Source: Rhizobacter sp. (GTDB lineage Bacteria; Pseudomonadota; Gammaproteobacteria; Burkholderiales; Burkholderiaceae_C). Taken from it: DNA of 64,000 nucleotides. The position numbers and the translations under genes were made by a program. Positions 1 through 64,000 of this stretch are shown here, one piece after another. Position 1 is the stretch's first letter; every line of letters begins with the position of its first letter. The notes below the pieces were generated by a model. It was not told the origin of the DNA and searched no databases. It saw only the letters and a program-made list of their open reading frames with translations. The DNA lies in contig JANXWV010000104.1 in the NCBI GenBank assembly GCA_025350965.1, forward strand, positions 1-64,000. Direction: 5' to 3'.

Positions 1-1257
<1,257 letters not shown>

Positions 1258-1348
1258 AGGCCGTGGCCGGCTGCGTTAGATTCTCCCCGCGCCCGCGACG
1301 TACGCGCCCCGACCGACCCGCTCGCCGAGTGCCCCGCCTGGAGCCCTG

Positions 1349-1993
1349 ATGAAACAGTACCGCCTTCGCCCGACGCTCACCACCGTGTTGCACATGCTGC
1401 CGCTCTTGGCGGTGTTGGCGGCCTTGCCCAGCCAGGCACAGTACAAGGTTGTCGGCCCCGACGGCAAGGTGACCTACACCGACCGGCAGCCCACCGCCAG
1501 CGAAGGCCGGGTGTCGTCGCTGGGCGCGCGCAGCGTTGCGCCCACCGCAACCGATTCGAACCTGCCCTTCGAACTGCGCCAGCCCGTGGCGCGCTACCCG
1601 GTCACGCTGTATGTGTCGGGTGGAAATTGCGAGCCGTGCGAGGCCTCACGCCAATTGCTGCGCCAACGTGGTGTGCCCTTCACCGAGAAGCAGATCCTCA
1701 GCGCCGAAGACAGCGAAGCGCTAGAGCGCGTGACTGGCGGGCGCGACGTTCCGGCGCTGTCCATCGGTGCGCAAACCTTGCGCGGCCTGGCTGCCAGCGT
1801 CTGGGGCTCGTACCTCGACGCCGCAGGCTACCCGCGCGAGTCGCGGCTGCCGGTTGCGTATCAGAACCCGCCTGCCACGCCGCTCACGGAACGCCGCGAG
1901 GCCGCCGTTCGCCCGCCGGCGCCGCGCGCGTCGCAGCCGGGCGACGCCGCAGCCGCGCCGGTTGCACCACCGCCCGGCACGATCAGGTTCTGA
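1349..1993 (+). CDS. Exported DUF4124 / glutaredoxin-like protein
   Basis: A 214-residue protein of unknown exact role. An N-terminal hydrophobic segment (residues about 10-28, ending in SQAQ) looks like a cleavable signal peptide. It is followed by a DUF4124-type stretch (YKVVGPDGKVTYTDRQP) and then a glutaredoxin/thioredoxin-like fold with a CEPC redox pair near residue 95. The C-terminus is low-complexity, rich in Ala and Pro. The pairing of DUF4124 with a CxxC glutaredoxin domain occurs in beta- and gammaproteobacteria and suggests a periplasmic thiol protein; that role is inferred. Its stop codon abuts the stop of the convergent MFS gene with no spacer. Confidence 0.85.
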   Translation: MKQYRLRPTLTTVLHMLPLLAVLAALPSQAQYKVVGPDGKVTYTDRQPTASEGRVSSLGARSVAPTATDSNLPFELRQPVARYPVTLYVSGGNCEPCEASRQLLRQRGVPFTEKQILSAEDSEALERVTGGRDVPALSIGAQTLRGLAASVWGSYLDAAGYPRESRLPVAYQNPPATPLTERREAAVRPPAPRASQPGDAAAAPVAPPPGTIRF

Positions 1994-3244
1994 TCACGTC
2001 CTGACCGGCTCGGCCGAGGGGCTGGTCACGCCCACGCGGCGGGCCTGTGTGCTGCCCAGCACCACCGCCGCGCCCATTACCCAGAACAGCGTGGCGGCAC
2101 CGAGCGCGGCACCGGCCACGCCGAACACCAGGGGCATCAGCGCGCTCGAACTGTTGCTCACCATCGAGCGCAGCGCAATCGCCTCGCCATGGCGCTCGTT
2201 CGGCGTGATCTGGTGCAGCGTGGTCATCACCATCGGCTGCACCGAGCCGAGCGACAAGCCCAGCAAAACCGCACACACGCCCATCGCCCAGGCCGAGTGC
2301 AGGAACGGGTAGACGGCGAACACTGCGCCGGTCCAGAGCATCGCGCCGGTCAGCACCTGGTTCTCCCGCAGGTGGTTCGCGAGCATCGGGATCGTCAGTC
2401 GAACCAAGGCCACGGCCGCCGCGAACGCGCCCAGGATCAAGCCGATGGCCGACGCGCTGAAGTGCCGCTCATGCCCGAGGATCGGCACGACGAAGGTGTG
2501 CACGTCCCAGCTCGCCGACAGCAGTACGTTCACGAACAACAGCCGGCCCATGCCGGGCGAGCGCAGCAGTTGCCACGAGCTGTGGCGTCGGTCGCGGCCC
2601 TGGCGCGGGCCCGCTGCTTCCACCGGCACGCGGCGCGCCCACCACAGGCCCAGCACCGGCAGCAGCGCCATGGCGCTGAAGGCCAGCGCGAAGCCGCCCA
2701 GGTCAATCAGCGCGCCCGCCAACACCGGCCCGGCCACGTTCGACAAGGCGGGCGCCAGCCCGAGCCAGCTGAACACGCGGCGCCGCTCGGCTGCATGGGT
2801 GGCGGTGCGCCCCGCCGTGCGTTGAATGGCGATCAGGCCGACGTTCGCACCCGCGCCGGTGCACACCGCCGCCAGGCACAGGACAAAGAGATCGGCGCGC
2901 ACCCACCACGTCGCCAGAACGGCCAGCAAGCCGCCGATGACCGTGAGCGCCACCCCCACGCGCAGCGGCCGGTGGTAGCCGTGGCGGTCGGCCAGGCGGC
3001 CTGCAGGCAGCGCCAGCAGCACCGGTGCAGCGGCGAACAGGCCCATCAGCACGCCCACGGTCCACTCGGAATGGCTTTGGCGGAGCATCTGCAACGGTGC
3101 CGCCATGCGCACGCCGGTCATGCACGAATGCAGGCAGATCTGGCCAATGACGAGTGCGACCAGCGTTCGCGTGGTGGCGGTTGCGGCTGCGGTTGAAGCG
3201 GTGTCGGCCGCCGTTGTCGGCCCGGCCGCAGCGGGCTCAGCCAT
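1994..3244 (-). CDS. MFS transporter
   Basis: A 416-residue major facilitator superfamily permease of the inner membrane with about 12 hydrophobic segments. The loop between segments 2 and 3 (AGRLADRHGYHRPLRVG) resembles the MFS signature. The substrate cannot be read from sequence; a drug or metabolite efflux role is likely. I chose the ATG whose first bases overlap the rmuC stop (ATGGCTGA, an 8-base overlap), which implies translational coupling to rmuC. A start 10 codons upstream is also open but lies deeper inside rmuC. It converges on the DUF4124 gene. Confidence 0.88.
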   Translation of the reverse strand: MAEPAAAGPTTAADTASTAAATATTRTLVALVIGQICLHSCMTGVRMAAPLQMLRQSHSEWTVGVLMGLFAAAPVLLALPAGRLADRHGYHRPLRVGVALTVIGGLLAVLATWWVRADLFVLCLAAVCTGAGANVGLIAIQRTAGRTATHAAERRRVFSWLGLAPALSNVAGPVLAGALIDLGGFALAFSAMALLPVLGLWWARRVPVEAAGPRQGRDRRHSSWQLLRSPGMGRLLFVNVLLSASWDVHTFVVPILGHERHFSASAIGLILGAFAAAVALVRLTIPMLANHLRENQVLTGAMLWTGAVFAVYPFLHSAWAMGVCAVLLGLSLGSVQPMVMTTLHQITPNERHGEAIALRSMVSNSSSALMPLVFGVAGAALGAATLFWVMGAAVVLGSTQARRVGVTSPSAEPVRT

Positions 3245-4748
3245 CTTCTGCAGCCTCGCGCTCCAGGTCGGCATCGGCCGCGAGGCCCGGCAGCAAGGCG
3301 GCCGCTTGCGCCATGGGAAGCGCTTCCACGCCCTTGAGCTTGCGCGTCATCACGTTGGTGCGGGTCTGCGCCAGGTCGATGGTGTTGGCCGCCTCTTCGA
3401 GCTTCTTGCGCGTCTTGGCGAGCACCGCGCTGAACGACTGGAACTCGGTCTTCACGGCGCCCAGAACTTCCCACACTTCGGCACTGCGCTTCTCCAGAAC
3501 CAGGGTCCTGAAGCCCATTTGCAAGCTCGTCAGCGTGGCCAACAGGGTGGTCGGGCCGGCGAGCATGACCTTGTGTTCGCGCTGCAAGGCTTCCAGCAGG
3601 CCGGGCCGGCGCAAGGCTTCGGCATACAGGCCTTCGGTGGGCACGAACAGGATCGCGAAGTCGGTGGTGTGCGGCGGCGCCACGTACTTGTCGCGAATGC
3701 TGCGCGCTTCGATCCGAAGCCGAGTCTCGATGGCCTTGGCCGACGCCTCCACCGCCACCGGGTCGGCGCGCTCCTGCGCGTCGAGCAAGCGTTCGTAGTC
3801 TTCGCGCGGGAACTTCGCGTCGATCGGCAGCCACAGCGGCGCGCCGTCATCACGCCGCCCCGGCAGGCGAATCGCGAACTCGACGCGCGCGTTGCTGCCC
3901 GGTACCGTTTCCACGTTCGTCGCGTACTGCTCGGGCGTGAACACCTGTTCCAGCAGGCCCGCGAGTTGCACCTCACCGAACACGCCGCGCGTCTTCACGT
4001 TGTTCAGCACGCGCTGCAATGACCCCACGTCCTTGGCGAGCAACTGCATCTCGCCCAGGCCCTTGTGAACCTGCTCCAGCCGGTCTGCCACCTGCTTGAA
4101 GCTTTCGCCGAGCCGCGCTTCGAGCGTGGCATGCAGCTTTTCATCGACAGTCGCGCGCATCTGCTCGAGCTTCTTCTCGTTGTCGAGCTGGATCGCGCCG
4201 AGCTTCTGCTCCACCGTCTGGCGCACCTCGGTCATGCGGGCGTCGTTCGACTGCGAGAGCGCATGCAACTGCTCGGTGAGCGTGTCGGCGAAACGCTTGA
4301 GCGCCAGGGCCTGTTGCTCGGCCAAGCGTGCGAACGAAAGCCCCTGCTGTTCAGACACCCGGGCCAAGGTGTCGCCCTGGCTTTGCGAGGTGGCGGCCAG
4401 CTGCGTTCGGAAGCTGTCGATCTGCTCGTTCTGGGTGCGCGCCACGTCACCTTGCTGGGCGAGCAGCGTCTGCTGAAAGCTCGCGAGCGTCTGTGCCAGC
4501 TCCTGGCGCGTGCCGGCGGCGCTGCGCGCCACTTCATCACGCAGATCGCGCTCGATGCGTTGCAATTCAAGGCGGAGAGCGTCGCCGCTGGCAGCGGCTT
4601 TTGCGGCATCTCTTGCGGTGTCATTGGCGGTGTTGTTTGCAGCGTCTCTTGCGGCGGCATTTGCGGTGTCTGCACGGCGCAGTGCAAGCCACAGCGTCAG
4701 CAGCAACAAAACGATCAGAAGGCCGAGCTGAATCCAGTCGAAAGGCAT
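3237..4748 (-). CDS. rmuC: DNA recombination protein RmuC
   Basis: A 503-residue RmuC family protein, thought to limit recombination between inverted repeats, with a nuclease-like core. The N-terminus has one membrane anchor (IQLGLLIVLLLLTLWLAL), then a long coiled coil rich in Gln, Glu and Arg (about residues 60-230), then the conserved RmuC core with FAIRLPGRRDDGAPLWLPID and DAKFPREDYERLL. The chosen ATG gives MPFDWIQLG directly before the anchor; a longer reading adds a basic, Cys-rich stretch that does not look like protein. It is upstream of, and overlaps, the MFS gene. Confidence 0.93.
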   Translation of the reverse strand: MPFDWIQLGLLIVLLLLTLWLALRRADTANAAARDAANNTANDTARDAAKAAASGDALRLELQRIERDLRDEVARSAAGTRQELAQTLASFQQTLLAQQGDVARTQNEQIDSFRTQLAATSQSQGDTLARVSEQQGLSFARLAEQQALALKRFADTLTEQLHALSQSNDARMTEVRQTVEQKLGAIQLDNEKKLEQMRATVDEKLHATLEARLGESFKQVADRLEQVHKGLGEMQLLAKDVGSLQRVLNNVKTRGVFGEVQLAGLLEQVFTPEQYATNVETVPGSNARVEFAIRLPGRRDDGAPLWLPIDAKFPREDYERLLDAQERADPVAVEASAKAIETRLRIEARSIRDKYVAPPHTTDFAILFVPTEGLYAEALRRPGLLEALQREHKVMLAGPTTLLATLTSLQMGFRTLVLEKRSAEVWEVLGAVKTEFQSFSAVLAKTRKKLEEAANTIDLAQTRTNVMTRKLKGVEALPMAQAAALLPGLAADADLEREAAEDG

Positions 4749-4806
4749 CGCCGGATTGTCGCAGCAGCAAGCAGAGCGGCGCTCGCCCTGGCTCCGCTCG
4801 GCACGG

Positions 4807-5094
4807 TCACTGCCTGGGCTCGGCGTCTGCGCCGAGCAGGACGGTTGCCACAACCAGCGCAAACAGCACCAGCAACAGCGAAAGTAGCAGCTTGGGCTCC
4901 AGGGCCGCCATCGGCGTCACGGCGGCTCGCCCCACCATGCCAGCAATCGCGGCCATCAACGCGAAGACGGCGGGCCACAGCAGGGACACGAGCATTGACC
5001 ACACCGACCGCTCGACGCGCCTGGCGATCCGCCCGATCAACACCAGGCGCTGCGCGCCAGAACGGCGCTTCGAAGCCCTGGCTGCGTTCAGCAT
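4807..5094 (-). CDS. Small two-helix membrane protein
   Basis: A 95-residue protein I do not recognise. The N-terminal 30 residues are basic (KRRSGAQRLVLIGRIARR). Two hydrophobic helices follow, about residues 34-56 (MLVSLLWPAVFALMAAIAGM) and 68-88 (LLSLLLVLFALVVATVLL). The start is supported by AGGAG eight bases before the ATG. It sits 115 bases downstream of the glucan synthase stop but has its own promoter-like signal (5160-5189), a GTCCTAC box with CCGAT 18 bases on, so it may be expressed independently under stress. Function unknown. Confidence 0.7.
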   Translation of the reverse strand: MLNAARASKRRSGAQRLVLIGRIARRVERSVWSMLVSLLWPAVFALMAAIAGMVGRAAVTPMAALEPKLLLSLLLVLFALVVATVLLGADAEPRQ

Positions 5095-5159
5095 GACGCG
5101 TCGCTCCTGGGCTGGGTCAAAGTCATTCGAAGAGTTTGAGCGTTCGAGGGTCAGCCACC

Positions 5160-5189
5160 ATCGGCGCACGCCAACTGTCGGCGTAGGAC
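5160..5189 (-). promoter_or_regulatory. Putative stress promoter, GTCCTAC-N18-CCGAT
   Basis: On the minus strand GTCCTAC (5189-5183) is followed after exactly 18 bases by CCGAT (5164-5160). It points at the small membrane protein gene whose ATG lies 66 bases beyond the second box. Same layout as the sites at 19326, 24495, 32486 and 38590. Confidence 0.55.
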
Positions 5190-5209
5190 GGCGTCGTGCT
5201 GCGCCCGGC

Positions 5210-8200
5210 CTACTCGCTGCTGAACGGGGTGGCCGCGTCAACGTTGGCGCGGTCGGTGGCCGGCCCGGGCGGCGCCAGCACCACCAGGTAGCGTCTCGGC
5301 ACCAACGGGTCGTCTGCGTCCGCCCGTGCGGCCTGGAGCGTGGCCCACTCGCCGGCCGTCAGCAGCACCGAGCCGAGCGCATGCGACTCCTCGATGCCGG
5401 CAGCATCGAGGGCGCTGCAAACACGGAACTCGTGCTGCACGCCACCGCGCCGCAGCGTCACCTGGAGGCCGGGCCAATGCGAAGGGATCTGCGGGTTCAC
5501 GCGCACGCGATTGCCTCGCACCTGCAGGCCCACGATGGACTCGATGGCCGCTCGGTACAGCCACGCGGCCGAGCCCGTGTACCAGCTCCACCCGCCCCGC
5601 CCCACGTACGGCGGCTGCGTGTACACATCGCCCGCCATCACGTAGGGCTCGATCTCGTAGGCAGGCCCCCGCTCTTCGCTCGCCGAGCGGTGCGCCGGGC
5701 TGAGCATCTCGAACATGCGCCAGGCCGCGTCGCGCTGGCCGAGTGCCGCGTGGGCCATCAGCGCCCACACCCCGCCATGCGAGTACTGGCCGCCGTTTTC
5801 GCGCACGCCGGGCGGGTAGGCCTGGATGTAGCCCGCGCTCGGAACCGCGTTCGCAAGCGGCGGGTCGAGCAGCCGCACCAGCCCGGCCTCGCGGTCGACG
5901 AGCAGTTGCTCTACCGAGGCCATGGCCTCCCGCTGGCGCGACAGCGGCGCGGCGCCCGACAGCACCGACCAGGCCTGCGCGATGAGGTCGATGCGGCACT
6001 CGGCGTTGTGGTGCGAGCCGAGCGCCGAGCCGTCGTCGAAGAAGGCGCGCGCATACCACGCGCCGTCCCACGCCGCGCCATTCAGCGCATCGCGCCAGCC
6101 GCTCGCCGCTGTGAGCCAGCGCGACGCGCGGTCGGTGTCGCCGCGCCGCTGGGCGATGGGTGCAAAGTCGGCCGCCAGCCGGCACAGAAACCACGCCAAC
6201 CACACCGATTCGCCCCGCCCTTCGATGCCGACGCGGTTCATGCCGTCGTTCCAGTCGCCGCTGCCCATCAGCGGCAGGCCGTGCACGCCCACGGCCAGGC
6301 TGTGGTCGATGGCGCGGGCACAGTGTTCGTAGAGCGTGGCGCTGTCGTCACCGGCTTGTGCCACGTAGTACGCGTCTTCAGCGCCCGGCGGCACGGGTTC
6401 ACCGGCGAGGAAGGGCACCGTCTCGTCAAGCACAGCCGTATCGCCGGTCGTGTCGACGTAGTGCACGGCGGCATGGCCCAGCCACAGCAGGTCGTCGGAG
6501 AAATGGGTGCGAACGCCCGCCCCGGTCGGCGCGTGCCACCAGTGCTGCACATCGCCTTCGGGGAACTGGCGCGACGCCGCCAGCAGCAACTGGTTGCGCA
6601 GCATGGCGGGGGCCACCACGGCGAGCGCCATGGCGTCCTGCAACTGATCGCGAAAGCCGAACGCGCCACCGGCCTGGTAGAAGCCGGCGCGCCCCCACAA
6701 CCGGCAGGCAACCGTCTGGTACAGAAGCCACCGGTTCACGAGCGCATCGAACAACGGGTCGGGCGTATGCACCGTGACACCGCCGAGCAGTTCGCGCCAC
6801 TGCGCCTGCACTGCTGCGGCACGCTGCGCAGGCGCGAATGCGACGGCCTCACGCGCCAGCGCCACGGCCGCCTCGGCGCTCGCCGCATGGCCGATCAACC
6901 AGGTGCAGGACGCTGTACCGCCGGGCTTCAGCAACAACGTCACGGCGAGTGCGGCGCAGGGGTCGAGGCCGGCGCCGCTGCGCTCGCCGAAGTGGTCGGG
7001 CACGGCCAGGCGGCCGCGGGCATCGAAGAGTTCGCGGCGGTCGCAGGTCCACTCCGAGGCCGCGTTGGCACCGCCCGCGCCAGCCCCCTCTTGCAGCAAC
7101 ACGGCAAACGCGGTGGCCCCCCCGAAACCGGCCACGCCGTCGCGCTGCGTGGCGGTGAGCAGCGGCAAGCGCAGGCTCGCGTCGGCACCGCCGAGCGGCA
7201 CGCGCGCGGTGGCCACCGAGAGCCGGTCGGTGCGGCCGGCGCCCATCATCCATTCGGCAATGCCGATCACGCGCAGGCGCTGCACTTGCGAGCCGCGGTT
7301 GCTCAAGGTCACGCGCACCTGCTTGACGGCGCGCGCCACGTCGACGCACCAGGTCACCTGCACTTCCATGTCGCCGGGGCTGTGGCGGATGCCGGTGATG
7401 CCCTGGCCGTGTTCGACGCGGTACTCGGTGGCTGCGGCGCCCGCGCCGGGCGCGGTGTTCCAGACCTTGCGGGTGCGCAGGTCCTGCAGCAGCAGCAGCT
7501 CGCTCGCCGGATCGGTCACCGCATCGTTCGACCATGCGGTGAGCTGGTGCATGCGGCTGTTGCCGGCCCAGGTGTAGCCGGCCCCGGCTTCCGACACCTG
7601 CGCGCCGAACTCGGGGTTCGCGAGCACATTGATCCACGGCCGAACGGGCCGGGTCGTCGCGCTCACGTCGAAGCGGAATCTTGCGCCGTCCGTGCTGAAG
7701 TCACCTTGCGTGGCCACTGAGTCGGACTCATGGCTTGGTTCGGCCAAGGTGGCGACCGCATGCTCGATGCGCTCGTCGAGCGCGGCGTCGTGCCACTCGG
7801 CCAGCTCGATGGCGTGCTGCGCCAGCGGCCGCCCATCGGCATTCAGTTGCACACGGGCCAGCGCTTCGAGTGCGCTGCGCTCCGAGGCCGACAGTTCAGG
7901 CGCGCGCAACACATGCAGCGCACAGGACCGCGAGGCGGGCAGCGACGCGTCGGACTCGGCCTTGAAGCGTTCGGCAATCGCGACCAGTTCGCGCTGCAGC
8001 GGCATCAGGTAAGAGGCCGGCTCCACGTTCAGCAGCACCAGGTCGCAAGGCAGGCCGCCCCAGGTCCACAGTTTCAGGGCCTGCACCAGCGTTCGCACCA
8101 GACCGGTGGCGTGCGGCGCGCTGGCCACGACGAGCACGACGGGCCGGTCGCCCGAGATGCCGAAGCGCCACAGCACGCGCCGATCGAGCGCCACGCCTTC

Positions 8201-11200
8201 GGGCGCGGCCAACGGCACCGGGCGCGCCATCAGCAACGCCAACGGGGTCGAGATGATCTGGATCGCCGCGAGGTTGGCCGCGCTGGTGTGCATCTCGCGA
8301 AGGCGGATGCCGGCCAGCGTGGCCGACATCGTTGACGAGCGTTCGATGATCGACGGCTGCCGGTACTTGTCGACCAGCGCCTCGAGTTCGCCGCGCGTGT
8401 GCGCCGCCGCCGTGGCGATGCAAAAGCGCACGGTGCCGTGCGCCGGCAGCCGCACGCGCAGCGACAGCGACGCCATCGGGTCGAGGCCGGTGACGAGCTC
8501 GGTCGCGGCACTGGCGGGCGCGGTGTCGGCGCCCGGTGCTGCGAGCGGCAGCGTGTCGTAGTGGGCCAGCGGGTGTGAGGCGTCGCGCTGGCGGCCGAGC
8601 CAGCGCGCACGGTCGGCCTGCACTTCGACGCCGAGCACCTGGGCGTCGGCCTGCGCCACGAAGTGCACCACATGCAGGCCCTGCTCGGTGGCCAGGCGCG
8701 GGCGGCGCTCGAAGTAGAGCGCGCGCTCTGCCGCGTTCCATTCGGCACGCACGAACAGGTTGGCAAACGCGGGGTGGGCTTCGTCGGCGCGGGCCTCGGC
8801 CATCGACACCTCGAACGCCGACATCAGGTCGAGCTCGATATCGTCACCGCTGAGGTTGCGCAGCTCGATCTGGCGCAGTTCGAGGTTGTCTTCCGGGCTC
8901 ACCCACACCGCACAGTGCGTGTGCAGGTCGCTCCACTGGGCGTCGAGGCAGACGCGGTCGATGTGGAAGGTGGCCTCGTAGTGCGCGCCGGCGTCTGGCG
9001 CGGGGTGCTGCGTGATGGAAACAGGCGCGGCGAAAAGAGGCCCGGCAGGCGCTGGCGCCGCAGCCGGCCGGAAGAGGGTGCTGAACAGCGCCGGTGCGGC
9101 CGGCGCGCGGCGGCGAATGTAGAAGAACATGCCGTGCGCATCGCGCAGCGCGTCGTCGCGCCAGCGCGAAATGAAGGCGTTGCCGAAGCGGCTCCAGCCG
9201 GCCCCGTTGGCGCGCAGCGCCACGCTGTAGCGGCCATTCGAGAGCAGGTGCGTCGGCTGCAGTGCCGAGGTGCCCGGTACCACCTGGCGCCACAGGCCGG
9301 GGCCGACCTGGCGGCGGTCAGCGCTGCTCGACCCGGGCGGCGCTTCGAGCACCATCGAGACCTCGCGCGGAACGCGCTCCTGCAACAGCGACGCCACGGC
9401 CTGCAAGCGTGGCTCGGCCATCGCCCAACGGCGGGGCGCGGCGCCGAGAAGCACGTCGGCCAGCGCCAGGATCGTCATGCCCTGGTGGTGCGCCATGAAG
9501 GTGTAGACCGGGGTGAACACGGCCTGCGTGGCAATGCGCTCGGGGGTGTAGTCGAGCGCCTCGATGAAGCCCGAAGCACCGCGCGCATGCAGTGCTTCCA
9601 GGCGCCGCAGGTTGGCCGCCGCCGCTGCCGGGTCGATCAGCGCGGCCAGTGCGGTGGCATACGGGGCCACGACCAGCTCGTCGGCCGGCGCGCGGCGCAG
9701 CGCGAGCATGGGAACGCCCTGCGGTGCGTACTGGTAGGCCAGCGTGTGATCGCTCGCGGCGTAGGCCGATTCCGAGATACCCCATGGCACGCGCCCCGCC
9801 TCGGCGAAAGCCTGCTGCGCCTGCACGGCGGCCCTGGCGGCGCTTCCGAGCACGCTGGCGTCGGGCTCGTCGAGCAGCAGCGCGGGCATCAGGTACTCGA
9901 ACATCGAGCCCGACCACGAACGCAGCCCGGCGCTGCCGCCATTGGCAAAGAAAGGCCGGCCGAGCGCGGCCCAGTGCGTAACCGGCACGTCGCCCTTGGC
10001 GATGGCCCAGAGGCTGGCCAGGCGCGACTCGGACGCCAGCAGGTCGTAGTAACTTGTGTCGAGCTGCGCTTCAGCCACCCGGTAGCCGATGTGGAAGAGC
10101 TTGCGCCGCCGGTTGTAGAGAAAGCCGAACGCCGCCTCGTCGGCCAGGCGCCGGCAGTGGCCCGCCAGCGTGCGCAGCCGCTGCACCAACGCCGCCTCAC
10201 TGTGGGCCGCGCAGGCTGCCACGTCATGCGCCAACGAACGCAGGGTGTCGATGTAGTCACGCACGCATTGCGCCGCGAGCATGGGCGCCGACGGGGCCTG
10301 ACCGGCCTCGGTGCTGCGCGCGTTGCCAGGCGCTGCGGTGGGCAGTGCAGCGGGCAATGCAGAAGGCAGTGCAGCGGCGGTCTGCGCGCTCGGGTCCAGC
10401 GCCCATTGGGGCAGCGCCGACGCGGCGCGCTGCAGCAGCGCTTCCAGGCCGGCCGGGTCGGCGCGCAAGCGGGCCAACGGGTCGGCCACTTCGAGCAGGT
10501 CATGCAGCGCGCTGCGAGCGGCATCGGACGGCAGCAATGCCGCCAACGCCGGGGCAGTTGCTGCGAGGCGCCGCCGCGATGCGGCCAGGGCCATGTCGGC
10601 CTGACCGGCAGGCTGCAAGGGCGCACTCGCGAGCATCTCGCAGGCCTGCGCCAAGGCAATCAGGCAGCCACACAAGTTGCCACTGTCAACCGTCGACACA
10701 TAGGCGGGCAGCAGTGGCTGTGCGGTCTGCGTGTCGTACCAGTTCAGGAAGTGGCCGTTGTGGCGCACCATGCCGTCGAGCGTGGCCAGCGTGCGCTCGC
10801 CGCGCTCCACCAACTCGGTGGTGCCGATCCAGCCGAAGCGCTGCGCGCAGGCCGTGGCCACGAGGTACAGGCCGATGTTAGTGGGCGAAGTGCGGTGCGC
10901 CACCATCGTGTACGGATGCGTCTGCTGGTTGTCGGGCGGCAGGTCATGGTCGGCCGCCGTCACGCCATGCTCGAAGTAGCGCCAGGTGTCACGCGCCACG
11001 TCGAGCAGGTAGTCGCGATCCGCTGGCGGCACGCGGTCCTGCGCCGGGCCGCCGAGCGGGCGGCTGGCCCAGCCCGTGAAAACCGGCGCCACCGCCCAAA
11101 GCAGGCACAGCAGCCCGGCCAACACGGGCGTCGGCGTGCCGCACACCAGCAGCCCGGAAAACAAGGCGGTGGCCGCCACGGGCTCGCGCCAATGCTGTTG

Positions 11201-14065
11201 CAGGATGGGGCCGATGCGCTGGCCGGCCGCCGATTGCGCGGCTTCGGCCGTCGTCCACTGCAGCAAGTGGCGCTGGCTCACGGCCATGCGGTAGACGGCC
11301 CGCGCCACCGCATCGGCAGCCAGAGCGGCATGCGCCAGCAACTGCGTCACGTGCCACAGCGTGCCGCAGGCGGCACGCGCCAGGTCGGTCAGGCCCTGGC
11401 GGTAGAAGTGACTCAGGGCAATGTCGTCACGGCCCGGTGCCAGGCCCGCCACGGCGCCGAGCAACGGGCCGGCACCGAAGGCGGCGACCACCAGCAGCAA
11501 GGCGCCGACCGGTGCTGCGCCCCAACCCGCCAGGCTCGCCGCGAGCAGCGCGAGCGACATGGGTGCAACGAGTGAGCGGCGCAGGTTGTCGAGCATCTTC
11601 CAGCGGTTGATGGCGCCGATGCCGTAGTGGCCTGCACGCACCAGCAAAGGCAGCAGCTGCCAGTCGCCGCGGGTCCAGCGGTGCAGGCGTGACGCGGCCA
11701 CGTCGGCATGCATGGGGGCGTCTTCGATGAGCACGATGTCGCTCACGCCGCCACAGCGGGCGATGGAGCCTTCGAGCAAATCGTGGCTCAACACCGCGCC
11801 GTCGGGCAGGCGCCCACCGAGCACGGTGTGGAGTGCCTGCACGTGCAACAGGCCTTTGCCGGTGAACGTGCCTTCGCCGAACAGGTCCTGGTAGATCTCG
11901 GACGTGGCGGCACTGTACGGGTCGATTCCACCCTGCCCGGCGAACAGCCAGTTGAAGGGGGTGGCCTCGCCCGACCGGGGCAGTGGCGTGGCCACGCGCG
12001 GTTGCAGGATGCCGTAGCCCGAGGTAACGCGGCGCCGCGCCACGTCCACGCGCGGCAGGTTCAGCGGGTGCGCCGCCACGCCGACCAGTTCACGCAGGCT
12101 CCCGGGGGGCAGCTGGGTGTCGCTGTCGAGCGTGACGATGTAGGGCAGGCCCGCCACCGGCTGCGACATGACGCCCAGGTCGATGAACGGCGATGCGGCG
12201 GGGGCCGCCGCATCGGCGGCGAGCCAGCGGATCAATTGCTCCAGCTTGCCCCGCTTGCGCTCCCAGCCGATCCAGCGCTGCTCGGTTTCGCTGAAACGGC
12301 GGCCCCGGTGCAGCAACAGAAAGCGCGCCGGCGCGCCTGGCGCGGCCGGGTGACGGGCGTTCAGCGCCTGCACCCCCGCCACGGCGGCGGCGAGCAGCGG
12401 CGGGTCGGCATCGGTGTACGGGGCGTCGGCATCGGGCAGGTCGGTGAGCAGCGCGAGCTGCGTGTTCGCTTCAAGGTTCGCCAGGTGATGGCGTTCGAGT
12501 TGCAGCGCGAGCGACTCGATGCCTTGCACCGTGCCCATCAACGCCGGCACGACGACCAGTACCCGGTGATCGGGTGGTATGCCGTCGCGCAGCGCGAGGC
12601 GCGGCAGGCGCCGCGGGCGCGTGGACTCGCTGATGAGCCGGTTGACGAAGGCGATCACCGCCTCCGACGCCGGCCCGAGCGCCAGCAAGGCGGTCAGCGC
12701 CACGTTCACGCCCCATGGCAAGGGCCAATGGCTGCCTCCGTTGTGAACGGTGAAGTGGAAGGCGAACCACAGCGTCAGCCCCACGCTTCCGAGCAGCAAG
12801 GTGGCCAGGTAGGCAGGCAGGGTGAAGCTGTGGCGCAGCGCGTGCCAGTCCCACCCGGGCAGCGCGCGCGGCCCGAGCGCTTGGGCGAGCTGCAGGCGCC
12901 CGGGCCCGCTCAGCCAGTACCGCGGCGACCGCGCTGCGGCACTGAGGTCGCCGCCCGCCGGTGCAGAGTTCATCTGCGCGAGCAGCGCCCGTGCGACCGA
13001 CAGTTCGCTCGCCTGGCAGCGCCGCGCCAAGCGCTCGATGGCGTGCAGCGTGGTGTCCTGCGTGTCGTCACGCTCTGCACAGAAAGCCGCCGAACCCTGC
13101 ATCGCGCGCATCAGCGCGCTGGTGCGCTCCACGAGCGCACGCCAGTCGGTGTCACCGAGCAGGCGCAGCGAGGTAATCGCGTTGCTGACACTCAGGTTGT
13201 TCGCCGCCTGCTCGGCCTGTTGTTGCGCCTGCGTGCCGGCGAGGTCGGGGACGGCTTGCGCCAGCCAGCGGCGCACACGCCCGCCGCTCGGCGCCATCGC
13301 ATCTGCCGTGGGGTGGTTCAGGCGTTGCGCCACCTGCAAGGCGAAGGCCCGTCCGGCGCCGCGCCGTTCGAGCGCATCGAACAGCGGCTGCGGGTCGGCC
13401 ACTGGCGAGTCGGCCAGGTTGTCGCACCACTGGTTGCCCAACTCGCGCGCGGCCTTCGATGCCGCAACGCGCTCGGCCAGGCGGCGCAGGTTTTCGATGA
13501 GCACGACGCGCAGCGTGGTCGGCAACGCCCACATCTCGCCGAGCGTGAGTTCGCGGGTTTGCTGGTAAGCGTCGAGAAAGGCGACGAGCAGCTCTTCGTC
13601 GAACGCACTGTCGGTGTGGGCCACGAAGGCCCAGGCCACGCTGTACACCCGCGGCAGCCCGGCGAGGTGAACACCGGTGAGCACTGGAAGATCGTCGAAA
13701 TACCGGCGCGGCAGGCCGTCGTGAATCTCCTTCAGCTGCGCCGCGACGATGTGAAAGTTGTCGAGAAGCCACTCGCCGGCGGGGCTGACGTGCTGGCCGG
13801 TGCGCTCCTGCTGGCCGATGTAGCGGTGGGCTTCGCGCAACACGGCAATGTTGTCGCGCAGGCGCGGAAAGAACTCCGTGGCGCGGGCGTGGTCGCCCAC
13901 CGCCGAGTGGCTTTCTCCGAGGCTGCGGCCGTGCTGTGCGAAACGTTGTGCACCGAAGAGTTCCGCCCGCACAGGCGCTTCGACCGACCCCCGCCGCGCT
14001 TCGAGCAGGGCAAGGGCCTGCGGTGCGGCGCCGGGGACGAGCCGCCCCAGCCGGACCGACGGCAT
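5210..14065 (-). CDS. ndvB: Cyclic beta-1,2-glucan synthase (NdvB/ChvB type)
   Basis: A 2951-residue inner-membrane enzyme that should start, extend and cyclise beta-1,2-glucan, a periplasmic osmoregulatory glucan. A membrane segment lies near residues 410-480. A GT84-type glycosyltransferase follows, with TLDSDTQ near residue 645 and RLHRWTRGDWQ further on. More membrane helices lie near 830-880 and 965-1000, and a glucoamylase-like domain near 1370-1510 (WSGSMFEYLMP). The C-terminal GH94 phosphorylase domain starts near 2160 and includes GDWNDGMNRVG near 2605, carrying the expected catalytic Asp. Length fits the family (about 2800-2900). The ATG overlaps the stop of the upstream 74-codon gene by one base. 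Cyclic glucan synthases are best known from alphaproteobacteria, so the exact product here is inferred. Confidence 0.92.
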   Translation of the reverse strand: MPSVRLGRLVPGAAPQALALLEARRGSVEAPVRAELFGAQRFAQHGRSLGESHSAVGDHARATEFFPRLRDNIAVLREAHRYIGQQERTGQHVSPAGEWLLDNFHIVAAQLKEIHDGLPRRYFDDLPVLTGVHLAGLPRVYSVAWAFVAHTDSAFDEELLVAFLDAYQQTRELTLGEMWALPTTLRVVLIENLRRLAERVAASKAARELGNQWCDNLADSPVADPQPLFDALERRGAGRAFALQVAQRLNHPTADAMAPSGGRVRRWLAQAVPDLAGTQAQQQAEQAANNLSVSNAITSLRLLGDTDWRALVERTSALMRAMQGSAAFCAERDDTQDTTLHAIERLARRCQASELSVARALLAQMNSAPAGGDLSAAARSPRYWLSGPGRLQLAQALGPRALPGWDWHALRHSFTLPAYLATLLLGSVGLTLWFAFHFTVHNGGSHWPLPWGVNVALTALLALGPASEAVIAFVNRLISESTRPRRLPRLALRDGIPPDHRVLVVVPALMGTVQGIESLALQLERHHLANLEANTQLALLTDLPDADAPYTDADPPLLAAAVAGVQALNARHPAAPGAPARFLLLHRGRRFSETEQRWIGWERKRGKLEQLIRWLAADAAAPAASPFIDLGVMSQPVAGLPYIVTLDSDTQLPPGSLRELVGVAAHPLNLPRVDVARRRVTSGYGILQPRVATPLPRSGEATPFNWLFAGQGGIDPYSAATSEIYQDLFGEGTFTGKGLLHVQALHTVLGGRLPDGAVLSHDLLEGSIARCGGVSDIVLIEDAPMHADVAASRLHRWTRGDWQLLPLLVRAGHYGIGAINRWKMLDNLRRSLVAPMSLALLAASLAGWGAAPVGALLLVVAAFGAGPLLGAVAGLAPGRDDIALSHFYRQGLTDLARAACGTLWHVTQLLAHAALAADAVARAVYRMAVSQRHLLQWTTAEAAQSAAGQRIGPILQQHWREPVAATALFSGLLVCGTPTPVLAGLLCLLWAVAPVFTGWASRPLGGPAQDRVPPADRDYLLDVARDTWRYFEHGVTAADHDLPPDNQQTHPYTMVAHRTSPTNIGLYLVATACAQRFGWIGTTELVERGERTLATLDGMVRHNGHFLNWYDTQTAQPLLPAYVSTVDSGNLCGCLIALAQACEMLASAPLQPAGQADMALAASRRRLAATAPALAALLPSDAARSALHDLLEVADPLARLRADPAGLEALLQRAASALPQWALDPSAQTAAALPSALPAALPTAAPGNARSTEAGQAPSAPMLAAQCVRDYIDTLRSLAHDVAACAAHSEAALVQRLRTLAGHCRRLADEAAFGFLYNRRRKLFHIGYRVAEAQLDTSYYDLLASESRLASLWAIAKGDVPVTHWAALGRPFFANGGSAGLRSWSGSMFEYLMPALLLDEPDASVLGSAARAAVQAQQAFAEAGRVPWGISESAYAASDHTLAYQYAPQGVPMLALRRAPADELVVAPYATALAALIDPAAAAANLRRLEALHARGASGFIEALDYTPERIATQAVFTPVYTFMAHHQGMTILALADVLLGAAPRRWAMAEPRLQAVASLLQERVPREVSMVLEAPPGSSSADRRQVGPGLWRQVVPGTSALQPTHLLSNGRYSVALRANGAGWSRFGNAFISRWRDDALRDAHGMFFYIRRRAPAAPALFSTLFRPAAAPAPAGPLFAAPVSITQHPAPDAGAHYEATFHIDRVCLDAQWSDLHTHCAVWVSPEDNLELRQIELRNLSGDDIELDLMSAFEVSMAEARADEAHPAFANLFVRAEWNAAERALYFERRPRLATEQGLHVVHFVAQADAQVLGVEVQADRARWLGRQRDASHPLAHYDTLPLAAPGADTAPASAATELVTGLDPMASLSLRVRLPAHGTVRFCIATAAAHTRGELEALVDKYRQPSIIERSSTMSATLAGIRLREMHTSAANLAAIQIISTPLALLMARPVPLAAPEGVALDRRVLWRFGISGDRPVVLVVASAPHATGLVRTLVQALKLWTWGGLPCDLVLLNVEPASYLMPLQRELVAIAERFKAESDASLPASRSCALHVLRAPELSASERSALEALARVQLNADGRPLAQHAIELAEWHDAALDERIEHAVATLAEPSHESDSVATQGDFSTDGARFRFDVSATTRPVRPWINVLANPEFGAQVSEAGAGYTWAGNSRMHQLTAWSNDAVTDPASELLLLQDLRTRKVWNTAPGAGAAATEYRVEHGQGITGIRHSPGDMEVQVTWCVDVARAVKQVRVTLSNRGSQVQRLRVIGIAEWMMGAGRTDRLSVATARVPLGGADASLRLPLLTATQRDGVAGFGGATAFAVLLQEGAGAGGANAASEWTCDRRELFDARGRLAVPDHFGERSGAGLDPCAALAVTLLLKPGGTASCTWLIGHAASAEAAVALAREAVAFAPAQRAAAVQAQWRELLGGVTVHTPDPLFDALVNRWLLYQTVACRLWGRAGFYQAGGAFGFRDQLQDAMALAVVAPAMLRNQLLLAASRQFPEGDVQHWWHAPTGAGVRTHFSDDLLWLGHAAVHYVDTTGDTAVLDETVPFLAGEPVPPGAEDAYYVAQAGDDSATLYEHCARAIDHSLAVGVHGLPLMGSGDWNDGMNRVGIEGRGESVWLAWFLCRLAADFAPIAQRRGDTDRASRWLTAASGWRDALNGAAWDGAWYARAFFDDGSALGSHHNAECRIDLIAQAWSVLSGAAPLSRQREAMASVEQLLVDREAGLVRLLDPPLANAVPSAGYIQAYPPGVRENGGQYSHGGVWALMAHAALGQRDAAWRMFEMLSPAHRSASEERGPAYEIEPYVMAGDVYTQPPYVGRGGWSWYTGSAAWLYRAAIESIVGLQVRGNRVRVNPQIPSHWPGLQVTLRRGGVQHEFRVCSALDAAGIEESHALGSVLLTAGEWATLQAARADADDPLVPRRYLVVLAPPGPATDRANVDAATPFSSE

Positions 14066-14289
14066 CAAACCACCAGCGACGTGCCTGCGAGCACCAACAG
14101 CGTCAGGCCGAGCGTAGTGACGAAGCGAGGAGCCAGGAATGCATCGACCGATTCAGCGACACGCTGCAGCCGGTACAACGGGCCGCGTGAACTCGCACAC
14201 CGCACCATGTGGTCGTGCAACAGCACCAGCTCTTGCCGGACCGACTGTGACAACTCGCGGGTCTTGGTGGAGAGGACGGCGGTGTTCAT
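14065..14289 (-). CDS. Small membrane-anchored protein coupled to ndvB
   Basis: A 74-residue protein, not recognised. The N-terminal half is charged and probably helical (TKTRELSQSVRQELVLLHDH); the C-terminal end is one hydrophobic segment (TTLGLTLLVLAGTSLVV). Its TGA shares one base with the ndvB ATG, so the two are very likely co-translated. The gene starts ATGAACACCGCC after a GGAGAGTCCCCC leader, a plausible ribosome binding site. Context suggests a helper or small regulator of glucan synthesis, or simply a stress membrane protein; neither is proven. Confidence 0.7.
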   Translation of the reverse strand: MNTAVLSTKTRELSQSVRQELVLLHDHMVRCASSRGPLYRLQRVAESVDAFLAPRFVTTLGLTLLVLAGTSLVV

Positions 14290-14461
14290 GGGGGACTCTC
14301 CGGAAAAGGGAAGCGCTGCCGCCAGCGCGGGCCGCGACGGCCAGCGTGGCGGTCGGCGAGCCTCAGCGGGCGCGGCAAGCGTGGGCGTACCCGCCGGCCG
14401 GCTGGTGCCTCGCGCCGCCCGAGGGCGGCGTTGGGCGGCACGCGCACGGGACTGCGTTGAA

Positions 14462-14863
14462 TCAGCGCGGCGTGTTGCTGGATCGGCCCAGCAAGGCCAC
14501 CAACGCCATCAACGCTGCACCTGCCGCGGCCGCGATCAGCATCGCCTTGACCGGCTCGTCCTTGATGTAGCCGACGGTCTTGTCCTGAACGCGAACAGCC
14601 TGGTCGCGCAACTGAGCCGAGCTGTCGCGCACGGCGTCGATGCCACGGCGCGCGAGTTGCTCGGCCTCCCCGGCAACGCGGCTGATTGTCGGCATGGCCT
14701 TTGCACGAACGCCCTCGACGCTGCTCGACAAGTTGTCGAGCGCATCGTTGGCCACACGTTGGGTCGAGCGGATCGCGCTCTCTGCGCCTTGTGCAGCCTG
14801 ATCACCAAGTTGGTTGGCGGCTTGGCTGATGTCGCGGGATGAAGTTGCGGTGGTGATGGTCAT
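14462..14863 (-). CDS. DUF883 family membrane-anchored protein (YqjD/ElaB-like)
   Basis: A 133-residue DUF883-type protein. A long amphipathic region (about residues 10-95) is rich in Ala, Gln and charged residues, followed by the family's C-terminal signature (KDEPVKAMLIAAAAGAALMA) with a single membrane helix. Enterobacterial relatives YqjD and ElaB are inner-membrane ribosome-binding proteins induced in stationary phase; the same role here is inferred. Start ATGACCATCACC follows an AGGACTGCC leader. It begins a series of small stress proteins. Confidence 0.85.
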   Translation of the reverse strand: MTITTATSSRDISQAANQLGDQAAQGAESAIRSTQRVANDALDNLSSSVEGVRAKAMPTISRVAGEAEQLARRGIDAVRDSSAQLRDQAVRVQDKTVGYIKDEPVKAMLIAAAAGAALMALVALLGRSSNTPR

Positions 14864-14929
14864 GGCAGTCCTCGTTGAAAAGTGAAGAGCTCGGAAGGGT
14901 TCGAAATTCGGCGCGCAGCGATCAATGCG

Positions 14930-15094
14930 TCAGTTGCGCTTGATCAAGCCGAACAGGAAACTCGCGATCGCCAGAACGACGAACACGAAGAACAGAATCT
15001 TTGCGATGCCGGCGGCGCTGGCGGCAATGCCACCAAAACCGAACACGGCAGCGATCAGCGCAATGACAAAAAAGACAACGGCGTAGTGCAGCAT
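14930..15094 (-). CDS. DUF1328 small membrane protein
   Basis: A 54-residue protein that is almost wholly hydrophobic. It starts [16 protein letters not shown] and ends FLFGLIKRN, with a Gly-rich turn ([15 protein letters not shown]) between two helices. This is the typical length and layout of the DUF1328 family (YtjA-like). The start has a strong Shine-Dalgarno (CAGGAGACCTCC before ATG). Family members are frequent in stress regulons, but no biochemical role is known. A GTCCTAC box pointing at it lies 133 bases upstream (15233-15227). Confidence 0.88.
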
Positions 15095-15203
15095 GGAGGT
15101 CTCCTGAAGTGATCCAAGTTCGCGGCACCGTTGCCGGCGCTGCGATGAATAGAGCTTAAGGAAGGGCCGTTGCCGCAGCCATGAGAGTGCGGCGGTTCGT
15201 GCT

Positions 15204-15233
15204 GTGGGCCAGTGTTTCGAGCCGCTGTAGGAC
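15204..15233 (-). promoter_or_regulatory. GTCCTAC box upstream of DUF1328 gene
   Basis: GTCCTAC on the minus strand (15233-15227) faces the DUF1328 gene. The pentamer at the 18-base position is CCCAC rather than CCGAT, so only the first box matches the motif. Confidence 0.35.
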
Positions 15234-15287
15234 GACGCTCACGGGCGCGATGGCGCGGCCTGCGCGGCCCGCGCGGACTTTGGCGAC

Positions 15288-16646
15288 CTACGTGGCTTCG
15301 ACCAGGGGCAAGGTGGCGCTCACGCGCGTGCCCTGCCCCGGCGCCGAACTCACCGACAGCTCCCCGCCAGCCGCCTCGACCCGGTAGCGCATGCCCACCA
15401 GCCCGTGCGCCGACACGTTCTGAGTGGCGGGTTCGAAGCCGATGCCGTCGTCGGCAACCGACACCTCGGCCATGCCGTCGCGCACCTGCAGCGAAACCAC
15501 CACCTTGTCCGCCTGCGCGTACTTCGAGATGTTGGTGAACGCCTCCTGGATCAGCCGGTACACGGTCAGCTCGGCCTCGGGGCGCAACGCGACGGGCTCC
15601 AGCACGCTCTCGACCTTCAGCTCCGACGCCTTGGCGAATTCGCGCAGCTGGATCTCGAGTGCGGCGACGAGGCCGAGGTTGCTCAGCGACGACGGGCGCA
15701 GGTCTTCGATGATGCGGCGCTTCAGCGCAATGCCGCTGTTGAGCGTTTCGTTCAGGTGGACCAGGCGCTCCGAGGCCTCGGGTGACAACACGCCGATGCG
15801 CGTCTTGATGCGTGCCGTGTCGAGCTTGGCCGTGGTGAGCAGTGCACCCAGCTCGTCATGCAGCTCGCGCGCCAGACGGCTGCGTTCGTCCTCCCGCGCG
15901 GTGACAAGGTGGCGTGACAGCTCGGTCAGCTCGGCGGTGCGGTGCTTGACCTCCCGATCAAGCTGGTCGCGCTCGGTCTGCAACTCGTTGCGCTGCTCGC
16001 GGCGCAACTGGTCCACGGCGTGCAGCTGGCGCAGGTAGAGGTAGAGCGCCAACAGGCTCAGAACGGTCATCAAGCCAATGCCGATGCGGCTCACGCTGAG
16101 CGCGTCGTACACCTCCTTGCGCGCGATCTCACCGGCCTGCGCCTCGTCGACGAGCATCAATTCGGCGGCCGCGCGGATCGACTCCATCTGCTCCTTGCCG
16201 ATGTCCGACAGCAGCATTTCGCGCCATGCCTCGTTGCGCCCCGAGTCGTACATGTCGAGCGTGGTCACCAGTTCCGAGAGTTTCACGGCAATCAGTTCTT
16301 CGAGCCGCGCCAGTGCTTTCGCATGGGCCGGCCTGTCAGCGTATTGGGCTTTCAGCTTGGCCATCGTTTCGGGCAGCGCCTCGATCGAGTTGCGGTAGGG
16401 CTCCAGGTAGTCCTTGCGGCCGGTGAGCAGGTAACCGCGCTGCGCAGTCTCGGCATCGACCATCAAACGCAGCACGCGCTGCACCCGCAACCGCGCGATG
16501 CTCAACTCCGACACCTCGTCCATCGAGTTGCGCGAGCTTCGGTACGAGGTCTCGCTGATGAGCAGCATGACCAACGCCACGAGCGCGGCGAGCGGAAACG
16601 CGAAGGGGCTGCGGCGAAGCCGGTCCACGTCGATCATGGGAACCAC
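15288..16646 (-). CDS. CHASE3-domain sensor histidine kinase (NarL/HisKA_3 type)
   Basis: A 452-residue membrane histidine kinase. An N-terminal helix (FPLAALVALVMLLISE) and a second one near residue 190 flank a CHASE3-type periplasmic domain (DAETAQRGYLLTGRKDYLEPY). A cytoplasmic coiled coil leads into a HisKA_3 dimerisation domain with the phospho-His in ARELHDELGALL, then an HATPase_c domain (VADDGIGFEP, GLVGMRYRVEA, PGQGTRVSATLP). It should phosphorylate the LuxR-type regulator encoded divergently 68 bases away. The start could also be the Met three codons in (MIDVDRLRRSP). It is a paralogue of the kinase at 24556-25896. Confidence 0.92.
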   Translation of the reverse strand: MVPMIDVDRLRRSPFAFPLAALVALVMLLISETSYRSSRNSMDEVSELSIARLRVQRVLRLMVDAETAQRGYLLTGRKDYLEPYRNSIEALPETMAKLKAQYADRPAHAKALARLEELIAVKLSELVTTLDMYDSGRNEAWREMLLSDIGKEQMESIRAAAELMLVDEAQAGEIARKEVYDALSVSRIGIGLMTVLSLLALYLYLRQLHAVDQLRREQRNELQTERDQLDREVKHRTAELTELSRHLVTAREDERSRLARELHDELGALLTTAKLDTARIKTRIGVLSPEASERLVHLNETLNSGIALKRRIIEDLRPSSLSNLGLVAALEIQLREFAKASELKVESVLEPVALRPEAELTVYRLIQEAFTNISKYAQADKVVVSLQVRDGMAEVSVADDGIGFEPATQNVSAHGLVGMRYRVEAAGGELSVSSAPGQGTRVSATLPLVEAT

Positions 16647-16714
16647 CTTGCGCGCCTGTCGCCACCAGAGCCACTAGACTCGTCGTTTTGACAGCCAGCA
16701 CGGGAGCCTTGAAC

Positions 16715-17347
16715 ATGATCCGAATCGTGATCGTCGATGACCACGCCATCGTGCGGGCAGGGCTGCGTCAGTACTTCTCCGAGCAGGTGGGCCTGCGTGT
16801 CACCGGCGAGGCCGCGAACGGGCGCGAAGCCCTCGAGCTGGTCCGCAAGGGCGATCTCGACGTGCTGCTGATGGACCTGTCGATGCCCGACCACAGCGGC
16901 GTCGACGCGCTCGCCGCCATCAAGGCGCGCGCGCCCGAGCTGCCGGTGCTGATCTTGTCGGGCTTCCCCGAGGCGCACTACGCGACCACGTTGCTCAAAC
17001 AAGGTGCCAGCGGCTACCTCAACAAGGAATGCGACCCGGAAGAAATCGTCAAGGCCATTCACACGGTGCACCGCGGGCGCAAGTACATCTCGACCGCCGT
17101 GGCCGAGCTGCTGGCTTCGGGGCTGGACGTGACCGCCGAGAAGGCGCCTCATGAGCAGCTTTCAGAGCGCGAGTTCCAGGTGTTCCTGCGTCTGGCCAAG
17201 GGCGAGACCATCGGCCACATGGCCGATGGCATGTCATTGAGCGTGAAGACGGTGAGCACGTACCGGACCCGGGTGATGGAGAAGATGAACCTGAATTCGA
17301 ACAGCGACCTGACCTACTACGCGCTCAAGAACGGGCTGATCCAGTAG
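16715..17347 (+). CDS. NarL/FixJ family response regulator with LuxR-type HTH
   Basis: A 210-residue two-component regulator. The receiver domain has the acidic pair (IVIVDDHAIVRAGL), the phospho-acceptor Asp in DVLLMDLSMPDHSG, and a Lys in GYLNKECDPEEI. The output domain near residues 145-205 is LuxR/NarL type (LSEREFQVFLRLAKGETI, LSVKTVSTYRTRVMEKM). The ATG is preceded by GGGAG; an upstream TTG would add nine unlikely residues. Divergent from the CHASE3 kinase and presumably its partner. Target genes are unknown; neighbouring stress genes are candidates. Confidence 0.92.
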   Translation: MIRIVIVDDHAIVRAGLRQYFSEQVGLRVTGEAANGREALELVRKGDLDVLLMDLSMPDHSGVDALAAIKARAPELPVLILSGFPEAHYATTLLKQGASGYLNKECDPEEIVKAIHTVHRGRKYISTAVAELLASGLDVTAEKAPHEQLSEREFQVFLRLAKGETIGHMADGMSLSVKTVSTYRTRVMEKMNLNSNSDLTYYALKNGLIQ

Positions 17348-17378
17348 GGCATGCCTGACGCGGCCGGGGCGTGCCGCG

Positions 17379-17795
17379 TCAACTCAGCGTGCCCGGGGCG
17401 GAATCGGAGGCATCGGGTTTGCCCGCCGCCAGTCGCTCGCAGTAGCGGATCAACGCGTCGATCTCGTTCGACTTGTCGAAGACCTTGTCGGCCCCGAGCT
17501 CGATGCATTTGCGTCGCATGTCAGGTGTGGCGTAGTTGCTCAGCACCACGAGCTTCAACTTCTTGTCGCTGCCGCGCAAGGCCTGCAGTACGCCGAGGCC
17601 CGAGCCCTTCTTGAGGAAGATGTCAACGATGCCCAGCTGGCAATCGTTGCCGGGTTGGCGCAGCCAGTCGACAGCCGTGGCTTCATCTTCAGCGAAGCCG
17701 ACCACGGTCACCGGAACCAGCTCTTCGAGCGTAGCCACCAGGTTCTCGCGGATCACGGCACTGTCTTCGACGATGTAGGTTCTGAGGTTGGCCAT
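17379..17795 (-). CDS. Receiver-only response regulator
   Basis: A 138-residue single-domain CheY-like protein: acidic pocket YIVEDSAVIREN, phospho-acceptor Asp in LGIVDIFLKKGSGLGVL, Thr/Ser position in VVLSNYATPDMRR, and conserved Lys in DKVFDKSNEID. There is no output domain; the last 20 residues are polar. Such proteins act through protein contacts or as phosphate relays. It converges on the LuxR-type regulator, 31 bases apart, which suggests it belongs to the same signalling module, perhaps as a phosphate sink. The start gives MANLRTYIVEDS; the longer reading adds 50 residues not typical of the family. Confidence 0.87.
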   Translation of the reverse strand: MANLRTYIVEDSAVIRENLVATLEELVPVTVVGFAEDEATAVDWLRQPGNDCQLGIVDIFLKKGSGLGVLQALRGSDKKLKLVVLSNYATPDMRRKCIELGADKVFDKSNEIDALIRYCERLAAGKPDASDSAPGTLS

Positions 17796-17903
17796 CAACT
17801 GATCGAGCGTGTCGCTTCGGGGGAAGTGCTGAGTACGCGCCATGCCGGCCAAGGATCGCTCGCCCCCAGCGTGCACGGTAGCAGCATCGAACGGGCACCG
17901 CTG

Positions 17904-17919
17904 TAGGAGTTGTCCTACC
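17904..17919. promoter_or_regulatory. Inverted GTAGGA/TCCTAC site between divergent genes
   Basis: GTAGGAGTTGTCCTAC reads as GTAGGA and its inverse TCCTAC around four bases. It places one half-site toward the receiver-only regulator (ATG about 110 bases away) and one toward the small gene at 18052 (about 133 bases away). The half-site facing right is a full GTCCTAC, but neither side has a clear CCGAT at 18 bases. Confidence 0.4.
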
Positions 17920-18051
17920 AGGCCGGCCAAGGCGCCGTGAATCACGCTGCGTAGGAAGCGAACTACGCCGCATCGCGCCGCCGTCTTGCGATGCGTTTTC
18001 GGCTGCCGCTACAAACTTCGAGCACCGCCACTCTTTCGCCCCGGAGCAGCC

Positions 18052-18195
18052 ATGTCCAACGCTCAGACCTTGATCATCGCCCTGTTGCTGCTGCCTGCCG
18101 TTGCAGCCGCCTGGGTCACCTGGCGCGCGGTGCGCGAGGTCGAAACGGAACTGTCCGAATTCGAGGGCTTTCAGGGCATGCACTTCGACAACTGA
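18052..18195 (+). CDS. Small single-helix membrane protein
   Basis: A 47-residue protein with one hydrophobic segment (LIIALLLLPAVAAAWVTW) followed by an acidic tail (EVETELSEFEGFQGMHFDN). GGAGCAGCC precedes the ATG. I do not recognise a family. The short length, clear Shine-Dalgarno and position inside the stress island make it plausible as a small stress membrane protein. Confidence 0.5.
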   Translation: MSNAQTLIIALLLLPAVAAAWVTWRAVREVETELSEFEGFQGMHFDN

Positions 18196-18306
18196 GGTCG
18201 ATGCGCGGTCTCGTCTCAAGACAAAGACCAAGACCCACCGCGCCGATTGGCAACCCGTGCCGACTGGGCGAACATCGGCGTCCAACTCACCTCCATCGGC
18301 AGCGCC

Positions 18307-18687
18307 ATGATCCACCCCCTTTTCCGTCTCCTCGCGACCCACCCCGAACTCGTCGGTGAGCACGCGTTGGCGTATGCGGCGCTGCTCGGAGACGATGTCG
18401 CCAAGACCTCCGCAGCGCTCAAACGCCGCGCCGTGTTGCTGGCGGTGACCGTGTTGCTGGGCTTTGTCGGCCTGTTGCTTGGCGGCATCGCGTTGATGTT
18501 GTGGGCCGTGACGCCACTGGCGGCCATCCACTCGCTGTGGGCGCTGGCCGCCACGCCGGCTGTGCCCGTGCTGCTGGCCCTGATGTGCTGGGCCGCAGCC
18601 CGGCCGTCGGCCGCGCCGCCGTTCGACAACCTGAAGCAGCAAATCGCCGCGGACATGCAGATGCTGCGCGACGTGGGTGCGGCGTGA
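18307..18687 (+). CDS. Phage-holin-like (YqjE-type) membrane protein
   Basis: A 126-residue protein with a polar N-terminal helix, two adjacent hydrophobic segments (AVLLAVTVLLGFVGLLLGGI; PAVPVLLALMCWAAA) and a short charged C-terminus. The layout matches the so-called phage holin / YqjE family that often accompanies DUF883 proteins; no phage link is implied. Its stop shares one base with the next ATG, so the two genes are coupled. A TTG further upstream could extend it by 20 residues; the ATG (MIHPLFRLL) is the better start. Confidence 0.65.
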   Translation: MIHPLFRLLATHPELVGEHALAYAALLGDDVAKTSAALKRRAVLLAVTVLLGFVGLLLGGIALMLWAVTPLAAIHSLWALAATPAVPVLLALMCWAAARPSAAPPFDNLKQQIAADMQMLRDVGAA

Positions 18688-19292
18688 TGGCCACCACTCA
18701 CGCGCCGCAAGACACCGCTCAGGGCATCGGGCAGCCCGCTTCAGCCGAGCCGCAGATCGAGACCCCCATCGAGGCCACGCCGACACCCTTGCAGCGCCTG
18801 GCGCGCTCACGCGAGCGGCTGCGGAAAGTACTCGCACCGCCGCCGCGCCCTGCCGCCGACACCACGGCCGGCGGCAGCGGCAAGTCATGGGAGCAGCGCC
18901 TGCGCGAAGTCCCCGGTATGGCCACGGTGATCGATGTCGTGAAGGTCTGGTGGCAGCAGCACCCGTTGCACGCCGTCAGCATCGTGGCCGGTGAGGTGGG
19001 GCGCACCACGTTGCGCCCGATCGCCCGCCGCCATCCGGTGGCCCTGGTCGGTGTCGCCATGCTCGCGGGTGCCGTGCTGGCTTGGGCGAGGCCCTGGCGC
19101 TGGGCTCTGCGCTCGGCCCTGTTCGCCGGGTTGGCACCCCAGGTTGCGTCCAGGGTCGTCGCGAGCTTGCCGATCGAGTCGTGGTTGACGCTGCTCGCGA
19201 CGCTGTTCACCCGCACGCGGGCCGACAACCAGAGTGCAGAAGCCGGTCCGGCTGCCGAATCCACCGCCGGCACGGCTGCCGCAAAGCCCTGA
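18687..19292 (+). CDS. Membrane-associated hypothetical protein coupled to holin-like gene
   Basis: A 201-residue protein, family not recognised. The first 90 residues are polar and Pro/Arg rich. A hydrophobic region near 115-150 (HPVALVGVAMLAGAVLAWAR) gives one or two membrane segments, and the C-terminus is a low-complexity Ala/Glu tail. The YqjD-YqjE-YqjK arrangement of enterobacteria has a third small gene in this place, but I see no clear similarity. Translation is coupled to the previous gene through a TGATG overlap. Confidence 0.7.
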   Translation: MATTHAPQDTAQGIGQPASAEPQIETPIEATPTPLQRLARSRERLRKVLAPPPRPAADTTAGGSGKSWEQRLREVPGMATVIDVVKVWWQQHPLHAVSIVAGEVGRTTLRPIARRHPVALVGVAMLAGAVLAWARPWRWALRSALFAGLAPQVASRVVASLPIESWLTLLATLFTRTRADNQSAEAGPAAESTAGTAAAKP

Positions 19293-19325
19293 GCAACGCG
19301 CGGCCGCACGCCGGTTTGCGGCGCC

Positions 19326-19355
19326 GTCCTACAGGCGCAGGCGCGGCGCTCCGAT
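19326..19355 (+). promoter_or_regulatory. Putative stress promoter, GTCCTAC-N18-CCGAT
   Basis: GTCCTAC at 19326-19332 and CCGAT at 19351-19355, separated by exactly 18 bases, facing the ferritin-like gene whose ATG is 89 bases after the second box. A clear match to the shared motif. Confidence 0.55.
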
Positions 19356-19443
19356 GGTGTGCCAGGAGGCCGCTTCCTAAAGTCGTGCCATCGACAACCC
19401 GTGCACCGAAACACCCGTCTGGGCGGTGCCCACAGGAGCTCTC

Positions 19444-20016
19444 ATGGCCGACAAGATGGAATCGAACAAGGTGACCCCGCTGCCCCGCGCAGACAGTTCC
19501 AAGCTGAAGCTCGACGAAGCAGCGCTGACCGCAGCGAAGGGCTCGCTCGACCAAGGCGCGGTCACGCCGAGCTACGGCCCGTGGCGGGAAGACATCATCG
19601 CGTTGCTCAACGGTGCGCTCGCGACCGAGCTGGTCTGCGTGCTGCGCTACAAGCGCCACCACTTCACGGCCAAGGGCCTGGCATCGCCGAAGATCGCCGA
19701 AGAGTTCATGGTCCACGCGCAGGAAGAAACGGCCCACGCCGACTTGCTGGCCGAGCGCATCGTGCAACTGGGTGGCGAGCCTGATTTTTCGCCCGATACG
19801 CTGCTGACCCGCAGCCACGCCGACTACAACGATTCGAGTGAACTGAAGGCGATGATCCGCGCCAACCTGATCGCCGAACGCGTGGCCATCGAAGCCTACA
19901 GCCAGATGATCGCCTTGATCGGCGACAAGGACTCCACCACGCGCCGGATGCTTGAACACATCCTGAGCCAGGAGCAGGAACACGCCGAAGAACTGAGCGA
20001 CTGGATGACGGCCTGA
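19444..20016 (+). CDS. Ferritin-like / bacterioferritin-type protein
   Basis: A 190-residue four-helix ferritin-like protein. The di-iron ligands expected of the fold are visible: Glu in GALATELVCVLRYKRH, ExxH in HAQEETAHADLLAER, Glu in NLIAERVAIEAYSQ, and ExxH in LSQEQEHAEELSDW. The first 40 residues are an extra polar N-terminal extension compared with bacterioferritin. Likely role is iron storage or detoxification with peroxide. AGGAG sits seven bases before the ATG. It carries its own GTCCTAC/CCGAT signal, fitting a stress-induced gene. Confidence 0.87.
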   Translation: MADKMESNKVTPLPRADSSKLKLDEAALTAAKGSLDQGAVTPSYGPWREDIIALLNGALATELVCVLRYKRHHFTAKGLASPKIAEEFMVHAQEETAHADLLAERIVQLGGEPDFSPDTLLTRSHADYNDSSELKAMIRANLIAERVAIEAYSQMIALIGDKDSTTRRMLEHILSQEQEHAEELSDWMTA

Positions 20017-20081
20017 GTCGCCGCCAGGCACGCACCCATTCACCCGCAGAAGACAACTTTCAAACCCCAAGGAGAACCACC

Positions 20082-20396
20082 ATGTCGAACCGCAACTACA
20101 TCGCCGCCACCCTCACCATGATCGTCATTGCCACAGCGTCGGGTTGTGCCGTGACGCGCGGCCAGGAATCCGTTGGCGCGTATGTCGACGACGCCGCCAT
20201 CACCACGTCGCTCAAGGCGCGCTTTGTCGACAACGCAGACGTTGACGCCAGCAGCATCAAGGTGGAAACGCTCAACGGCACCGTGATGCTGTCGGGCTTC
20301 GCAAAGAATTCGACCGAGAAGACGACTGCCGAGCAGATCGCCATGAAGGTCAAGGGCGTGAAGAACGTCAAGAACGAGATCGCCATCCGCCCTTGA
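20082..20396 (+). CDS. BON-domain lipoprotein (OsmY-like)
   Basis: A 104-residue lipoprotein. The signal peptide ends in a lipobox (TASGC), so the mature protein should be lipidated and periplasmic. The remainder is one BON domain (AAITTSLKARFVDNADVDAS, VETLNGTVMLSGFAKN, VKNVKNEIAI), a fold that binds phospholipid membranes in OsmY and DolP. AAGGAG stands about nine bases before the ATG. It lies 65 bases after the ferritin gene, probably in one transcript with it and csbD. Confidence 0.92.
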   Translation: MSNRNYIAATLTMIVIATASGCAVTRGQESVGAYVDDAAITTSLKARFVDNADVDASSIKVETLNGTVMLSGFAKNSTEKTTAEQIAMKVKGVKNVKNEIAIRP

Positions 20397-20429
20397 GCGG
20401 GTGGGCCAACTTCCTGCAAGGAGACAACC

Positions 20430-20663
20430 ATGAACTGGGACCGAATCGAAGGCAACTGGAAGCAGTTGACGGGCAAGGCCAAGGAACAATGGGGCAAGCT
20501 GACCGACGATGACATCGACGTCATCGCTGGCAAGCGCGACCAGCTCGCCGGCAAGATCCAGGAACGCTACGGCGTGGCCAAGGACGAGGCCGACAAGCAG
20601 ATCACCAAATGGGAAAACGCAGCCGACGATTCCTGGCTCAAGGCGCACCCACACCGCGACTGA
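20430..20663 (+). CDS. CsbD family stress protein
   Basis: A 77-residue hydrophilic protein with the CsbD signature (MNWDRIEGNWKQLTGKAKEQ, WGKLTDDDIDVIAGKRDQL). CsbD proteins are small, abundant general-stress proteins of unknown mechanism; in Bacillus the prototype is under sigma-B control. AAGGAG precedes the ATG closely. It is the last gene of the stress run and is followed by a strong intrinsic terminator. Confidence 0.95.
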   Translation: MNWDRIEGNWKQLTGKAKEQWGKLTDDDIDVIAGKRDQLAGKIQERYGVAKDEADKQITKWENAADDSWLKAHPHRD

Positions 20664-20714
20664 TTGAACCGGCAGGTCGCTTGCGAACAACGCTTGCGGC
20701 CTTGCCAGTTCGAG

Positions 20715-20749
20715 CGCCCCGCTGTCTGAACAGGACAGCGGGGCGTTTT
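20715..20749 (+). terminator. Intrinsic terminator after csbD gene
   Basis: A perfect 12-base inverted repeat (CGCCCCGCTGTC at 20715-20726, GACAGCGGGGCG at 20734-20745) with a 7-base loop is followed directly by TTTT. It should end the ferritin-BON-CsbD transcript. Confidence 0.92.
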
Positions 20750-20786
20750 GACGATGACCTGCCTCAGGGTCCCACACCAACGCATC

Positions 20787-21986
20787 ATGAATGCCGCCAC
20801 AACCCAAGAACACGACGCCACGCCGACTTCGCTGACCGCGCCGCAGATGCCGACCTCGGGCGCGGCATTGCGCCTGCTGGCCGGCCTGGCCGTGGTCGTG
20901 GCCATGTGGTGGGGCCGGAGCTTCCTGATACCGGTGACGGCCGGCCTGATCCTCGCAGTGCTGGTGGCGCCGCTGACCGGGTTCCTCACGCACGTGGTGC
21001 GCAGCCGGGCGGCTGCGGCGGTGCTGACCATGCTGCTGGTGGTTGCGCTTTTGGGGCTCGGCGCAGCGGGCTTCGGTACGCAGTTGGCGCGCGTCGCCGA
21101 CCGTGCGCCGGACATGATCAGCCTCGTCGCGCAACAGCTCTCACAAACCGAGCCTGGTGCTGATTCGGTCCTGACCCGCGCCCGCCAGGCCTTCGGCGAA
21201 CTCGACCGCGCCGCCGAGCGAATCAGCGGCATGCGTCGTGCCGCACCGCCGCCCGGGCGGCGCGCTGCGGCCGCCGCAGCTGCAGCCGCCAGCGCGGCGC
21301 CCACGCCCGCTCCGGTCGACACGGCTCAGAGCGCCACCGTGGCGCTGCGAGAAACCGCCGTCAGCAGTTCGGGTGCTCTGCTCCACTTCCTGGGCGATCT
21401 GACACTTGTGATCTTCGTCGCCTTCTTCGCACTCGCCGGCAGCGCACCGCTCGCGGTGCGTTTCCTCGACCTGTGGGGCAACGACCCGCCACGCCGCGAG
21501 CGTGCCGCAAGTGCACTGCACGAAGGTGCACGGCAGATCCACCTCTACGGCGGGGTGCTTCTCGTGACCAACACGATCATGGGCCTGTTGATCTGGGGCG
21601 CATTCTCGGCGGCTGGTCTGCCCGACGCCGCCGGTTGGGGCGTGGCCGCCGGTGTGCTGCACGTGGTGCCTTACCTGGGCATGGCGCTGCTGACAGCATT
21701 GGGCACGGCCGAAACCTACCTGGCCCACGGCAGCGTGGTCACGGCCCTCGGGATGGCCGGGTTCATCGTGATGCTGTCAACGGTCGTGGGCACCGTGGTG
21801 ACTGCCATTCTTCAAGGGCACGCCGCGCGCATGAACCCCGCAGCAGTGTTCATCGGCGTGGTGTTCTGGGGTGTGTTGTGGGGCGTCTGGGGGCTGTTGC
21901 TCGGGCCGGCGCTGGTGGTGCTGACCAAGGTGGTGGCCGAGCACACCAGCGTGGGCCGGCGCTTCGGTGGGTTGATGTCAGCCTGA
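20787..21986 (+). CDS. AI-2E family transporter
   Basis: A 399-residue polytopic inner-membrane protein of the AI-2E transporter family (YdiK/PerM/TqsA-like). Hydrophobic segments open the protein (LLAGLAVVVAMWWGRSFLIP, LTMLLVVALLGLGAAGFG) and fill the C-terminal half (GVAAGVLHVVPYLGMALLTA). The central soluble part holds an unusual poly-Ala/Pro insert near residues 150-175. Substrate unknown; family members export signals or exchange ions. The start is uncertain: ATGs at 20754 and 20787 both fit, and neither has a strong ribosome site. Its stop overlaps the next start (TGATG). Confidence 0.88.
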   Translation: MNAATTQEHDATPTSLTAPQMPTSGAALRLLAGLAVVVAMWWGRSFLIPVTAGLILAVLVAPLTGFLTHVVRSRAAAAVLTMLLVVALLGLGAAGFGTQLARVADRAPDMISLVAQQLSQTEPGADSVLTRARQAFGELDRAAERISGMRRAAPPPGRRAAAAAAAAASAAPTPAPVDTAQSATVALRETAVSSSGALLHFLGDLTLVIFVAFFALAGSAPLAVRFLDLWGNDPPRRERAASALHEGARQIHLYGGVLLVTNTIMGLLIWGAFSAAGLPDAAGWGVAAGVLHVVPYLGMALLTALGTAETYLAHGSVVTALGMAGFIVMLSTVVGTVVTAILQGHAARMNPAAVFIGVVFWGVLWGVWGLLLGPALVVLTKVVAEHTSVGRRFGGLMSA

Positions 21987-22873
21987 TGTTCGAAGCCGCC
22001 CGGCGCGCGCCGCGCTGGCTTTGGGCCGGCCTGATGCGCTACCTCGACGCCGGCGGCATGCAGAAGGGCGCCGCCGTGGCCTTCTACGCTGCGTTCTCGA
22101 TCGCGCCGCTGCTCGTCATGATCGCCGGCGTCATGGTCTGGTTGATGGGCAACGACGCCGCCCAAGCGGCACTGCTCGACGCGCTGAACCGCCTGATCGG
22201 CCCGCGCGAGACCGGCACGCTGGCCGAGTTGCTGGCGCTGCGCGGCAAGGCCGTCGGCAACCCGGACCAGGCCGTCGTGGGCTCGTGGATTGCGCTCGGC
22301 ACCACGCTCGTGGGCGCCACCGGCGTGTTCATCGAACTGCGCGGGGCCTTGCAGGCCATGCTCGGCGAACAGGACGGCGCATTCAGCTGGTGGCAGCTCG
22401 TGCGTGTGCGGCTGCTGGCCATTGGCGTGGTGCTGGGTTGCGGCTTCCTGTTGTCGGTGGCGATGCTGACGCAGGCGCTCTCGCTCGTGGCCCTGCGCTG
22501 GCTCACGACACAGTGGCCGGTCCTGGCGCCGCTGATGCTCGTGGCCGAGTCAGCCTGGTCGTGGCTGGTGATCAGCTTGCTGTTCGCGCTGATGTACCGC
22601 GGCCTGCCCACCACGAAACTGCCCATGCGCCACGCGCTCGCCGGCGCGGCTGTGGCGGGCGCGCTCTTCATGGTGGGGCGATACGGCATCAGCCTGTATG
22701 TCGCCACCACCGCCAGCCAGTCGGCCCTGGGCGCGGCCAGCTCGTTCGCAGCACTGCTGGTGTGGGTCTACTGGTCGAGCCAAATCTTCCTGCTCGGTGC
22801 GGCGCTTGCGGTGGAGATCGGGCAGCGCGACGTGTTGGTGCCACGCGCGCCAGGCGACGCTCAGGCGCCGTGA
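21986..22873 (+). CDS. YihY/BrkB family inner-membrane protein
   Basis: A 295-residue membrane protein of the YihY/virulence factor BrkB family with six hydrophobic segments. The typical opening is present (GGMQKGAAVAFYAAFSIAPL), as is the late signature (SFAALLVWVYWSSQIFLLGA). Once annotated as ribonuclease BN, members are now treated as membrane proteins of unclear function. The ATG shares a base with the AI-2E gene stop, so the two are co-translated. It converges on the Crp/Fnr gene, 10 bases apart. Confidence 0.92.
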   Translation: MFEAARRAPRWLWAGLMRYLDAGGMQKGAAVAFYAAFSIAPLLVMIAGVMVWLMGNDAAQAALLDALNRLIGPRETGTLAELLALRGKAVGNPDQAVVGSWIALGTTLVGATGVFIELRGALQAMLGEQDGAFSWWQLVRVRLLAIGVVLGCGFLLSVAMLTQALSLVALRWLTTQWPVLAPLMLVAESAWSWLVISLLFALMYRGLPTTKLPMRHALAGAAVAGALFMVGRYGISLYVATTASQSALGAASSFAALLVWVYWSSQIFLLGAALAVEIGQRDVLVPRAPGDAQAP

Positions 22874-22883
22874 AGCCGCCGCT

Positions 22884-23621
22884 TCAGATCAACGGCCGAG
22901 GCGCCGGCTTGCCATCGCCGTACAGGTCGGCCAGCCGGGCCAGCGCCTTGATGTCGAGCAGGTAGAGCCGCCCGCCTTCGATGCGGTGCAGGCCGCGCGC
23001 TTCGAGCTTGCGCAGCGTCTTGTTGGCGTGCACCCGCGACAGGCCCAGGCCGTCGGCAATGTGCTGCTGCGTCAGCGGGAACGCCACGCCCTGCGCACCG
23101 CCTTCGGGCAACATGGCGGCGGCGCGCTTGAACAGCAGGATCAGCAGCGTCGCGATGCGTTCTTCGGCGCTGCGCCGGCCGACCGACAGCAAGGTGTCGT
23201 CGACCAGCGACTCTTCGTGCGCAGTGAGCCAGGTGATGTCGAAGCCCAGCCTGGGCTCGGAGCGGTGCAGTTGCCACAGCGCGTCGCGCTTGAAGACGCA
23301 CAGCACGGTGTCGGTCAAGGCCTGCACCCCGTGAGCGGCCGAGTCACCCATCTTCTGCTGCACGCCGATGAAGTCGCCAGGCAGCAGGAAATTGAGGATC
23401 TGCCGGCGGCCGTCGCTGAGCGTCTTGTAGCGAAAGGCCCAGCCGCTGAGCAAGGTGTACAGCGGCGCGTCGGCCTGGCCTTCCCGGATGATGTCTTGCT
23501 CGGGAGGCACGGCGATCTCGTCGCGCTTGATCGCCTGAATGAACCCGAGTTCAGACTCGGTGTGGCTCGTGAAGAGCGGCAACGCGCGCAGTGGGCAGCT
23601 CTTGCAACTGGTGCTGTTCAT
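22884..23621 (-). CDS. Crp/Fnr family transcription regulator
   Basis: A 245-residue regulator: an N-terminal cyclic-nucleotide-type beta barrel (QILNFLLPGDFIGVQQKM), a dimerisation helix, and a winged HTH near residues 180-225 (LTQQHIADGLGLSRVHANKT). The N-terminus has a CKSC pair (Cys6, Cys9) and a further Cys at 108, but not the complete four-Cys set of Fnr. An oxygen-sensing [4Fe-4S] cluster is therefore doubtful. The start gives MNSTSCKSCPLR; the longer frame adds 20 unlikely residues. Divergent from the BLUF gene with a 130-base spacer. Confidence 0.9.
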   Translation of the reverse strand: MNSTSCKSCPLRALPLFTSHTESELGFIQAIKRDEIAVPPEQDIIREGQADAPLYTLLSGWAFRYKTLSDGRRQILNFLLPGDFIGVQQKMGDSAAHGVQALTDTVLCVFKRDALWQLHRSEPRLGFDITWLTAHEESLVDDTLLSVGRRSAEERIATLLILLFKRAAAMLPEGGAQGVAFPLTQQHIADGLGLSRVHANKTLRKLEARGLHRIEGGRLYLLDIKALARLADLYGDGKPAPRPLI

Positions 23622-23751
23622 GGGCGGTTTGCCTCGCCGAGATGTGGGCAACCCAGGGCGACGGCCTGTGTCATGCGACACACGCGGGTGGGCGCTCGCC
23701 CACTACATTCTGCGGCGTCTTCCACCCTGCACGACTGCCCGGTTCGCCTGA

Positions 23752-24150
23752 ATGGTTCATACCCTGCCCGATCCTGAGTTCGTCTGTCTCTATGTTAGCC
23801 AGCTGACGCCTGGCACCGACTTCGTCGAGGTGCAGCGCATCATTCAGGAGGCTCGGCAGCGCCACACCAGCCTGGGTCTCCGGGGTGCGCTTGTTTTCGA
23901 TGGGGAGCGGTTCGCCCAGCTCATCGTCGGGCGGCAGGAGTTGCTCGATACGGCCTGCACGTTCATCGAGAACGATGCACGCAGCACCGGGTTGCGCCTT
24001 CTGCACCGGGGCACCGACATTCCCAAGCTGGTGCCGCGCTGGACCAGCGGCTACTGTGGCCACCTCGACCTGGACTTGGTCGTGAACGCAGGTGGCGGCG
24101 CGGCAGTTCAAGCCTTCCTGCGCCTGCTTGAAGGCGCAGTGATGGACTGA
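23752..24150 (+). CDS. BLUF-domain protein with altered flavin pocket
   Basis: A 132-residue stand-alone BLUF (blue-light sensor using FAD) domain. Aligning by spacing to AppA, the photoactive Tyr is Y14, the Gln is Q56 (RFAQLIVG) and the Trp is W97, all at the spacing of Y21, Q63 and W104. The flavin-contacting Asn (N45 in AppA) is His38 (ARQRHTSLG) and the Met after the Trp (M106) is Ser99. It may bind flavin differently or have lost photochemistry. No output domain is fused. It lies divergently beside a Crp/Fnr regulator and upstream of a CHASE3 kinase. Confidence 0.82.
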   Translation: MVHTLPDPEFVCLYVSQLTPGTDFVEVQRIIQEARQRHTSLGLRGALVFDGERFAQLIVGRQELLDTACTFIENDARSTGLRLLHRGTDIPKLVPRWTSGYCGHLDLDLVVNAGGGAAVQAFLRLLEGAVMD

Positions 24151-24194
24151 GAGAAACTGCGCGGAGGTACTTTCGAATTTGTTCAGCGCGCGTC

Positions 24195-24359
24195 TCAAAA
24201 CTCCGAGCGCCACATCACCGCCACGCCGCTGCGGCGTGGTTTGAGCAGCAAGGTGGAGCCACCCGACAACTGCATCTTCAGCACGTTGTTGAACCCCAGC
24301 CGTTTCTCGGCCGACGTGGATTGCAATTGATCGACGTCAAGGTGCGAATGATGTCCATG
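24195..24359 (-). pseudogene. Possible frameshifted small gene
   Basis: A strong AGGAGG lies five bases before an ATG at 24359, but that frame stops after 26 codons (MDIIRTLTSI...). The adjacent frame carries a better-looking protein end (TSAEKRLGFNNVLKMQLSGG ... GVAVMWRSEF) down to the TGA at 24195, with no start codon behind the ribosome site. A one-base shift near codons 10-13 would join the two into about 54 residues. A GTCCTAC/CCGAC signal facing it lies about 110 bases upstream, which argues that a real gene was or is expressed here. It could be a true frameshift, a sequence error, or chance. Confidence 0.4.
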
Positions 24360-24465
24360 CGGTCCTCCTTTCGCTTCATCCTCTTCCGGCGCAAGCCTGT
24401 AAAGTCGTGCTGCTACGTTATCGGCCGACGGCTTGGCGGGTGATGGTGCAATGGCGGTGGAGCCT

Positions 24466-24495
24466 GTCGGTACCTGGCAATTTCGCACGTAGGAC
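24466..24495 (-). promoter_or_regulatory. Putative stress promoter, GTCCTAC-N18-CCGAC
   Basis: On the minus strand GTCCTAC (24495-24489) is followed after 18 bases by CCGAC (24470-24466). It points away from the kinase gene and toward the small frameshifted gene at 24359. The 405-base stretch 24151-24555 otherwise contains nothing I can support. Confidence 0.5.
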
Positions 24496-24555
24496 AAATG
24501 CGGTGATGCTCAAGCCCCGTTGCGCAACCGGGGTGTCGTCAATGAAGGTTTTGCC

Positions 24556-25896
24556 ATGCTCGAGGAACACGTCGAACGCGTGCTGCGAAGGCGCTTTGCC
24601 TATCCGCTGTTGTTGTCGGCGGCCATCGTCATCCTGATCGTCAACGAAGCCACCTACCGGCACTCGATCACGACGCTCGGCCAAGGCATTGCGTTGACCG
24701 ACGCGCGCATTTCGGCCGCACGGGGCTTGCAGCTCATCACCGACGCCGAGTCGGCGCAGCGCGCGTACATCCTGACGGGGCAGGAGAGCTACCTGACGAA
24801 CTACCAGGCGGCACTGACCGAACTGCCGGGCGTGATGGCGCCCACCTTGCGCTTCGTCGCCGGCGAGAGCAGCGAAGCCCAACTGGGCGACCGCGGGCTG
24901 AGCCGCCTCATCGACGGCCGCCTCAGCGAACTGCTCACCACCATTGCACTGTTTCGCCAGGGCAAGCGCGACGAGGCCCGCGCGGCTGTCGAAACCGAAG
25001 TGGGCCGCAACAGCATGGAGCGCCTGCGCCGCGCCTTCGCCGAAGCACTGACACGCGGTGCCGCCGTGCAGCAACAGGCCCGGGTATCGCTGTATGACGC
25101 GTTGGGCCTGAACCGCTGGGTGGTCATGGTGCTGACGCTCGCGGGTGCGGGCGCTGCCTACGTGTTCGTGCACCAGCTGCGCGCCAACGACGACGACCGC
25201 GAGCGCCGCAAGCTGGGGCTGGAAGCCGAGGTTCAGACCCGTACCGATGAGCTGCGCCAGCTCGCGGGTCACCTGGAAACCGCACGCGAAGACGAGCGCG
25301 CCCACGTCGCGCGCGAACTGCACGACGAGCTGGGCGCCCTGCTCACCGCGGTCAAGCTCGACCTGATGCGGCTGCGCCGCGTCGCCGACCTGCCCTCGCC
25401 TGCGCTCGAGCGCGTAGCGTCGGTCGAGCGCCGCGTGGACGAGGGCATTGCGCTGAAGCGCCGCATCATCGAAGACCTGCGCCCGAGCGCGCTGGACCAG
25501 CTCGGCCTGAGCGACAGCCTGACCCTGCTGTGCAACGACGCTGCCGCAGGGCTGGGCGTGCCAGTGGCAACCGACATCGAGCCACTCAAGCTCGGGCACG
25601 ACGTGGAGCTGACGATCTTTCGGCTGGTTCAGGAGTCGCTCACCAACGTGCGCAAATACGCCGAGGCCAGCCAGGTCACGGTCACCCTGCGTCGGCGCGG
25701 CAGCGAGCCGCAGGCGCCAGTCATGGTGGCGGTGCAGGACGACGGCGTCGGCTTCGACCCCGCAGTCAAGGGCGTCGGCCGCCACGGCCTGGCAGGCATG
25801 CGCTACCGGGTCGAATCACATGGCGGGCAGATGACTGTGACCAGCACGCCGGGCCAGGGAACGCGCGTTCAGGCCGAGTTGCCGTCAAGCGCCTGA
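24556..25896 (+). CDS. CHASE3-domain sensor histidine kinase (second paralogue)
   Basis: A 446-residue kinase with the same plan as the one at 15288-16646: N-terminal helix (PLLLSAAIVILIVNEATY), CHASE3 domain (DAESAQRAYILTGQESYL), second helix near residue 190 (VVMVLTLAGAGAAYVFVHQL), HisKA_3 with phospho-His in ARELHDELGALLTAVKL, and HATPase_c (VQDDGVGFDP, GLAGMRYRVES, PGQGTRVQAELP). No response regulator gene is adjacent; it may share the LuxR-type regulator of its paralogue. It overlaps the convergent PAS gene by 12 bases. Confidence 0.92.
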   Translation: MLEEHVERVLRRRFAYPLLLSAAIVILIVNEATYRHSITTLGQGIALTDARISAARGLQLITDAESAQRAYILTGQESYLTNYQAALTELPGVMAPTLRFVAGESSEAQLGDRGLSRLIDGRLSELLTTIALFRQGKRDEARAAVETEVGRNSMERLRRAFAEALTRGAAVQQQARVSLYDALGLNRWVVMVLTLAGAGAAYVFVHQLRANDDDRERRKLGLEAEVQTRTDELRQLAGHLETAREDERAHVARELHDELGALLTAVKLDLMRLRRVADLPSPALERVASVERRVDEGIALKRRIIEDLRPSALDQLGLSDSLTLLCNDAAAGLGVPVATDIEPLKLGHDVELTIFRLVQESLTNVRKYAEASQVTVTLRRRGSEPQAPVMVAVQDDGVGFDPAVKGVGRHGLAGMRYRVESHGGQMTVTSTPGQGTRVQAELPSSA

Positions 25897-26871
25897 AAGA
25901 TCGCTGCCGATCGCGCTGATGGCACCGCTGGCAGTCATGGCTGAGCTCTGTGCCGCCAACACGCCGCCCCTGCCGCAGGCAGCGCAAGTTGCGCCTGCGG
26001 CGTCACGCTCCAGGAAGGCGTTCAGGTGGGCCAGGGCCTCTTCGGTTTTCTTCTGCTCGGCAATGTCGGTGTTCGTGCCAATCCACCGCGTGACGCAGCC
26101 ATCGGCCGTGCGAATGGGCACCGCACGCGCCAGGTGCCAGCGGTACTCACCATCGGCGCGGCGCAGCCGGAATTCGGTTTCGTAGGGTGTGCCTTCGGCA
26201 ATGGCGGCAGCCCAGCGTTGGCCGGCCAACGCCACGTCGTCCGGGTGAACCAGCCGGGCCCAACCACCGCCGTTCAGTTCGCTTTCGGCGGCTCCGCTGT
26301 AGGCGTAGACGCGGTCGTTGAACCAGTCGAGCTGGCCGTCCGGCGGCGAGGTCCACACATGGTGTGGCATCGCCTGCGCAAAGGTGCGGAACTGCGCCTC
26401 GCTGGCCTCCAGACGCAGCTGCGCGAGCTTCATCTCGGTGATGTCACGCCCGACGCTGACCAGGCTTTCGGGCTTCCCGTCAGCGCCTGCCAAGGGGCTG
26501 ATGGCCACGTCCCACCAGCGCGGAATGCCCTTGGCGGTGGGAAGAAAGGCCTGGAACCGGCCGGTGCTGCCCTGGCGGGCGACGGCCACTGCGGCAGTCG
26601 CGTTGGCGCGGTCCGCGCCTTGCCACACCTTGAGCCACGAGCGCCCGATGAGCCCCTTCACGTCGTCGATCTCCACAGCCGCCAGCCCGCCGGGGCTCAC
26701 GAATGTCATGCGGCCTTCGAGGTCGAGCCCGACGATGCAGTCGCGGCTCGATTCGAGCAGCAGCGCATTCAATGCGTGTGCAGCCCGTGTGCCGGCCGAA
26801 TCGGACCCCGCGTCTCCGTGAGGTGGTGGGTTCAGGGCGTCGGCGGGCGGCGTGGGCATCGGTTCGGCCAT
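25885..26871 (-). CDS. PAS-PAS sensory protein without output domain
   Basis: A 328-residue protein with two PAS domains in tandem: about residues 45-160 (SRDCIVGLDLEGRMTFVSPG, VSVGRDITEMKLAQLRLE) and 165-290 (FAQAMPHHVWTSPPDGQLDW, RWIGTNTDIAEQKKTEEAL), each closed by a PAC-type segment. No kinase, GGDEF, EAL or HTH follows; the last 35 residues hold CAAC and a Ser/Ala-rich tail. It may act by binding a partner such as the neighbouring kinase, or may be the shortened sensor half of a hybrid kinase. AAGGAA lies about ten bases before the chosen ATG. Confidence 0.83.
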   Translation of the reverse strand: MAEPMPTPPADALNPPPHGDAGSDSAGTRAAHALNALLLESSRDCIVGLDLEGRMTFVSPGGLAAVEIDDVKGLIGRSWLKVWQGADRANATAAVAVARQGSTGRFQAFLPTAKGIPRWWDVAISPLAGADGKPESLVSVGRDITEMKLAQLRLEASEAQFRTFAQAMPHHVWTSPPDGQLDWFNDRVYAYSGAAESELNGGGWARLVHPDDVALAGQRWAAAIAEGTPYETEFRLRRADGEYRWHLARAVPIRTADGCVTRWIGTNTDIAEQKKTEEALAHLNAFLERDAAGATCAACGRGGVLAAQSSAMTASGAISAIGSDLSGA

Positions 26872-26899
26872 CTCGGGCGGTTCCTTGATCCGGAGAACG

Positions 26900-27142
26900 T
26901 CATCGGGCTGTCGAATCGTAATCGTTTCGCACCGCGTGCAGCCCGGCGGGCGCCTGCTCTGCTTGCGCGTACTCGGCTGCGGCACACGTTGGGCTGCGAT
27001 GCGGGTACAGAAGGTACTGCGCATCGGCCACTTCATCCGCCGCATCGGGGTTGATGTCGGGCAGGCGTCGAATCAGGTCCTCGCTGAAGGCGCGCTTCCA
27101 TTCGGCGCCGGCGAATGCGGTATTGAGTTGCAAGATGGGCAT
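26900..27142 (-). CDS. Small hypothetical protein downstream of glgX
   Basis: An 80-residue protein, not recognised. It starts MPILQLNTAFAGAEWKRAF and has an acidic helical middle (DINPDAADEVADAQYLLYP), with a disordered, Ala/Glu-rich end. It follows the glgX stop by 20 bases on the same strand and would be co-transcribed. Composition and codon use look coding, but there is no strong ribosome site. Confidence 0.45.
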   Translation of the reverse strand: MPILQLNTAFAGAEWKRAFSEDLIRRLPDINPDAADEVADAQYLLYPHRSPTCAAAEYAQAEQAPAGLHAVRNDYDSTAR

Positions 27143-27162
27143 GAGTTGCGGGGGTTCGTTGC

Positions 27163-29343
<2,181 letters not shown>

Positions 29344-29403
29344 GGGGCGCTGCTCGCGTGAATGGGGTGGCCGAAATCGTCGTGCCGAGCGGGCATGCCC
29401 TTC

Positions 29404-29410
29404 GTAGGAC
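29404..29410 (-). promoter_or_regulatory. GTCCTAC box facing glgX
   Basis: Minus-strand GTCCTAC, 61 bases before the glgX ATG. The pentamer 18 bases on is GCACG, so only the first box fits the shared motif. Confidence 0.35.
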
Positions 29411-29504
29411 GCGGCACCATCGCGGTGTCGGAGCGGGCTGATTGCAGCGTGCCTGCCGGTTGCGGAATGGCTCGCTGCAATCGCTGACCGGCCCATGTGC
29501 ACTT

Positions 29505-29511
29505 GTCCTAC
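29505..29511 (+). promoter_or_regulatory. GTCCTAC box facing glgB
   Basis: Plus-strand GTCCTAC, 78 bases before the glgB ATG, mirrored by the glgX box 95 bases away. The pentamer at 18 bases is GTTTC, not CCGAT. Confidence 0.35.
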
Positions 29512-29588
29512 GCCGCTGCGCAGTGCTCGGTTTCACCATCGGCGCGTGCACGCTTTCGCGCTGCGCCCGCACTCGAGGACACCGCCCG

Positions 29589-31517
29589 ATGAAGCCCGAC
29601 ACCGCCGTTCTGCACGCCCTGGCACCTCTTGATGACTTGTCACCCGCGACTGCCGCCGACGCGTGGCTCTTCGCCGAAGGCACGCACTCGCGCCTGTTCA
29701 ACTGGCTCGGTGCCCACCCCGATCTGGCCGGCTTCCGCTTCGCAGTCTGGGCACCGAACGCCCAGGCCGTCTCGGTCGTGGGCGACTGGAACCAATGGGA
29801 CCCGACCGCCGACCCGCTCCGGCGGTCCAGCACGCAGGACGGCACGTGGCACGGGCGGGTGCCTGCCGCGCAGGTCGGCGAGCTCTACAAGTTCAGCATC
29901 ACCGGTTTCGATGGCCGCACCACGCTGAAGGCCGACCCGTTCGCCACCAGCGCCGAGCGGCCACCGGCAACGGCGTCACGCATCCACGTGCCGGCCCATG
30001 CCTGGGGCGATGCAGCGTGGATGGCCGGGCGCGCCGCGCGCGATCCGCAGCACGAGCCGGTCTCCATCTATGAGCTGCACCTGGGTTCGTTCCGGCGCCA
30101 CGACGGCGCTTTCCTGAGCTACCGGGAATTGGCGCCGCTGGTGGCGGACCACGCACTCGACATGGGCTTCATGCACGTGGAGTTGATGCCGATCACCGAG
30201 CACCCGTTCTATGGCTCGTGGGGCTACCAGACCACCAGCTACTTCGCCCCGACCGCACGCTACGGCGCGCCCGACGACCTGATGTTCTTCGTCGATCACT
30301 TGCACCGCAAGGGCCTGTCGGTGCTGCTCGACTGGGTGCCTTCGCACTTCCCGACCGATGAATTCGGACTGCAGTCGTTCGACGGCACGCACCTGTTCGA
30401 ACATGCCGACCCGCGCCAGGGCTTTCACCCCGAGTGGAACTCGAGCATCTTCAACTTCGACCGGGGCGAAGTGTGCAGCTTCCTGCTGTCGTCGGCCACG
30501 TACTGGCTGGAAGCTTTCCACTTCGACGGCCTGCGAGTCGATGGCGTGGCGTCGATGCTCTATCTCGACTACGCACGCAGGAATGGCCAGTGGGTCGCCA
30601 ACCGCCACGGCGGCCGCGAGAACCTGGGCGCGGTGCAGTTCCTGCAGACGCTCAACCAGACCCTGCGGCGCGACCTGCCCGGCACCTTGATCGTGGCCGA
30701 GGAATCCACCGCCTGGCCCGGTGTGACCGCACCCGTTGAAGGTGGCGGACTGGGCTTCGGCATGAAATGGAACATGGGCTGGATGCACGACACCCTCGCC
30801 TACTTCGCGCAAGACCCGCTCCACCGCCGCCATGCACAAGGTGCACTCACGTTCTCGATGGTCTATGCCGCGAGCGAGGCGTTCGTGCTGCCGCTCTCAC
30901 ACGACGAGGTGGTGCATGGCAAGGGCTCGTTGATCGCCAAGATGCCGGGCGACGGCTGGCAGCAGTTCGCCAACCTGCGTGCGCTCTACGGCTACATGTG
31001 GGCGCACCCCGGCAAGAAGCTGCTGTTCATGGGCAACGAGTTCGCGCAAGGCCCGGAGTGGAACCACGATGCCGAGCTGCACTGGGAACAGCTGGAGCTT
31101 GCACCGCACCGGGGCATGCGCAACCTGGTGCGCGACCTGAACTACCTGTACCTGCGAACCCCCGCGCTGTACCAGCTCGACCGCGCAGCCGCCGGCTTCG
31201 AATGGCTGGCGTTCGACGACGCCGAAGCCAGCGTCATCGCCTTCCTGCGCAAGCCCGCCGACGGCAGCAGCGCCGTGATGGTGGTGTGCAACTTCACGCC
31301 GCTGCCACGGCATGACTACCGCATCGGCGTGCCGGCCGAAGGCTTCTGGGCCGAGGCCTTGAACACCGACGCGGCGGAGTACGGTGGCAGTGGCGTGGGC
31401 AACCTGGGCGGCGTGGCCAGCGAGGCCGTGGCTGCGCACGGGCAGGCGCAGTCGGTGCGCCTGAGCCTGCCTCCACTCGCCACGCTGCTGCTGCTCGCAC
31501 CGCCCGCCCGCCCATGA
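29589..31517 (+). CDS. glgB: 1,4-alpha-glucan branching enzyme GlgB
   Basis: A 642-residue GH13 branching enzyme that makes alpha-1,6 links in glycogen. An N-terminal CBM48 domain (FAVWAPNAQAVSVVGDWNQW) is followed by the barrel. Motifs include DWVPSHFPTDEFGL, the nucleophile Asp in FDGLRVDGVASMLYLDY, the acid/base Glu in LIVAEESTAWPGVT, and LPLSHDEVVHGKGSL. The N-terminal N1 module of longer GlgB forms is absent, giving the short form. The next gene, ku, begins 31 bases after the stop. Divergent from glgX. Confidence 0.95.
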   Translation: MKPDTAVLHALAPLDDLSPATAADAWLFAEGTHSRLFNWLGAHPDLAGFRFAVWAPNAQAVSVVGDWNQWDPTADPLRRSSTQDGTWHGRVPAAQVGELYKFSITGFDGRTTLKADPFATSAERPPATASRIHVPAHAWGDAAWMAGRAARDPQHEPVSIYELHLGSFRRHDGAFLSYRELAPLVADHALDMGFMHVELMPITEHPFYGSWGYQTTSYFAPTARYGAPDDLMFFVDHLHRKGLSVLLDWVPSHFPTDEFGLQSFDGTHLFEHADPRQGFHPEWNSSIFNFDRGEVCSFLLSSATYWLEAFHFDGLRVDGVASMLYLDYARRNGQWVANRHGGRENLGAVQFLQTLNQTLRRDLPGTLIVAEESTAWPGVTAPVEGGGLGFGMKWNMGWMHDTLAYFAQDPLHRRHAQGALTFSMVYAASEAFVLPLSHDEVVHGKGSLIAKMPGDGWQQFANLRALYGYMWAHPGKKLLFMGNEFAQGPEWNHDAELHWEQLELAPHRGMRNLVRDLNYLYLRTPALYQLDRAAAGFEWLAFDDAEASVIAFLRKPADGSSAVMVVCNFTPLPRHDYRIGVPAEGFWAEALNTDAAEYGGSGVGNLGGVASEAVAAHGQAQSVRLSLPPLATLLLLAPPARP

Positions 31518-31548
31518 ACCGGAACAATCCCAAGCCAGGAGGCTCGCC

Positions 31549-32448
31549 ATGCAACGCGTGATCTGGAAAGGCGCCATCAGCTTCGGGCTGGTTCATGTGC
31601 CGGTGGCCGTGTACCCGGCATCGAGCGAAGGCGGCATCGACTTCGACTGGCTCGACAAGCGCACGATGGACCCGGTCGGCTACAAGCGCATCAACAAGCG
31701 CACCGGCAAGGAGATCGACAGTGTCGACGTCGTGAAGGGCGTGAAGCAGGACAGCGGCGACTACGTGATCCTGAGCGACGACGAGATCAAGGCGGCCTAT
31801 CCGAAGAGCACCCAGACGATCAGCATCGAGACCTTCGTGCGTGCCGAGGAGATTCCCTTCTATTACCTCGAGAAGCCGTACTTCCTGGTGCCTGCGGGCA
31901 AGGGTGAGAAGGTCTATGCGCTGCTGCGCGAAACGATGCGCGAACTGGGCGTGATCGGCATCGCGCGGGTGGTCATGCACTCGAAGGAGAGCCTCGCTGT
32001 GCTGGTGCCGAACGGGGCGGCGTTGATGCTCAACACGATCCGCTGGTCGACCGAGATCCGGCCGGCCGCTGACTTGAGTTTTCCACCCGAGGGCAAGAGC
32101 GCAGTCGGCCTGAAAGATGCCGAACTGAAGATGGCCCGGCAACTGGTGGGCGAGATGACGCAAGCCTGGAAGCCGCAGGACTATGCCGACCAGTTCACCG
32201 ACGCCATTCACGCCCTCGCCGCAAAGCGCGTGCAGGCCGGTCAGACCACCCAAGTTGTTCCACTGGAAGCCGAGGGGGCCGGCACAGCCGAGAGCAACGT
32301 GATCGACCTGACCGAGCTGCTCAAGCGCAGCCTCGGGGGGCGGACGGCAACCGGGGCCGCAAAGGCCGAACGCAAAGCAGCGCCGGCGACAAAGGCACCG
32401 CCAGCGAAGCCGTCAGCCGTGGCGCGCAAGCCGAAGCGGGCCGCTTGA
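31549..32448 (+). CDS. ku: Bacterial Ku protein
   Basis: A 299-residue Ku homodimer subunit that binds DNA ends in non-homologous end joining and recruits LigD. The family opening is clear (VIWKGAISFGLVHVPVAVYP), with KRINKRTGKEIDSVDVVKG and the Leu/Arg-rich bridge region following. The last 45 residues are a Lys/Ala/Pro-rich tail (KAPPAKPSAVARKPKRAA), the type of basic extension that in other bacteria binds DNA or LigD. AGGAGG stands seven bases before the ATG. LigD is encoded about 600 bases downstream. Confidence 0.96.
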   Translation: MQRVIWKGAISFGLVHVPVAVYPASSEGGIDFDWLDKRTMDPVGYKRINKRTGKEIDSVDVVKGVKQDSGDYVILSDDEIKAAYPKSTQTISIETFVRAEEIPFYYLEKPYFLVPAGKGEKVYALLRETMRELGVIGIARVVMHSKESLAVLVPNGAALMLNTIRWSTEIRPAADLSFPPEGKSAVGLKDAELKMARQLVGEMTQAWKPQDYADQFTDAIHALAAKRVQAGQTTQVVPLEAEGAGTAESNVIDLTELLKRSLGGRTATGAAKAERKAAPATKAPPAKPSAVARKPKRAA

Positions 32449-32485
32449 GTCGGCGCGCGGTTCCTGCATCTCAAACCGAGTGGGG

Positions 32486-32515
32486 GTCCTACAGCACGCA
32501 CCGCCCTTGTCCGAT
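32486..32515 (+). promoter_or_regulatory. Putative stress promoter, GTCCTAC-N18-CCGAT
   Basis: GTCCTAC (32486-32492) and CCGAT (32511-32515), 18 bases apart, lie after ku and face the small genes and ligD. Confidence 0.55.
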
Positions 32516-32555
32516 CACGGCCGCCGCGTGGGAAATCGACACTGGTATCCCGCTG

Positions 32556-32633
32556 ATGAACCCGATGAAAGGTTCCAACATGGCTGCCACGCACCACCCG
32601 TTCAACCCGCCGACTTTCGAAGGGGCACTTTGA
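32556..32633 (+). CDS. Possible short leader peptide
   Basis: A 25-codon frame (MNPMKGSNMAATHHPF...) whose TGA shares one base with the ATG of the following gene. An internal ATG at 32580 has AAAGG nine bases before it. It starts 41 bases after the CCGAT box. It could couple translation of the next gene; coding status is unproven. Confidence 0.3.
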   Translation: MNPMKGSNMAATHHPFNPPTFEGAL

Positions 32634-32983
32634 TGTGCGGCGGCGCAGCGGTCAAGCTGCACGGCCGGTCGGCTTCGGTGGACATCCCTGATGCCGTGTG
32701 CGGCCTCGCGCGTTTGCGCAGCGCGCAAGCACGCCGCGCGCCGCGCAACAGCCTGGCGCTCTATGTGATGTTGTTCGGAGCCGACGAGGAACCCCGCGCT
32801 GCACTGTTCGATGCCGAACTGCGCTTCATGACCGAGATGATCGAGTTCGACCAGGTCGGGATGGGGTACCTCCTCGACGCCAAGGTGGCGTGCCCGCCAC
32901 CGAGCCAGAGCATGCTCGACGCCGTGGCGAAGCTGGCACCGCGCCAGGTCATGGCGCCGGTGCGCTGCTTCAAGTTGAGCTGA
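32633..32983 (+). CDS. Hypothetical protein between ku and ligD
   Basis: A 116-residue cytoplasmic protein, not recognised. It begins MCGGAAVKLHGRSASVDIPD and has a hydrophobic-acidic middle (ALYVMLFGADEEPRAALFDA) and a Pro/Met-rich end with two Cys. No membrane helix or signal peptide is visible. It lies between two end-joining genes behind a stress-type promoter, so an accessory role in end joining or its regulation is possible but unsupported by motif. Confidence 0.65.
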   Translation: MCGGAAVKLHGRSASVDIPDAVCGLARLRSAQARRAPRNSLALYVMLFGADEEPRAALFDAELRFMTEMIEFDQVGMGYLLDAKVACPPPSQSMLDAVAKLAPRQVMAPVRCFKLS

Positions 32984-33042
32984 AGTTCAAGTTCCCACAA
33001 CGAGCCGCACGGCGCATCGCCGCCGAAGTGACGCCCACGCAA

Positions 33043-35499
33043 ATGGCCACGAACAACGCACTCGCCGTCTACCAGCGCATGCGCGACTTCGGGCAGACGC
33101 CCGAACCTTCGGGCGCAGTCTCTTCGTCGGCCGGGGCGCTCGCGTTCGTGGTGCAAAAGCATGCGGCGCGCAGCCTGCACTACGACTTTCGGCTCGAGCT
33201 CGGCGGCACGCTGAAAAGCTGGGCCGTACCCAAAGGCCCGAGCCTCGACTCCACCGTCAAGCGCATGGCGGTGCATGTCGAAGACCACCCGCTGGAATAC
33301 GCTTCCTTCGAAGGCGACATTCCGCCCGGCCACTACGGTGCGGGCAACGTGGTCGTGTGGGACTGCGGAGTCTGGTCGCCCGTCGGCGACGCGCAGGCCG
33401 GGTTGCAGGAAGGCAAGCTCAAGTTCGCTCTGCACGGCAAGAAGCTGCACGGCCTGTGGGCGCTGGTGCGAATGAAGCCGCGCGAGGGCGAACGCCAGGA
33501 AGCCTGGCTGCTGATGAAGGAGCGCGACGCGTTCGCGCGCAATGCGGCCGACTACGACGTCGTGGCCAACGAGCCGGAAAGCGTGCTGGCTGCTGCCCCA
33601 GCCACCGCCACCGCACCGACCGGACGCGCAGCGAAGGCGCCGGCCCCGCGCGTTGCATTCCCCGCGCGGCTCTCGCCGCAACTCGCGAGCCTGATGGACC
33701 GCTCGCCCGAGGGCAGCGGCTGGCTCTACGAGATCAAGTTCGATGGCTACAGACTGCTTCTAAGAGCCCATGGTCAGGCGGTGCATGCGTTCACGCGCAA
33801 CGGCATCGACTGGTCGGCACGGCTGCCCAGGATCGTGGCCGCCGTGCGTGCGCTGGGCCTGCAACACACCTGGCTCGACGGCGAGATCACCGTTGAGGGC
33901 GCCGGCGGCACACCCGACTTCCAGGCCCTTCAGAACGCGTTCGAAGCCGGGCGCACCGATGCCATCCGCTACCACCTGTTCGACCTGCCGTTCCACGACG
34001 GGCAAGACCTGCGCGAGCTGCCCGTCGAAGAGCGGCGCGCCCGCTTGAAGGCTCTGCTGGATGCGCAGCCGCACGACGTGCTGAGCTTCAGCGAAGCCTT
34101 CGAGGCCGAGCCTGCGCCGCTGCTCGAATCGGCCCGGCGGCTCGGGCTCGAAGGGCTGATCTGCAAGCGCAAAGGCTCGCCCTACCGCTCGCAGCGCAGC
34201 ACCGACTGGGTCAAGCTCAAGCTCCGCCAGCGGCAAGAGTTCGTGATCGGGGGCTTCACCGAGCCGAAGGGCTCGCGCCGGGGCATCGGCGCCTTGCTGC
34301 TCGGCGTGCATGCCGACGACGGCACGCTGCACTATGCCGGCAACGTGGGCAGCGGCTTCGACGAGCGCACGCTCACGCTGCTCCGCGCGCGGCTCGGCCC
34401 GCTCGAAGCCAGCGCATCGCCGTTCAGCGACGCTGCGCCGCGTGTCGGCGCTCGCGACCACTCCACGCCCCACTGGGTGCGGCCGGTGCTGCTGGCAGAG
34501 GTGTCTTTCGCGCAGTGGACGAAGGCCCAACGCGTGCGCCACGCGGTGTTCCACGGGCTGCGCGACGACAAGCCCGCCGCCCACATCACCAAGGAGCGCG
34601 CAGTGACCACTCAGCGCGTGACCCACGCCGAGCGCGTGATCGACACGGCAAGCGGCGCGACGAAAGGCGAACTCGTGGCGTTCTACGAGCGCATTGCGCC
34701 GCTCATGCTGCCGCACCTGCGGCACCGCCCCACGGCGCTGCTGCGCGCACCGGCCGGCACCAGCGGGGAACTGTTCTTCCAGAAGCATGCACAGGGCGAT
34801 GTGCTGCCCGGCATGACCCGCCTTTCCCCCGCGCTCGACCCCGGCCACGAGCCGCTGCTGGCCGTGGCCTCGGCCCTGGGTTTGGCATCCGCCGCGCAGA
34901 TGAACGTGATCGAATTCCACACCTGGAATGCGACCGCCAACCGCATCGACAAGCCCGACCGCATCGTCTTCGACCTCGACCCCGGAACCGGCGTGGCCTG
35001 GCCCGCCATCCGCGAAGGCGCGGAGTTGCTGCGCGCCTTCCTGGCAGAACTGAAGCTCAGCGCATTCCTGAAGACGAGCGGCGGCAAGGGCCTGCATGTG
35101 GTGGTGCCGCTCACGCCCCACCACGGCTGGGACGTGGTCAAGCGCTTCGCACAAGCGGTGGTGCAACACGTGGCCTCGGTCGTTCCCGCGCGCTTCGTGG
35201 CCAAGAGCGGGCCGCGCAACCGCGTGGGCAAGATCTACATCGACTACCTGCGCAACGGGTTCGGCGCCACCACGGTGTGCGCCTGGTCGGCGCGCGCGCG
35301 GCCGGGCCTGGGCGTGTCGGTGCCGGTCGGCTGGGACGAACTCGCCGCGCTCGACAGCGCCATGCACTGGACGGTGCGCAACATCGACACGCGGCTGGCC
35401 GCCGGCAACCAACCGTGGGCGGCCTACAGCAGCGCGCGCCACGGCTTGGCCAGTGCCATGCGGGCGTTGGCGTTCGACCCGAAAGCCGCGCCGGCCTGA
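33043..35499 (+). CDS. ligD: ATP-dependent DNA ligase D (LigD)
   Basis: An 818-residue multifunctional repair enzyme. In order: a 3'-phosphoesterase domain (about residues 15-170; SLHYDFRLELGGTLKSWAVP, PPGHYGAGNVVVWD), an ATP-dependent ligase (about 205-500; nucleophile Lys in YEIKFDGYR, DGEITVEG, GLEGLICKRKGSPYRS), and a primase-polymerase domain (about 540-818; IVFDLDPGTG, KTSGGKGLHVVVPL). This PE-Lig-Pol order is the Pseudomonas/Burkholderia type. The ATG chosen gives MATNNALAVYQRMRDF; the same frame is open further upstream without similarity. Confidence 0.95.
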   Translation: MATNNALAVYQRMRDFGQTPEPSGAVSSSAGALAFVVQKHAARSLHYDFRLELGGTLKSWAVPKGPSLDSTVKRMAVHVEDHPLEYASFEGDIPPGHYGAGNVVVWDCGVWSPVGDAQAGLQEGKLKFALHGKKLHGLWALVRMKPREGERQEAWLLMKERDAFARNAADYDVVANEPESVLAAAPATATAPTGRAAKAPAPRVAFPARLSPQLASLMDRSPEGSGWLYEIKFDGYRLLLRAHGQAVHAFTRNGIDWSARLPRIVAAVRALGLQHTWLDGEITVEGAGGTPDFQALQNAFEAGRTDAIRYHLFDLPFHDGQDLRELPVEERRARLKALLDAQPHDVLSFSEAFEAEPAPLLESARRLGLEGLICKRKGSPYRSQRSTDWVKLKLRQRQEFVIGGFTEPKGSRRGIGALLLGVHADDGTLHYAGNVGSGFDERTLTLLRARLGPLEASASPFSDAAPRVGARDHSTPHWVRPVLLAEVSFAQWTKAQRVRHAVFHGLRDDKPAAHITKERAVTTQRVTHAERVIDTASGATKGELVAFYERIAPLMLPHLRHRPTALLRAPAGTSGELFFQKHAQGDVLPGMTRLSPALDPGHEPLLAVASALGLASAAQMNVIEFHTWNATANRIDKPDRIVFDLDPGTGVAWPAIREGAELLRAFLAELKLSAFLKTSGGKGLHVVVPLTPHHGWDVVKRFAQAVVQHVASVVPARFVAKSGPRNRVGKIYIDYLRNGFGATTVCAWSARARPGLGVSVPVGWDELAALDSAMHWTVRNIDTRLAAGNQPWAAYSSARHGLASAMRALAFDPKAAPA

Positions 35500-35665
35500 T
35501 GTTCGCGTGGCACGATCCCACGCTTGGCGATGTAGGAGCGCACCCACAGCAAATGGCGCGGCACGCCGATGGGCGATCTGCGCCTGTCCGGGAAAACTGG
35601 TTTACGGCGTTGCCAGACCGGGCGCGCCGGCCTCTTCAATCCGACAACCTCATCCGGAGAAAGCG

Positions 35666-35887
35666 ATGCAACGCACCATACTCACTTCAGCGGCCATGGC
35701 CGCGTCGTTCGCAGCCCTCGCCCTGAGCGCCTGCGACAAGCAACCCACCATCATCAACACGCCCCCCACCGTGGTCACCACGCCTGGCCCGGCCGGCCCG
35801 GCTGGACCGCAGGGCGAGGCCGGCAAGCCCGGCGAAGGCACCACGATCAATGTGATGCCGGCGGCTTCGGCAGCCTCCGGCGGCTGA
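35666..35887 (+). CDS. Small collagen-like lipoprotein
   Basis: A 73-residue protein. The signal peptide ends in a lipobox (ALSACDKQ). A Thr/Pro stretch leads into six Gly-x-y triplets (GPAGPAGPQGEAGKPGEG), a miniature collagen repeat, then a short tail. GGAGA precedes the ATG. Lipidation and the surface or periplasmic location are inferred from the lipobox; the collagen tract is too short for a stable triple helix by itself. Confidence 0.8.
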   Translation: MQRTILTSAAMAASFAALALSACDKQPTIINTPPTVVTTPGPAGPAGPQGEAGKPGEGTTINVMPAASAASGG

Positions 35888-35897
35888 CGCGCGGCCC

Positions 35898-36302
35898 ATG
35901 AACCGAAACCTTGCGGCGTACGCCGCCGCTGCGGTGACCCTGCTGGTGATCGACATGCTGTGGCTCGGCGTCATCGCCAAGCCGCTGTACCAGCAGGGCA
36001 TCGGCCACCTGATGGCACCGCAGCCCAAGCTCTGGGCGGCAGCCTTGTTCTACCTGCTCTACCCCGCCGGTCTGGTGCTGTTTGCAGTGATGCCCAACCA
36101 CGGGTCGGCATGGTTGCAGACCGCGTTGATGGGCGCCGCGTTCGGCCTGTTCGCCTATGCCACCTACGACCTCACGAACCTTGCCACGTTGAAAGATTGG
36201 CCCCTCGGGCTGTCGGTGATCGACACGCTGTGGGGCGCTGCCGTGAGTGCAGTCGCGGCGACCGCCGGCCGCGCGGCAATGAACCACTTCACGGCCACCT
36301 GA
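35898..36302 (+). CDS. DUF2177 family membrane protein
   Basis: A 134-residue protein with four hydrophobic helices and the DUF2177 pattern: AVTLLVIDMLWLGVIAKPLY at the start, FGLFAYATYDLTNLATLKDW in the middle, and IDTLWGAAVSA near the end. Function unknown. It begins ten bases after the collagen-like lipoprotein gene, so the two are probably one transcript. Convergent with the catalase gene, 58 bases apart; a GC-rich hairpin in that gap lacks a T-run. Confidence 0.9.
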   Translation: MNRNLAAYAAAAVTLLVIDMLWLGVIAKPLYQQGIGHLMAPQPKLWAAALFYLLYPAGLVLFAVMPNHGSAWLQTALMGAAFGLFAYATYDLTNLATLKDWPLGLSVIDTLWGAAVSAVAATAGRAAMNHFTAT

Positions 36303-36360
36303 CAGCCACGTGGCAGGCACGTGAACCGGCCGCCGGCGCGGCCGGCCGCCTCCCGTGTCG

Positions 36361-38490
<2,130 letters not shown>

Positions 38491-38560
38491 GGGAAGTTGC
38501 CTTTCGCGTCGTAGAAAAAACTCGATGCGATCGAGGCTACGGAGCGCGCTGCGCCACGTC

Positions 38561-38590
38561 ATCAGACCGATGCGCCTTTGCCTGTAGGAC
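38561..38590 (-). promoter_or_regulatory. Putative stress promoter of katE, GTCCTAC-N18-CTGAT
   Basis: On the minus strand GTCCTAC (38590-38584) is followed after 18 bases by CTGAT (38565-38561), 71 bases before the katE ATG. The divergent paoA gene starts 118 bases to the right. Confidence 0.5.
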
Positions 38591-38708
38591 TTGCACCCAA
38601 GGCCGCCATGTCAGCGTGCGCCTACGCCAGGATCAGCGCGTCGGGCCTGCCGCAGAACGCACCCGCCGCGTGTAATCGGGCAGCTGTTGAACACCGAAGG
38701 CCACCCCG

Positions 38709-39437
38709 ATGCACCACAACCCCGACGCACACCTGTCCGCACACCCGCCAAGCGCCCACGGCATGTCACGCCGGCGCGTTGTGCAAACAGCCGCGCTGGC
38801 CGGTGTGGCGAGTGCAGGCATGACTGCGAAACCGCGCGGGGCCTTGGCGGCCGAGCCGGCGACGGCAACCGGTGCGCTCCCCAAGGCAGCCAGCGCCGAC
38901 CTGCTCCCGCAGATCATGACTGTGAACCTGCGCATCAACGGCAAGGCCGAGTCGGTGACCCTCGACACCCGCACCACACTGCTGGACGCACTGCGCGAAC
39001 ACCTGGCGCTGGCCGGTACCAAGAAGGGGTGCGACCATGGCCAGTGCGGCGCATGCACCGTGCTCATCGACGGGCGCCGCGCCAACGCCTGCCTCGCGCT
39101 CGCGGTGATGGTGGACGGTGCCGACATCACCACCATCGAAGGCCTGTCGAGCGGCGGCGCGTTGCACCCGATGCAGCAGTCGTTCCTGACGCATGACGGC
39201 TTCCAGTGCGGCTACTGCACGCCGGGGCAGATCTGCTCGGCCGTCGCCATGCTCGACGAAGCACGGCGCGGCATGCCCAGCCATGTGACAGCCGACCTCG
39301 CGCAGGCCAGCGTGACATTGAGCGACGAGGAAATTCGCGAGCGCATGAGCGGCAACCTGTGCCGCTGCAGCGCGTACCCGAACATCGTCAAGGCGATCCG
39401 CTCTGTGACGCCACCCGTGACCGGAGCGCCCGCATGA
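38709..39437 (+). CDS. paoA: Periplasmic aldehyde oxidoreductase, [2Fe-2S] subunit
   Basis: A 242-residue small subunit of the PaoABC (YagTSR) xanthine-oxidase-family enzyme, which oxidises aromatic and other aldehydes to acids. A Tat signal is visible ([19 protein letters not shown]). The ferredoxin-type cluster is [21 protein letters not shown] in part, and the second cluster CGYCTPGQ with CRC in [15 protein letters not shown]. Its last bases overlap the paoB start (ATGA). The dedicated chaperone gene paoD is not next to the operon in this window. Confidence 0.93.
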
Positions 39438-40486
39438 AGGCCTTCAGCTACGAGCGCGCCGCCACACCCGCAGCCGCTGCACAGGCCATGTTGGCGCGGC
39501 CGGGTGCGGCGTTCATCGCAGGCGGCACCAACCTGCTGGACCTGATGAAACTGCAGATCGAAGTGCCGGTGCACCTGATCGACCTCGGCCGGCTCGGGCT
39601 CGACACGATCGAGCCCACGCCGGACGGCGGCGTGCGCATCGGCGCCATGGTGCGCAACGCCGACCTCGCGCAGGACAAGCGCATTCGCGCCGACTACGCG
39701 GTGCTGAGCCGCGCCTTGCTCAGCGGTGCGTCGGGCCAGTTGCGCAACCGCGCCACCACCGGCGGCAACCTGCTGCAACGCACGCGCTGCAGTTACTTCT
39801 ACGATCTGGCCCGGCCGTGCAACAAGCGCGTGCCGGGCACCGGCTGCTCGGCGCTCGGCGGCTTCAACCGCATGAATGCTGTCCTCGGTGCGGATGACGG
39901 CGCAGACACCACCAAGGCAGGCACCGTGTGCATCGCGGTCCACCCGTCCGACATGGCGGTGGCCATGCGCGTACTCGATGCCAAGGTCGAGACGGTGGCC
40001 GCCAGCGGCGCGACGCGCGTGATCCCGATTGCCGACTTCCACCGCCTGCCAGGCAGCGCGCCGAACATCGACACCACCCTGGCTCGCGGCGAGATCATCA
40101 CCGCCGTCACGCTGCCCCCACCGGTGCGCGGCCACCACGTGTACCGCAAGGTGCGCGACCGCGCTTCGTACGCGTTCGCGCTGGTCTCGGTGGCGGCCAT
40201 CGTGGACGTGGCGGGTGGAACCATCCGCAGCGCCCGGGTGGCCTGCGGCGGCGTGGCGCACAAGCCCTGGCGAATCGATGCGGCCGATGCCGCCTTGGCC
40301 GGCGCAGGCGTGGGCGCGAGTGCGGCGAATGCGGCTTCGGGTGGCACGCAAGCCGACCCCGCATTCACCGCCGCAGCCGACGCGCTGATGGCCGGCGCAC
40401 GCGGCCGCGGCCACAACGATTTCAAGATCTCCTTGTTGCGGCGCACCGTACGTGCCGCACTGAACGAAGCCGCCATCGGCGCCTGA
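39434..40486 (+). CDS. paoB: Periplasmic aldehyde oxidoreductase, FAD subunit
   Basis: A 350-residue flavin subunit: FAD-binding motif [19 protein letters not shown], then the second FAD loop [20 protein letters not shown] Cys-rich insert ([20 protein letters not shown], then C) matches the extra [4Fe-4S] cluster known from E. coli PaoB. It has no signal peptide, in line with co-export with PaoA through Tat. A low-complexity Ala/Gly stretch near residues 290-310 is unusual but in frame. Confidence 0.93.
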
Positions 40487-40498
40487 AGGAAGACGACG

Positions 40499-42730
40499 AT
40501 GGACATGAACAAACCCGCTCCGCGCAACCCGCTCGACGACAACCGCCAGGGCCTGATCGGCCAGCCGCTCGACCGGGTCGACGGGCGCATGAAGGTCATG
40601 GGTCAGGCGCCCTACGCCTATGAGGTGCGTGAAGGCGGTGAGCCGGCCTGCGGCTTCATTGTGGAAGCCACCATTGGCAAAGGGCGCGTCGCCGACATCG
40701 ACGCGCGCGCCGCCGAGCGTGCCCCCGGCGTGCTGCTCGTGTACACCCACAAGAACGCGCCGACGCAGGCGAAGTGGGGGCCGCTCAATGCCAGAGACCG
40801 CTTTGCCCGAGCCACGCCGCAGATGGGCGACGACCGCATCGCCTACTACGGTCAGGCGGTGGCCTTCGTGGTGGCACAGACCTTCGAGGAGGCGCGCAGC
40901 GCGGCGCGGCTCGTGAAGGTCGTGTACGCGCCCGAGGCAGGTGCCTTCGACATGACGGCGAACCTGGCGCGCGCCGAGGCCCCGCCCGACCAGCCGCAGC
41001 AGAAGATGGACTCGGCCGTGGGGAACTTTTGCGATGCGTTCGCCACCGCCGCGGTGACCGTCGACTCGAACTACACCACGCCGTTCCACATTCACGCGCA
41101 GATGGAGCCCCACGCCACGCTCGCGTATTGGCAGGACGGCCGCGTGCACATTCACTGCGCAGCGCAGCTGCTGGAGAGCGCGCAGAAGGCGGTCGCGAAC
41201 ACGTTGCAGATCGCGCCGGACAAGGTGCGCATCGTCAGCCGCTTCGTCGGCGGCGGCTTCGGCGGCAAGCTGCCGGTGTATGGCGACGTGATGCTGTCGG
41301 CGATGGCAGCGCGCGAGCTGAAGCGGCCGGTGAAGACGGCCCTGACGCGCCAGCAAATGTTCCACTTCACCAGCCACCGCAGCGCCACGGTCCAGCGGGT
41401 GCGGCTCGGGGCCACGCGCGAGGGCATGCTCACCGCCATCGGCCACGACTCGACCCAGCACTGCGCACGCTTCGACAACTTCGTCGAGCCGACCACGGTT
41501 CAGACGCGCACGCTCTACGCCGGCGCGAACCGCCTGACCACGCACCGGCTCTTGAAGCTCGACCTCCCGGTGGCCGACTCGACCCGCGCGCCCGGCGAAG
41601 CGGTTGGCATGCTGGCGCTGGAGCAGGCCATGGACGAACTGGCCGAGAAGCTGCAACTCGACCCCATCGAACTGCGAGTGCGCAACGAACCTGCCACCGA
41701 CCCCGAACTCCAGGTGCCCTACTCCACGCGCCAGTTGGTGCGTTGCATGCGCGAGGGTGCACAGCGCTTCGGCTGGAGCGAGCGCCGTGCCGTGCCTGCG
41801 CAGCGCCGCGAGGGCCGCTGGCTGATCGGCATGGGCATGGCCGCCGCGATTCGCGGCAACCTGTTGCTGCCGTCGAAATGCAGTGTCTCGGTCGACCAGC
41901 AAGGCGTGGTCGAGGTGCGCATGTCGATGACCGACATCGGCACCGGCAGCTACACCGTGTTCACGCAGATCGCGGCCGAGATGCTGGGCGTGCCGATGAC
42001 CCGCGTGCGCATGCTGCTGGGCGACAGCGATTTCCCCGAAACGCCCGGCTCGGGCGGCTCGTTCGGTGCGGCCAGCGCTGGCTCGGGCCTTTTCGACGCG
42101 TGCATGAACCTGCGAACCAAGCTGGCCGAGCGCATGGGCGTGGACGTGGCGAGTGCCGAGTTCGCGCAGGGTCAGGTCACGGCCGGCGGCCGCACACGCA
42201 CGCTGGCCGAACTGGCCGGTGCCATCGGCGTGCAGGCAGATGGCGAAATCAAACCCGGCGCAATGACGAAGGCGTTCTCGCAACAGGCTTATGGCGCGCA
42301 CTTCGCCGAGGTGGCAGTGAATGCGGACACCGGAGAGGTGAAGCTGCGGCGCATGCTGGGCGTGTTCGCGGCCGGGCGCATCCTGAACCTGAAGACGGCC
42401 ACCAGTCAGGCCACCGGCGCCATGATCTGGGGCGTGGGGTCGGCCCTGCACGAGCAGGCAGAGATCGACCCGCGCCATGGCTACTTCGTCAACAACGACC
42501 TGGCCGGCTACCACGTGCCGTCGCATGCCGACATCCCGGCGGTCGAGGCTTACTTCGTCGACGAAGTCGACGACAAGACCAACCCGCTGAAGATCAAGGG
42601 TGTCGGCGAACTCGGCATCTCGGGCGCCGGCGCTGCCATTGCCAACGCGGTCTACAACGCCTGCGGTGCCCGGGTTCGCGACTACCCGATCACGCTGGAC
42701 AAGGTGCTGGCCGCGATGCCGGTCACCTAA
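40499..42730 (+). CDS. paoC: Periplasmic aldehyde oxidoreductase, molybdenum subunit
   Basis: A 743-residue molybdopterin-binding catalytic subunit. Recognisable parts are the opening RVDGRMKVMGQAPYAYEV, the cofactor loop RFVGGGFGGKLPVYGD, STRAPGEAVGMLALEQAMDE, GSGGSFGAASAGSG, and the catalytic Glu region KIKGVGELGISGAGAAIANA near residue 710. Length agrees with E. coli PaoC (732). GAAGGAAGACGACG precedes the ATG. Last gene of the operon; AsmA follows convergently 57 bases on. Confidence 0.94.
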   Translation: MDMNKPAPRNPLDDNRQGLIGQPLDRVDGRMKVMGQAPYAYEVREGGEPACGFIVEATIGKGRVADIDARAAERAPGVLLVYTHKNAPTQAKWGPLNARDRFARATPQMGDDRIAYYGQAVAFVVAQTFEEARSAARLVKVVYAPEAGAFDMTANLARAEAPPDQPQQKMDSAVGNFCDAFATAAVTVDSNYTTPFHIHAQMEPHATLAYWQDGRVHIHCAAQLLESAQKAVANTLQIAPDKVRIVSRFVGGGFGGKLPVYGDVMLSAMAARELKRPVKTALTRQQMFHFTSHRSATVQRVRLGATREGMLTAIGHDSTQHCARFDNFVEPTTVQTRTLYAGANRLTTHRLLKLDLPVADSTRAPGEAVGMLALEQAMDELAEKLQLDPIELRVRNEPATDPELQVPYSTRQLVRCMREGAQRFGWSERRAVPAQRREGRWLIGMGMAAAIRGNLLLPSKCSVSVDQQGVVEVRMSMTDIGTGSYTVFTQIAAEMLGVPMTRVRMLLGDSDFPETPGSGGSFGAASAGSGLFDACMNLRTKLAERMGVDVASAEFAQGQVTAGGRTRTLAELAGAIGVQADGEIKPGAMTKAFSQQAYGAHFAEVAVNADTGEVKLRRMLGVFAAGRILNLKTATSQATGAMIWGVGSALHEQAEIDPRHGYFVNNDLAGYHVPSHADIPAVEAYFVDEVDDKTNPLKIKGVGELGISGAGAAIANAVYNACGARVRDYPITLDKVLAAMPVT

Positions 42731-42787
42731 AGGTCACGGCGGCGTTGCGCTCAGCGGACGCAGCCGCGCCCTGCCGCAGCAAATCTC

Positions 42788-44884
42788 CTACCGGCTTGCC
42801 GCCTTTGCCATCGGGCGGGCGGCGGGCGGCACCGGCAACGTGGGCCGGGCCTTGATGCGGCGCGACAGGTCGGCACAACCCGCCGCGCCACGCTGAGCCT
42901 CGTCGGCACTGCCGGTGTCGATGAACGGAATCAGTGCGGCAACCGGGTTGATCAAACCGAGCAACGCGGCTGCGCCGACGCGCGCTCCGAGCCGCCCTGC
43001 ATCGAGCGTCACGCGCGGCGCGCGGAAGGTGCCGCGCAGGTGCACCGGCGTGCGCAGCGCGAATGGGCTGAAGTCTTTCGGCGCCACGTGCGCGTCGAGT
43101 TCGAGCGCTTCGGTGGCGAGCGACACCGACCCGTCGAGCCACAGCGTGGAGTCGCGGGTGTCGATCACCAGTGCGCGCGGGCGCAGCACGCCCTGGTCGG
43201 CCACCATGTCGGCGACCAGGCACTGCACGGGCAGCGCGTCGTCGCCCTTGATCAACACACCCAGGCCTTGCGCCAGGTCGAGGCCGGCCGCTTCGACAAG
43301 CAGGTGCGAAATGGTCCCGTCGGACACCTGCGCGCGCACGCCGCCACGCAAGCTGCCCAGGATCGCGGCGGTCGACTTGCCTTGCCCGGCCACGCGCGCC
43401 TCGCCCTTCATTGCGCCGCTGACATACGGCGCGGCGTTGTTAGCGCGCGCCTGGTGGACCCAGCTTTCCAGGCGAACACCATCCCAGCGCACGTCGGCGT
43501 TCCACTGCGCGATGGACGTGCTGCGCCCATCGAGTTGAACCGTGCCTGCGAGGCGGCCTTGCCCGGTGCGCGCGTCGATGTCGCGCAGCACCAGCACCGC
43601 GTCGGCCAGCACCAGGTGCGCACGCAGCGGCTTAAGCGGCTCCAGCAGGCCGCTGCCGAGGTCGACGGTGTCGATGTCGATCAGCACGTTGGCGTTCATC
43701 GCACGCAGCGATGGCAGGTCGAACGGCCGGTCGGGCAGCGTGCGGCCGGTCGGGCTGGCGGTGTCGTTGGCCGGTGCGTTGCCAGGTGTGCTGCCCGGCA
43801 CACGCGTACCGATGGCGGGACCGAGGTCGGCCATCGCCAACCGCGTGCCACTCAGGCGCCCGGCCAGCAGCGGCACCGCCGGCCCGCGGTCGAAGGTGAA
43901 AGCGCCCGAGAGCCGGCTCGAACCGATGCCGGCCTGAGCCACCAGCACGTTCCAGACCTCGCCGCGCTTGGCGATACGGCCGGTCGCGTTGAACGGGCCG
44001 GTGGTGGGCAAGGTCACGCCGACAGGGTCACCGACGGCGGCGAGCGACGGCCCCTGCATCGTGTAGTCGCCTTCCAGGCCAGCGAAGTTCAACGCGTCGG
44101 TGGCCGTGCCCTTGAACACCACAGTAGCGCGGCCGACGTGGGCGTCAATGCTGACCGGCAGTGGCAACGCCTGCGCTCCCGACACCATCGCCGGTGTCAG
44201 GCCTGCAGCGCGAAGGTCGATCTTCAACGGCAGCTTGCGGTAGGTGCCCTGCGCGCGCAACTGCAGGCCGGGTGCGCCGATGCCGGTGCGTCCGTCATTG
44301 GCCTCGGTTGCTTCGACCAGCGAGAAGTTCGCGTCAGCGTCAACGACCATCGGCACGTCGTGCAGCTGCAGCCTGCCATCGCCGACCTTCAAGTGGTCGA
44401 ACCGGGGCAGCGTCGGAACTGCCGACGTGTCGGGTGGGGTCGGCTTGGCAGCGCCGAATTGCCATGACGCTCGGCCGTCGGCAAGGCGTTCGAGTTGCAC
44501 GTCGAGCGCAGCGGCTTGAAGGTCGCGCACGCGCAGCACGCCACTGCGGTAGGCCCGCCAGAGGTCGATGTAGGCCAGGTGCAGCTGGGCCTCGCGCGCC
44601 ATGAGCAAGTGGGGAGCGCTGCTCCACACCGGCGCGCCGATCTCGATCTGCGGCGCGTTGATGCGCAGGCCGCCGAGCAGGTGAATGCGCACCAGCGGTG
44701 CGGCTTCGGGCGTGGTGCTGAAGCTGACCCGGCGGTCCAGCGCTTTCGACAGCGCGCGCTCCATGGGCCCGGCCATGAAAGGCCAGCCTGCTGCTTCGGC
44801 AGCCACGAACGCGAGCAAGAGCGCCGCAAGAATGGCCAGTGAAACGCGGCGCAAGGTGAACTGCTTGATGGCTTGATCCGTCAT
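42788..44884 (-). CDS. AsmA family protein
   Basis: A 698-residue envelope protein anchored by one N-terminal helix (RRVSLAILAALLLAFVAAEA), with the bulk predicted in the periplasm. The N-terminal AsmA pattern is present (ALDRRVSFSTTPEAAPLVRI, HLGGLRINAPQIEIG-like). The C-terminal third has the AsmA_2 pattern (GSLRGGVRAQVSDGTISHLL, LVADMVADQGVLRPRALVID). AsmA-like proteins form beta-groove bridges for phospholipid transport to the outer membrane; the exact cargo here is inferred from the family. It converges with paoC. Confidence 0.9.
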   Translation of the reverse strand: MTDQAIKQFTLRRVSLAILAALLLAFVAAEAAGWPFMAGPMERALSKALDRRVSFSTTPEAAPLVRIHLLGGLRINAPQIEIGAPVWSSAPHLLMAREAQLHLAYIDLWRAYRSGVLRVRDLQAAALDVQLERLADGRASWQFGAAKPTPPDTSAVPTLPRFDHLKVGDGRLQLHDVPMVVDADANFSLVEATEANDGRTGIGAPGLQLRAQGTYRKLPLKIDLRAAGLTPAMVSGAQALPLPVSIDAHVGRATVVFKGTATDALNFAGLEGDYTMQGPSLAAVGDPVGVTLPTTGPFNATGRIAKRGEVWNVLVAQAGIGSSRLSGAFTFDRGPAVPLLAGRLSGTRLAMADLGPAIGTRVPGSTPGNAPANDTASPTGRTLPDRPFDLPSLRAMNANVLIDIDTVDLGSGLLEPLKPLRAHLVLADAVLVLRDIDARTGQGRLAGTVQLDGRSTSIAQWNADVRWDGVRLESWVHQARANNAAPYVSGAMKGEARVAGQGKSTAAILGSLRGGVRAQVSDGTISHLLVEAAGLDLAQGLGVLIKGDDALPVQCLVADMVADQGVLRPRALVIDTRDSTLWLDGSVSLATEALELDAHVAPKDFSPFALRTPVHLRGTFRAPRVTLDAGRLGARVGAAALLGLINPVAALIPFIDTGSADEAQRGAAGCADLSRRIKARPTLPVPPAARPMAKAASR

Positions 44885-44952
44885 ACGAAATGTTGAACGC
44901 AGACGGTGCAACGCGCCATCGGCCGGGTTCGGTGGCCTGTGTGGGCGTGCTC

Positions 44953-45957
44953 CTACGCCAGCCGCGCGGTGCCCAGCACCTCGGGATTCAGCGCAGTCGG
45001 CGGCCGGCCCTTGTTCGGGCCGCAGCCGAGTGCCGCGATCAGGTTGTCGGCGGCGAGCTGGGCCATGGCCATGCGGGTGGGCAGGCTGGCGCTGGCGATG
45101 TGCGGCGTGAGCACGACGTTCGGAACGGTCAGCAGGCCGGGGTGAACGGCGGGCTCGCCCTCGAACACGTCGAGCCCGGCGGCGGCAATGGCCTTGCGGC
45201 GCAGCGCGTCGGCGAGCGCGGCGTCATCGACGATGCCGCCGCGCGCGATGTTCGTGAGCGTGGCGGTGGGCTTCATCAGAGCCAGCTCGGCCGCACCGAT
45301 CAGGTGGTGCGACGCGGCGCTGTAGGGCACGACGATCACGAGGTGGTCGCACTGGCGCAGCAGGTCTTCCTTGTTGACCCAGCGCGCGCCGAGTTCGGCT
45401 TCGATGGCCGGGTCGAGCTTCGAGCGGTTGTGATAGGCCACCTTCATACCGAAGCCGAGTGCGCCGCGCCGCGCAATCGCCTGGCCGATTCGGCCCATGC
45501 CGAGCACGCCCAGAGTAGCGCCGTGCACGTCGCTGCCGGCGAACAGGTCGACGCTCCATTTAGACCACTCGCCCCGGCGCAGGTAATGCTCGCTCTCGGT
45601 GATGCGGCGGGCGGTGGCCATCATCAGCGCGAAGCCGAAGTCGGCGGTGGTCTCGGTCAGCACGTCGGGCGCGTTGCTCACCAGCACGCCGTGCGCGGTG
45701 CAGGCCGGCACGTCGATGTTGTTGTAGCCGACCGCCATGCTGCACACCGCACGCAGCTGCGGGCAGGCGGCGAGCAGGGCCGCGTCGATGCGCTGTGCTC
45801 CGGTGATGTAGGCGCCGGCCTGGCCTTGCAGCCGCGCGATCAGTTCGGCCTGCGGCCAGTCGGCATCGGCGTCGTTGGTCTCGACCTCGAAGTGCTCGCG
45901 CAGGCGTGCAACGACTTCGGGGAACACGCGCAGGGCGACGAGGACAGACGGCTTCAT
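44953..45957 (-). CDS. D-2-hydroxyacid dehydrogenase (GhrB/TkrA-like)
   Basis: A 334-residue NAD(P)-dependent reductase, most like glyoxylate/hydroxypyruvate or 2-ketogluconate reductases. Motifs: SMAVGYNNIDVPACTAHGV, nucleotide loop LGVLGMGRIGQAIARR, catalytic Arg in NIARGGIVDD, Glu in GLDVFEGEPAVHPGL, and His in LTPHIASASLPTR. The start MKPSVLVALRVFPEVV fits the family; a longer frame adds 15 residues and is less likely. The antiporter gene lies upstream, 16 bases away, so this is the last gene of a five-gene minus-strand run. Confidence 0.92.
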   Translation of the reverse strand: MKPSVLVALRVFPEVVARLREHFEVETNDADADWPQAELIARLQGQAGAYITGAQRIDAALLAACPQLRAVCSMAVGYNNIDVPACTAHGVLVSNAPDVLTETTADFGFALMMATARRITESEHYLRRGEWSKWSVDLFAGSDVHGATLGVLGMGRIGQAIARRGALGFGMKVAYHNRSKLDPAIEAELGARWVNKEDLLRQCDHLVIVVPYSAASHHLIGAAELALMKPTATLTNIARGGIVDDAALADALRRKAIAAAGLDVFEGEPAVHPGLLTVPNVVLTPHIASASLPTRMAMAQLAADNLIAALGCGPNKGRPPTALNPEVLGTARLA

Positions 45958-45973
45958 GAAACTACGCTCCGGT

Positions 45974-47200
45974 TCAAGGTGCCAGGGTTCGCAGCACGGC
46001 ATCGGGGTGCCAGCCTAGCGTGAACAGCAACACCGCGAAGCCGATCACGTAGCCGACTGCCACATGCCAGCCACCGCGCAGCCACGCGCCGGCCGAACGC
46101 GCTTCGGGGAAGTTCGACGCCAGCGCCACGCCGGCCGACGAGCCGAACCAGATCATCGAGCCACCGAAGCCGACGGCATAGGCGAGAAAGCCCCAGTCGT
46201 AGCCGCCCTGGTGCAACGCGAGGGCGGTCAGTGGAATGTTGTCGAACACGGCCGACAGGAAGCCCAGGCCGAGCGCCGACGGCCACGATGCGGCGGGCAG
46301 GTGCGCCACCGGCATCATGGCCGCGCACAACACCAGCGAGAGAAGGAACACGCTGCCGCGCGTGGCCGCGGGCAGCACGCTCCAGTCGGGCCGGCGCAGC
46401 AGCGAGGTGGCAGCGATGGCCACCCACACGCCCAGGCCGATCACCGGCCAGTGGTCGAGCAGCGCGGGCGCGCGCAGGTTGCAGTACACGTTGGCGCCGA
46501 TCGCCGCAACGAGGATCACCGCCACGATGGCCAGGCGCGACCACTCGACCCGTGCACCGGGCGCGGCGTCACGGGTGATGGGCTGGAAGGCATGCTGCTG
46601 GCGTGCCGCGAAGTAGCCGAAGAACAGCAGCGCGGGCACGGCGGCCACGTAGGCCTCGAACACCTGCGCGGGCTTGACCCCGGCGATCCACATCATCGTG
46701 GTGGTGGTGTCACCGACCACGCTGCCGGCGCCGCCGGCGTTCGACGCGGCGACGATGGCCGCCAGAAAGCCGATGTGCAGCCGGCCCTTGAACAGCACCT
46801 TGGCCATGGCGCCACCGATCATCGCGGCGGCGATGTTGTCGAGGAAGCTGGAGAGCACGAATACCAGCACGAGCATGACGAAGCCGCCCTTCCAGTCGTC
46901 GGGCAGGAACCTGGGCAGGATGGCGGGGAGCTGGCTGTCTTCGAAGTGCCGCGCCAGCAGCGCAAATCCGAGCAGCAGGCAAAACAGGTTGGCCACGGTG
47001 ACCCATTCGTGCTGCAGCAACTGAGTGAGCCCGGCCACGCCGGCCGCGCTGCCGAAGCTGCTGAACGCCAGCTTGTACGCGGTGATGGCGGCCAGCCCGA
47101 TCAACGCCACGCGCAGCGTGTGGTGGTGGAACAGGGCGACACCCGCGAGCGTGGCGGCGAACAGGAAGAACTCGACCGGCACACCGGCGATCAAGGGCAT
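45974..47200 (-). CDS. NhaD-like sodium:proton antiporter / citrate-transporter superfamily
   Basis: A 408-residue membrane protein with 10-12 hydrophobic helices of the ion transporter superfamily. Characteristic loops are LVFVLSSFLDNIAAAMIGGA, IVAASNAGGAGSVVGDTTTT and, in the second half, FLSAVFDNIPLTALALHQGG, matching NhaD Na+/H+ antiporters. Ion specificity is inferred. The start MPLIAGVPVEFFLFAATL is 14 bases after the nitroreductase stop. Confidence 0.86.
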   Translation of the reverse strand: MPLIAGVPVEFFLFAATLAGVALFHHHTLRVALIGLAAITAYKLAFSSFGSAAGVAGLTQLLQHEWVTVANLFCLLLGFALLARHFEDSQLPAILPRFLPDDWKGGFVMLVLVFVLSSFLDNIAAAMIGGAMAKVLFKGRLHIGFLAAIVAASNAGGAGSVVGDTTTTMMWIAGVKPAQVFEAYVAAVPALLFFGYFAARQQHAFQPITRDAAPGARVEWSRLAIVAVILVAAIGANVYCNLRAPALLDHWPVIGLGVWVAIAATSLLRRPDWSVLPAATRGSVFLLSLVLCAAMMPVAHLPAASWPSALGLGFLSAVFDNIPLTALALHQGGYDWGFLAYAVGFGGSMIWFGSSAGVALASNFPEARSAGAWLRGGWHVAVGYVIGFAVLLFTLGWHPDAVLRTLAP

Positions 47201-47214
47201 CGAGACCTGCCCGC

Positions 47215-47925
47215 TCAAGCCACGAAACGCGTGAACCCGGCCACTGGCTCGCGCTCGGTTGCGAGCGTGTTCTCGACCGCACTCAGGTCGGCATGGCCGA
47301 GCGACATGCCGCACACGAGCTGTTCGTTCTCGGGCGCGCCGATGTGCGGGCAGATGATGCGGTGGAACTGCGTGAACGCCGCCTGCGGGCAGGTGTGGAG
47401 GCCTCGCGCTCGCGCGGCCACCATCACGCTTTGCAGGAACATGCCGTAGTCGAGCCAGCTGCCCTGGCGCATGACACGGTCGATGGTGAACATCAGGCCG
47501 ACCGGTGCACCGAAGAAGTCGTAGTTGCGGCTGTGCTGCGCGTGCATGCGTTCCTTGTCGGTCTTGGCAATGCCGAGCAGCGTGTACAGGTCCCAGCCGA
47601 TCTTGCGGCGCCGGTCGATGAACGGCGACTTCCACTCGGTCGGGTAGTAGGCGTACTCCTCGGTGTGGGTGGCGCGCTCGGCCGGGTCGTCGTAGGCAGC
47701 GCGGATCTTGCGCGAAAGTTCTGCCTTGGTCGCGCCCGTCAGCACGTAGACCTTCCAGGGTTGCGTGTTCGTGCCCGAGGGCGCGCGTGCGGCCACGGCA
47801 AGAATGGCCTCGATGACCGCGCGCGGCACATCGGTCGGCAGGAAGGCGCGCAGCGACTGGCGCGTGGTGATGGCAGCGTCGACAAGCGCGGTCTGCTCGG
47901 CCGTGGGGTGGGTCAGAAGCGTCAA
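47215..47925 (-). CDS. Nitroreductase family protein
   Basis: A 236-residue FMN-dependent NAD(P)H oxidoreductase. Family motifs: TTRQSLRAFLPTDVPRAVIE, AARAPSGTNTQPWKVYVLTG, DYGMFLQSVMVAARARGL and a C-terminal VCGMSLGHADLSA. No ATG exists in the right place: the best start is TTG, whose bases overlap the thioesterase stop (TTGA), giving a coupled start. Natural substrate unknown; such enzymes reduce nitro compounds or quinones. Confidence 0.88.
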   Translation of the reverse strand: MTLLTHPTAEQTALVDAAITTRQSLRAFLPTDVPRAVIEAILAVAARAPSGTNTQPWKVYVLTGATKAELSRKIRAAYDDPAERATHTEEYAYYPTEWKSPFIDRRRKIGWDLYTLLGIAKTDKERMHAQHSRNYDFFGAPVGLMFTIDRVMRQGSWLDYGMFLQSVMVAARARGLHTCPQAAFTQFHRIICPHIGAPENEQLVCGMSLGHADLSAVENTLATEREPVAGFTRFVA

Positions 47926-48365
47926 AGCAGTCCTTGCAGGGTTTGATGCAGGCGCGCGGGCAGCGCGGTCGGGCGGCGTGTGCCGCGGTCCACGTACACA
48001 TGAAAGAAGTGGCCGCACGCAGCGGCCAGCGGCTGGCCGGCCGCGAACAGGCCGATCTCGTAGCGCACGCTCGACGTGCCCAGGTGCGCCACGCGCAGCC
48101 CGGCTTCCACCGTCTGCGGGAACGACAGCGGCGAGAAATAGTTGCAGTGCGTTTCGACCACCAGGCCGATGACCGGGCTGAGCGCGACGTCGAGCACATC
48201 CGCCTCGATCAGGTAGCGGTTCACGACCGAATCGAAGTAGCTGTAGTAGACGACGTTGTTGATGTGGCCATAGGCGTCGTTGTCGGACCAGCGCGAGGTG
48301 ATGCTGCTGAAGTGCCGGTACGTGCTGCGCGGCTCGGGCTGCGGGCGCGGTGGTGTCTGGGTCAT
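47922..48365 (-). CDS. Acyl-CoA thioesterase (hot-dog, YbgC/4HBT type)
   Basis: A 147-residue hot-dog thioesterase. The 4HBT signature is clear: SRWSDNDAYGHINNVVYYSY, with the catalytic Asp in SDNDAYGH, followed by LSPVIGLVVETHCNYFSPL and SVRYEIGLF. It should hydrolyse a short-chain or aromatic acyl-CoA. The start MTQTPPRPQ overlaps the stop of the upstream deacetylase-like gene by four bases (ATGA), and its own stop overlaps the nitroreductase start. Confidence 0.92.
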   Translation of the reverse strand: MTQTPPRPQPEPRSTYRHFSSITSRWSDNDAYGHINNVVYYSYFDSVVNRYLIEADVLDVALSPVIGLVVETHCNYFSPLSFPQTVEAGLRVAHLGTSSVRYEIGLFAAGQPLAAACGHFFHVYVDRGTRRPTALPARLHQTLQGLL

Positions 48366-49297
48366 GGTGCTGCATTGTTCCATTCCTGCCAGCTGTGCAG
48401 AGCACAGCGCAGCGTGCCGAGGTGAACCTGCACGGTGTCGGCGATGTAGCGGCCGTAACCGCCCGCCATCGACAACGCCACCGGAATGCCGCGCTCGCGC
48501 AACGCGGCCAGCACCCGGCGGTCGCGCTCGGCCAGGCCGTCGGTCGTGAGCTTCAGGCGCCCGAGCCTGTCCCCTTCATGCGGGTCGGCACCGGCGAGGT
48601 AGAACGCGAGGCCGGGCGGCGCGTTGTCGTGTCGGTGCCAGAGTTCAGTCAGCGCATCGTCGAGCGCATCGAGGTACGGCGCGTCGGTGCAGCCGTCGGG
48701 CAGGTCGACGTCGATGTCACTGCGCTCCTTGCGAAACGGGAAGTTCTTCGCGCCATGAACCGACAGCGTGAACACCGTCGGGTCGTCGGCGAAAATCGCG
48801 GCACTGCCGTTGCCCTGGTGAACGTCGAGGTCGATGATCGCGACGCGCAGCAGCTGCCGGTGCGCGCGGTGCCACTCGGCCTGCATGAGCCGCGCCGCGA
48901 CGGCGGCGTCGTTGAACACGCAGTAGCCGCCGCCCTTGTCGGCCGTGGCGTGGTGCGTGCCGCCGGCCAGGTTGGCGGCGACGCCGCTGGTCAGTGCGGC
49001 ACGCGCCGCCGCGATGGTGGCGCCGACGGAGCGGCGCGCTCGCTCGACCATGGCCTCGCTCCACGGAAAGCCGATCTCGCGCTGCAGTGCAGCGCTCAGC
49101 GTGCCCTCGGTCACGGCGCTCACGTAGGCCGGCGTGTGTGCCAGCGCCAGTTCGCCGTCGCTGGCCGCAGGCGCCTGGCGCAACGCCAGGCCCGGAAGCT
49201 CGTGCAAGCGCTCGCGCAGCAACCCGTACTTGGACATCGGAAAGCGGTGGCCCGCAGGCAGCGGCAGGACGAATTGATCGGCGTAGAAGGCGTGCAT
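48362..49297 (-). CDS. Histone deacetylase family protein (acetoin utilisation/AcuC-like)
   Basis: A 311-residue zinc amidohydrolase of the HDAC/AcuC/APAH superfamily. Zinc and catalytic motifs: GGTHHATADKGGGYCVFNDA (the paired His), IIDLDVHQGNGSAAIF (Asp and His ligands), LAGADPHEGDRLG (Asp ligand), and a late GGYGRYIADT. In bacteria these deacetylate acetyl-lysine proteins or small amides; the substrate here is unknown. The start MHAFYADQFVLPLPAGHRF is typical. First gene of the five-gene minus-strand operon. Confidence 0.9.
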   Translation of the reverse strand: MHAFYADQFVLPLPAGHRFPMSKYGLLRERLHELPGLALRQAPAASDGELALAHTPAYVSAVTEGTLSAALQREIGFPWSEAMVERARRSVGATIAAARAALTSGVAANLAGGTHHATADKGGGYCVFNDAAVAARLMQAEWHRAHRQLLRVAIIDLDVHQGNGSAAIFADDPTVFTLSVHGAKNFPFRKERSDIDVDLPDGCTDAPYLDALDDALTELWHRHDNAPPGLAFYLAGADPHEGDRLGRLKLTTDGLAERDRRVLAALRERGIPVALSMAGGYGRYIADTVQVHLGTLRCALHSWQEWNNAAP

Positions 49298-49373
49298 CGG
49301 CGTGGGGTTGACACTCGATTGTGCCGACCCTCCCTGCGGCTTGCGCCGCCCGGCTAGAAGCACCTCCCTAGTT

Positions 49374-49390
49374 TGTTGCAGTGCAGCAAA
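49374..49390. promoter_or_regulatory. Phasin operator copy 1
   Basis: TGTTGCAGTGCAGCAAA, identical to 49433-49449, lies just upstream of the -35 box of the phasin promoter. The core TTGC-N6-GCAA is palindromic at its ends. Probably a binding site for a PhaR-type repressor of polyhydroxyalkanoate synthesis; the protein is inferred, the repeat is seen. Confidence 0.6.
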
Positions 49391-49396
49391 AAAGCC

Positions 49397-49424
49397 TTGC
49401 AATGACGAGGACGGTCGATATACT
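49397..49424 (+). promoter_or_regulatory. Phasin promoter (sigma-70 type)
   Basis: TTGCAA (49397-49402) and TATACT (49419-49424) are 16 bases apart and sit between the two identical operators. The start point would be near 49431-49433, at the edge of the second operator. Confidence 0.65.
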
Positions 49425-49432
49425 TCAGTTCA

Positions 49433-49449
49433 TGTTGCAGTGCAGCAAA
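49433..49449. promoter_or_regulatory. Phasin operator copy 2
   Basis: Second perfect copy of the 17-base TGTTGCAGTGCAGCAAA, 59 bases from the first, covering the predicted transcription start. A repressor bound here would block the start of transcription. Confidence 0.6.
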
Positions 49450-49501
49450 CGCACTTGGCAGCAAACACCCATTCCTTTCACCACCGCCTGGAGATGACAC
49501 C

Positions 49502-50044
49502 ATGATGATGACCACCGAACAATTCGTTGCCGCTCACAAAGCCAATGTCGAAACGCTGATGGGCCTGACCGCCAAGGCCTTCGAAGGCGTCGAGAAGCTG
49601 GTCGAGCTGAACCTGCAAGTCGCGAAGACCGCCCTTGGCGAAGCCGCTGAAACCACCAAGGCCGCTCTGTCGGTCAAGGACGCGCAAGAACTGATGGCGC
49701 TGCAAGCCAGCCTGCTGCAACCGGCTGCCGACAAGGCCGCCGCGTACAGCCGCCACCTGTATGACATCGCCACCTCGACCGGTGCCGAGCTGACCAAGGC
49801 CGCAGAAGCGCAAACCGCCGACGCGCAAGCCAAGTTCCTGTCGGTCGTCGACAGCGCGATGAAGAACGCGCCCGCCGGCAGCGAAAACGTGGTCGCGTTG
49901 ATGAAGTCGGGCGTGGCCGCAGCGAACAACGCGTTCGACGGCGTGCAGAAGGCTGTCAAGCAAGCCACCGACGTGGCCGAAGCCAACTTCCAGGCGATCA
50001 GCGCCTCGGCCACCAAGGCCACGAAGACCAAGCGCGCTGCCTGA
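49502..50044 (+). CDS. phaP: Phasin family protein (PHA granule protein)
   Basis: A 180-residue, Ala-rich, amphipathic protein of the phasin_2 family that coats polyhydroxyalkanoate granules. Typical segments: [40 protein letters not shown] and the Lys-rich end [11 protein letters not shown]. Three in-frame ATGs open the gene; GGAG lies eight bases before the first, so that one is used. Strong codon bias and a clear promoter imply high expression. A hairpin terminator follows. Confidence 0.94.
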
Positions 50045-50197
50045 GCTCGCTGAGGGGGACCGGAGCGCTGGGTAAACCTTTGTTGCGCAGTTGAACTCTT
50101 CCGAGGCGCAGCCCTCAGACGGTTTCCACGGGCCTTGGCCTGTGGGCTCCTGAAGGTTGTCTCCTCGGTACCTCGAATTCTCCCTCAAGGTGCCTTT

Positions 50198-50230
50198 CGG
50201 CCCGGTGTTCGCACCGGGCCGTTTTGTTTT
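50198..50230 (+). terminator. Intrinsic terminator after phasin gene
   Basis: CGGCCCGGTG (50198-50207), a TTCG tetraloop (50208-50211) and CACCGGGCCG (50212-50221) form a perfect 10-base stem, followed by TTTTGTTTT. It ends the phasin transcript about 150 bases after the stop codon. Confidence 0.93.
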
Positions 50231-50258
50231 GTGCGGGGTGCACCTCAGGCACTCCGCC

Positions 50259-51230
50259 TCAATGCATCTTCGCCGCGATGCGCTCGCGAAGGCTTGCCAG
50301 CATCGCGAGCGTCGCTTCGCGCCCTGCCTGGATCGACCGCTTGCGGGCCGCGAAGTCGGCGCCCGAGACGCCGGGCAGGCGCGGCCTGAGCACCACGTCG
50401 GCGTCGCGCAATTCGAAGGAGTTGATGCTGCGGCCCATGATGGCGAAGGTCTGCAACAGCATGCGCATCGGGTCGGTCGTGGGGTTGCCGTCGGGCACGG
50501 CCGAAATGTCGACCGCGATCACCAACTCGGCGCCCATCTGCCGCGCGAAACGCACCGGCACCGGCGACACCAGCCCGCCGTCCACATATTCGCGTGTGCC
50601 GATGCGCACCGGCTGAAACACCGCCGGCACGGCGCTCGACGCGCGCACCGCCACGCCCGGGTCACCGCGCTGGAACAGGATCGGCTGGCCGCTGTCGAGG
50701 TCGGTCGCGACGATGCCCAGCGGCAGCGGCATGGCCTCGATGCTGCGGCCGTTGGTGTGGTCGCGCACGTACTTGGCCAAGGCCTCGCCGCGGATCAACC
50801 CGCGCCCCGGAAACGACCAGTCGGTGAAGGCCGACTCGTCCATCGAATCGGCCAGCAGCGCAAGGTCCGCCCCGCTCTTGCCTGACGCATAGAGGGCGGC
50901 CACAAGGCTGCCAGCCGAAGTGCCAACGATCAGGTCCGGCTTCAGCCCGTTCTCTTCCAGCACCTGAATCACGCCGATGTGCGCAAAGCCGCGCGCCGCC
51001 CCGCCACCCAGTGCGAGGCCGATGCGCGGTGGGCGCAAGGCCACCGGCGGCGCAGGCGCAGGCACGACTGCCGGCACCGGCGCGGGAAGGGTGGCGCTTG
51101 GGGCTTTGGGGGCCGTCTGGCAGGCCGCCAGCGCGATGGCAAGGCTCAGGCCGCACCCGAACCCCATGCCACTTCGCAAGCGGCTCCAGCGGCGATCAAG
51201 CTCGCCGCGAGCGGCATGTTTGCGTGTCAT
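50259..51230 (-). CDS. Patatin-like phospholipase, probable lipoprotein
   Basis: A 323-residue patatin family lipid hydrolase. Motifs: oxyanion loop GLALGGGAARGFAHIGVIQV, nucleophile Ser in VGTSAGSLVAALYA, and the catalytic Asp in YVDGGLVSPVPV. A hydrophobic signal ending in a lipobox (IALAACQT) near residue 41 points to a lipid-anchored envelope protein, preceded by a basic extension; a start at the Met just before the hydrophobic segment (MGFGCGLSLA) is an alternative. RssA-like relatives are cytoplasmic, so the lipobox sets this one apart. Confidence 0.88.
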   Translation of the reverse strand: MTRKHAARGELDRRWSRLRSGMGFGCGLSLAIALAACQTAPKAPSATLPAPVPAVVPAPAPPVALRPPRIGLALGGGAARGFAHIGVIQVLEENGLKPDLIVGTSAGSLVAALYASGKSGADLALLADSMDESAFTDWSFPGRGLIRGEALAKYVRDHTNGRSIEAMPLPLGIVATDLDSGQPILFQRGDPGVAVRASSAVPAVFQPVRIGTREYVDGGLVSPVPVRFARQMGAELVIAVDISAVPDGNPTTDPMRMLLQTFAIMGRSINSFELRDADVVLRPRLPGVSGADFAARKRSIQAGREATLAMLASLRERIAAKMH

Positions 51231-51303
51231 CGGGGCGATTTTAGGAGTCGCTTTCTGCAATCTATATTCTCCACAGCGATAAACACCTAACGAAAATGTA
51301 CTT

Positions 51304-51317
51304 TTCTTATATAAGAA
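51304..51317. promoter_or_regulatory. AT-rich palindrome upstream of the sulfur operon
   Basis: TTCTTATATAAGAA is a perfect 14-base palindrome inside an AT-rich island (about 51260-51320) in otherwise GC-rich DNA, between the patatin gene and the TauE/SafE gene. Its place 67 bases before the first operon start suggests an operator or activator site, possibly for a CysB-type regulator; the protein is inferred. Confidence 0.45.
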
Positions 51318-51383
51318 GCGTCCGTACATTCCCTGATCTCGCTGCCGGGGCACCCTGCCGTGGCCGGGCTGGCTGGGGCTTGC

Positions 51384-52151
51384 ATGGACTGGATCGCGGT
51401 ATTGAGTGGCTTCGGCGTCGGCGCCATTGTCGGGATGACCGGCGTGGGCGGCGGCTCGCTGATGACGCCGCTGCTGCTGACGGTGTTCAAGCTCCACCCG
51501 GCCGTGGCCATCGGCACCGACTTGTTCTTCGCGTCGATCACCAAGACCGCCGGCTCGGTGTCGCACCACAACGCCGGCCATGTGGACTGGCGCATCACCC
51601 GGACGCTGCTGGCGGGCAGCATCCCGGCATCGCTCGCCACCATCGCACTGATGCATTTCACAGGCATCACGAAGGGCTGGGCCAGCGCGCTCACGTTCTC
51701 GCTGGGCATCGCCCTGCTGCTGACCGCCGTGACTGTGGCCTACAAGCCCATCTGGCAGCGTCTCGGGCTGCGGCTGGAACGCTACGTGCCGGATGCGCGC
51801 AAGCCGCTGCTGACCGTGCTGTGCGGGCTGCTGCTCGGCGTACTGGTGTCACTCAGCTCGATCGGCGCAGGCGCCATCGGCGCCACGCTGATCATGCTGC
51901 TGTACCCGCGCATGGCATCGCACCGCATCGTCGGCACCGACATCGCCCACGCCGTGCCACTGACGCTCGTGGCCGGCATCGGGCACGCGAGCCTGGGCCA
52001 CGTCGACTGGTCGCTGCTCGCGGCGCTGCTGACGGGCTCGATCCCGGGCATCTGGATCGGCGCGCAGCTGACCCGCAAGATGCCGGAGAAGCTGGTGCGC
52101 GCGTTGCTGTGCATCTCGCTCGTGACGGCCGGCCTCAAAGTGATCTATTGA
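51384..52151 (+). CDS. TauE/SafE family sulfite/sulfonate exporter
   Basis: A 255-residue membrane protein with about eight helices, formed from two repeats typical of TauE/SafE permeases (GFGVGAIVGMTGVGGGSLMT in the first, SLSSIGAGAIGATLIMLLYP in the second). Members move sulfite, sulfoacetate or related sulfur oxyanions. Position at the head of the sulfur operon fits export of toxic sulfite or uptake of a sulfur source. ATG chosen over a GTG eight codons upstream. The cysI gene follows after 13 bases. Confidence 0.88.
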   Translation: MDWIAVLSGFGVGAIVGMTGVGGGSLMTPLLLTVFKLHPAVAIGTDLFFASITKTAGSVSHHNAGHVDWRITRTLLAGSIPASLATIALMHFTGITKGWASALTFSLGIALLLTAVTVAYKPIWQRLGLRLERYVPDARKPLLTVLCGLLLGVLVSLSSIGAGAIGATLIMLLYPRMASHRIVGTDIAHAVPLTLVAGIGHASLGHVDWSLLAALLTGSIPGIWIGAQLTRKMPEKLVRALLCISLVTAGLKVIY

Positions 52152-52164
52152 CCACCCTGCTCCC

Positions 52165-53901
52165 ATGTACCAGTACTCCGAGTTCGACAAACACTTCGTC
52201 CACCAGCGCGCGGCGCAGTACCGCGACCAGTTGCAGCGCCACCTCAAGGGCCAGTTGCCCGACGAAGACTTCCGCCCGCTGCGCCTGCAGAACGGCTGGT
52301 ATGTGCAGCGCCACGCGCCCATGTTGCGCGTGGCCGTGCCCTACGGCGAGCTGAACTCTGCGCAGCTGCGCGGGCTGGCCCACATCGCCCGTGAATACGA
52401 CCACCTCGATGCTGGCCTGCCCACCGAGCGTGGTGGCTTCGGCCATTTCACGACGCGGCAGAACGTGCAGTTCAACTGGATCCCGCTCGAGCGCAGCGCC
52501 GATGTGATGGACGCGCTGGCCGCGATCGACATGCACGGCATCCAGACCAGCGGCAACTGCATCCGTAACACCACGAGCGACTGCTTCGCCGGTGTGGCCG
52601 CCGACGAGCTGATCGACCCACGCCCGTACTGCGAAGTGCTGCGCCAATGGAGCACCCTGCACCCCGAGTTCGCATTCCTGCCGCGCAAGTTCAAGATCGC
52701 CGTGACGGGCGCGGCAGAAGACCGCGCCGCGATTGCGTGGCACGACATCGGCCTGCAGTTGCTGAAGAATGGCGCGGGTGAGGTCGGCTTCAAGGTGCTG
52801 GTGGGTGGCGGTATGGGCCGCACGCCGGTGATCGGTACGGTGATCCGCGAGTTCCTGCCGTGGAAGCAGATCCTCGTCTTCATCGAGGCCATCGTCCGGG
52901 TCTACAACAAGCATGGCCGGCGCGACAACCTGTACAAGGCGCGCATCAAGATCCTCGTCAAGGCCGAAGGCGAACGCTTCATCGACGACGTGAACGAAGA
53001 GTTCGCACACATCCTGGCCGACGACGTGCAAGGCACCGCGCACCTGATCCCGCAGGCCGAGCTCGACCGCGTGGCCGCGAGCTTCGTCACCCCCGCCGGG
53101 GTGAACCCGCGCGCAGCAGGTGTACCTGCATGGCAGCACGCTGCCGATGCGCCGGCCGCATTCAAGCGCTGGCTCGAGCGCAACACGCATGCGCACAAGC
53201 TGCCCGGCTACCGCGCGGTCACGCTGTCCATCAAACGCGCCGGCCAGCCGCCGGGCGATGCCAGCGCCGCGCAGTTCGACCTGGCGGCCGACCTCGCCGA
53301 CCGCTACAGCCTGGGTGAGGTGCGTGTCTCACACGACCAGAACCTGGTGCTGCCGTGGGTCGATGAAGCCGACCTGTTCGGCCTGTGGAACGCCGCTCGC
53401 GACGCCAGCTTCGCCACCCCGAACATCGGCCTGCTCACCGACATGATCGCCTGCCCCGGTGGCGACCTGTGTGCGCTGGCGAACGCGCGCTCCATCCCCA
53501 TCGCTGCCGACATCACCGAGCGCTTTGCCGATATCGACGAGATCTACGACATCGGCGACATCGACCTGCACCTGAGCGGCTGCATCAACTCCTGCGGCCA
53601 CCACCACAGCGGGCACATCGGCATTCTCGGCGTCGACAAGGACGGACGGGAGTGGTACCAGGTCTCGCTCGGCGGCTCCGACGGCTCGGCGCTCGCAACC
53701 ATGGCCGTGCCGGGCAAGGTGATCGGCCCGTCGTTCGCCGCCGACGAAGTGGCCGACGTGATCGAAGCCGTGATCGACACCTACCGCGCAGCGCGCGCCA
53801 GCAACGAGCGCTTCATCGACACCGTCCAGCGCATCGGCCTCGACCCGTTCAAGGCATCCGCCAACGCAGTGCGGCGCAGCACGTCCGCGCACTCCGCCTG
53901 A
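52165..53901 (+). CDS. cysI: Sulfite reductase hemoprotein (CysI type)
   Basis: A 578-residue siroheme/[4Fe-4S] enzyme that reduces sulfite to sulfide. Substrate and siroheme residues appear in the first half (GGFGHFTTRQNVQFNWIPL, SGNCIRNTTSDCFAGVA). The cluster ligands lie near residues 430-480: CPGGDLCALANARS and LHLSGCINSCGHHHSGHIG. A CysJ flavoprotein gene is missing here, and the operon ends with a ferredoxin and a ferredoxin reductase, so electrons probably come from ferredoxin. Siroheme would be started by the CobA-type methyltransferase in the same operon. Confidence 0.94.
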   Translation: MYQYSEFDKHFVHQRAAQYRDQLQRHLKGQLPDEDFRPLRLQNGWYVQRHAPMLRVAVPYGELNSAQLRGLAHIAREYDHLDAGLPTERGGFGHFTTRQNVQFNWIPLERSADVMDALAAIDMHGIQTSGNCIRNTTSDCFAGVAADELIDPRPYCEVLRQWSTLHPEFAFLPRKFKIAVTGAAEDRAAIAWHDIGLQLLKNGAGEVGFKVLVGGGMGRTPVIGTVIREFLPWKQILVFIEAIVRVYNKHGRRDNLYKARIKILVKAEGERFIDDVNEEFAHILADDVQGTAHLIPQAELDRVAASFVTPAGVNPRAAGVPAWQHAADAPAAFKRWLERNTHAHKLPGYRAVTLSIKRAGQPPGDASAAQFDLAADLADRYSLGEVRVSHDQNLVLPWVDEADLFGLWNAARDASFATPNIGLLTDMIACPGGDLCALANARSIPIAADITERFADIDEIYDIGDIDLHLSGCINSCGHHHSGHIGILGVDKDGREWYQVSLGGSDGSALATMAVPGKVIGPSFAADEVADVIEAVIDTYRAARASNERFIDTVQRIGLDPFKASANAVRRSTSAHSA

Positions 53902-53918
53902 CCTTCGGCTGCAACCCC

Positions 53919-54476
53919 ATGAAGTTCATCACCTCTCACGACAAGCCCCGCGACCCGTGGCACGCGATCAACGGCGACGACGGCCCGATGGTCACTCTCA
54001 CGCCCGCGCCGCACAGCCTGCTGACCTTGCTGCAATGGCACGGCGTGCGCAGCAGCTGGCCGGCCGGCATGCCGGTGGGCGTGCTGCTTGCCAACGACGT
54101 GGAAGTGGCCGAGCTCGCCGCCGACCTGCCGCGCCTGGCACTCATCGCGTTGCAGTTCCCGAAGTGGACCGACGGTCGCGCCTACAGCCAGGCCCGCGTG
54201 CTGCGCTCGCGCTACCGTTACGCTGGTGAAGTGCGCGCGACCGGTGAAGTGCTGGTCGACATGCTGCCGCTGCTGCACCGCACCGGCTTCGACGCGGTGG
54301 CGATGCGCGCCGACCAGTCGCGCGACGCCGCGGAACGCGCGTTGGCGTTCTTCCCCGGCCACTACCAGGGCGATGCGCAGGACAACCGGCCGCTGTTCGC
54401 GCTGCCGCCCGAGCAAGTGGCCGTGCTGTCGCATGCGCCGGTGCGCGAGTTTGTCGACGAAGGGGGCTCGATATGA
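53919..54476 (+). CDS. DUF934 family protein, sulfite reduction accessory
   Basis: A 185-residue DUF934 protein. The pattern LQFPKWTDGRAYSQARVLRS and RYRYAGEVRATGEVLVDML is diagnostic for the family, and FFPGHYQGDAQDNRPLF closes the domain. Its role is not biochemically settled; it almost always sits between cysI and cysH, suggesting it serves the sulfite reductase. Its stop overlaps the cysH start by four bases. Confidence 0.92.
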   Translation: MKFITSHDKPRDPWHAINGDDGPMVTLTPAPHSLLTLLQWHGVRSSWPAGMPVGVLLANDVEVAELAADLPRLALIALQFPKWTDGRAYSQARVLRSRYRYAGEVRATGEVLVDMLPLLHRTGFDAVAMRADQSRDAAERALAFFPGHYQGDAQDNRPLFALPPEQVAVLSHAPVREFVDEGGSI

Positions 54477-55228
54477 ACGCCGTCTCGCTCTACGCCAAGG
54501 CGACAGCGGGCTTCGATGCCCGCGTGGCAAACACGCTCGCCGTGTTACAGCGCGCGGCGGCCGAACACCCGGGCAAGGTCGTGCAAGCCACCAGCCTCGG
54601 CGCCGAGGACATGGTTCTCACCGACCTGATCGCGCGGCACCACCTGCCCATCGCCATCGGCACGCTCGAAACAGGCAAGCTGCACGCACAGACCGTCGCA
54701 CTCATCGGCACCATCGAGCAGCACTACAGCTTGAACGTCGAGGTGTATCGCCCCGTCAGCGAAACCGTCGTGCACTTCGTGCGCGAGCACGGCGAGCGCG
54801 CCATGTACCAGAGCATCGAGTTGCGCAAGGCCTGCTGCGGCATGCGCAAGCTCGAACCCTTGTCGCGCATGTTGGCCGAGCGCAGCGCCTGGGTCACGGG
54901 CATGCGGCGCGAGCAGTCGAACAACCGCGGCACCGTCGAGTTCAGTGAAACCGACGACAAGGGCCGCGCCAAGTTCAACCCACTGGCCGACTGGACCTGG
55001 GCCGATGTGTGGCACTACATCGAGCTGCACCAGGTTCCCTACAACCCGCTGCACGACGAGTTCATGCCCAGCATCGGCTGCGAGCCTTGCACGCGCGCCA
55101 TCGCCGTGGGTGAAGACTTCCGCGCCGGCCGCTGGTGGTGGGAAGACGAAGGCGCGAAGGAGTGCGGCCTGCACGTCCATGAGCCGGAACAAACCACCGC
55201 CCAGGTATCGATGATTGGACCCGCTTGA
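54473..55228 (+). CDS. cysH: Adenylylsulfate (APS) reductase
   Basis: A 251-residue thioredoxin-dependent reductase that turns APS to sulfite. The two Cys pairs of the [4Fe-4S] APS reductase type are present (LRKACCGMRKLEPLSRML; SIGCEPCTRAIAVGEDF), with the active Cys in AKECGLHVHEPEQ at the end. The Cys pairs separate it from PAPS reductases. This matches the operon, which has CysD and CysN but no CysC APS kinase. Overlaps its neighbours on both sides. Confidence 0.94.
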   Translation: MNAVSLYAKATAGFDARVANTLAVLQRAAAEHPGKVVQATSLGAEDMVLTDLIARHHLPIAIGTLETGKLHAQTVALIGTIEQHYSLNVEVYRPVSETVVHFVREHGERAMYQSIELRKACCGMRKLEPLSRMLAERSAWVTGMRREQSNNRGTVEFSETDDKGRAKFNPLADWTWADVWHYIELHQVPYNPLHDEFMPSIGCEPCTRAIAVGEDFRAGRWWWEDEGAKECGLHVHEPEQTTAQVSMIGPA

Positions 55229-56187
55229 TGAACGCCCCTTTGAAGATCGACGAGTTGCTACCGCAACTCGACCACACGCACCTCGACTGGCTCGAAGAAG
55301 AAGCCATCTTCATCCTGCGCGAAACGGTGGCTGCGTTCGAGCGCCCGGCCCTGCTGTTCTCGGGCGGGAAAGACTCGTGCGTTGTGCTGCGCCTGGCCGA
55401 GAAGGCGTTCAAGAACAAGAGCGACACCGGTGACTGGAAAGGCCGCCTGCCCTTCCCGCTGCTGCACGTGGACACGGGCCACAACTTCCCTGAAGTCATC
55501 ACGTTCCGCGACAAGCGCGTGGCCGAGATGGGCGAGCGGCTCGTTATCGGCCACCTCGAAGATTCGATCAAGCGCGGCACGGTGCGCTTGAGCCACCCAC
55601 TCGAGTCCCGCAACGGCCACCAGACCGTGGCACTCCTCGAAGCCATCGAAGAACACCGCTTCGACGTGCTGATGGGCGGCGCCCGGCGCGACGAGGAAAA
55701 GGCGCGCGCGAAAGAGCGCATCTTCAGCCACCGCGACACCTTCGGCCAATGGCAGCCGAAGGAGCAACGCCCCGAACTCTGGACGCTGTTCAACACGCGC
55801 ATTCGCCCCGGCGAGCACATGCGCGCGTTCCCGATCAGCAACTGGACCGAGCTCGACGTGTGGCTCTACATCGCCCGCGAGAACATCCCGCTCCCTGGCC
55901 TGTACTTCGCACACGACCGCCAGGTGATCCGCCGCAAGGGCCTGCTGGTGCCACTGACCGAGGTCACGCCGGTCGAGGCCGGCGAGTCGGTCGAGACCGT
56001 CGAGGTTCGCTTCAGAACTGTCGGGGACATGACCTGCACCTGCCCGGTCGAAAGCCCGGCGCGCGATGCAACCGAGATCGTCGCCGAGACGCTGCAAGTC
56101 ACCGTGAGCGAACGCGGCGCCACCCGCATGGACGACCGCACCTCCGAAGCCTCGATGGAACGGCGCAAAAAAGAAGGCTACTTTTGA
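55228..56187 (+). CDS. cysD: Sulfate adenylyltransferase subunit 2
   Basis: A 319-residue ATP sulfurylase catalytic subunit. The PP-loop for ATP is LFSGGKDSCVVLRLAEKAF; further signatures are LPFPLLHVDTGHNFPEVITF, MGGARRDEEKARAKERIFS and the C-terminal TSEASMERRKKEGYF. It forms APS from sulfate and ATP with CysN. The ATG shares one base with the cysH stop and its own stop shares one with cysN. A TTG one codon earlier is possible but not needed. Confidence 0.96.
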   Translation: MNAPLKIDELLPQLDHTHLDWLEEEAIFILRETVAAFERPALLFSGGKDSCVVLRLAEKAFKNKSDTGDWKGRLPFPLLHVDTGHNFPEVITFRDKRVAEMGERLVIGHLEDSIKRGTVRLSHPLESRNGHQTVALLEAIEEHRFDVLMGGARRDEEKARAKERIFSHRDTFGQWQPKEQRPELWTLFNTRIRPGEHMRAFPISNWTELDVWLYIARENIPLPGLYFAHDRQVIRRKGLLVPLTEVTPVEAGESVETVEVRFRTVGDMTCTCPVESPARDATEIVAETLQVTVSERGATRMDDRTSEASMERRKKEGYF

Positions 56188-57518
56188 TGAACGCAGTTCC
56201 GAACCAAGCCACCGGCCCGCTGGTGCCTGACCACCGCGCCCTGCGCTTCCTGACCGCCGGCAGCGTGGACGACGGCAAGAGCACGCTGATCGGCCGCCTG
56301 CTCTACGACAGCCGCGCCATCCTGGCCGACCAGCTCGACACGCTCGAGAAGCGCGCCGCCGGTGCGCCCATCGATTTGTCCTTGCTCACCGATGGCCTGG
56401 AGGCCGAGCGCGAGCAAGGCATCACCATCGACGTGGCCTACCGCTACTTCGCCACCAAGTCGCGCAAGTTCATCATTGCCGACGCACCGGGCCACGAGCA
56501 GTACACGCGCAACATGGTCACGGCAGCTGCCGGCAGCGACGCGGCAGTGGTGCTGGTCGACATCACCAAGCTCGACTGGGCGCGCGGCACAGACCCGCTG
56601 TTGGCGCCCGCAGACCGTCTCGTCGATCTGCTTCCACAAACGCGCCGCCACTCGTTGCTCGCCCACCTGCTGCGCGTGCCGAGCATCGTGTTCGCGATCA
56701 ACAAGCTCGACGCCGTGGCCGACCCGGCACAAGCCTATGCCGCCGTGCGAGAAGCGCTGCTCGCGTTTGCGAAAGAAGCCGGCATCGAGGTCGCGGGCGT
56801 GATCCCCGTCTCGGCGCTGCGCGGCGACAACGTCACCCAACCGCTCGACGTGCCGTGGTATCGGGGGCCGTCGCTGCTGCAACTGCTGGAATGCCTGCCG
56901 ACCGCGCAAGAACGCAAGGCCGGCGACTTGCTGATTCCGGTGCAGTACGTGGCCAAAGACAGCGACGGCGTCGGCGACAAACCGCGCACGCTGTGGGGCC
57001 GCATCGCGCACGGCAGCGTGAAGGCCGGCGATGCAGTGCAGTTGTTCCCGAGCGGGCAGACGGCCGTGGTGGCCGCCGTGCGCATCGCCGGCAGCGTGGT
57101 CGGGCAGGCTGAAGCCGGCCAATCGGCAGGCCTGGAACTCGACCGCCAGCTCGACGTGTCGCGCGGCGACTGGATCGCCACGCCGAACACCCTTCACCCC
57201 ACGAACCGCTTCTCGGCCACGCTGGCCTGGCTCGACACCGAGCCGGCCGTCGTCGGCCGGAAATACCAGCTTCGCCACGGCAACCGCTGGGTGCAGGCGC
57301 GCATCACCGCCATTGAAAGCCGGCTCGACATCCACACGCTGGCACCCATCGACGCGCATGAACTGGCGGTCAACGAGATCGGCCGCGTCGTCGTCGAAAC
57401 CCAGCAACCGCTGCCCATCGAAGCGTACGAGACCAACCGTGTCGGCGGGGCGATGATCGTTGTCGACCCGGCCAGCAACCGCACCAGCGGCGCGCTGCTG
57501 GTCAAGGCTGCGGCCTGA
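56187..57518 (+). CDS. cysN: Sulfate adenylyltransferase subunit 1 (GTPase)
   Basis: A 443-residue EF-Tu-like GTPase that drives ATP sulfurylase. GTP motifs: P-loop GSVDDGKSTLIGRLLYDSR, switch II DAPGHEQYTRNM, and NKLD near residue 173. Two beta-barrel domains follow. There is no C-terminal APS kinase (CysC) fusion, and length agrees with stand-alone CysN. The spacer to the next gene is 67 bases, the widest gap in the operon. Confidence 0.95.
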   Translation: MNAVPNQATGPLVPDHRALRFLTAGSVDDGKSTLIGRLLYDSRAILADQLDTLEKRAAGAPIDLSLLTDGLEAEREQGITIDVAYRYFATKSRKFIIADAPGHEQYTRNMVTAAAGSDAAVVLVDITKLDWARGTDPLLAPADRLVDLLPQTRRHSLLAHLLRVPSIVFAINKLDAVADPAQAYAAVREALLAFAKEAGIEVAGVIPVSALRGDNVTQPLDVPWYRGPSLLQLLECLPTAQERKAGDLLIPVQYVAKDSDGVGDKPRTLWGRIAHGSVKAGDAVQLFPSGQTAVVAAVRIAGSVVGQAEAGQSAGLELDRQLDVSRGDWIATPNTLHPTNRFSATLAWLDTEPAVVGRKYQLRHGNRWVQARITAIESRLDIHTLAPIDAHELAVNEIGRVVVETQQPLPIEAYETNRVGGAMIVVDPASNRTSGALLVKAAA

Positions 57519-57585
57519 TTCGCGTGACGCACGGGATGCACCTGTTGCGCGTGATGCACCCGCGAAACGCGGCGCGAGCGGCGCG

Positions 57586-58425
57586 ATGAACGCCCCCGCA
57601 GGCGAGGTCGTCTTCATCAGCGCCGGCCCCGGCGCAGCCGACTTGATCACCGTGCGCGGCGCGCGCCAGCTGGCACGCGCCGACGTGGTGCTGTTCGACG
57701 CCCTCACCGACCCGGCCCTGCGCGAGTGGGCACCTCATGCGCAGTGGGTCGACGTGGGCAAGCGCGGCTTTGCCGACAGCACTGGGCAGGCCCTCATCAA
57801 CGCGCTGCTCGTCAAGCACGCCAGCGCCGGGCACATCGTGGCAAGGCTCAAGGGTGGCGACGCCAGCCTGTTCGGCCGGCTCGAAGAAGAGCTTCAGGCG
57901 CTGGCCGCCGCCGGCGTGCGCTGCGAGGTGGTGCCTGGCGTGACCGCCGCGATCGCCGCAGCCGCCGCCACACTGCGCCCGCTCACCCGGCGCGGCAGTG
58001 GCCGCAGCGTGAGCCTGACCACTGCCATGACGCGTGAGGGAGAGCTCAGTGCCTCGCGCAGCGCCGACACCGAGGTGTTCTACATGGCGGGCCGGCAACT
58101 GGCGGCATTGGTGCACCGGCTGCAGGCTGCCGGCTGGCCTGCTGCCACGCCGTGCAGCGTGGTCTCGCGCGCCGGCTGGCCAGACGCGCGCCACACCGAC
58201 CACAGCGTCGCCACGCTCGCAAACGCCTCGGTTCTCCACGCGGGCCGGCCGACGGTCGTGACTGTTGGCGCAGGCGCAGCGCCACTGGCCCGGCCATTGC
58301 ATGCCACCCAGATCGGGGAGCGCACCGAGCCCGAATCCAGCGCCGATGCACCATTGCGGCATCTAGAATCCGCCCCCGGAGGCGTCGCCGCTTCCGACCC
58401 AACCACAGCTGAGTTCACGCCATGA
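57586..58425 (+). CDS. cobA: Uroporphyrinogen-III C-methyltransferase
   Basis: A 279-residue SUMT that methylates uroporphyrinogen III twice with SAM to precorrin-2, the branch to siroheme and cobalamin. Motifs: [66 protein letters not shown] and, later, [10 protein letters not shown]-like. The oxidase/ferrochelatase part of CysG is missing, so siroheme completion needs another gene. Position beside cysI suggests it serves the sulfite reductase cofactor. Stop overlaps fdxA start (ATGA). Confidence 0.93.
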
Positions 58426-58745
58426 CCCACGTCGTCCTCGAATCCTGCATCCGCTGCAAGTACACCGACTGCGTCGATGTCTGCCCCGTCGATTGCTTCC
58501 GCGAGGGCCCGAACTTCCTCACCATCGACCCCGACGAATGCATCGACTGCGCGGTGTGCATTCCCGAGTGCCCGGTCAACGCCATCGTGCCGGAAGAAGA
58601 CGTGCCGGCCGACCAGCAGCACATGATCAAGCTCAACGGCGACCTGGCGAAGAACTGGCCCAGCATCACCAAGCGCAAGACGCCGCTGCCCGATGCCGAT
58701 GACTGGAAAGACAAGACCGGCAAGCTCGGCGAACTCGTCAAATGA
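58422..58745 (+). CDS. fdxA: 7Fe ferredoxin FdxA
   Basis: A 107-residue ferredoxin with one [3Fe-4S] and one [4Fe-4S] cluster: [18 protein letters not shown] and [13 protein letters not shown]. Length and the acidic, Lys-containing C-terminal extension agree with FdxA of proteobacteria. It overlaps the cobA stop and lies just before a ferredoxin reductase gene, a likely electron chain from NADPH to sulfite reductase. Confidence 0.95.
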
Positions 58746-58752
58746 GTCGTCG

Positions 58753-59826
58753 GTGACCTGCCCCACGGCGGCGCCGACAGAGACCGATGCACTCGTCATC
58801 GGCGCCGGCCCGGTGGGCTTGTTCCAGGTGTTCGAGCTGGGGCTGCTCGAGATCGGCGCCCACGTGGTCGACTCGTTGCCCTACGCGGGCGGCCAGTGCA
58901 CCGCGCTGTATGCCGACAAGGCGATCTACGACATTCCGGGCCTGCCGCGCTGCACCGGGCGCGAACTGATCGAACGGCTGCAACGCCAGATCGCACCGTT
59001 CGAGGCACCCCTGCACCTGGGCCAGGAGGTGCGCACCGTGCAGGCCCAGGCCGACGGGCGCTTCCTGATCGAGTCGAGCGCCGGCACCCGGTGGCTGGCA
59101 CGCGCGGTGATCGTGGCGGGCGGCGTGGGGTCGTTCCAGCCACGCCGCTTGAAGATCGACGGCGTCGCAGCCTTCGAGGGAGCGCAGCTGCGCTACCACG
59201 CCGACGGTGACGTGGCGGGCCGGCAGGTCGTGATCATTGGCGACGGCGACGGCGCGCTCGAACAAGCCATTCGGCTCACTGCGCCGGGCCCGCAACAGGC
59301 CGCGACCGTGACCTTGATGCACCGGCGCGATGAGTTCAAGGCGGCACCTGCCACGCTGGCTGCAGTGCAAGCGCTGCGCGCATCGGGGCGTTTGCACTTC
59401 GTTGCGGCACAGGCTACCGGCATCACCACAAGCACCACCCAGGGCGCGAACCACCTCACCGGGCTCGTCGTGCAGCAACCCGACGGTGCACGGCGCACCT
59501 TGGCGCTCGATGTTCTGTTCGTGCTCACCGGCCTGGCGCCCAAGCTCGGCCCCATCGCAGAGTGGGGCCTGGCGCTCGAACGCAAGCAGGTCGTCGTCGA
59601 CACGGCCACCTTCGAGACCGGCACGCCCGGCCTCTTCGCGGTCGGCGACGTGAACACCTACCCGGGCAAGAAGAAGCTCATCCTCAGCGGCTTTCACGAA
59701 GCCGCGCTCGCGGCCTACGGCGTGGCAGCGCGCCTTCGCCCGGGTACCCCGGAGCCGCTTGAATACACCACCAGCAGCACGCGCCTGCACCGCTTGCTGA
59801 AGGTCGACCCGGAAGCCGGGCCATAA
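58753..59826 (+). CDS. Ferredoxin-NADP+ reductase (thioredoxin-reductase-like type)
   Basis: A 357-residue FAD/NAD(P) oxidoreductase. FAD loop ALVIGAGPVGLFQVFELGLL, the segment LPYAGGQCTALYADKAIYDI, NADP loop VVIIGDGDGALEQAIRL and the late FAD motif GLFAVGDVNTYPGKKKLILS all match bacterial FNRs of the TrxR-like group, which lack the redox-active Cys pair. There is no ATG in place; the best start is GTG seven bases after the fdxA stop. It should reduce FdxA. Confidence 0.9.
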   Translation: MTCPTAAPTETDALVIGAGPVGLFQVFELGLLEIGAHVVDSLPYAGGQCTALYADKAIYDIPGLPRCTGRELIERLQRQIAPFEAPLHLGQEVRTVQAQADGRFLIESSAGTRWLARAVIVAGGVGSFQPRRLKIDGVAAFEGAQLRYHADGDVAGRQVVIIGDGDGALEQAIRLTAPGPQQAATVTLMHRRDEFKAAPATLAAVQALRASGRLHFVAAQATGITTSTTQGANHLTGLVVQQPDGARRTLALDVLFVLTGLAPKLGPIAEWGLALERKQVVVDTATFETGTPGLFAVGDVNTYPGKKKLILSGFHEAALAAYGVAARLRPGTPEPLEYTTSSTRLHRLLKVDPEAGP

Positions 59827-59869
59827 TCCGCCCCGCCGCGCGGTCTGTTGCGCGGCTCGTTTAGTCACA

Positions 59870-59968
59870 TTCGCTAGGGGTGTTGGACGCATCGAAGCTC
59901 GCTTCGAATCGTTCGACTGAGACAGTCCCTTTGAACCTGATTGAGGTAATCCTCGCGCAGGGAAGCAT
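59870..59968 (+). promoter_or_regulatory. TPP (thi-box) riboswitch
   Basis: The conserved thiamine pyrophosphate aptamer elements occur in order: AGGGGTG (59876), CTGAGA (59917-59922), GAACCTGA (59933-59940), a TTGAGGTAATCCTC stem-loop (from 59941), and GCGCAGGGAAGC at the 3' end. The P3 arm is lengthened by a hairpin (TCGAAGCTCGCTTCGA). It ends about 65 bases before the TonB receptor ATG. No intrinsic terminator is obvious, so control is likely at translation. Confidence 0.92.
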
Positions 59969-60032
59969 GGTCACCACGACGCGGTCTGCGCCGGGGTGGC
60001 CCGCCGACCTGCCATCGCAACCTGGACCCACG

Positions 60033-62183
60033 ATGGCACTCTCCTCGAACATTCTTCTTCGCACACCCGTCGCTGCCGCCGCGTGCCTTGCCGCGTTCGG
60101 TGCCCTCGCTCAAAGCGCACCCACGCAGCTTGCGCCAGTCGTCGTCACCGGCCGCACCGCGCCGGCGTTGAACGTCGGCGGCTGGGGCGACATGGCGCTT
60201 GACAAGACGCCACTGCAAGCCAGCGTCTTCAGCAGCGAACGGCTCAAGGACAGCGGCGCCACGCGCCTGGCCGACCTGGCGGGCTTCGACCCCGCCGTGA
60301 GCGACGCCTACAACAGCGAGGGCTACTACGACTTTCTCACCGTGCGCGGGTTCGTGCTCGACAACCGCTTCAACTTCCGGCGCGACGGCCTGCCCATCAA
60401 CGCCGAAACGGCCATCCCGCTCGACAACAAGTCGCGCATCGAAATCCTCAAGGGCACGAGCGGCATGCAGGCCGGCACCAGTGCGCCAGGCGGGCTGGTG
60501 AACTATGTCGTCAAGCGGCCGCTGGACACACCGCTGCGCTCGATCGGCATCGAGTGGCGCCAAGCCGGCAGCGTGGCCGGCGCGGTCGACCTGAGCCAGC
60601 GCTTCGGCGAAGGCCAGGCCTTCGGTGTGCGCGTGAACGCGGCGGCGGCGCACCTCGACCCGCTGCTGCGCTCGGCCATCGGCACGCGCAGCGTCTTTGC
60701 ACTGGCGGCCGACTGGCGCCTGAGCGCCGACACGCTGATCGAGGCCGAGGTCGAAACCAGCCACCGCGCGCAGCCCAGCCAGCCCGGCTTCAGCATGCTG
60801 GGCGATGCGGTGCCGTCGCCCACCACAACCGACCGTGCGCGCATCAACCTGAACAACCAGCCGTGGTCGCTGCCGGTGGTGTTCGACGCGACGACCGCGT
60901 CGCTGCGCTGGCAACAGCGCCTGACTGCCGACTGGCGAGCGACCGTGCACATCGCCACACAGCAACTGCGCACCGACGACCGCGTGGCGTTCCCGTTCGG
61001 TTGCACCGACCCGAACGGCACCTACTACGCCGACCGCTACTGCCCCGACGGCACCTTCGACCTGTACGACTTCCGTAGCGAGAACGAACGCCGCCGCAGC
61101 GATGTGATCGACGTGTCGCTGCAAGGCAAGCTGCGTACCGGCGTGCTGGCGCATGCGCTGACCGCCGGCGTGCAGCAAAGCAGCGTCCGCAACCGCTTCC
61201 AGCAGCAGGCCTACAACTACGTCGGCACCGGCAACGTGCAAGGCACGACCGTGACAAGTGCCGACCCGAGCCTGACCGACGAGAACACCAACCGCGACGA
61301 ACGCTCGACCGAGTTGTACCTGCGCGACGCCATCGCCATCAATGCGCAACTCACCGCCTGGGTGGGCCTGCGACACACGCGGCTGCACCGCGAGAGCGTG
61401 CGCACCGACGGCTCGCGCGCCACCGACTACACGCAGGCCCTGACCACCCCGTGGCTGGCGCTGAGCCATGCCTTTGCGGCGGATCAACTGGTCTATGCCA
61501 GCTGGGGGCGCGGCGTGCAGTCCGAGGTGGCGCCAAACCGCAGCCGCTACACCAACGCCGGTGAGGCACTGCCCGCGCTGAAGAGCCGGCAGGCCGAGAT
61601 CGGCCTGAAGGGCTCGAGCGAGCACTTCGAGTGGAACGCTGCGGCGTTCGACATCGTGCAACCGCTCTTCACCGACACCGGCCTGTGCACCGTGGCGGGC
61701 AGTTGCACGCGTGCTGTCGACGGCACCGAGCACCATCGCGGCATCGAAGCCTCGGGCGCGGTACGCGACGGTGCATGGGTGCTGCGCGCCGGCACGCAGT
61801 GGTTGCGCCCGCGCCGCGAAGGCAGCCAGACGCCCGGCATCAACGGGCTCGCGCCGACCAACGTGCCGGCCACCACCGCCAAGCTCGACGCGAGCTACGC
61901 GGTGGCCAGCGTCCCTGGTCTGGTGTTGATGGGCAAGGTGACCTTTGAAGCCCGGCGCATGGTGCTGCCCGACAACAGCGTGTCCATCCCCGGCCTGACG
62001 CATGCGGACGCGAGCCTGCGCTACGAGACACGGCTCGCGGCCACCACGCTGACCTGGCGCGCCGGCATCGACAACCTGTTCGACAAGCAGGCCTGGCGCG
62101 AAGCGCCGTACCAGTTCGGCCACGTGTACCTGTTCCCGCTGGCGCCGCGCACGGCGCGCGTGTCGTTGCAGGTCGATCTGTAG
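60033..62183 (+). CDS. TonB-dependent outer-membrane receptor under TPP riboswitch control
   Basis: A 716-residue outer-membrane transporter. A signal peptide (ending ALAQSAP) is followed by a plug domain ([57 protein letters not shown]) and a beta barrel with the FhuA/FecA-like C-terminal pattern ([20 protein letters not shown]). By sequence it resembles ferric siderophore receptors. The TPP riboswitch points instead to thiamine, a thiamine precursor or a thiamine derivative as substrate. The last residue is Leu rather than the usual aromatic. The FAD oxidoreductase gene begins 10 bases later. Confidence 0.92.
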
Positions 62184-62193
62184 ACTGGACCGC

Positions 62194-63339
62194 ATGGACC
62201 ACGTCGACGCCCTCGTCATTGGTGCCGGCGTGGTGGGCTTGTCAGTCGCGCGTGCGCTGGCGCGTTCGGGGCTGGAAACCATCGTGGCCGAGGCCGAGCC
62301 GGCCATCGGCACCGGTGTCAGCGCGCGAAACAGCGAGGTCATCCACGCGGGGCTCTACTACGCCCCCGGTTCGCTGAAGGCGCGGCTGTGCGTGCGCGGC
62401 AATGCGCTGCTCTATGCCTATTGCGCCGAGCGCGGCGTGGCTCATTCGCGCTGCGGCAAGCTGGTGGTGGCCACCCAGGCTTCGCAGCATACGGCGCTCG
62501 TTGAGCTGGCACGCACCGCCGCTGCAAACGGTGTGGCGGTGCAGCCGCTCAGTGCCGCCGAAGCGACTGCGCTGGAGCCTGCGTTGCACTGCACCGCAGC
62601 GTTGGCATCACCGAGCACCGGCATCGTCGACAGCCATGGCCTGATGCTCGCCCTGCAAGGCGATATCGAACGGGACGGCGGCGCGGTTGCAGTGTGCTCG
62701 AGCGTCGTCGCGATTCGCTTCGAGCCCGGTTCGCCGGCCGTGGTGCAGGTGGATTCACCGTCGGGTGGGTTCGAGCTGGCGGCCCGCATCGTCGTCAATG
62801 CCGCCGGCCTGCTTGCGTGCAGCATGGCGCGGCGCATGCACGGTCTGGCGCCACAGCACGTGCCGCGCGAGCGCTTCGCCAAGGGGAGTTATTTCGCGCT
62901 CGCCGGCCGGTCACCGTTCACCCGCCTCGTCTACCCTGCCCCCGATGGCGCCTGGCTTGGCGTGCACCTCACGCTCGACCTCGCGGGGCAAGCGCGCTTC
63001 GGGCCCGACCTGGAATGGCTCGCCGACGGCACCGAGCCCGCGTCCATCGACTATCACGTGAACGCGGAGCGTGCGCAGGCCTTCGAGCAGGCCATCCGGC
63101 GCTACTGGCCGGCTTTGCGCGACGGTGCCTTGCAACCCGCCTACAGCGGCGTGCGCCCGAAGATCCACACGCCGGGCGAGCCTGCGCCCGACTTCCGCAT
63201 CGACGGCCCGGCGCGGCACGGCGTGCCGGGGCTCGTGAACCTGTTCGGCATCGAGTCACCGGGCCTGACGAGCGCGCTGGCCATCGGCGAGCATGTCGCC
63301 GGTCTGGTGGGCGGTCTGGTGGGCGCGGGGGTTCCGTAA
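62194..63339 (+). CDS. FAD-dependent oxidoreductase (L-2-hydroxyglutarate oxidase LhgO-like)
   Basis: A 381-residue flavoprotein of the DAO superfamily. FAD motif [20 protein letters not shown]; the segment [20 protein letters not shown] and [20 protein letters not shown] are diagnostic for LhgO-like enzymes. C-terminal [20 protein letters not shown] and [20 protein letters not shown] close the domain. L-2-hydroxyglutarate is one possible substrate. It lies in the same direction and close behind the TPP-controlled receptor, so it could be part of the riboswitch transcript. Confidence 0.88.
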
Positions 63340-63382
63340 ACTCGCCAGGTCGGCGCCTCGCCCATCCAACGAAAGCACAACC

Positions 63383-63808
63383 ATGACCACCGTGACGCTC
63401 GCCCAAGCCAACACCATCATCGCAGCCGCACTCGTCGAATCGGCCAAGGCCGGCTACAAGCCGATGGCCGTGGTCGTGCTCGATGACTCCGGCAACGTCA
63501 AAGCCGTGCAGCGCCAGGACGGTGCGAGCATGTTCCGTGTCGATGTGGCCTCCGGCAAGGCCTGGGCCGCCGTCGGCATGGGCGCCGCCAGCCGCGTGCT
63601 CGGCCAGCGCGCCAAGGACAATCCCAACTTCTTCGTGTCGTTGGCGGCCACCGCGCAAGGCAGGTTCCTGCCGCAAACCGGCGCTGTGCTCATCAAGCAC
63701 GCCAATGGCAGCGTGATGGGCGCGGTGGGCGCGAGCGGCGGCACCGGCGACGAAGACGAGGCGATCTGCATTGCCGGCATCGAAGCAGCGGGCTTGGCGC
63801 ACGGTTGA
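63383..63808 (+). CDS. GlcG/HbpS family heme-binding-type protein
   Basis: A 141-residue protein of the GlcG/HbpS (DUF336) family: VTLAQANTIIAAALVESAKA, VVVLDDSGNVKAVQRQDGAS, and the C-terminal AVGASGGTGDEDEAICIAGI are typical. The family includes heme-binding sensors and proteins of unknown role beside oxidoreductase genes. The chosen start has a modest GAAAG leader. It follows the FAD oxidoreductase by 43 bases, probably the last gene of that transcript. Confidence 0.9.
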   Translation: MTTVTLAQANTIIAAALVESAKAGYKPMAVVVLDDSGNVKAVQRQDGASMFRVDVASGKAWAAVGMGAASRVLGQRAKDNPNFFVSLAATAQGRFLPQTGAVLIKHANGSVMGAVGASGGTGDEDEAICIAGIEAAGLAHG

Positions 63809-63923
63809 CGATTTCGGCGCACGACCTCGACCGGTAGCCTTCGGAAGCCGCGGGGTCCTGCCTGTCGGTGAGTAGCCCGCTGCCGCAGCGCCACAGGAAA
63901 GCGTCGATCAGCTGCGGCGGCGC

Positions 63924-64000
63924 TCATGGTCCAGCAGCCGAGAGCAATTGCTGGACTTGAGCCTTCTGCGGCAACGGATCGACGGCACCGTAGCCGGTTG
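63924..64000 (-). CDS. Possible C-terminal end of an unidentified protein
   Basis: The last 24 codons of a minus-strand frame entering from the right edge: GYGAVDPLPQKAQVQQLLSA, then AGP and TGA. The composition looks like a protein end, but the fragment is too short to name. The stretch 63809-63923 between it and the GlcG gene holds no hairpin with T-run that I can see. Confidence 0.35.
   Translation of the reverse strand, partial: TGYGAVDPLPQKAQVQQLLSAAGP

Follow-up and report, generated by a model that had tools for sequence, protein, structure and literature searches.

In the window, by which we mean the whole 64-kb stretch of DNA that was analysed, a cmscan search with all Rfam families returns a single match at curated threshold, an RF00059 TPP aptamer (E = 5e-8), which lies upstream of a gene for a TonB-dependent receptor (Table 1). 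The original prediction had read the blocks of a TPP aptamer in front of this receptor and proposed running RF00059 on positions 59860–59980. The covariance model does match on the forward strand, at 59866–59980, with a score (55.0 against 54.3 bits) that is barely above threshold, a point to be held against the main reading developed below. Searched alone, the model finds the window aptamer as the sole TPP match in the 4.31-Mb genome (E = 7.9e-10). A model built from 20 aptamers scores it at 104 bits, a match by construction because the window aptamer is one of the 20. Across these 20 aligned sequences CUGAGA, GAACCUGA, GAGGUAAUCC and P4/P5 are near-invariant. The window aptamer lacks the optional stem after CUGAGA, which we take to be P3a, has two non-standard pairs in P1 and carries no insert in J4/5.

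Table 1. Features of the receptor locus (positions are those of the window)
Feature	Position	Strand	Details
TPP riboswitch aptamer (RF00059)	59866..59980	+	cmscan 55.0 bits, GA 54.3, model positions 1-105
Expression-platform linker; candidate anti-sequestor strand	59981..60009	+	ends GACC
Start-codon hairpin	60010..60038	+	AUG 60033-60035 in 3' arm
Hairpin 5' arm	60010-60017		UGCCAUCG
Hairpin loop	60018-60030		
Hairpin 3' arm	60031-60038		CGAUGGCA
TonB-dependent receptor; predicted to transport thiamin or a thiamin phosphate across the outer membrane	60033..62183	+	716 aa
FAD-dependent oxidoreductase (L-2-hydroxyglutarate-oxidase-like)	62194..63339	+	PF01266 195 bits

The receptor ORF as listed opens at a GTG at 59880, inside the aptamer. 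The start at ATG 60033 that we use instead is supported by the conserved leader hairpin described below, and the N-terminus read from it looks, by eye, like a signal peptide. Both the plug (PF07715) and the barrel (PF00593) score above Pfam cut-offs. As had been foreseen, the sequence by itself would name the protein a siderophore receptor: it scores 257.4 bits with TIGR01783, 'TonB-dependent siderophore receptor' (cut-off 223.5), a membership that assigns a subfamily by sequence and is no proof of a siderophore. The AlphaFold model, made with 69 orthologues, has a pLDDT of 91.9 and a pTM of 0.90, and its residues 39–716 align to solved receptors. Among solved structures Foldseek places closest (E 3e-44 to 5e-38) FemA bound to aeruginic acid, BauA and the enantiopyochelin receptor, with VIA Z scores of 44.1 (8s34), 43.9 (6h7v) and 44.5 (3qlb), respectively, over 643–646 residues and identities of 22%, 23% and 19%. 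Tied within one Z unit, these matches show the fold and not the substrate, and a family missing from the fold lists is not thereby excluded.

The oxidoreductase gene (NF008726 218 bits, under the 299 cut-off) begins 10 nt past the receptor stop and may be co-transcribed with the receptor in the window; beside orthologues, a tblastn search of 80 named loci and 105 sampled regions gave no match to it that reached 60 bits. Upstream, positions 54473–59826 hold cysH-, cysD- and cysN-like genes (sulphate assimilation), a uroporphyrinogen-III methyltransferase gene, fdxA and a ferredoxin-NADP-reductase-like gene. The names cysH, cysD, cysN and ferredoxin-NADP-reductase are our presumption from the translations, and the best models for the reductase-like gene are Pyr_redox.

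Orthologues, TPP elements and gene order

We surveyed 200 genomes drawn evenly from the family and counted as orthologues all matches of at least 390 bits. The receptor is present in 106 of the 200, and for this family, at least, it is wrong to call such receptors uncommon among betaproteobacteria. The matches next below score 254 bits at about 30–34% identity, apart from one in G089 to the second part of a gene that is split there. A TPP element lies upstream of 105 of the 106 orthologues, namely the window and, by the 20-aptamer covariance model (to which its own 20 aptamers match by construction), 104 of the 105 other regions, and upstream of none in six paralogue regions. By pattern, a thi-box is found within 400 nt upstream in 103 of the 105 sampled regions; in L168 it heads an operon, and in L240 none is found upstream.

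Among 80 named loci, the TPP motif is upstream in 74, within 400 nt in 47 and at 4.1–5.6 kb in 27, all of them Variovorax. The six remaining loci are of three kinds: the contig begins inside the receptor gene in L033 and L080; it ends inside the thi operon in L041 and L056; and in L065 and L067, as in L240 of the sampled set, a TPP element is not found by Rfam either at E up to 0.1. Only one of these last three has a sampled genome (G213), and ThiC and ThiG are both present there, so the receptor may have lost its TPP control in a prototroph. At L244 (G113:C1:1565570 and 1567754) two tandem receptor copies, with 44% and 40% identity to the window receptor, follow a single TPP element; their genome, a single contig of 2.6 Mb, lacks both ThiC and ThiG.

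Some relatives carry GC-rich hairpin inserts of 25–89 nt at one aptamer site, the 5' strand of J4/5 between GAACCUG(A/U) and GAGGUAAUCC, where there are normally 2 nt. Such aptamers account for 16 of the 108 motif rows from sampled regions (L163, L170, L172, L173, L174, L181, L183, L193, L195, L197, L200, L235, L238, L239, L245 and L252) and 17 of 75 in the named loci (L002, L003, L006, L054 and others). The insert of L054 resembles a duplicated unit. Of three loci that were run against Rfam, L252 and L054 score 37.9 and 36.3 bits, and the aptamer of L174 has no match at E 0.01 or better. Because these scores fall below the threshold of 54.3, insert-bearing TPP switches are undercounted.

In many orthologue loci the receptor is still accompanied by parts of the block that lies upstream of it in the window, in the usual order cysN, cobA, fdxA, ferredoxin-NADP-reductase-like gene, TPP element, receptor. 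Within 2.6 kb upstream, the reductase-like gene is found in 66 and fdxA in 69 of the 105 sampled regions, and cysN lies within 5 kb in 58. In Variovorax a thiamin operon ends with the receptor gene. Locus L016, from Variovorax paradoxus, runs TPP element, PF02133 permease (43 bits), thiO (TIGR02352 233 bits, under the cut-off of 250.8), thiS, thiG, thiE and receptor, with an opposite-strand ORF between permease and thiO that is presumably ThiD. One TPP element precedes the permease–thi operon and a second the receptor in L202, and divergent TPP elements lie between thi genes and receptor in L162, L176 and L224. A ThiG match is found near the receptor in 30 of the 80 named loci and in only 6 of the 105 sampled regions, and the riboswitch is therefore the sole thiamin link in most genomes.

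Two candidate partners were rejected. A conserved downstream partner such as an inner-membrane transporter finds no counterpart among the commonest ORF clusters that follow the receptor, which occur in at most 9 of 105 loci and none of which is carrier-like by eye. CytX does not qualify as a universal partner, with TIGR02358 above cut-off in none of the 200 genomes and weaker matches in 61.

A conserved hairpin at the start codon

Leaders have in common, 3' of the aptamer, a motif CCUGCCAUCG...CGAUGGCA that pairs across the start codon. When the register is fixed by CCTG plus an in-frame start codon in 104 leaders (the window and 103 others), at least six of the eight hairpin pairs form in 86, compared with 4–11 of 104 in 20 rounds of shuffling; this count was devised after the motif had been seen, and for its control single bases rather than dinucleotides were shuffled. 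The anchored hairpin is missing from the other 18. Pair t8:-2, which is non-coding, is standard in 77 of the 86 leaders (G-C 46, A-U 20, G-U 5, U-A 4, U-G 1, C-G 1), so that bases on its two sides change in a compensatory way beyond the reach of coding constraint. At the neighbouring pair, t7:-1, 67 of the 86 leaders have standard pairing. Without the CCTG condition, a perfect seven-pair hairpin (t2–t8) is found in 63 of 104 leaders, at least two of them (L158, L159) in a register other than that of the motif, and the CC just 5' of the hairpin, outside the stem, is kept in 57–58 of the 63. In the fold of the window leader the hairpin pairs have probabilities of 0.56–1.0, with the start codon paired at about 1.0, and the hairpin folds with a probability above 0.5 in 73 of 85 leaders.

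Two free searches for the hairpin, over all in-frame starts, proved too noisy and were set aside. In the first, only 26 of 104 leaders scored above every one of the 20 shuffles (mean score 9.1 as against 7.5 for shuffled leaders), in part because GTGs further along the frame were chosen. The second gave six of six outer pairs in 80 of 104 leaders, but the registers were mixed.

Since the conserved, covarying hairpin buries the start codon, control of the receptor is probably translational, by analogy with thiC of E. coli. The nascent leader RNA would bind TPP; with TPP bound, the start-codon hairpin would form and translation of the receptor would stop; and at low TPP the hairpin would be kept from forming and the receptor would be made. 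The strand expected to compete with the hairpin is a candidate in the linker. Pairing of CCUGC in the platform with GCAGG in P4, which we proposed as the anti-sequestor, is a candidate only: it has a probability of 0.02 in the window ensemble, and duplex predictions for the candidate strand are split across 85 leaders, the best partner being the P1/P2 5' strand in 30 and the P4 3' strand in 16. A competing ON structure is thus not seen in the window fold, which counts against the main reading.

Probable thiamin pathway loss and probable substrate

Scoring of the thiamin pathway in the 200 genomes found ThiC in 124, ThiG in 128 (E < 1e-50) and ThiE in 130. The receptor-positive genomes comprise 49 with both ThiC and ThiG, one with ThiC and without ThiG (G205), 56 with neither and none with ThiG alone; the corresponding numbers for receptor-negative genomes are 72, 2, 13 and 7. 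The receptor is accordingly enriched where both ThiC and ThiG are missing (56/13 versus 50/81, P = 4e-9), also among the 178 better genomes (48/7 versus 49/74, P = 1.6e-9). Within the ThiC-minus genomes, those with the receptor are all ThiG-minus (56 to 0) and those without are 13 ThiG-minus and 7 ThiG-plus (P = 3.5e-5; 1.5e-4 in the better genomes). All of these Fisher values ignore kinship. ThiE is absent from 55 of the 56 receptor-positive ThiC-minus genomes (hereafter receptor auxotrophs), the exception being G164, and in 48 of the 56 there is a single TPP match. ThiC, ThiG and ThiE were not found in the window genome, where absences taken alone carry little weight because the assembly is 88% complete and in 155 contigs, nor in its congener G003, listed as 100% complete; weak ThiG-model matches in both (E about 1e-4) were counted as absent.

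On a FastTree tree of the 106 receptors, which is a tree of receptors and not of species, there are 21 changes of the ThiC-plus/ThiC-minus label, and starred branches force no fewer than 14 of them. The ThiC state has therefore changed often while the receptor stayed. The count does not separate loss from gain; we read it as suggesting that the whole pathway was lost many times in the presence of the receptor. Both members of four same-genus pairs (G114/G217, G030/G181, G020/G175 and G109/G213) carry the receptor, and in each pair one genome has and one lacks ThiC and ThiG, which suggests recent pathway losses. ThiC is present in 50 of the genomes that carry the receptor, which is therefore not confined to auxotrophs.

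The reading that we favour, and regard as very probable, is that the protein is produced only under TPP shortage and serves, as a TonB-dependent receptor of the outer membrane, to take up intact thiamin or its phosphates. TonB energy would pull the vitamin into the periplasm, a putative inner-membrane carrier would then take it in, and a putative kinase and/or ThiL would convert it to TPP. Uptake of the intact vitamin or its phosphates is the simplest reading of the gene content, which favours it over uptake of HMP because the ThiC-minus genomes with the receptor all lack ThiG and the ThiC-minus/ThiG-plus genomes lack the receptor. The original prediction had the receptor importing thiamine, a precursor or a bound form, and our finding that all but one of the 106 orthologues, and none of six paralogues, have a TPP element upstream is in keeping with it. 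Its thiamin part is supported, whereas import of the HMP precursor alone does not agree with the absence of the receptor from all seven ThiC-minus/ThiG-plus genomes.

Import of a precursor, above all of HMP for use with home-made thiazole, is in our judgement very unlikely. CytX-like permeases are predicted to carry HMP, and the Variovorax receptor shares its operon with a PF02133 permease; yet the genomes that would need HMP alone are those seven ThiC-minus/ThiG-plus genomes (which may come from few lineages, two of them falling below the quality cut), and HMP alone would be useless to the 56 ThiC-minus receptor genomes because all 56 lack ThiG and 55 lack ThiE. The co-occurrence of receptor, ThiC and ThiG led us to reject HMP as the main substrate. 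The genome of L224 (G164) has the receptor and neither ThiC nor ThiG; it retains a CytX-like permease that scores 236 bits, under the cut-off, along with ThiE and three TPP elements, a gene set that hints at salvage of both thiamin halves.

A siderophore or metal-complex receptor under TPP control, bringing in for example iron or cobalt for thiamin-linked enzymes, is a less likely explanation again. The TIGR01783 match and the nearest solved structures, by which the receptor groups among siderophore receptors in both sequence and fold, speak for it and count against our main reading, and the frequent presence of fdxA and the ferredoxin-NADP-reductase-like gene upstream (see above) points the same way. 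What argues against it is that the TPP element marks all but one of the orthologues and none of six paralogues, that the receptor is linked to thiOSGE in Variovorax, and that it is enriched where ThiC and ThiG are absent, so that the iron–sulphur cluster of ThiC is no issue. In a difference from FemA-, BauA- and enantiopyochelin-type receptors, family searches of six ORFs showed no siderophore genes beside the window receptor.

Least likely of all is a relic riboswitch, with the receptor made whatever the TPP level, as might be argued from the ON structure not found in the window fold and from passages of PMC5613172 in which transcripts of Bacteroides TPP-switch transporters changed little with thiamine, since the aptamer core is near-invariant in 20 aligned sequences, the start-codon hairpin covaries and translational control need not appear as a large transcript change.

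For the steps that would follow uptake of thiamin or its phosphates across the outer membrane, we searched for kinases and carriers. A search for TPK (PF04263) drew a blank in all 200 genomes; among 14 control genomes it gave matches in 7. In a set of 80 genomes (the 56 receptor auxotrophs and 24 others), ThiK (TIGR02721) is above cut-off in none, with weak matches in 15. ThiL is found in 198 of the 200 genomes at E 0.001 or better, in 194 of them above cut-off, and scores 304 bits in the window genome; its matches are weak or none in G003, G116 and G155, all receptor auxotrophs. ThiB (TIGR01276) reaches its cut-off in none of the 80 genomes. Matches of more than 100 bits occur in G064, G156 and G153, one in G218 is split, and weaker matches, mostly of 20–40 bits, bring the total to 44 of 80; a match above 100 bits is absent from 55 of the 56 receptor auxotrophs. 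A TPP element lies just upstream of the ThiB-like gene in G064, G156 and G218. Both G156 and G218 are ThiC-minus and ThiG-minus without the receptor (G156 keeps ThiE), and there the TPP element with its thiB-like gene looks like an alternative to the receptor.

It is conceivable, though we would not expect it, that the receptor imports TMP or TPP, with or instead of free thiamin, by way of an undescribed inner-membrane route. This possibility arises because the auxotrophs lack ThiE (55 of 56), have no TPK or ThiK above the cut-offs and nearly all keep ThiL. Imported TMP together with ThiL would close the pathway without a thiamin kinase.

Comparison with known systems

Omr1, a putative B1 receptor of other lineages, reportedly goes back to work by Rodionov in 2002. 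The passages of PMC10881298 describe it as a putative TonB-dependent B1 receptor of SAR86 and Flavobacteriales; like the window receptor it is TonB-dependent and near a TPP riboswitch, a likeness drawn from its description. OMthi (BT2390) of Bacteroides thetaiotaomicron and the window receptor are both TonB-dependent under a TPP riboswitch and are likened here by class, not by sequence. Passages of PMC5613172 report that deletion of OMthi raised the thiamine requirement of a biosynthesis mutant, and associate this Bacteroidetes receptor with pnuT and tnr3.

For the mode of control, the comparison is with thiC of E. coli, where, in the passages of PMC5234074, the TPP-bound state places the ribosome-binding site and start codon within a stem-loop that is predicted to block translation; the window hairpin likewise covers the start codon. 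The same passages describe an anti-P1 stem proposed and probed for the ON state of thiC, whereas the window offers a candidate strand only, and they give Rho-dependent termination a part in thiC control. Unlike the thiC switch, the receptor leader would regulate the gene of a predicted transporter.

In passages of Sun et al. 2013 (PMC3766115), Burkholderia and Ralstonia are named as lineages that have no transporters under TPP control. A 'siderophore receptor' by family model, present in about half of the sampled genomes, becomes a probable vitamin B1 receptor and a marker for the way in which thiamin-auxotrophic members of these Burkholderiales may acquire the vitamin. The nearest precedent is a TPP-riboswitch operon of Variovorax whose TonB-dependent receptor was predicted to be a thiamine transporter in the passages of Hessler et al. 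2023 (PMC10409787), and 27 named Variovorax loci carry orthologues of the window receptor downstream of such an operon. The window receptor, by contrast, stands alone with its own riboswitch in a genome where ThiC, ThiG and ThiE were not found. The Hessler passages contain no leader structure and no survey of the receptor beyond Variovorax, and among the matches listed from the open-licence PMC literature no paper deals with the receptor family at large, with the hairpin at the start codon or with the association between receptor and pathway loss. The Variovorax case was already published in 2023, and its relatives fall in the same orthologous group as the window receptor; what is added here is the breadth of that group, the probable repeated loss of the whole pathway, the start-codon hairpin and the argument on the substrate.
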